Source: an uncultured Erysipelotrichaceae bacterium (GTDB lineage Bacteria > Bacillota_I > Bacilli_A > Erysipelotrichales > Erysipelotrichaceae). Taken from it: 18,492 nt of DNA. A model generated the notes under the pieces. That model was not told the DNA's origin, did not search any database, and saw only the letters and a list, made by a program, of their open reading frames with translations. The stretch covers positions 1-18,492 of the forward strand of contig CACXEN010000216.1 in NCBI GenBank assembly GCA_902766675.1. Direction: 5' to 3'. Below are positions 1-18,492 of this stretch, piece by piece (the stretch's first letter is position 1; the number at the start of each line of letters is the position of its first letter). The position numbers and the translations under genes were made by a program.

Positions 1-375
1 ATTATCAGGATGTCCTTCCATACTAGATGCTAATTGGAAAAGTGTATCTTGATCAATCGCATGATTATGAAGTACACTAGCAGCTTGTAAGCCACCTACA
101 ATAAATGTGCTACTAGAACCTAAACCTCTTGAAATAGGTACATCACAATCAAAGTGTACTTTGATATGATCTTGGATATTTAAATATTCTAAGCCTTTGC
201 GATAGGCTTGAAGGAATAGATTGTCTTGGTTATTGTATGCATCATCTATATTTTCTAATATTGTTTCATCAGATAGGGAAACAGTAAAAGTGTTATAGAT
301 ATTTAATGCCAAACCCAAACAATCAAACCCAGGCCCGATATTTGCGCTACTTGCAGGTACTTTAATCTTTATCAT
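1..375 (-). CDS. thrB: Homoserine kinase, N-terminal part (runs off the left edge)
   Basis: Phosphorylates homoserine to O-phosphohomoserine, the substrate of the threonine synthase encoded just upstream. The first 125 codons are in the window; the 3' part lies beyond position 1. The N-terminus MIKIKVPASSANIGPGFDCL is the typical opening of GHMP-family homoserine kinases. Residues around 82-97 (PISRGLGSSSTFIVGG) form the glycine/serine-rich ATP loop of that family. The start codon (375-373) has a good ribosome binding site, AAAGGAG read on the minus strand, about 8 bases upstream. The gene overlaps the end of thrC by 14 bases, so the two are one transcription unit with probable translational coupling. 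No damage is visible in the part present. Function is certain at family level; the missing C-terminus cannot be judged. Confidence 0.95.
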   Translation of the reverse strand, partial: MIKIKVPASSANIGPGFDCLGLALNIYNTFTVSLSDETILENIDDAYNNQDNLFLQAYRKGLEYLNIQDHIKVHFDCDVPISRGLGSSSTFIVGGLQAASVLHNHAIDQDTLFQLASSMEGHPDN

Positions 376-1852
376 TTGTGAACTCCTTTAGTTTGTTTAT
401 TACAGTTTCATATCCATCTTCTTTTTCGATACTTTCTGTAAAACGAATTTCTAATCCTTCTAATTCTTTTAGATTCTTAGGAATATCAACATTTGTTAAT
501 GCATGTAGTTTTTGCATAGCCATAAAGTCTTTTTCATTGGCGCTAGGCGCAATACTTTTTAATACATCTTCAGAAAACTTATATGGAGAAGCAGTAGATA
601 ATACGACAAAGCTATGAGTGTCGTTAGTATCTTTTTGGTATTGTTGCATAGCATGTAATGCAACTGCTGTATGTGGGTCAATTAAATATTCTTTATCTTC
701 AAATGTGTCTTTTATTGTTTGTGTGCATTCTTCTTCACTTGTCCAATATCCTACAAATGTGTCTTGTAGTTTCTGAAGTATTTCATTCGGAATGGTATAA
801 GTACCATTTTCTTTTAGACTTTGCATGCAATGATTCACAAAGTCTGCACCACCAAATAAGAATAATAAGCGCTCTAAATTTGAAGAGATGAGAATGTCCA
901 TGGAAGGGGACATTGTAGTAAAGAATTCTCTATGTAAGTTATATGTACCAGTTTGAATGAAATCTGTAAGAATATTATTTTGATTCGAAGCACAAATCAG
1001 TTTATGAATTGGTAATCCTAATACTTTTGCATAATAACCAGCCAATATATTTCCGAAATTACCTGTTGGGACACAGAAATTGATTTCATCTCCACATGCA
1101 ATTTTATTGGCATTTACAAGTTGTATATATGAAGTGAAATAATAAATAGTTTGTGGTAATAATCTTCCAAGGTTGATAGAGTTTGCGCTGCTCATTGTGA
1201 TAGGGAAGATACTTTCTAATTCTTTTTTTCTATTGATGATTTCTTTTACCATATTTTGGCAATCATCAAAATTACCTTTTACAGCTACAACAGAAACATT
1301 TTTACCAGGTGATGTTTGCATTTGTCTTTTTTGAATATCAGATACACCATTTTCTGGATAGAATACAGTGATCGTTGTATTATCTACATCAGAAAAACCA
1401 GCCAATGCGGCTTTGCCAGTATCTCCACTAGTTGCGGTAAGAATAGTGATCGTATCATTACGATTTTGTTTTTGATAAGCAGTTGTAAGAAGATTTGGAA
1501 GGATTGTTAGTGCAACATCTTTAAATGCAGATGTAGGCCCATGCCATAATTCCGCAATTGCGCCTTGTTCATACATGTGAATAGGCACAATCTTTGCATC
1601 ATCCCATTTATCATTTCGATAAGCTCTATTTACACAATCTTCGATTTCTTCCTTTGTGAAATCAGGTAATAGTGTAGATAAAATGTGTATTGCGATTTCT
1701 GGATAAGTACAATCCAATAAGTCTTGTACACTAATCTTTATATCATCTATGACAGGGGTATATAAGCCACCACCATTAGCCAATCCATGTATAATCGCTT
1801 CATGATCTTTTACAACTTCTTTTTCATTTCTTGAATTAACAAACTGAATCAT
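362..1852 (-). CDS. thrC: Threonine synthase
   Basis: PLP-dependent cytosolic enzyme converting O-phosphohomoserine to threonine and phosphate, the last step of threonine synthesis. It has 496 residues, the size of the longer ThrC class. The N-terminal domain (MIQFVNSRN.. GLANGGGLYTP) is typical. The PLP lysine is in HGPTSAFKDVAL (Lys111). The phosphate-binding loop is ATSGDTGKAAL (about 140-150), and NFCVPTGNFGNILAGY is a further family motif. The start ATG at 1852 is preceded by AAGGAG with a 5-6 base spacer. It is the first gene of the thrC-thrB unit and diverges from hom, so threonine branch genes lie on both sides of one 90-base control region. Nothing unusual is seen in the coding sequence. 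Confidence 0.96.
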   Translation of the reverse strand: MIQFVNSRNEKEVVKDHEAIIHGLANGGGLYTPVIDDIKISVQDLLDCTYPEIAIHILSTLLPDFTKEEIEDCVNRAYRNDKWDDAKIVPIHMYEQGAIAELWHGPTSAFKDVALTILPNLLTTAYQKQNRNDTITILTATSGDTGKAALAGFSDVDNTTITVFYPENGVSDIQKRQMQTSPGKNVSVVAVKGNFDDCQNMVKEIINRKKELESIFPITMSSANSINLGRLLPQTIYYFTSYIQLVNANKIACGDEINFCVPTGNFGNILAGYYAKVLGLPIHKLICASNQNNILTDFIQTGTYNLHREFFTTMSPSMDILISSNLERLLFLFGGADFVNHCMQSLKENGTYTIPNEILQKLQDTFVGYWTSEEECTQTIKDTFEDKEYLIDPHTAVALHAMQQYQKDTNDTHSFVVLSTASPYKFSEDVLKSIAPSANEKDFMAMQKLHALTNVDIPKNLKELEGLEIRFTESIEKEDGYETVINKLKEFTNDKD

Positions 1853-1861
1853 TTAATCTCC

Positions 1862-1890
1862 TTGTCTTTTCTATGTAGACATGATACTAT
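1862..1890 (+). promoter_or_regulatory. Predicted hom-lysC-asd promoter
   Basis: TTGTCT at 1862-1867 and TACTAT at 1885-1890 are spaced by 17 bases. A TG at 1882-1883 makes an extended -10 (TGATACTAT). Transcription would start near 1897, leaving about 46 bases before the hom ATG at 1943, with room for a ribosome binding site but not for a lysine riboswitch or T-box. Confidence 0.55.
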
Positions 1891-1909
1891 GTTCGTGATA
1901 TAAAAACAA
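1881..1909 (-). promoter_or_regulatory. Predicted thrC-thrB promoter
   Basis: Read on the minus strand, TTGTTT (1909-1904) and TATCAT (1886-1881, five of six to TATAAT) are separated by exactly 17 bases. The predicted start of transcription is about 1874, giving a leader of about 22 bases containing the thrC ribosome binding site. The -10 box overlaps the -10 box of the opposing hom promoter. The leader is too short for a T-box or riboswitch. Confidence 0.6.
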
Positions 1910-1942
1910 GTGTATTTAAATCACAAACATAAAGAGGTGCTT

Positions 1943-3088
1943 ATGAAAATCGGATTATTAGGACATGGCGTTGTTGGAAGTGGTGTAAGACAGATTATAG
2001 ATACCCAATTAACAAGCGACATAAAAAAACTAGAAATAAAGAAAATCTTAGTAAAAGATGAGTCAGAAATCACAGATGATCGTATGACTTTACAGTATGA
2101 AGATATTTTAAATGATGATGAAATTGATGTTGTAGTGGAATGTATGGGTGGATTAGAGCCAGCACATACTTTTATTACTGACGCAATGAAAAAGGGTAAG
2201 CATATCGTTACATCTAATAAAAAAATGTTTGCGACATATTATACAGAAATAATGGATTTGGCAAAGGAGAATAATGTAGCGGTAATGTATGAGGCAACTT
2301 GTGGTGGAGGCATTGCGTGGATTGATGCATTAAATCGCACAAAGAAAGTCGATAATATTTTGGAGATAAGTGGTATCTTCAATGGTACGACGAATTATAT
2401 TCTTACAAAGATGCATGAAAGCGATGTTGCATTCCGTGATGTTTTAAAGGATGCACAAAATCTTGGCTATGCAGAAGCAGATCCAAGTGATGATATTGAT
2501 GGCTTAGATGCAAGATATAAGATTGCGATTTCATCTTATACTGCATTCAATCAACACTTTCCTATAGAGAATGTGATTTGTTATGGAATTAGAAATCTTC
2601 AACAACAAGATGTTGAATATGCAAAGAAATTAAATGCAACAATTAAACTGTTAGCTACTGCAAGAAAAAATGAGAATTCTTTAGAGGAATATGTGATGCC
2701 AAATATGATTTCTAATAATCAAATGTTGGCACAGGTATCGAATAACTTTAATGCCATCACATGTGAATCAAATACTCTTGGCAGTGCATTATATTATGGA
2801 CAAGGTGCAGGATCTTTACCTACTGCCCATGCAGTTGTGCAAGACATTCTAATTATTGAAAATGGAAATCCATCAACTAATACATATGAAGAGGGTATTA
2901 TAGATAATCAAATTCATCGTGGAAAATACTATGTCAGAACAAAACGACCAATTGTCTTTAAAGATATTATCGAAGAAGAAATTAGTGAAGATGCTTTTTT
3001 AACAAAAGAGGTATCACTATTTGAAATTCATTTAGCTTGTGTAACCGCAAGTGATGATAGTCTATTTATTGCGGAGGTAAATGTATGA
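1943..3088 (+). CDS. hom: Homoserine dehydrogenase with a short C-terminal domain
   Basis: NAD(P)H-dependent reduction of aspartate semialdehyde to homoserine, the entry into the threonine/methionine branch. The Rossmann loop is GLLGHGVVGSG at the N-terminus (residues 4-14). GIFNGTTNYILTKM (about 144-157) is the conserved homoserine dehydrogenase core. The family signature runs from A171 to K193 and includes Asp189 and Lys193 of the active site. An in-frame GTG lies at 1910, but ATG 1943 is chosen because AAGAGGTG sits just before it and the protein then begins directly at the nucleotide-binding strand. At 381 residues it is shorter than the usual Gram-positive enzymes of about 420-430. The tail after about residue 328 is only some 54 residues, too short for a normal ACT domain. 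First gene of hom-lysC-asd. Confidence 0.94.
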   Translation: MKIGLLGHGVVGSGVRQIIDTQLTSDIKKLEIKKILVKDESEITDDRMTLQYEDILNDDEIDVVVECMGGLEPAHTFITDAMKKGKHIVTSNKKMFATYYTEIMDLAKENNVAVMYEATCGGGIAWIDALNRTKKVDNILEISGIFNGTTNYILTKMHESDVAFRDVLKDAQNLGYAEADPSDDIDGLDARYKIAISSYTAFNQHFPIENVICYGIRNLQQQDVEYAKKLNATIKLLATARKNENSLEEYVMPNMISNNQMLAQVSNNFNAITCESNTLGSALYYGQGAGSLPTAHAVVQDILIIENGNPSTNTYEEGIIDNQIHRGKYYVRTKRPIVFKDIIEEEISEDAFLTKEVSLFEIHLACVTASDDSLFIAEVNV

Positions 3089-4422
3089 TTAAAGTTGTGA
3101 AGTTTGGAGGCTCTAGTGTAGCCAATGCAGCGCAATTTGAAAAAGTAAAAGATATTGTGAATGCTGAAAAAGATAGGAAGTATATCATTGTGAGTGCTTG
3201 TGGAAAAGAATCATTTGAAGACCACAAAGTCACAGATCTTCTTTATCTTTGTGATGCACATATTCGATATCACGTATCATATGAAGAATTGTTTCAACAA
3301 ATTGAAAATAAATATAGAAGAATAAAAGAAGACTTACATCTTTCTATTGATTTAGACAAAGAGTTTGCGTCTATTCGCAATGCGATTGAAAAAGCAGCTT
3401 CTCAAGATTTTATCGTATCTCGTGGAGAATATTTAACTGCGAAATGTTTAGCAGAATATATCAATGCTGAATTTGTGGACGCAAAAGATGTCATTGCTTT
3501 TCAATATGATGGCAATATTGACTTACAAAAAACACAAGAATTGATTAAGAAAATCAATACAAATAAGAAAATTGTGATTCCAGGATTTTATGGGGCATTA
3601 CCAAATGGCATTATTAAAATCATGAGTCGTGGTGGTTCTGATGTGACAGGTTCAATTGTCGCAAATGTAGTAGATGCTGATGTATATGAAAATTGGACAG
3701 ATGTTACAGGTGTATATGTGGCAGATCCTAGAATTATAGATAATCCATTAGGTATTCCTAGAATTACATATAATGAATTGCGAGAAATGAGTTATATGGG
3801 TGCTAATGTATTGCATGATGATGCAGTATTTCCGGTACGTGCAAAGAATATCCCAATTAATATCAAAAACACAAACAAACCTGAAGAACCAGGTACGATG
3901 ATTATGGAAGACTGTAGTGAATTCGATAAAAAAGATCCACCACATATCGTAACTGGAATTGCAGGGAAGAAAGATTTTACTGTAATTACTCTATCTAAGA
4001 GCCATAGTTCAACAGAAGTAGGCTTTTTAAGAAGACTACTTAGTGTATTTGAAGATTATCAAATATCAATTGAAGCAGTTCCAATTACAGTAGACACATT
4101 TTCTATCATCGTTGTGTCAGAATCTATTCAAAATTGTTTATATGAAATTGTAAGTAGATTGAAAAATGAATTCCATCCAGATGAGATTAAGGTAGAAGAT
4201 CGTTTGTCTTTGATTGCGGTAGTAGGAAGAAGTATGAAATCAGTTCCTGGTATGTCAGGAAGACTATTATCAGAATTTGGTAGTAATCAAATTAATATCA
4301 AGATTATCAACCAAAGCGCAGATGAACTATCTATTGTAGTAGGTGTAGATAATAAAGATTTTGAGAAGTCGATTCAATGTATCTATGATCGATTTGTATT
4401 AGAAGAGAAGGTTTCTGTATGA
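3085..4422 (+). CDS. lysC: Aspartate kinase (monofunctional, with tandem ACT domains)
   Basis: Phosphorylates aspartate, the first step to lysine, threonine, methionine and diaminopimelate. The kinase domain opens with VVKFGGSSVANAAQF, and the later segments MSRGGSDVTG and WTDVTGVYVADPR are active-site and substrate-binding motifs. Two ACT regulatory domains follow, at about residues 287-360 and 373-445; they normally bind an end-product amino acid, but which one cannot be read from the sequence. Length 445 is normal for a single-function aspartokinase. It starts inside the hom stop codon (ATGA overlap, 4 bases) and has GGAGGT about 6 bases upstream. It overlaps asd in the same way, so stoichiometric expression is likely. 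Confidence 0.96.
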   Translation: MIKVVKFGGSSVANAAQFEKVKDIVNAEKDRKYIIVSACGKESFEDHKVTDLLYLCDAHIRYHVSYEELFQQIENKYRRIKEDLHLSIDLDKEFASIRNAIEKAASQDFIVSRGEYLTAKCLAEYINAEFVDAKDVIAFQYDGNIDLQKTQELIKKINTNKKIVIPGFYGALPNGIIKIMSRGGSDVTGSIVANVVDADVYENWTDVTGVYVADPRIIDNPLGIPRITYNELREMSYMGANVLHDDAVFPVRAKNIPINIKNTNKPEEPGTMIMEDCSEFDKKDPPHIVTGIAGKKDFTVITLSKSHSSTEVGFLRRLLSVFEDYQISIEAVPITVDTFSIIVVSESIQNCLYEIVSRLKNEFHPDEIKVEDRLSLIAVVGRSMKSVPGMSGRLLSEFGSNQINIKIINQSADELSIVVGVDNKDFEKSIQCIYDRFVLEEKVSV

Positions 4423-5405
4423 AAATAGGAATAGTAGGAGCTACTGGTGCTGTAGGTAGACAAATGATTGAATGCTTGGAAGAAAGAAATATCCAAGTAG
4501 AAGAATTGAAATTATTTGCGAGTGAAAGATCACTTGGCAAAACAATAAAATTTAATGAGAAAGATATTCCACTAGAAGTCGCAAATGAAAACTCTTTTGA
4601 TGATTTAGATTATGTCTTCGGAGCAGTTTCTAATGAATTATCCAAACAATATGCTTCATGGATGAAAGGCAAAGATGTTGTATATATTGATAATTCTAGT
4701 GCATTTCGTTTACAGGAAGATGTTCCACTTGTAGTACCAGAAATAAATGGTGAAGATGCATTACATCATAATGGAATTATCGCAAATCCAAATTGTTCGA
4801 CAATTATCACAATGATGGCGATATCTCCTATACAAAAACTTTCCCCAATTAAAAAACTTGTGGCGACTACATTTCAAGCTGTTAGTGGTGCAGGTATTGG
4901 TGGTTTACGAGAATTGCGTACGCAAAGTGAAGCACTTGCGAAAGGTGAAGATATAGAAGTCGAAGTATTCCCAAAACAAATTGCCTACAATGTGATAGCA
5001 CAAATTGGTAGTTATGATGAAACAGGCTTTACAAGCGAAGAGCTAAAGATGGGAAATGAAGGGAGAAAGATCTTACATAATGATGACATGAAAGTGAATT
5101 GCACATGTGTAAGAGTACCAGTATATCGATCACATTCGATATCTTGCACATTTACTACAGTAGACTATTTAGATATGGATGCAATTAAAGAAGCACTAAG
5201 TCATATGGAAGGTGTGCAATATTTTAAAAATGATATTCCAACACCATTAGATACAACAAATCAAGATGATGTATTTGTAGGAAGATTAAGAAGAGATCCA
5301 ATTGAAGAAAATGGATTAACATTATGGTGCTGTGGAGACCAGATCCGAAAAGGTGCTGCCACGAACGCAATACAGATTATGTCGTATATGGAATTGCATA
5401 AGTAA
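4419..5405 (+). CDS. asd: Aspartate-semialdehyde dehydrogenase
   Basis: NADPH-dependent reduction of aspartyl phosphate to aspartate semialdehyde, the branch point to lysine/cell wall and threonine. The N-terminal GIVGATGAVGRQ is the dinucleotide-binding loop. The catalytic cysteine is Cys126 in ANPNCSTI, and the base is His239 in RVPVYRSHS. FQAVSGAGIGGLREL (about 152-166) lines the substrate site. Its 328 residues match the usual length. ATG 4419 overlaps the lysC stop by 4 bases, with AGAAGG upstream. No terminator is seen after the stop, so transcripts may continue into the next gene. No anomalies. Confidence 0.97.
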   Translation: MKIGIVGATGAVGRQMIECLEERNIQVEELKLFASERSLGKTIKFNEKDIPLEVANENSFDDLDYVFGAVSNELSKQYASWMKGKDVVYIDNSSAFRLQEDVPLVVPEINGEDALHHNGIIANPNCSTIITMMAISPIQKLSPIKKLVATTFQAVSGAGIGGLRELRTQSEALAKGEDIEVEVFPKQIAYNVIAQIGSYDETGFTSEELKMGNEGRKILHNDDMKVNCTCVRVPVYRSHSISCTFTTVDYLDMDAIKEALSHMEGVQYFKNDIPTPLDTTNQDDVFVGRLRRDPIEENGLTLWCCGDQIRKGAATNAIQIMSYMELHK

Positions 5406-5407
5406 AA

Positions 5408-5416
5408 TGCTATAAT
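5408..5416 (+). promoter_or_regulatory. Extended -10 promoter for the gene at 5439
   Basis: TGCTATAAT is a perfect TATAAT with a TG extension, in the 33-base gap after asd. The predicted start near 5423 leaves a leader of about 16 bases containing AAGGAAGGTG. No convincing -35 box is seen, as expected for an extended -10. The same nine bases recur at 6104 and 15328. Confidence 0.6.
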
Positions 5417-5438
5417 GTAATACAAGGAAGGTGAAACT

Positions 5439-6056
5439 ATGTTACGTAGAACAATATTTACAGCTTTAACAGTTGCAGCAGGTATTGGAGCTGCGATTGT
5501 AGTAAAACTACTTCAAGAACAAGAAGAAGAAAAAGATGTATTCCATGGTGATGATGAAGTACATTTCATTCGAATCAATGATGAAGAAAACGATAATGAT
5601 GCTCTAAGAGATAATCCTTTATTCCAAGATGTTGATGAGGAAGAAGAGGGTGAACTTGACTTAGATGAATACTTAAATCGTGCAAGCGATTTGATTGATC
5701 CAAAAGAAGAAACAGTACCGCAAGAAGTATTAGAAATCTGTGCTGTATATCCATATTTAGATGCTGAATTTGTTGAAGATTTATTAGGAAAGCATGAAGC
5801 ATTAAATAATGAATATCCAGAAGATACTTTGGTTACAGTTTCTCATATGACAAAATTTCCAAATCAAGAAACAGCAGATGAATTTGCGAAAATCATGGAT
5901 AATGCTGGCTATGTATGCACACAAGTTGCAACAAGTGTAAAGGCAGTAAAGAAATTCTTTACAGAGCCAGGCGCAATTATTTCTGATATCTTGAATGTCG
6001 CAAATCAAACAAAGGCGATAGCTGGAGAATATGTAGAATACGCAATTTCTAAATAA
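5439..6056 (+). CDS. Membrane-anchored acidic protein of unknown function, possible RraB-like C-terminal domain
   Basis: Not confidently recognised. The 205-residue product starts with MLRR and a single hydrophobic segment (about residues 4-26), suggesting an N-terminal membrane anchor. A very acidic linker follows (about 28-90, rich in Glu and Asp). The C-terminal part (about 92-205) looks globular. The stretch around VSHMTKFPNQETADEFAK plus a following aGY motif resembles the alpha/beta RraB-type fold, in which one acidic protein inhibits RNase E. Firmicutes usually use RNase Y instead, so this link is only a fold-level guess. ATG 5439 has a strong ribosome binding site (AAGGAAGGTG). It has its own promoter and terminator and is probably a single-gene unit, possibly also read from asd. 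Confidence 0.8.
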   Translation: MLRRTIFTALTVAAGIGAAIVVKLLQEQEEEKDVFHGDDEVHFIRINDEENDNDALRDNPLFQDVDEEEEGELDLDEYLNRASDLIDPKEETVPQEVLEICAVYPYLDAEFVEDLLGKHEALNNEYPEDTLVTVSHMTKFPNQETADEFAKIMDNAGYVCTQVATSVKAVKKFFTEPGAIISDILNVANQTKAIAGEYVEYAISK

Positions 6057-6068
6057 AGTAAGCATAAG

Positions 6069-6101
6069 AAACACGCAAATTGATATATAGCGTGTTTTTT
6101 T
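6069..6101 (+). terminator. Intrinsic terminator after the acidic membrane protein
   Basis: AAACACGC (6069-6076) pairs with GCGTGTTT (6090-6097) around a 13-base loop and runs into seven T residues (6095-6101). It lies 12 bases after the stop codon and directly in front of the ecfA1 promoter. Confidence 0.85.
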
Positions 6102-6103
6102 CA

Positions 6104-6112
6104 TGCTATAAT
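6104..6112 (+). promoter_or_regulatory. Extended -10 promoter for the ecf-truA-lgt unit
   Basis: TGCTATAAT, with only nine bases between the TATAAT box and the ecfA1 ATG at 6122. Transcription should start at about 6119-6122, giving a leaderless or nearly leaderless message. No -35 box is seen at a 17-base distance; TTGATA at 6080-6085 is too far (21 bases). Confidence 0.65.
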
Positions 6113-6121
6113 ACCAAGGCT

Positions 6122-6955
6122 ATGGAAAAGAATGCAATTGAAGTAAAAAACCTATGCTTTGAATATGAAGAAGGCGGAAAACACATTGATGACGTCTCTT
6201 TTTGTGTCAAAGAAGGATCCTATACAACAGTCATTGGACATAACGGAAGTGGTAAGAGTACAATCGCAAAACTCATCGCTGGTTTATTAGAGAAAAAAAG
6301 CGGAGAGATTTATGTGGATGGAATAGAATTGAATCTTGATAATCTTGTGAAGATTCGTAATGTTTTAGGTATTGTATTTCAAAATCCAGATAATCAATTC
6401 ATTGGCTCAACTGTAGAAGATGATATTGCTTTTGGTTTGGAAAACCATTGTGTAAAACAAGAAGAGATGGAAGGCATTATTTTAACGCATGCAGAAAAAG
6501 TGAATATGATGAAATATTTACATCATGAGCCAACGCATCTAAGTGGCGGTCAAAAGCAACGTGTTGCAATTGCAGGAATATTAGCAATGAAACCAAGAAT
6601 TATTATTTTTGATGAAGCAACAAGTATGCTGGATCCACAAGGAAAAGATGAAATCAAACGTGTTATTCGTGAGTTACATGAAAAGAGTAATATTACAATT
6701 CTTTCTATTACTCATGATATTGAAGAAGTCGCAATGTCTGATGAAGTAATTGTATTAAATCAAGGTAAGCTTGCTCTACAAGGAGAACCACATGAGGTTT
6801 TCTATAATGAAGAAGCTTTAAATGCGATTAAGCTAGATATTCCTTTTAGTATAAAGTTGAAAAAAGCATTAGATAAAGAAGGGGTATCGATTAATAACCA
6901 CATTACAATGGAAGGGATGGTGAAAGATTTATGCAAATCTCATTCCAACATGTAA
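6122..6955 (+). CDS. ecfA1: ECF transporter ATPase EcfA1
   Basis: One of two ATPases of the energy-coupling factor module, which with EcfT powers vitamin uptake through separate substrate-binding S proteins. The 277-residue product has Walker A GHNGSGKST (39-47), Q-loop VFQNPDNQF (about 85-93), ABC signature LSGGQKQR (140-147), Walker B IIIFDEAT with Glu165, and the H-loop in SITHD. The start is ATG 6122. An upstream TTG at 6080 would lie inside the terminator and add residues unlike the family. There is no usable Shine-Dalgarno sequence; AAGG lies only two bases from the ATG. With no S component adjacent, this is a shared (group II) module. It overlaps ecfA2 by 25 bases. Confidence 0.93.
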   Translation: MEKNAIEVKNLCFEYEEGGKHIDDVSFCVKEGSYTTVIGHNGSGKSTIAKLIAGLLEKKSGEIYVDGIELNLDNLVKIRNVLGIVFQNPDNQFIGSTVEDDIAFGLENHCVKQEEMEGIILTHAEKVNMMKYLHHEPTHLSGGQKQRVAIAGILAMKPRIIIFDEATSMLDPQGKDEIKRVIRELHEKSNITILSITHDIEEVAMSDEVIVLNQGKLALQGEPHEVFYNEEALNAIKLDIPFSIKLKKALDKEGVSINNHITMEGMVKDLCKSHSNM

Positions 6956-7788
6956 GTTATATTTATAACGAAGGTACACCATATGAATATCAAGCATTAA
7001 ATGATGTAAATTTAGATATTCAAGAAGGTAAGATAACAGCAATCATTGGTCAAACTGGTTCAGGTAAAAGTACTTTAGTACAACATCTCAATGCATTATT
7101 ACTACCAAAAACTGGGGAGATTCATATTTTGGATCGTGTGATTAAAGCATCAGAGAATCCAAAACAATTAAAGGCATTGCGTGGGGATGTTGGATTGGTT
7201 TTCCAATTCCCAGAATATCAATTATTTGAAGAAACAGTATTAAAAGATGTGGCTTTTGGGCCAAAGAATTTTAATGTGTCTGAGAAAGACGCAATCAAAC
7301 GTGCAAAAGAAGCACTACAAATGGTAGGCATCAAAGAAGACAGTTATGAAAAGAGTCCATTGGAACTAAGTGGTGGTCAAAAAAGAAGAGTGGCTATTGC
7401 CGGAATACTTGCGATGGATCCAAAAGTCTTGGTTTTAGATGAGCCAACAGCTGGATTAGATCCAGTAGGCACAAAAGAAATGATGCAATTATTTAAAAAG
7501 CTCAATAGTGATTACAATAAAACAATTCTTATTGTGACACACGATATGGAACAGGTTTTCAAATACTGTGACAATGTTGTCGTTATGCAAGATGGCAGTG
7601 TTAAAGTGCATACTAGTGTAGATGAATTCTTCCGCGATGCAGAAAGTTGTGAAGAATTAAATATTCTTCCACCAGCTGTAATTCGCATGAAAAAGATGTT
7701 GAATGAGAATGGTTTCCATATTGAAGGAGAAATCAAAGATATAACAGCACTTGCGAAAGCAATTGCGAAAGAGGTGAAGCATGGGTAA
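6931..7788 (+). CDS. ecfA2: ECF transporter ATPase EcfA2
   Basis: Second, non-identical ATPase of the ECF module; it pairs with EcfA1 and docks to EcfT. The opening VSYIYNEGTPYEYQAL is typical of EcfA2 rather than EcfA1. Walker A is GQTGSGKST (40-48), the signature is LSGGQKRR (146-153), Walker B is VLVLDEPT (Asp170, Glu171), and the H-loop is in IVTHD. Its 285 residues are the usual length. The start at 6931 lies within the last codons of ecfA1 with only a weak purine-rich site upstream, so translation is probably coupled. It overlaps ecfT by 8 bases. Confidence 0.94.
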   Translation: MQISFQHVSYIYNEGTPYEYQALNDVNLDIQEGKITAIIGQTGSGKSTLVQHLNALLLPKTGEIHILDRVIKASENPKQLKALRGDVGLVFQFPEYQLFEETVLKDVAFGPKNFNVSEKDAIKRAKEALQMVGIKEDSYEKSPLELSGGQKRRVAIAGILAMDPKVLVLDEPTAGLDPVGTKEMMQLFKKLNSDYNKTILIVTHDMEQVFKYCDNVVVMQDGSVKVHTSVDEFFRDAESCEELNILPPAVIRMKKMLNENGFHIEGEIKDITALAKAIAKEVKHG

Positions 7789-8581
7789 TATCACATTAGG
7801 TAGATACATCCCGATGGATTCACCAATTCATCGCATGGACCCACGTGCAAAGATTATCGCTATGTTGTTTGTGTTAATTGCGATATTCTTTCGTGCTGGT
7901 TGGATTGGATATGGCGTTATCTTTGTGGCAGTAAGCATTGTGATTATTCTTGCGAAGTTAAAGCCTAGTTTTATTTGGCGAGCAATGAAACCGATGCTTT
8001 TTATGCTGACATTCTTATTGATTATCAATGCACTTGTGATTAAAACAGGGAATGTGTTATTCACAATTGGATCATTTTCTTTATATAGTGATGCAGTATT
8101 AAGCACTTTATATATTGCAGTACGTTTATTATTAATGATTATGATAACAACTTGTTTAACAGCCACAACAAAGCCACTAGATATGACATTAGGCATTGAA
8201 GATTTATTGAAACCTTTTACAAAGATTAAAGTACCAGCCCATGAAATTGCGATGTTAATTAGTATTGCGCTACGTTTTATTCCTGACTTAATTGAAGAAA
8301 CACAACGTATCATGAAAGCACAAGAATCTAGAGGTGTTGATTTAAAAGAAGGAAAATTAAAAGAAAAGATAATGGCAATATTATCTTTGATAGTTCCATT
8401 ATTCGTCTCAGCATTCCAACGTGCCGAAGATTTAGCGAATGCAATGGAAGCTAGAGGATATGCACCAGGAGAAAAAAGAACAAGATATCGTATATTGAAA
8501 ATGCATGGTCGTGATTATCTTTTGATGTTTGGCGCATTATGCATATTAATAGGAATGATAGGAATCGCTAAATTCTTATGA
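7781..8581 (+). CDS. ecfT: ECF transporter transmembrane coupling protein EcfT
   Basis: Membrane scaffold that links the ATPase pair to substrate-binding S proteins. The N-terminus carries HRMDPRAKI, the conserved family opening. Hydrophobic segments lie at about residues 24-58, 72-87, 105-128, 155-171, 199-213 and 248-266. The two coupling helices that sit in the ATPase grooves show the expected short motifs ESRG (182-185) and EARG (223-226, in AMEARGYAPG). 266 residues is normal. GAGGTG precedes the ATG at 7781, which overlaps ecfA2. The stop overlaps the truA start as ATGA. Confidence 0.94.
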   Translation: MGNITLGRYIPMDSPIHRMDPRAKIIAMLFVLIAIFFRAGWIGYGVIFVAVSIVIILAKLKPSFIWRAMKPMLFMLTFLLIINALVIKTGNVLFTIGSFSLYSDAVLSTLYIAVRLLLMIMITTCLTATTKPLDMTLGIEDLLKPFTKIKVPAHEIAMLISIALRFIPDLIEETQRIMKAQESRGVDLKEGKLKEKIMAILSLIVPLFVSAFQRAEDLANAMEARGYAPGEKRTRYRILKMHGRDYLLMFGALCILIGMIGIAKFL

Positions 8582-9630
8582 AAAGATATAAATGTATCGT
8601 ATCCTACATAGGTAAGAACTATGATGGATTTCAGTCTCAAAGTAGTCATAATTCCTTGCAAGATGTAATCGAGGAAGCTTTTACACATATATCAAATGAA
8701 AATATCAAAATCGTCGCTTCTGGTAGAACAGATGCGAAAGTAAATGCACAAGGGCAAGTGTTCCATTTTGATAGTGCAATGGATCTTAGTCCTTATAAAT
8801 GGAAAGGCGCAATCAATGGATATTTACCAGATGATATTCATATTTTAGATGTACAAGAAGTATCGGATACATTTCATGCAAGATATTGTGTTCGTAAAAA
8901 ACAATATGATTATAAAATCCATTTACATGAATATGATGTATTCACGAAAGATATGGCATATCAATGCCCATATGATTTAGATATTCAAAAGATGAAAGAA
9001 GCTTCTACACATTTACTTGGAACACATGATTTTACATCTTTAAATTCAAGTAGTTTAGAAGAATACCCAGACCAAACACGTACCATTGAAAGAATTGACT
9101 TTCATCTAGAAGAAGATATGCTTACAATTTCATTTTTGGCAAAAGGCTTTTTGCGCTATATGGTGCGCATGATGGTTGGATTATTGATTGAAGTTGGCAA
9201 AGGAAATTTAGAAATAGATGCTATTGATCGTATTCTAAATGAAAAATCAAAGCGTGCTTTTTCCAAGAATGCTGAACCACAAGGCTTAACATTAAAGAAA
9301 GTGGAATACTTTGATATCCTTTCATTAAATGATGATGGTATGATACGTGAATTTATTGAAGGGGATAGGATGATTGATGGATATACCTTAGATATATTAG
9401 ATGCACTTCCTATCAATAAAAAAATATATGCTTTCACAACAAGAAATACACAAGAATTATTAGGTTATTTAGAAATCAAAGATACATGTCATTTGTATGT
9501 ATTTAAGAAAGATAATATCTCAGTTGCACAATCACTATTAGATGGTTTAAAGAAGTGGCTTATTCGAAATAATATCGAAGCTAATATATCTATATGCGAT
9601 TTGCATGACAAGATAATAGAAAATGATTAG
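8578..9630 (+). CDS. truA: tRNA pseudouridine synthase A with a C-terminal GNAT-like extension
   Basis: Residues 1-245 form a TruA-type enzyme, which isomerises uridines 38-40 in tRNA anticodon arms. The N-terminal motif YIGKNYDGFQSQ matches the family's YDG..GWQ.Q segment. The catalytic aspartate is Asp52 in GRTDAKVNAQGQ, where the usual GRTDAGVHA has Gly to Lys and His to Asn changes. DFTSL and FLRYMVRMMVG are further family motifs. TruA usually ends near 245-260 residues; here about 105 extra residues follow. That tail, with ELLGYLEIKDTCHLYVF and then AQSLLDGLKKWL, resembles a GNAT acetyltransferase core but lacks the usual acetyl-CoA loop (Q/RxxGxG/A). Placement after ecfT is the common Firmicute order. 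The start overlaps the ecfT stop. Confidence 0.9.
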   Translation: MKRYKCIVSYIGKNYDGFQSQSSHNSLQDVIEEAFTHISNENIKIVASGRTDAKVNAQGQVFHFDSAMDLSPYKWKGAINGYLPDDIHILDVQEVSDTFHARYCVRKKQYDYKIHLHEYDVFTKDMAYQCPYDLDIQKMKEASTHLLGTHDFTSLNSSSLEEYPDQTRTIERIDFHLEEDMLTISFLAKGFLRYMVRMMVGLLIEVGKGNLEIDAIDRILNEKSKRAFSKNAEPQGLTLKKVEYFDILSLNDDGMIREFIEGDRMIDGYTLDILDALPINKKIYAFTTRNTQELLGYLEIKDTCHLYVFKKDNISVAQSLLDGLKKWLIRNNIEANISICDLHDKIIEND

Positions 9631-9648
9631 AATAGTTAAGAGGAAATT

Positions 9649-10416
9649 ATGCATAACGATTGGTTTCAAATAGGTCCGTTTACTGTACATGGCTATGGCG
9701 TCATGATGGCAGTTGGTATATTAAGCGCAATAGCTCTTGCGGAAAGGCTTAGTAAAAAGCATGGACTAGAATATAAAAAAATAGATAACTTTGCCTTTGT
9801 GACAATTATATCTGGCTTTTTATGTGCGAAATTATTATATGTATTAACCGTCTTACCTCAATTCTTTCAGAATCCATTATCCGTTTTAGGTGGTGGTGGT
9901 TGGGTTGTATATGGCGCAATCATTGGTGGATTACTTGGTGCATATTGGTATTGTAAGAAACATGGCTGGGATTATGTAAAAGTATTAAACATCATTATTG
10001 TGACTTTACCATTAGCCCAAGCTATCGGTAGAATAGGCTGTTATTTTGCGGGTTGTTGTTATGGAATTGAAACAGATGCTTGGTATGGTGTTTTATTCCC
10101 AAAAGAATCATTATGTCCAACTGGTCATAAAGTAATTCCTACCCAAATCTTGATGGCAATAGGTGACTATATCATCTTTGTGATTCTTTATTATCGCTTA
10201 GAAAAATTGAAAAAGATTGATAAAAATGTTGCAGTATATTTAATCTTATATAGTGCTGGTAGATTCTTTATGGAATTTATCAGAGGAGATAGAGCAAGAG
10301 GCTTTGTAGGGGTATTATCTACATCACAATTTGTTGGAATCTTCGCATTCCTATTTGGTCTAATCCTATATTTTAGAAAAAATAAAAATGATTTCACAAA
10401 AAGCACTAAAATTTAG
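9649..10416 (+). CDS. lgt: Lgt-family prolipoprotein diacylglyceryl transferase, cysteine-rich variant
   Basis: Polytopic membrane protein of 255 residues in the Lgt family, which transfers diacylglycerol from phosphatidylglycerol to the lipobox cysteine of prolipoproteins. Family motifs seen are GPFTVHGYGVMM (N-terminus), GRIGCYFAGCCYG (127-139, Arg128) and GRFFMEFIRGD (204-214, Arg212). Two positions important in the E. coli enzyme differ. The GRIGN asparagine is Cys131, and the histidine of the G-H-G loop aligns with Tyr88 in GGWVVYGAIIGG. The paired cysteines 136-137 are typical of a distinct subfamily often annotated Lgt, so a true paralogue role is possible. AAGAGG precedes ATG 9649. 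Last gene of the unit; its TAG lies inside the terminator hairpin. Confidence 0.82.
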   Translation: MHNDWFQIGPFTVHGYGVMMAVGILSAIALAERLSKKHGLEYKKIDNFAFVTIISGFLCAKLLYVLTVLPQFFQNPLSVLGGGGWVVYGAIIGGLLGAYWYCKKHGWDYVKVLNIIIVTLPLAQAIGRIGCYFAGCCYGIETDAWYGVLFPKESLCPTGHKVIPTQILMAIGDYIIFVILYYRLEKLKKIDKNVAVYLILYSAGRFFMEFIRGDRARGFVGVLSTSQFVGIFAFLFGLILYFRKNKNDFTKSTKI

Positions 10417-10426
10417 TGCTTTTTTT
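10396..10426 (+). terminator. Intrinsic terminator of the ecf-truA-lgt unit
   Basis: AGCACTA (10402-10408) pairs with TAGTGCT (10414-10420) around a 5-base loop, flanked by six A residues on the left and six T residues on the right (10421-10426). The lgt stop codon (10414-10416) forms the first bases of the right arm. The flanking A-tract could also let it work on the other strand. Confidence 0.9.
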
Positions 10427-10449
10427 ATTTAAAAAGAGTATAGAAGTAG

Positions 10450-10460
10450 TAAAATATTCT
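10450..10460 (+). promoter_or_regulatory. Possible -10 region for the ABC exporter
   Basis: TAAAAT at 10450-10455 and TATTCT at 10455-10460 are both plausible -10 boxes. Either places the transcript start within about seven bases of the ATG at 10469. No -35 element stands out, and no Shine-Dalgarno sequence lies before the ATG. Confidence 0.4.
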
Positions 10461-10468
10461 TGTTTATT

Positions 10469-13400
10469 ATGCTGCAGATTCGGGACATTTCGAAAACTTA
10501 TATTACAGGGGATCTAGAGCAAAAAGCGTTAGATCATGTTTCGTTGGACCTAAGAGATAATGAATTCATTGCAATACTAGGACCAAGTGGATCTGGTAAA
10601 ACCACTTTTTTGAATATTGTAGGTGGTTTAGATCGCTATGATAGTGGCGATATTATTATCAATGGGATTTCAACTAAGAAATATAAAGAGAAAGATTGGG
10701 ATGCATATCGTAATCATACGATTGGTTTTGTATTCCAAAGTTATAATTTAATACCACATCAATCTATCTTGAAAAATGTAGAACTTGCACTAACTATTTC
10801 AGGAATATCTGCAAGTGAAAGAAAAGCAAGAGCAATTGAAGCACTCGACATGGTTGGTTTAAAAGAACAAATGCATAAAAGACCAAGCCAGATGTCTGGT
10901 GGTCAAATGCAAAGAGTCGCAATTGCTAGAGCATTAATCAATAATCCAGATATTTTATTGGCGGATGAGCCAACTGGTGCATTGGATTCAGATACAAGCA
11001 TTCAAGTAATGGATCTTTTAAAAGAAGTAGCGAAAGATCGACTTGTTGTTATGGTTACACATAATCCAGAGTTAGCAGAGAAATATGCAACGCGTATTGT
11101 TACTTTAAAAGATGGAAGAATTCAAACAGATACAGATCCATATGTCGTTTCAGATGTAAAAGATGTGAAATATGAAAGCATGGGTAAATCTTTCATGTCT
11201 TTTTTCACTGCATTAAATCTAAGTTTTAATAACTTATGGACGAAACGTGCACGAACAATTCTTGTGTCTCTTGCAGGATCTATTGGTATTATCGGTATTG
11301 CATTGATTCTATCTTTATCGAATGGAGTCAATGACTATATACGATCCATTGAAGAGGATACATTATCTGAATATCCATTAACGATACAGTCTACAGGCTT
11401 TAATTTTACATCTTTAATGGTTGATCGTAGCGAAAGTGATGGTGAAGAAGAAATTGATGGAGTTAGAGAAGCACAAATGGCGCGTTATGCATTTTCTAGT
11501 GTAAACGCAAATGATTTAAGAGCATTAAAACAATATTTTGAAAGTGATGATTCCAATATTGAGGATTATACAAAGACAATTGAATATAGCTATGATATTG
11601 TGCCACAAATATATTATGTGGAAGATGATGCATATCGTAAGGTAAATCCAGATACAACATTTTCATCCATTGGTTTAGGCGCTTCTTCTACGAATAATAG
11701 TCTTATGTCAATGATGATGAGTACAGATGTATTCTATGCACTTCCAAAAACAAAGGCGTTATATGAGAATCAATATGATGTAAAAGCAGGACATTGGCCA
11801 ACAAATAATCATGAGATGGTTTTAGTGCTAACAGATCGTGGAAGTATACCAGATATGGTGTTATATGCAATGGGCTTTAAAGACCCAAAAGAAATCGATC
11901 ATATTGTTGAACAATTTGCGAAAGATGAAACGATTAGTATCGAACAAGAAGACCCAGAGACATATGCTTATGAAGACTTTTTAGGTGTTTCCTTCAAATT
12001 GATGCATAGTGCAGACTATTATGAATATGATGAGAAATATAAAGTATATGTCGATAAATCAGATAATAAAGACTTCATGCAAAGAAAGCTTAATGAAGCA
12101 GAAGATTTAACAATCGTAGGTGTTGTAAAACCAAAAGAAGATGCCAATGTTTCAATGCTGATGATGGGAATTAATTATCCATCAGAATTGCAAGAGGATA
12201 TGATTCGCTATGCAGAAGCACAAAATGTAGTTCGTGCGCAACTTGCGGATAAAGAAAAAGATGTTATCACTGGAAATCCATTTGGTGAAGAAGGGGATAA
12301 TGCATTTTCTATGGATTCTTTATTTACAGTTGATGAAGATGCTTTAAAAGAAGCTTTCAAGTTTGATCCAAATCAAATCAGTATGGATCCTACAGCGATG
12401 AATATCAATATTGATCCAAATTCAATGCAATTACAAACACCTGATTTACCAGATATGGACATCAGTAATTTGATGAGCAACATTGAAGTAGATGAAGAAG
12501 AAATGCAAAATTTAACCCAAGAGGTTCTTCTTGGATATTTAACATATTTGAATAAAAACTATAGTACAGAATTAGGTAATATCCAAAATTCTTTACAAGA
12601 TTATTTACGCAGCACAGAAGCAAGAGAAATCATAACGAATCATCTAACAAATATCATGCAAAATAGTATTCAATTTGATATATCACAAGAAGATTTGATG
12701 GGACTTGTACAAGAAATCATGGCTGGATATCAAGTATATATACAAGGACAAACATTTGATACCCAAGAAGAAATCTTCAATAGTTTCCAAACATATTTAG
12801 CAAGCCAAGAAGCACAAGCAATTGTTAGTGCAAAACTAAATGAACTAGCAGGTAAGGTTGTGATTGGCGAAATGGATGAAGGTGTCATTGATACAATGAT
12901 TCAAGAATTATCAACTGGTTTCCAACAATATGTAATGACAAATTTATCTGGTGATATAAATACAATTACAAATGCTTTCTCAAAATATCTAGCTTTAGAT
13001 TCTACAAGTAAAACAATTGAAAAAGGTGTTGAGATAGTAATCAATACAGAAACGTTAGAACAACAATTATCTACGCAAATGCAGTCAATTGCAGGTACAT
13101 ATACTGCATCAATTGAACAACAAATTCGTAGCATCATGAATAATGTAACAGGACAAATTACAAATAGCATGACGCAACAAATGGGAAATATTGGAGCCCA
13201 ATTAGAACAGGCATTTACTGTGAATCCAGAAGCTTTTTCGAAAGCAATTCAAGTAGATATGTCAGAAAAAGATTTACAAGAATTGATGATATCAATGATG
13301 TCAAAAGAAGTCGCAACATATGACAACAATCTAAAGAAACTAGGATATACAAATCTAGATAAACCATCAATGATTTCTATCTATCCACTAAATTTCAATG

Positions 13401-13939
13401 CCAAAGAAGAAGTCATTTGTATTTTAGATGACTATAATGATAGAATGCGAGATGGTGGGCACGAAGATAGAATTATTAACTATACAGATACAGTAGGTGT
13501 ACTGATGTCATCTGTGACTACAATCATTGATACAATCAGTTATATCTTAGTCGCATTCGTAGCGATATCATTAATTGTTTCGAGTATTATGATTGGTGTC
13601 ATTACATATATTAGTGTTTTAGAAAGAAAGAAGGAAATTGGTATTCTACGTGCAATTGGTGCATCGAAGAAGAATATTTCAGAAGTATTTAATGCGGAAA
13701 CATTCATTATTGGATTATGTGCTGGATTATTTGGAATTGGTATTACATATCTATTGTTAATTCCTATTAATGCGATTGTGCATCACTTAACAGGGAATTA
13801 TAATGTTAATGCATTCTTGCAAACTCCAGCTGCGATAATATTAATCGCATTGAGTGTTATCTTAACGTTGATTGGTGGAATCATACCTGCAAGAAAAGCA
13901 GCTAAAATGGATCCAGTTGAAGCTTTACACAGTGAATAG
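10469..13939 (+). CDS. ABC exporter: ATPase fused to FtsX/MacB-type permease with giant ectodomain
   Basis: Single polypeptide of 1156 residues. Residues 1-225 are a MacB/LolD-type ATPase with Walker A GPSGSGKTT (38-46), signature MSGGQMQR (142-149), Walker B ILLADE (Glu167) and H-loop His198. A first membrane segment spans about 263-285. An outside domain of about 730 residues follows, then three membrane segments near 1021-1046, 1079-1104 and 1118-1142. The last part has the FtsX motifs LERKKEIGILRAIGASKK and IPARKAAKMDPVEAL. The ectodomain includes DP-rich low-complexity sequence, three 64-residue repeats (674-865) and a Gln/Asn-rich probable coiled coil (866-916). MacB-type systems transmit force across the membrane rather than form a channel; the substrate here is unknown. 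ATG 10469 is preferred over TTG 10460. The flavoprotein gene follows 8 bases later. Confidence 0.9.
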   Translation: MLQIRDISKTYITGDLEQKALDHVSLDLRDNEFIAILGPSGSGKTTFLNIVGGLDRYDSGDIIINGISTKKYKEKDWDAYRNHTIGFVFQSYNLIPHQSILKNVELALTISGISASERKARAIEALDMVGLKEQMHKRPSQMSGGQMQRVAIARALINNPDILLADEPTGALDSDTSIQVMDLLKEVAKDRLVVMVTHNPELAEKYATRIVTLKDGRIQTDTDPYVVSDVKDVKYESMGKSFMSFFTALNLSFNNLWTKRARTILVSLAGSIGIIGIALILSLSNGVNDYIRSIEEDTLSEYPLTIQSTGFNFTSLMVDRSESDGEEEIDGVREAQMARYAFSSVNANDLRALKQYFESDDSNIEDYTKTIEYSYDIVPQIYYVEDDAYRKVNPDTTFSSIGLGASSTNNSLMSMMMSTDVFYALPKTKALYENQYDVKAGHWPTNNHEMVLVLTDRGSIPDMVLYAMGFKDPKEIDHIVEQFAKDETISIEQEDPETYAYEDFLGVSFKLMHSADYYEYDEKYKVYVDKSDNKDFMQRKLNEAEDLTIVGVVKPKEDANVSMLMMGINYPSELQEDMIRYAEAQNVVRAQLADKEKDVITGNPFGEEGDNAFSMDSLFTVDEDALKEAFKFDPNQISMDPTAMNINIDPNSMQLQTPDLPDMDISNLMSNIEVDEEEMQNLTQEVLLGYLTYLNKNYSTELGNIQNSLQDYLRSTEAREIITNHLTNIMQNSIQFDISQEDLMGLVQEIMAGYQVYIQGQTFDTQEEIFNSFQTYLASQEAQAIVSAKLNELAGKVVIGEMDEGVIDTMIQELSTGFQQYVMTNLSGDINTITNAFSKYLALDSTSKTIEKGVEIVINTETLEQQLSTQMQSIAGTYTASIEQQIRSIMNNVTGQITNSMTQQMGNIGAQLEQAFTVNPEAFSKAIQVDMSEKDLQELMISMMSKEVATYDNNLKKLGYTNLDKPSMISIYPLNFNAKEEVICILDDYNDRMRDGGHEDRIINYTDTVGVLMSSVTTIIDTISYILVAFVAISLIVSSIMIGVITYISVLERKKEIGILRAIGASKKNISEVFNAETFIIGLCAGLFGIGITYLLLIPINAIVHHLTGNYNVNAFLQTPAAIILIALSVILTLIGGIIPARKAAKMDPVEALHSE
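12488..13063 (+). repeat. Three gapless 64-residue (192-base) tandem repeats in the exporter ectodomain
   Basis: Units are 12488-12679, 12680-12871 and 12872-13063 (residues 674-737, 738-801, 802-865). Aligned without gaps, they share QE at unit positions 11-12, G followed by Y or F at 16-17, Tyr20, and a YL pair at 39-40 in LQDYL, FQTYL and FSKYL. The DNA has diverged, so this is an old protein-level duplication. Confidence 0.75.
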
Positions 13940-13947
13940 AGGTTAAT

Positions 13948-15321
13948 ATGGAAAAGTATGATGTTGTAATTATTGGTGGGGGAATTGGTGGCCTAATGTG
14001 CGCACATCAATTAATTGAAAAAGACCCAAATAAAAAAATTGTTATTTTGGAAAGAGGAAAAGCACTTGAAAATAGAGAGTGTCCGATTGTCGCAAAGAAG
14101 GTTGAAAAATGTATTATGTGTAAACCTTGTGCAATCATGGAAGGTCTAGCAGGTGCTGGTGCTTTTTCTGATGGGAAGTATAATATCACGACAGAATATG
14201 GGGGATGGCTTGCGGATTTCATGGATTCTAAAGTAGTTTTAGATTACATTGAACAAGCAGATTCCATATTACAAAGATATGGTGCTGACAATGATCGCTT
14301 CATGCCAAATGATGAATTAAAGACATTATGTTTGCATTATGATTTACATATGCAACAAGGGGAAGTGAAGCACTTAGGTACAGATGCCAATCTAAGTACT
14401 ATGCAACATATGATTGATGGTATCAAAGATAAAATAGAAATTAAAACATTGGCTAACGTGGTTGATGTAGATAAAGATACAAATCAAGTAACATATACCA
14501 AAGATAACCAAGAAGTAGTATGTGAAGGAGAAAACATCGTCTTTGCGGTAGGAAGAATTGGTAATCGTATGTTTACAGAATGGTGCCATAAGAATGGCAT
14601 CAAATTATCGAATAACCAAGTTGATATTGGTGTACGTGTTGAATTGCCATACCAAGTTTGGCATCATTTCTCTAAGAGAATTTATGAGCCAAAGATATAC
14701 TACAAAGCAGGCCATTATGGTGATACAACAAGAATGTTTTGTTTTAATGAAAGAGGGCATGTCGTTACAGAAAATAGCGATGGTGTATTAACTGTAAATG
14801 GGCATGCATATAAAGATGCAGCTAAGCAAAGTGAGAATTCTAATTTTGCATTATTATGTAGCACACATTTTACAGAACCATTTAATGAACCAGTAGAATA
14901 TGCGCGCGATATTGCTTCATTAGCTAATAAAATCTCTGGTGGTTATGTATTAGTTCAACGCTTAGGAGATTTAGAATTAGGTAGACGCTCTACAGAGTCA
15001 CGTATGAAACAAGGATCAGTAAAGCCTACACTAAATGCTGTTCCAGGTGATTTATCTCTTTGTATGCCAAAAAGACAATTAGATAATATTGTGGAAACAT
15101 TACATGCACTGAATAAAATAGCACCAGGTACTGCAAATCAAGACACATTGTTATATGGAATTGAATGTAAGTATTATAGTGCAAGACCAGCATGTGATAA
15201 TTTTGAAATTATTGGCACAAATGGCATTTATGCATTAGGGGATGGAGCAGGCTTTACACGTTCTTTATCACAAGCTGCAGCGAATGGGCTTATCGTTGCG
15301 GATAATATTTTAGCTAAGTAA
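13948..15321 (+). CDS. FAD-dependent oxidoreductase (COG2509-type)
   Basis: Uncharacterised flavoprotein dehydrogenase of 457 residues. The N-terminal FAD loop is VVIIGGGIGGLMCAHQL (GGGIGG at 10-15) and the C-terminal FAD-binding segment is YALGDGAGFTRSLSQAAANG. Near the N-terminus, Cys45, Cys55, Cys58 and Cys61 (in CPIVAKKVEKCIMCKPC) precede GLAGAGAFSDGKYN, a block characteristic of this family. The cysteines could bind metal or an iron-sulfur cluster, but this is inference. No membrane segment is seen, so it is presumably cytosolic. AGAGGT lies before ATG 13948, which is 8 bases after the exporter stop, implying co-transcription. The reaction and substrate are unknown, and a link to the exporter's cargo is possible but unproven. 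Confidence 0.85.
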   Translation: MEKYDVVIIGGGIGGLMCAHQLIEKDPNKKIVILERGKALENRECPIVAKKVEKCIMCKPCAIMEGLAGAGAFSDGKYNITTEYGGWLADFMDSKVVLDYIEQADSILQRYGADNDRFMPNDELKTLCLHYDLHMQQGEVKHLGTDANLSTMQHMIDGIKDKIEIKTLANVVDVDKDTNQVTYTKDNQEVVCEGENIVFAVGRIGNRMFTEWCHKNGIKLSNNQVDIGVRVELPYQVWHHFSKRIYEPKIYYKAGHYGDTTRMFCFNERGHVVTENSDGVLTVNGHAYKDAAKQSENSNFALLCSTHFTEPFNEPVEYARDIASLANKISGGYVLVQRLGDLELGRRSTESRMKQGSVKPTLNAVPGDLSLCMPKRQLDNIVETLHALNKIAPGTANQDTLLYGIECKYYSARPACDNFEIIGTNGIYALGDGAGFTRSLSQAAANGLIVADNILAK

Positions 15322-15327
15322 TGTACA

Positions 15328-15336
15328 TGCTATAAT
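15328..15336 (+). promoter_or_regulatory. Extended -10 promoter for the plsC-radical SAM cassette
   Basis: TGCTATAAT sits 7-15 bases after the preceding stop codon. Only six bases separate TATAAT from ATG 15343, so the expected start of transcription coincides with the start codon and the mRNA would be leaderless. No -35 box is seen. Confidence 0.65.
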
Positions 15337-15342
15337 GGATGC

Positions 15343-15948
15343 ATGCCAAATAAATCAAGAAAAAATACATTCTATATTGCCGTAAGACCTATTTTTACGG
15401 CAATTTTTAAATTATTATATAGACCAACAATTATAGGGAAAGAATATATACCAACAGAAGGGGCATATGTTTTAGCTGGCAATCATATACATGCGCTTGA
15501 TCCAATTCTTGTTGATGTGTGCACAAAAAGAATTGTTCGTACACTTGCAAAATCAGAATTATTTGATGGCGCATTTGGTTGGTTCTTTAGAAAAGCAAAT
15601 TGCATCTCAGTAGATTTAGATGCAAAAAAGAATCCAGAGGCTTTACAAAGTGCAATCGATGCATTAAATGAGGGATACTTAGTAAACGTTTCTCCAGAAG
15701 CAGCACGTAATTTAGAAGATACATTATTACCTTTTAAACCAGGTGCCGTGTATATGAGTAAAAAAACCAATGTAAAAGTTATTCCTTATGCTATCTATGG
15801 TGAATATAAACTTTTCAAAAAAGGATTAACCATTAAGTTTTCTAAACCAGTTTCTTATGTAGAAAACTCTGTTGAAGAAGCAAATGATTTATTATATAAA
15901 ACAATCACAAATTTAAGAAAAGAATTGAAAGATAAGACAACTCTATGA
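15343..15948 (+). CDS. PlsC-like acyltransferase with divergent substrate motifs
   Basis: Member of the 1-acylglycerol-3-phosphate acyltransferase superfamily, acting at the inner membrane face on acyl donors. The 201-residue length fits. Motif I is NHIHALDP, giving the H-x4-D catalytic pair His48/Asp53. Motif II, usually ending in V-D/P-R, reads SVDL (89-92) and lacks the arginine. Motif III, usually FPEGTRS, reads SPEAARN (117-123), keeping Glu119 and Arg122 but losing Gly and Thr. These changes are in the acceptor-phosphate site, so lysophosphatidate may not be the acceptor. A hydrophobic N-terminal segment (about 10-27) precedes the fold. No Shine-Dalgarno precedes ATG 15343; a stop lies in frame at 15319 with no alternative start. 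A terminator-like hairpin lies inside the gene. Overlaps the next gene by 4 bases. Confidence 0.85.
   Translation: MPNKSRKNTFYIAVRPIFTAIFKLLYRPTIIGKEYIPTEGAYVLAGNHIHALDPILVDVCTKRIVRTLAKSELFDGAFGWFFRKANCISVDLDAKKNPEALQSAIDALNEGYLVNVSPEAARNLEDTLLPFKPGAVYMSKKTNVKVIPYAIYGEYKLFKKGLTIKFSKPVSYVENSVEEANDLLYKTITNLRKELKDKTTL
15376..15408 (+). terminator. Terminator-like hairpin inside the start of plsC
   Basis: ATTGCCGTAA (15376-15385) pairs perfectly with TTACGGCAAT (15395-15404) around a 9-base loop, and TTTTT follows (15404-15408). It occupies codons 12-21 of the acyltransferase and lies 54 bases after the flavoprotein stop. It may terminate the upstream unit, attenuate plsC, or both. Confidence 0.65.
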
Positions 15949-17294
15949 AAATATTATTAGTTCATCCCGAAACTTCTAGAACACGATATGATTTTTTAGG
16001 CATTATAGAAAATGAATGTATTGATTTAGAATGTATCAGCGCCATTTTACAAAGCGCAAATCATTTTGTCACAATATATGATTTTCAAGTAGAAAACGAA
16101 TCTTATAAAACGATATTTTCAAAAGATACATATGATGCTGTATATTTCACAGGTAGAACAATGCAAGAAAACTTCATGTTGGAATATTGTGCATATACGA
16201 AACATGTAAGACCATCATGTATCACGATGATTGGTGGTTTACATGCACAATTAAACTATAAGAGATTAGAAAAAGATGCTGTAGATTATATATTTACTGG
16301 CTATAATCATTTTCATATATTAGAGGTATTAGAAGGAAAAAATATCGAAGAGATGGATAGCATTTGTTATAAAGATGCATCAGGAAATTGGATAGAAAAT
16401 CCAAAGAAAGCATTTGATATAAAGAAACTTCCATTACCAGATCGTACTTATTTTTATGAACATCCAAATCATTATCAATATTTAGAATTAAAGCATGCGG
16501 CTTGGGTAAGAGCTTCATTTTCTTGTCCATATTCATGTTCGTTTTGTCATAGAAATAAAATGAATGCGGGCACATATTCCACAAGAGATATCAAAGATGT
16601 AGTTGATGAAATTGCACAGATTCAAACCGAGAATATTTATCTTTGTGATGATGATTTCCTATTAGATAAAAATCGTGTACAAACTTTTGTGCAAGAAATT
16701 AAGAAAAGAAATATAAAGAAAAAATATATTTGTTATGGAAGAAGTGATTTCATCGCAAAAGAAATTGATTTGATGGAAGACTTAAGAGATATTGGCTTAT
16801 ATTATGTGCTTGTTGGCTTGGAAGATATAAGAGACGATAAACTACAAAAGTATCATAAATTGAATACACAAAATAATAATCAAAGAGCTCTAGAAATATG
16901 CAATGCATTAGGTATTCATATGATGGGCATGTTTGTATTAGGCTTAGACTTTGAAAAACAAGATTTTGATATGATATATGACTGGTGTAAAAAACATCGT
17001 CTAAGACATGTTGCAGTTTCTATATTTACTCCAGAAATGGGTTTAAGTTCATTTAAAGAATATGAGGATCAATTAATCACGGATAATCCATCCCATTGGG
17101 ATTATTTATATCTTGTGGTAAAACCAACAAAACTATCAGTTAGAAAATATTATTTCTATTATTACAAATTATTGATAAAACTCTTTCTTAAGGCAAAAAG
17201 AGAAGGGGTATATGACTTTTTAGATTATAATTATTTCATTCAAACATTTATCAAAAGTTTAATAACAGGAAAAAGGTATAAAGAAGATGACTGA
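15945..17294 (+). CDS. Radical SAM enzyme with cobalamin-binding-type N-terminal domain
   Basis: 449 residues in the B12-binding/radical SAM superfamily. The N-terminal third (MKILLVHPETSR.., then MIGGLHAQLN and DYIFTGYNHFHILEVLEG) has the Rossmann-like layout of cobalamin-binding domains. The B12-ligating DxHxxG motif is not seen, as in several family members. The [4Fe-4S] cluster motif is CPYSCSFC (Cys194, Cys198, Cys201), and IYLCDDDFLLD (231-241) follows as the usual core strand. The C-terminal about 90 residues are aromatic and basic (KYYFYYYKLLIKLFLK), which may favour membrane contact. Family members methylate, cyclise or couple unactivated carbons, including in lipids such as hopanoids; the substrate here is unknown. 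ATG 15945 overlaps the plsC stop (ATGA) and the end overlaps the next gene by 8 bases. Confidence 0.88.
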   Translation: MKILLVHPETSRTRYDFLGIIENECIDLECISAILQSANHFVTIYDFQVENESYKTIFSKDTYDAVYFTGRTMQENFMLEYCAYTKHVRPSCITMIGGLHAQLNYKRLEKDAVDYIFTGYNHFHILEVLEGKNIEEMDSICYKDASGNWIENPKKAFDIKKLPLPDRTYFYEHPNHYQYLELKHAAWVRASFSCPYSCSFCHRNKMNAGTYSTRDIKDVVDEIAQIQTENIYLCDDDFLLDKNRVQTFVQEIKKRNIKKKYICYGRSDFIAKEIDLMEDLRDIGLYYVLVGLEDIRDDKLQKYHKLNTQNNNQRALEICNALGIHMMGMFVLGLDFEKQDFDMIYDWCKKHRLRHVAVSIFTPEMGLSSFKEYEDQLITDNPSHWDYLYLVVKPTKLSVRKYYFYYYKLLIKLFLKAKREGVYDFLDYNYFIQTFIKSLITGKRYKEDD

Positions 17295-17922
17295 TACATA
17301 TGTACGTATATTATTAGAAAAATCCAATACAGTATTAGGAAAAGTTGTACAAAAATTTTCACCTTATCCATATACGCATATCGCATATGAAAATGGAGAA
17401 AATGACTTCGTTAGTTTTTCTCGTGCACATCATAATAATCCTTTTGAATCTGGTTTTACACATGAGAAACTTGAATATTATGCATATCGAAAAGGGGAAC
17501 CAGTAACTTTAAAAATATATACAATTCCAGTAAGCGAACAAATCAAAAAAGATATTGAATCATATATCAAACAAATAGAAGAGGATGAATATGTATTCAA
17601 TCTCTATGGAATGTTATCAATGCCGATTACACATGGTTTTTATATTCCAAAAGCACATAATTGCATGACATTTATTGCGGACATATTTGAAATCATTGGA
17701 ATTCCGTTAGTTAGACTTCCTGCCTATAAAAATTCTATTGAAGATTTAGAAAATGCATTGTTAAAACAGGGATATCAATATGCATATTATGTGGTTGAAA
17801 ATCAAAAAGAAGATCCAGAATATATGAAGGATATCTCTTTAAAAGAAAAGACAAAAGCATTTATTCATTTGAATAAAGAATTGATGAAGAGAATGAAAAA
17901 AAGGATTTTGCAATCCTTATAA
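17287..17922 (+). CDS. YiiX/LRAT-like permuted papain-fold protein (candidate thiol hydrolase or acyltransferase)
   Basis: 211 residues, not assigned to a named gene. An N-terminal histidine in YPYTHIAYENG (His31) and a later cysteine in AHNCMTFIADIFE (Cys126) occur in the order His then Cys. This is the order of circularly permuted NlpC/P60 proteins (YiiX/YebB, LRAT, H-rev107 families), where the Cys-His pair cleaves amides or moves acyl groups. SRAH and GFTHEKLEYY lie between as in such proteins. The last about 40 residues are strongly basic (KELMKRMKKRIL). No signal peptide is visible, so it is probably cytosolic or membrane-associated. It is coupled to the radical SAM gene by an 8-base overlap. 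Its last codons contain the terminator of the convergent gene, and the two stop codons overlap by 6 bases. Confidence 0.72.
   Translation: MTDTYVRILLEKSNTVLGKVVQKFSPYPYTHIAYENGENDFVSFSRAHHNNPFESGFTHEKLEYYAYRKGEPVTLKIYTIPVSEQIKKDIESYIKQIEEDEYVFNLYGMLSMPITHGFYIPKAHNCMTFIADIFEIIGIPLVRLPAYKNSIEDLENALLKQGYQYAYYVVENQKEDPEYMKDISLKEKTKAFIHLNKELMKRMKKRILQSL
17895..17918 (-). terminator. Minus-strand terminator within the end of the YiiX-like gene
   Basis: AAGGATT (17901-17907) pairs with AATCCTT (17912-17918) around a 4-base loop. Read on the minus strand it is followed by a run of T residues (complement of A at 17895-17900), a good terminator for the membrane/GNAT gene. On the plus strand the following bases are not T-rich. 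Confidence 0.75.
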
Positions 17923-18492
17923 TTCTTTCACATAACCTTCATCACTTTTCACAAAGCCCATTTTATTTAAGTAGTCGATATGTTTATCTATAGACCCTTT
18001 ATAGACTACTTTTTTAATGTTTTCATCTGCTAGCTTTGAGAATAAGAATTTACCGATTGAAAAATCTCTGAATTCTGGTGTTGTGTAATCAAGTAATAAA
18101 TCTAATGTGCCATTATTTTCATTTCCCAAAGTGATACCTACTGCTGCACCTTGATTACAAATTAAGTAGCCAACATTCATATTTGGAAAATCAAAATCTG
18201 TGCCAGGGAAACATGCTTGAATATCATCTTTGTGTTTATTTAGTTGATATTGTAAATAAGCATCTGATTTATCCACTTTTACTAAATCATATTCTTTTCC
18301 AATTTTATTCATCTTCCATAGGAAATGTAAATTAATTAATACCAAACAGAAATTCATAATTGCGGTTGGATAAGAATGAATGATTAAGGCATATATCATA
18401 AAGATAAAACCACCAATTGTATTAACAATTCTTAACTTTACTACCGATACCATTAGAAATGATACAAGTACTAAGAATGAGCCAATATAGCC
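17917..18492 (-). CDS. Membrane protein with C-terminal GNAT-like domain, partial (runs off the right edge)
   Basis: The reading frame is open to the window edge, 13 codons beyond the first internal ATG at 18453, so the true start is outside. The visible part begins with hydrophobic segments (GYIGSFLVLVSFLMVSVV, then IGGFIFMIYALII and FCLVLINLHFLW), a YgjV-like arrangement of short helices. From about 60 residues on it is soluble. The end (FSIGKFLFSKL, then YLNKMGF near the C-terminus) resembles a GNAT acyltransferase, but the acetyl-CoA loop is degenerate. Similar YgjV-plus-GNAT architectures occur in gut bacteria; the function is unknown. It converges on the YiiX-like gene with a 6-base overlap and has its own terminator. 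Confidence 0.7.
   Translation of the reverse strand, partial: GYIGSFLVLVSFLMVSVVKLRIVNTIGGFIFMIYALIIHSYPTAIMNFCLVLINLHFLWKMNKIGKEYDLVKVDKSDAYLQYQLNKHKDDIQACFPGTDFDFPNMNVGYLICNQGAAVGITLGNENNGTLDLLLDYTTPEFRDFSIGKFLFSKLADENIKKVVYKGSIDKHIDYLNKMGFVKSDEGYVKEL

Follow-up and report, generated by a model that had tools for sequence, protein, structure and literature searches.

Terminator-like hairpin within the coding sequence of plsC, a putatively leaderless gene of a Solobacterium-like bacterium

TA-led leaderless genes have a −10 element about 10 bp before the start codon and no Shine-Dalgarno (SD) motif (Zheng et al. 2011, PMC3160421), and the plsC gene described here is alike. According to that survey, leaderless cases among the Firmicutes come mainly from Lactobacillales and Mycoplasma. 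No word of its main text begins with "Erysipelo", whereas the host of plsC belongs to a Solobacterium-like genus. The data below provide sequence evidence for a leaderless gene set in this genus, a group that the main text of PMC3160421 does not name. We found no literature on leaderless genes in Solobacterium, and the matches for leaderless Firmicutes or Erysipelotrich genes were, judged by title, off topic; a terminator inside a leaderless gene was likewise not found by title among the literature matches listed.

In pyrBI attenuation, a separate leader peptide and pausing are involved. The plsC hairpin, in contrast, sits in the structural gene itself, with no known pause or signal, and its structure, whose conservation among orthologues marks attenuation of the pyrBI type, recurs in 0 of 14 close orthologues. 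What the two share is a terminator within translated sequence, as in the translation-coupled attenuation of this type named in PMC4824070. The same study describes construct W48, in which a hairpin about 30 bp after the AUG is active despite translation (Li et al. 2015, PMC4824070). The plsC hairpin is placed alike, but W48 is an artificial construct read from a leadered start in E. coli, whereas the plsC hairpin is natural and lies in a gene that we infer to be leaderless. Premature terminators and attenuators are a further comparison, since a 5′ terminator can limit downstream expression (PMC2965389), as the plsC hairpin might. That survey concerns terminators in 5′ UTRs, 1,004 of 15,930 of which overlap short hypothetical ORFs, while the plsC hairpin lies in conserved coding sequence and is itself not conserved. 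The locus offers a natural case for comparing the speed of ribosome loading on a leaderless mRNA with that at which RNA polymerase arrives at a terminator 60 bases downstream.

Gene layout and the start of plsC

The Solobacterium-like host genome (labelled G000 in the samples) is an assembly of 251 contigs (1.51 Mb, 92% complete), and the window, the whole stretch of 18,492 nt analysed here, is contig 216. Most of the named relatives of its TruA protein are Solobacterium sp. MAGs, and the family is probably Erysipelotrichaceae. GC content differs between two contig samples of this genome (0.276 versus 0.325), a difference that may reflect foreign contigs in the assembly. The features of the plsC locus are as follows.

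13948..15321, + strand: FAD-dependent oxidoreductase (flavoprotein), the gene upstream of plsC (PF21688, PF07992)
15328..15336, + strand: extended −10 element TGC-TATAAT (TGCTATAAT), six bases 5′ of the ATG (sequence, genome-wide sites)
15343..15345, + strand: plsC start codon and putative leaderless transcription start, placed by spacing alone
15343..15948, + strand: PlsC-like 1-acylglycerol-3-phosphate acyltransferase, 201 aa (PF01553, E = 8.8e-22; homologues)
15376..15404, + strand: 12-pair hairpin within plsC codons 12-21 (folding, energy scan, recoding)
15405..15414, + strand: candidate terminator U-tract TTTTAAATTA (sequence, hairpin scan)
15945..17294, + strand: conserved partner gene of plsC, encoding a B12-binding radical SAM protein (domain search; homologous ORF after plsC in L003 and L004)
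17287..17922, + strand: third cassette ORF, no family assigned in domain searches; no sequence match in Pfam, NCBIfam or PDB

The B12-binding radical SAM protein next to plsC is perhaps a lipid-modifying enzyme. Its top NCBIfam match is the hopanoid methylase HpnR, far under the cut-off.

The plsC ATG lies 21 bases past the flavoprotein stop codon. Upstream of it, TGC TATAAT is followed by GGATGC and then by the ATG at 15343, which confirms the TATAAT box ending six bases 5′ of the ATG that the preliminary description had reported. No SD motif was found before this ATG in the window, and the −35 element is poor (TTTTAG at a 17-bp spacer). An out-of-frame ORF of 16 codons (15335-15385) has its stop codon inside the 5′ arm of the hairpin. 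Within the window, TGNTATAAT occurs 3 times against 3.6 expected, with no excess over chance, and TATAAT-N6-ATG occurs 3 times against 1.3 expected, a count reached by 23 of 200 shuffles. Neither count exceeds chance. Support for the promoter comes from the whole genome and from orthologues.

In the host genome, TGNTATAAT stands four to eight bases before an ATG at 29 sites, of which 14 have the N6 spacing, 8 N7, 4 N8, 1 N5 and 2 N4. The reversed-pattern control, which handles base composition and leaves the general presence of promoters in the excess, gives 10 sites over all spacings and 0 at N6. Since the excess over the reversed pattern is seen across most of the order, including G037, a genome from another family (15 versus 3), this control does not show a trait confined to the genus. 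In sampled contigs of the host genome, 9 of 10 TGnTATAAT-N6-ATG sites, counting that of the window, lead into an ORF of 80 aa or longer, none of them with an SD motif. The corresponding fractions are 4/7 for N7 sites, 0/5 for N4, N5 and N8 together, and 3/4 for N9 and N10; in the congeners G066 and G061, N6 sites open an ORF in 4/4 and 2/2 cases. An SD motif is present in none of the 19 listed N6/N7 leaderless genes.

Evenly spaced gene samples from the two congeners carry a TATAAT-like box at N6 before the first ATG in 17 of 336 genes (G066) and 8 of 353 genes (G061). Counts at other spacings below 15 are mostly 0-4, except for 7 at N7 in G066 and 7 at N0 in G061, and spacings above 15 show the wide rise typical of ordinary promoters (maximum 10 in G066, 9 in G061). 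The N6 peak is absent at internal ATG codons and in G037. G066 thus gives a clear leaderless signal at N6, and G061 a modest one. In a small, evenly numbered sample of host genes that includes the window, N6 boxes precede 4 of 80 genes; because this sample is small, the case for the host rests mainly on the pattern counts, the reversed control and ORF opening.

The spacing is also found in plsC orthologues. TAnAAT lies exactly seven bases 5′ of the homologous ATG in 13 of the 14 orthologues from the family (47-54% identity; L142 and L146 are counted, although their matches were marked as containing an in-frame TGA), and L003 is the sole one without the box. Shuffled upstream sequences give a mean of 0.14 of 14 with TAnAAT-N7-ATG, and a maximum of 2. 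The upstream sequences share only 35% identity, against 81% for the −10 box, and form ten groups at 60% upstream identity. An SD-like motif, GAGG, occurs among the 14 only in L004 and L149. The start codon is doubled (ATGATG) in 10 orthologues (L004, L030, L142-L145, L147-L149 and L151), and the second ATG is the one seven bases from the −10 box. Among more distant plsC relatives, the spacing is kept in 0/6 within the family and 0/3 from other groups, and an SD-like motif is present instead in 5 of these 9. The earlier proposal of a leaderless plsC start, with a transcript probably beginning on the A of the ATG, is well supported by the N6 peaks in the host, G066 and G061 and by the spacing kept in 13 of 14 orthologues.

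By comparison with homologues, the hairpin region is genuine coding sequence, and a wrongly called start codon, with the hairpin in the 5′ UTR, was rejected. The residues encoded across the stem are common to homologues, and no in-frame ATG lies downstream ahead of the conserved core R-P-I-F-T-x-I-F-K, which is mostly shared by the best 120 of 289 plsC homologues (one of them a 97% variant).

Structure, strength and origin of the hairpin

The 10-bp stem and T-run described earlier in plsC codons 12-21 are present. The arms ATTGCCGTAAGA (15376-15387) and TTTTACGGCAAT (15393-15404) enclose a CCTAT loop and form 10 uninterrupted Watson-Crick pairs, or 12 pairs when one G-U and one A-U are counted. 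The T-run directly follows the stem, with five consecutive T if the last stem base is included. In a transcript beginning at 15343, the hairpin would occupy +34 to +62. RNA folding gives −14.7 kcal/mol (z −4.0), equalled by 0 of 200 shuffles. In the energy scan, the hairpin is the strongest terminator-like site in the window at −12.4 kcal/mol; 56% of 73 sampled gene-end terminators of the same genome are weaker, and its five U of eight match their median. On paper, it would be a good terminator, with a strength typical of the gene-end terminators of this genome. A search for the Rho RNA-binding domain, positive in 9 of 14 control genomes, found none in the 92% complete host genome.

A terminator of equal or better quality appears in 41 of 20,000 synonymous recodings of plsC and in 30 of 20,000 permutations of its own codons. 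When 243 sampled genes were recoded, 5′ hairpins of this kind averaged 0.15, with one or more in 6 of the 40 recoded sets, and mid-gene hairpins averaged 0.85; the genes as they stand have 1 of each. At the −10 threshold, the recoded means are 0.3 for 5′ regions, where 2 are seen, and 2.7 elsewhere, where 3 are seen. The plsC hairpin is rare among its own recodings, whereas genome-wide counts resemble those of recoded genes, so the excess is gene-specific without a clear genome-wide trend, and a chance origin is possible. In 242 kb of sampled coding sequence, in-gene hairpins of −12 or below number 2 in sense orientation, that of plsC included, versus 8 antisense; this count leaves out the last 60 bases of genes, where 4 occur.

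The stem uses two rare codons, GCC (7%) and ACG (9%). Ala13 and Val14, both encoded in the 5′ arm, are each found in 2 of the best 120 of 289 homologues, and one of the two is both times the 97% variant P0001; relatives mostly have Ile at position 13 and Leu or Phe at position 14. Since Ala13 and Val14 are atypical, several changes cluster in the 5′ arm, which points to an arm shifted toward complementarity in the host lineage, by selection or by template switching. P0001 has the same stem residues as plsC.

Within the first 200 bases of plsC, a terminator-like hairpin is missing from each of the 14 close orthologues, although several fold strongly without a T-run. The pairing of the stem is likewise absent from all 14. 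In the full set of 23 relatives, the only hairpin over these codons is that of L155 (38% identity, GC-rich), which is unrelated, and L029 has a weak terminator-like hairpin farther into the gene; the same stem residues occur in none of the relatives with DNA examined. No plsC above 54% protein identity was found by DNA in 70 genus and 315 order genomes, in 395 evenly drawn class genomes, in 394 genomes around G658, or among the searched genome contigs or viral contigs. Across these sequences, the hairpin is lineage-specific.

A terminator just 5′ of the leaderless promoter is found in 4 of the 14 orthologues (L142, L143, L146 and L151) and in 5 of 19 sampled leaderless genes. An in-gene hairpin as a general feature of leaderless genes was rejected, as it occurs in 1 of these 19, plsC itself, and in 0 of the 18 others. 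Nine other 5′-coding hairpins in the samples were read by eye, and the one in L049 is a terminator 5′ of a later leaderless start.

The upstream flavoprotein and the role of the hairpin

Orthologues of the flavoprotein are present in 41 other genomes of the genus, and 29 loci were examined. Among the flavoprotein orthologues with 67% identity or more, 12 of 20 have a terminator that starts between −3 and +26 nt from the stop codon; among those with 44-46% identity, 1 of 9 does. In none of the 29 loci does plsC lie beside the flavoprotein, with up to about 1.5 kb downstream in view (less in three). In the window, the position of this terminator is occupied by the plsC promoter, and the in-gene hairpin is the first terminator-like site past the flavoprotein stop. 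It is also the sole + strand site of −8 kcal/mol or below from 10653 to the window end; a looser scan gives weaker terminator-like sites at 14146, 16503 and 17090. Its distance of 55 nt from the stop codon is unusual, as it is one of 3 among 60 host terminators in the 40-59 nt bin, and 3 of the 60 lie at 60-100 nt. Since it is the first terminator past the stop, the hairpin appears placed to replace the missing terminator of the exporter-flavoprotein transcript, and its position and strength agree with the preliminary description on this point.

In E. coli, translation cost a terminator 30 bp past the AUG only about 10% of its efficiency, as a ribosome has little chance of catching up with RNA polymerase within the first 100 bp (PMC4824070). 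A short stop-to-terminator distance serves as a proxy for RNA polymerase outrunning ribosomes (PMC7858274), and the phylum Bacillota is classed among bacteria in which it does so (PMC13323073). The median of this distance is 3 nt in the host (n = 60), 8.5 nt in G066, 9 nt in G061 and 4 nt in G037; the same script gives 20 nt in E. coli K-12, from a small sample (n = 15, 150 kb). Host terminators hug stop codons, as in uncoupled species, which makes a translation gate doubtful. The earlier claim of a stem unfolded by a ribosome at the 5′ AUG, with the whole cassette dependent on leaderless translation, is not supported: the effect in E. coli is about 10%, the stop-hugging terminators are indirect evidence against tight coupling of RNA polymerase and ribosome at the terminator, and the pairing is absent from all 14 close orthologues.

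We consider that the hairpin may be a displaced terminator, which ends upstream transcripts and acts as a largely translation-independent brake on leaderless plsC rather than as a gate, and we give this reading about an even chance of being right. plsC and its radical SAM partner would carry their own leaderless promoter, whose extended −10 element sets the start on the A of the ATG. In the host lineage, the cassette lies 21 bases past the flavoprotein stop codon, a position at which many relatives carry a terminator. We propose that the hairpin in codons 12-21, being the first terminator past that stop, would end transcripts from the exporter-flavoprotein unit. Since it lies only 34-62 bases from the plsC start, it would also brake plsC largely independently of translation, with RNA polymerase usually past the hairpin before a ribosome interferes; the products would be short stop-less transcripts of about 65 nt and less full-length mRNA. 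For this reading, we infer the transcription start, termination itself, its efficiency and its independence of translation. Against displacement, 8 of the 20 close flavoprotein orthologues also have no nearby terminator. Against the brake, the start in the E. coli test was SD-led (PMC4824070), and leaderless 70S loading may be faster. The fragmentation of the assembly into 251 contigs also counts against the displaced terminator, with the stem residues shared by P0001 as a counterweight.

The main and serious rival to displacement is a neutral accident, in which chance, or a template switch that wrote the complement of the 3′ arm into the 5′ arm, produced a hairpin of little consequence, or one tolerated since low expression of plsC is enough. 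Hairpins can arise by template switching (PMC8794818, PMC8604942), and an accident of either kind would fit the absence of the hairpin from all 14 close orthologues, in-gene hairpins about as frequent genome-wide as after recoding, and the atypical Ala13 and Val14 with changes clustered in one arm. We hold the accident to be possible and less probable than the displaced terminator; a strength matching real terminators of the host genome, the two rare stem codons and the place of a terminator found in 12 of 20 close flavoprotein orthologues speak against it. It is very improbable that plsC is read from upstream transcripts and is not leaderless at all, with TATAAT at N6 by coincidence. The poor −35 element, motif counts at chance level within the window, the missing box of L003 and the GAGG of L004 and L149, a possible weak SD, would be in keeping with that reading, whereas the N6 peak in the host and congeners, the box in 13 of 14 orthologues and the absence of an SD motif from the window are not.

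A gate, in which a ribosome on the leaderless 5′ AUG prevents the hairpin while untranslated or upstream-born transcripts stop, has the appropriate geometry, a leaderless AUG with a terminator downstream, and leaderless 70S loading could outpace SD-led initiation. We regard it as unlikely in view of the small translation effect in E. coli (about 10% for a terminator 30 bp after the AUG; PMC4824070), the start of host terminators right at stop codons or a little beyond, the lack of such a hairpin in 18 of 19 sampled leaderless genes, and its absence from the close orthologues. Slightly less probable still is an insulator gated by leaderless translation, in which a single terminator would sort two transcripts from one stretch of DNA according to their 5′ ends. 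70S ribosomes would load the terminal AUG of the leaderless plsC mRNA fast enough for escape, and transcripts from upstream would stop, their plsC AUG being internal and without an SD motif.

Elsewhere in the window, which has no match to known RNA families at the gathering threshold, the terminator hairpin of lgt (10398-10424) overlaps the lgt stop codon (10414-10416), an arrangement frequent in the host genome, and a weaker terminator-like hairpin (10631-10652, −9.7 kcal/mol) lies in the 5′ part of the ABC exporter gene. At its C-terminus, TruA (8578-9630) is longer by about 100 residues than the stretch that matches in the order's other family.
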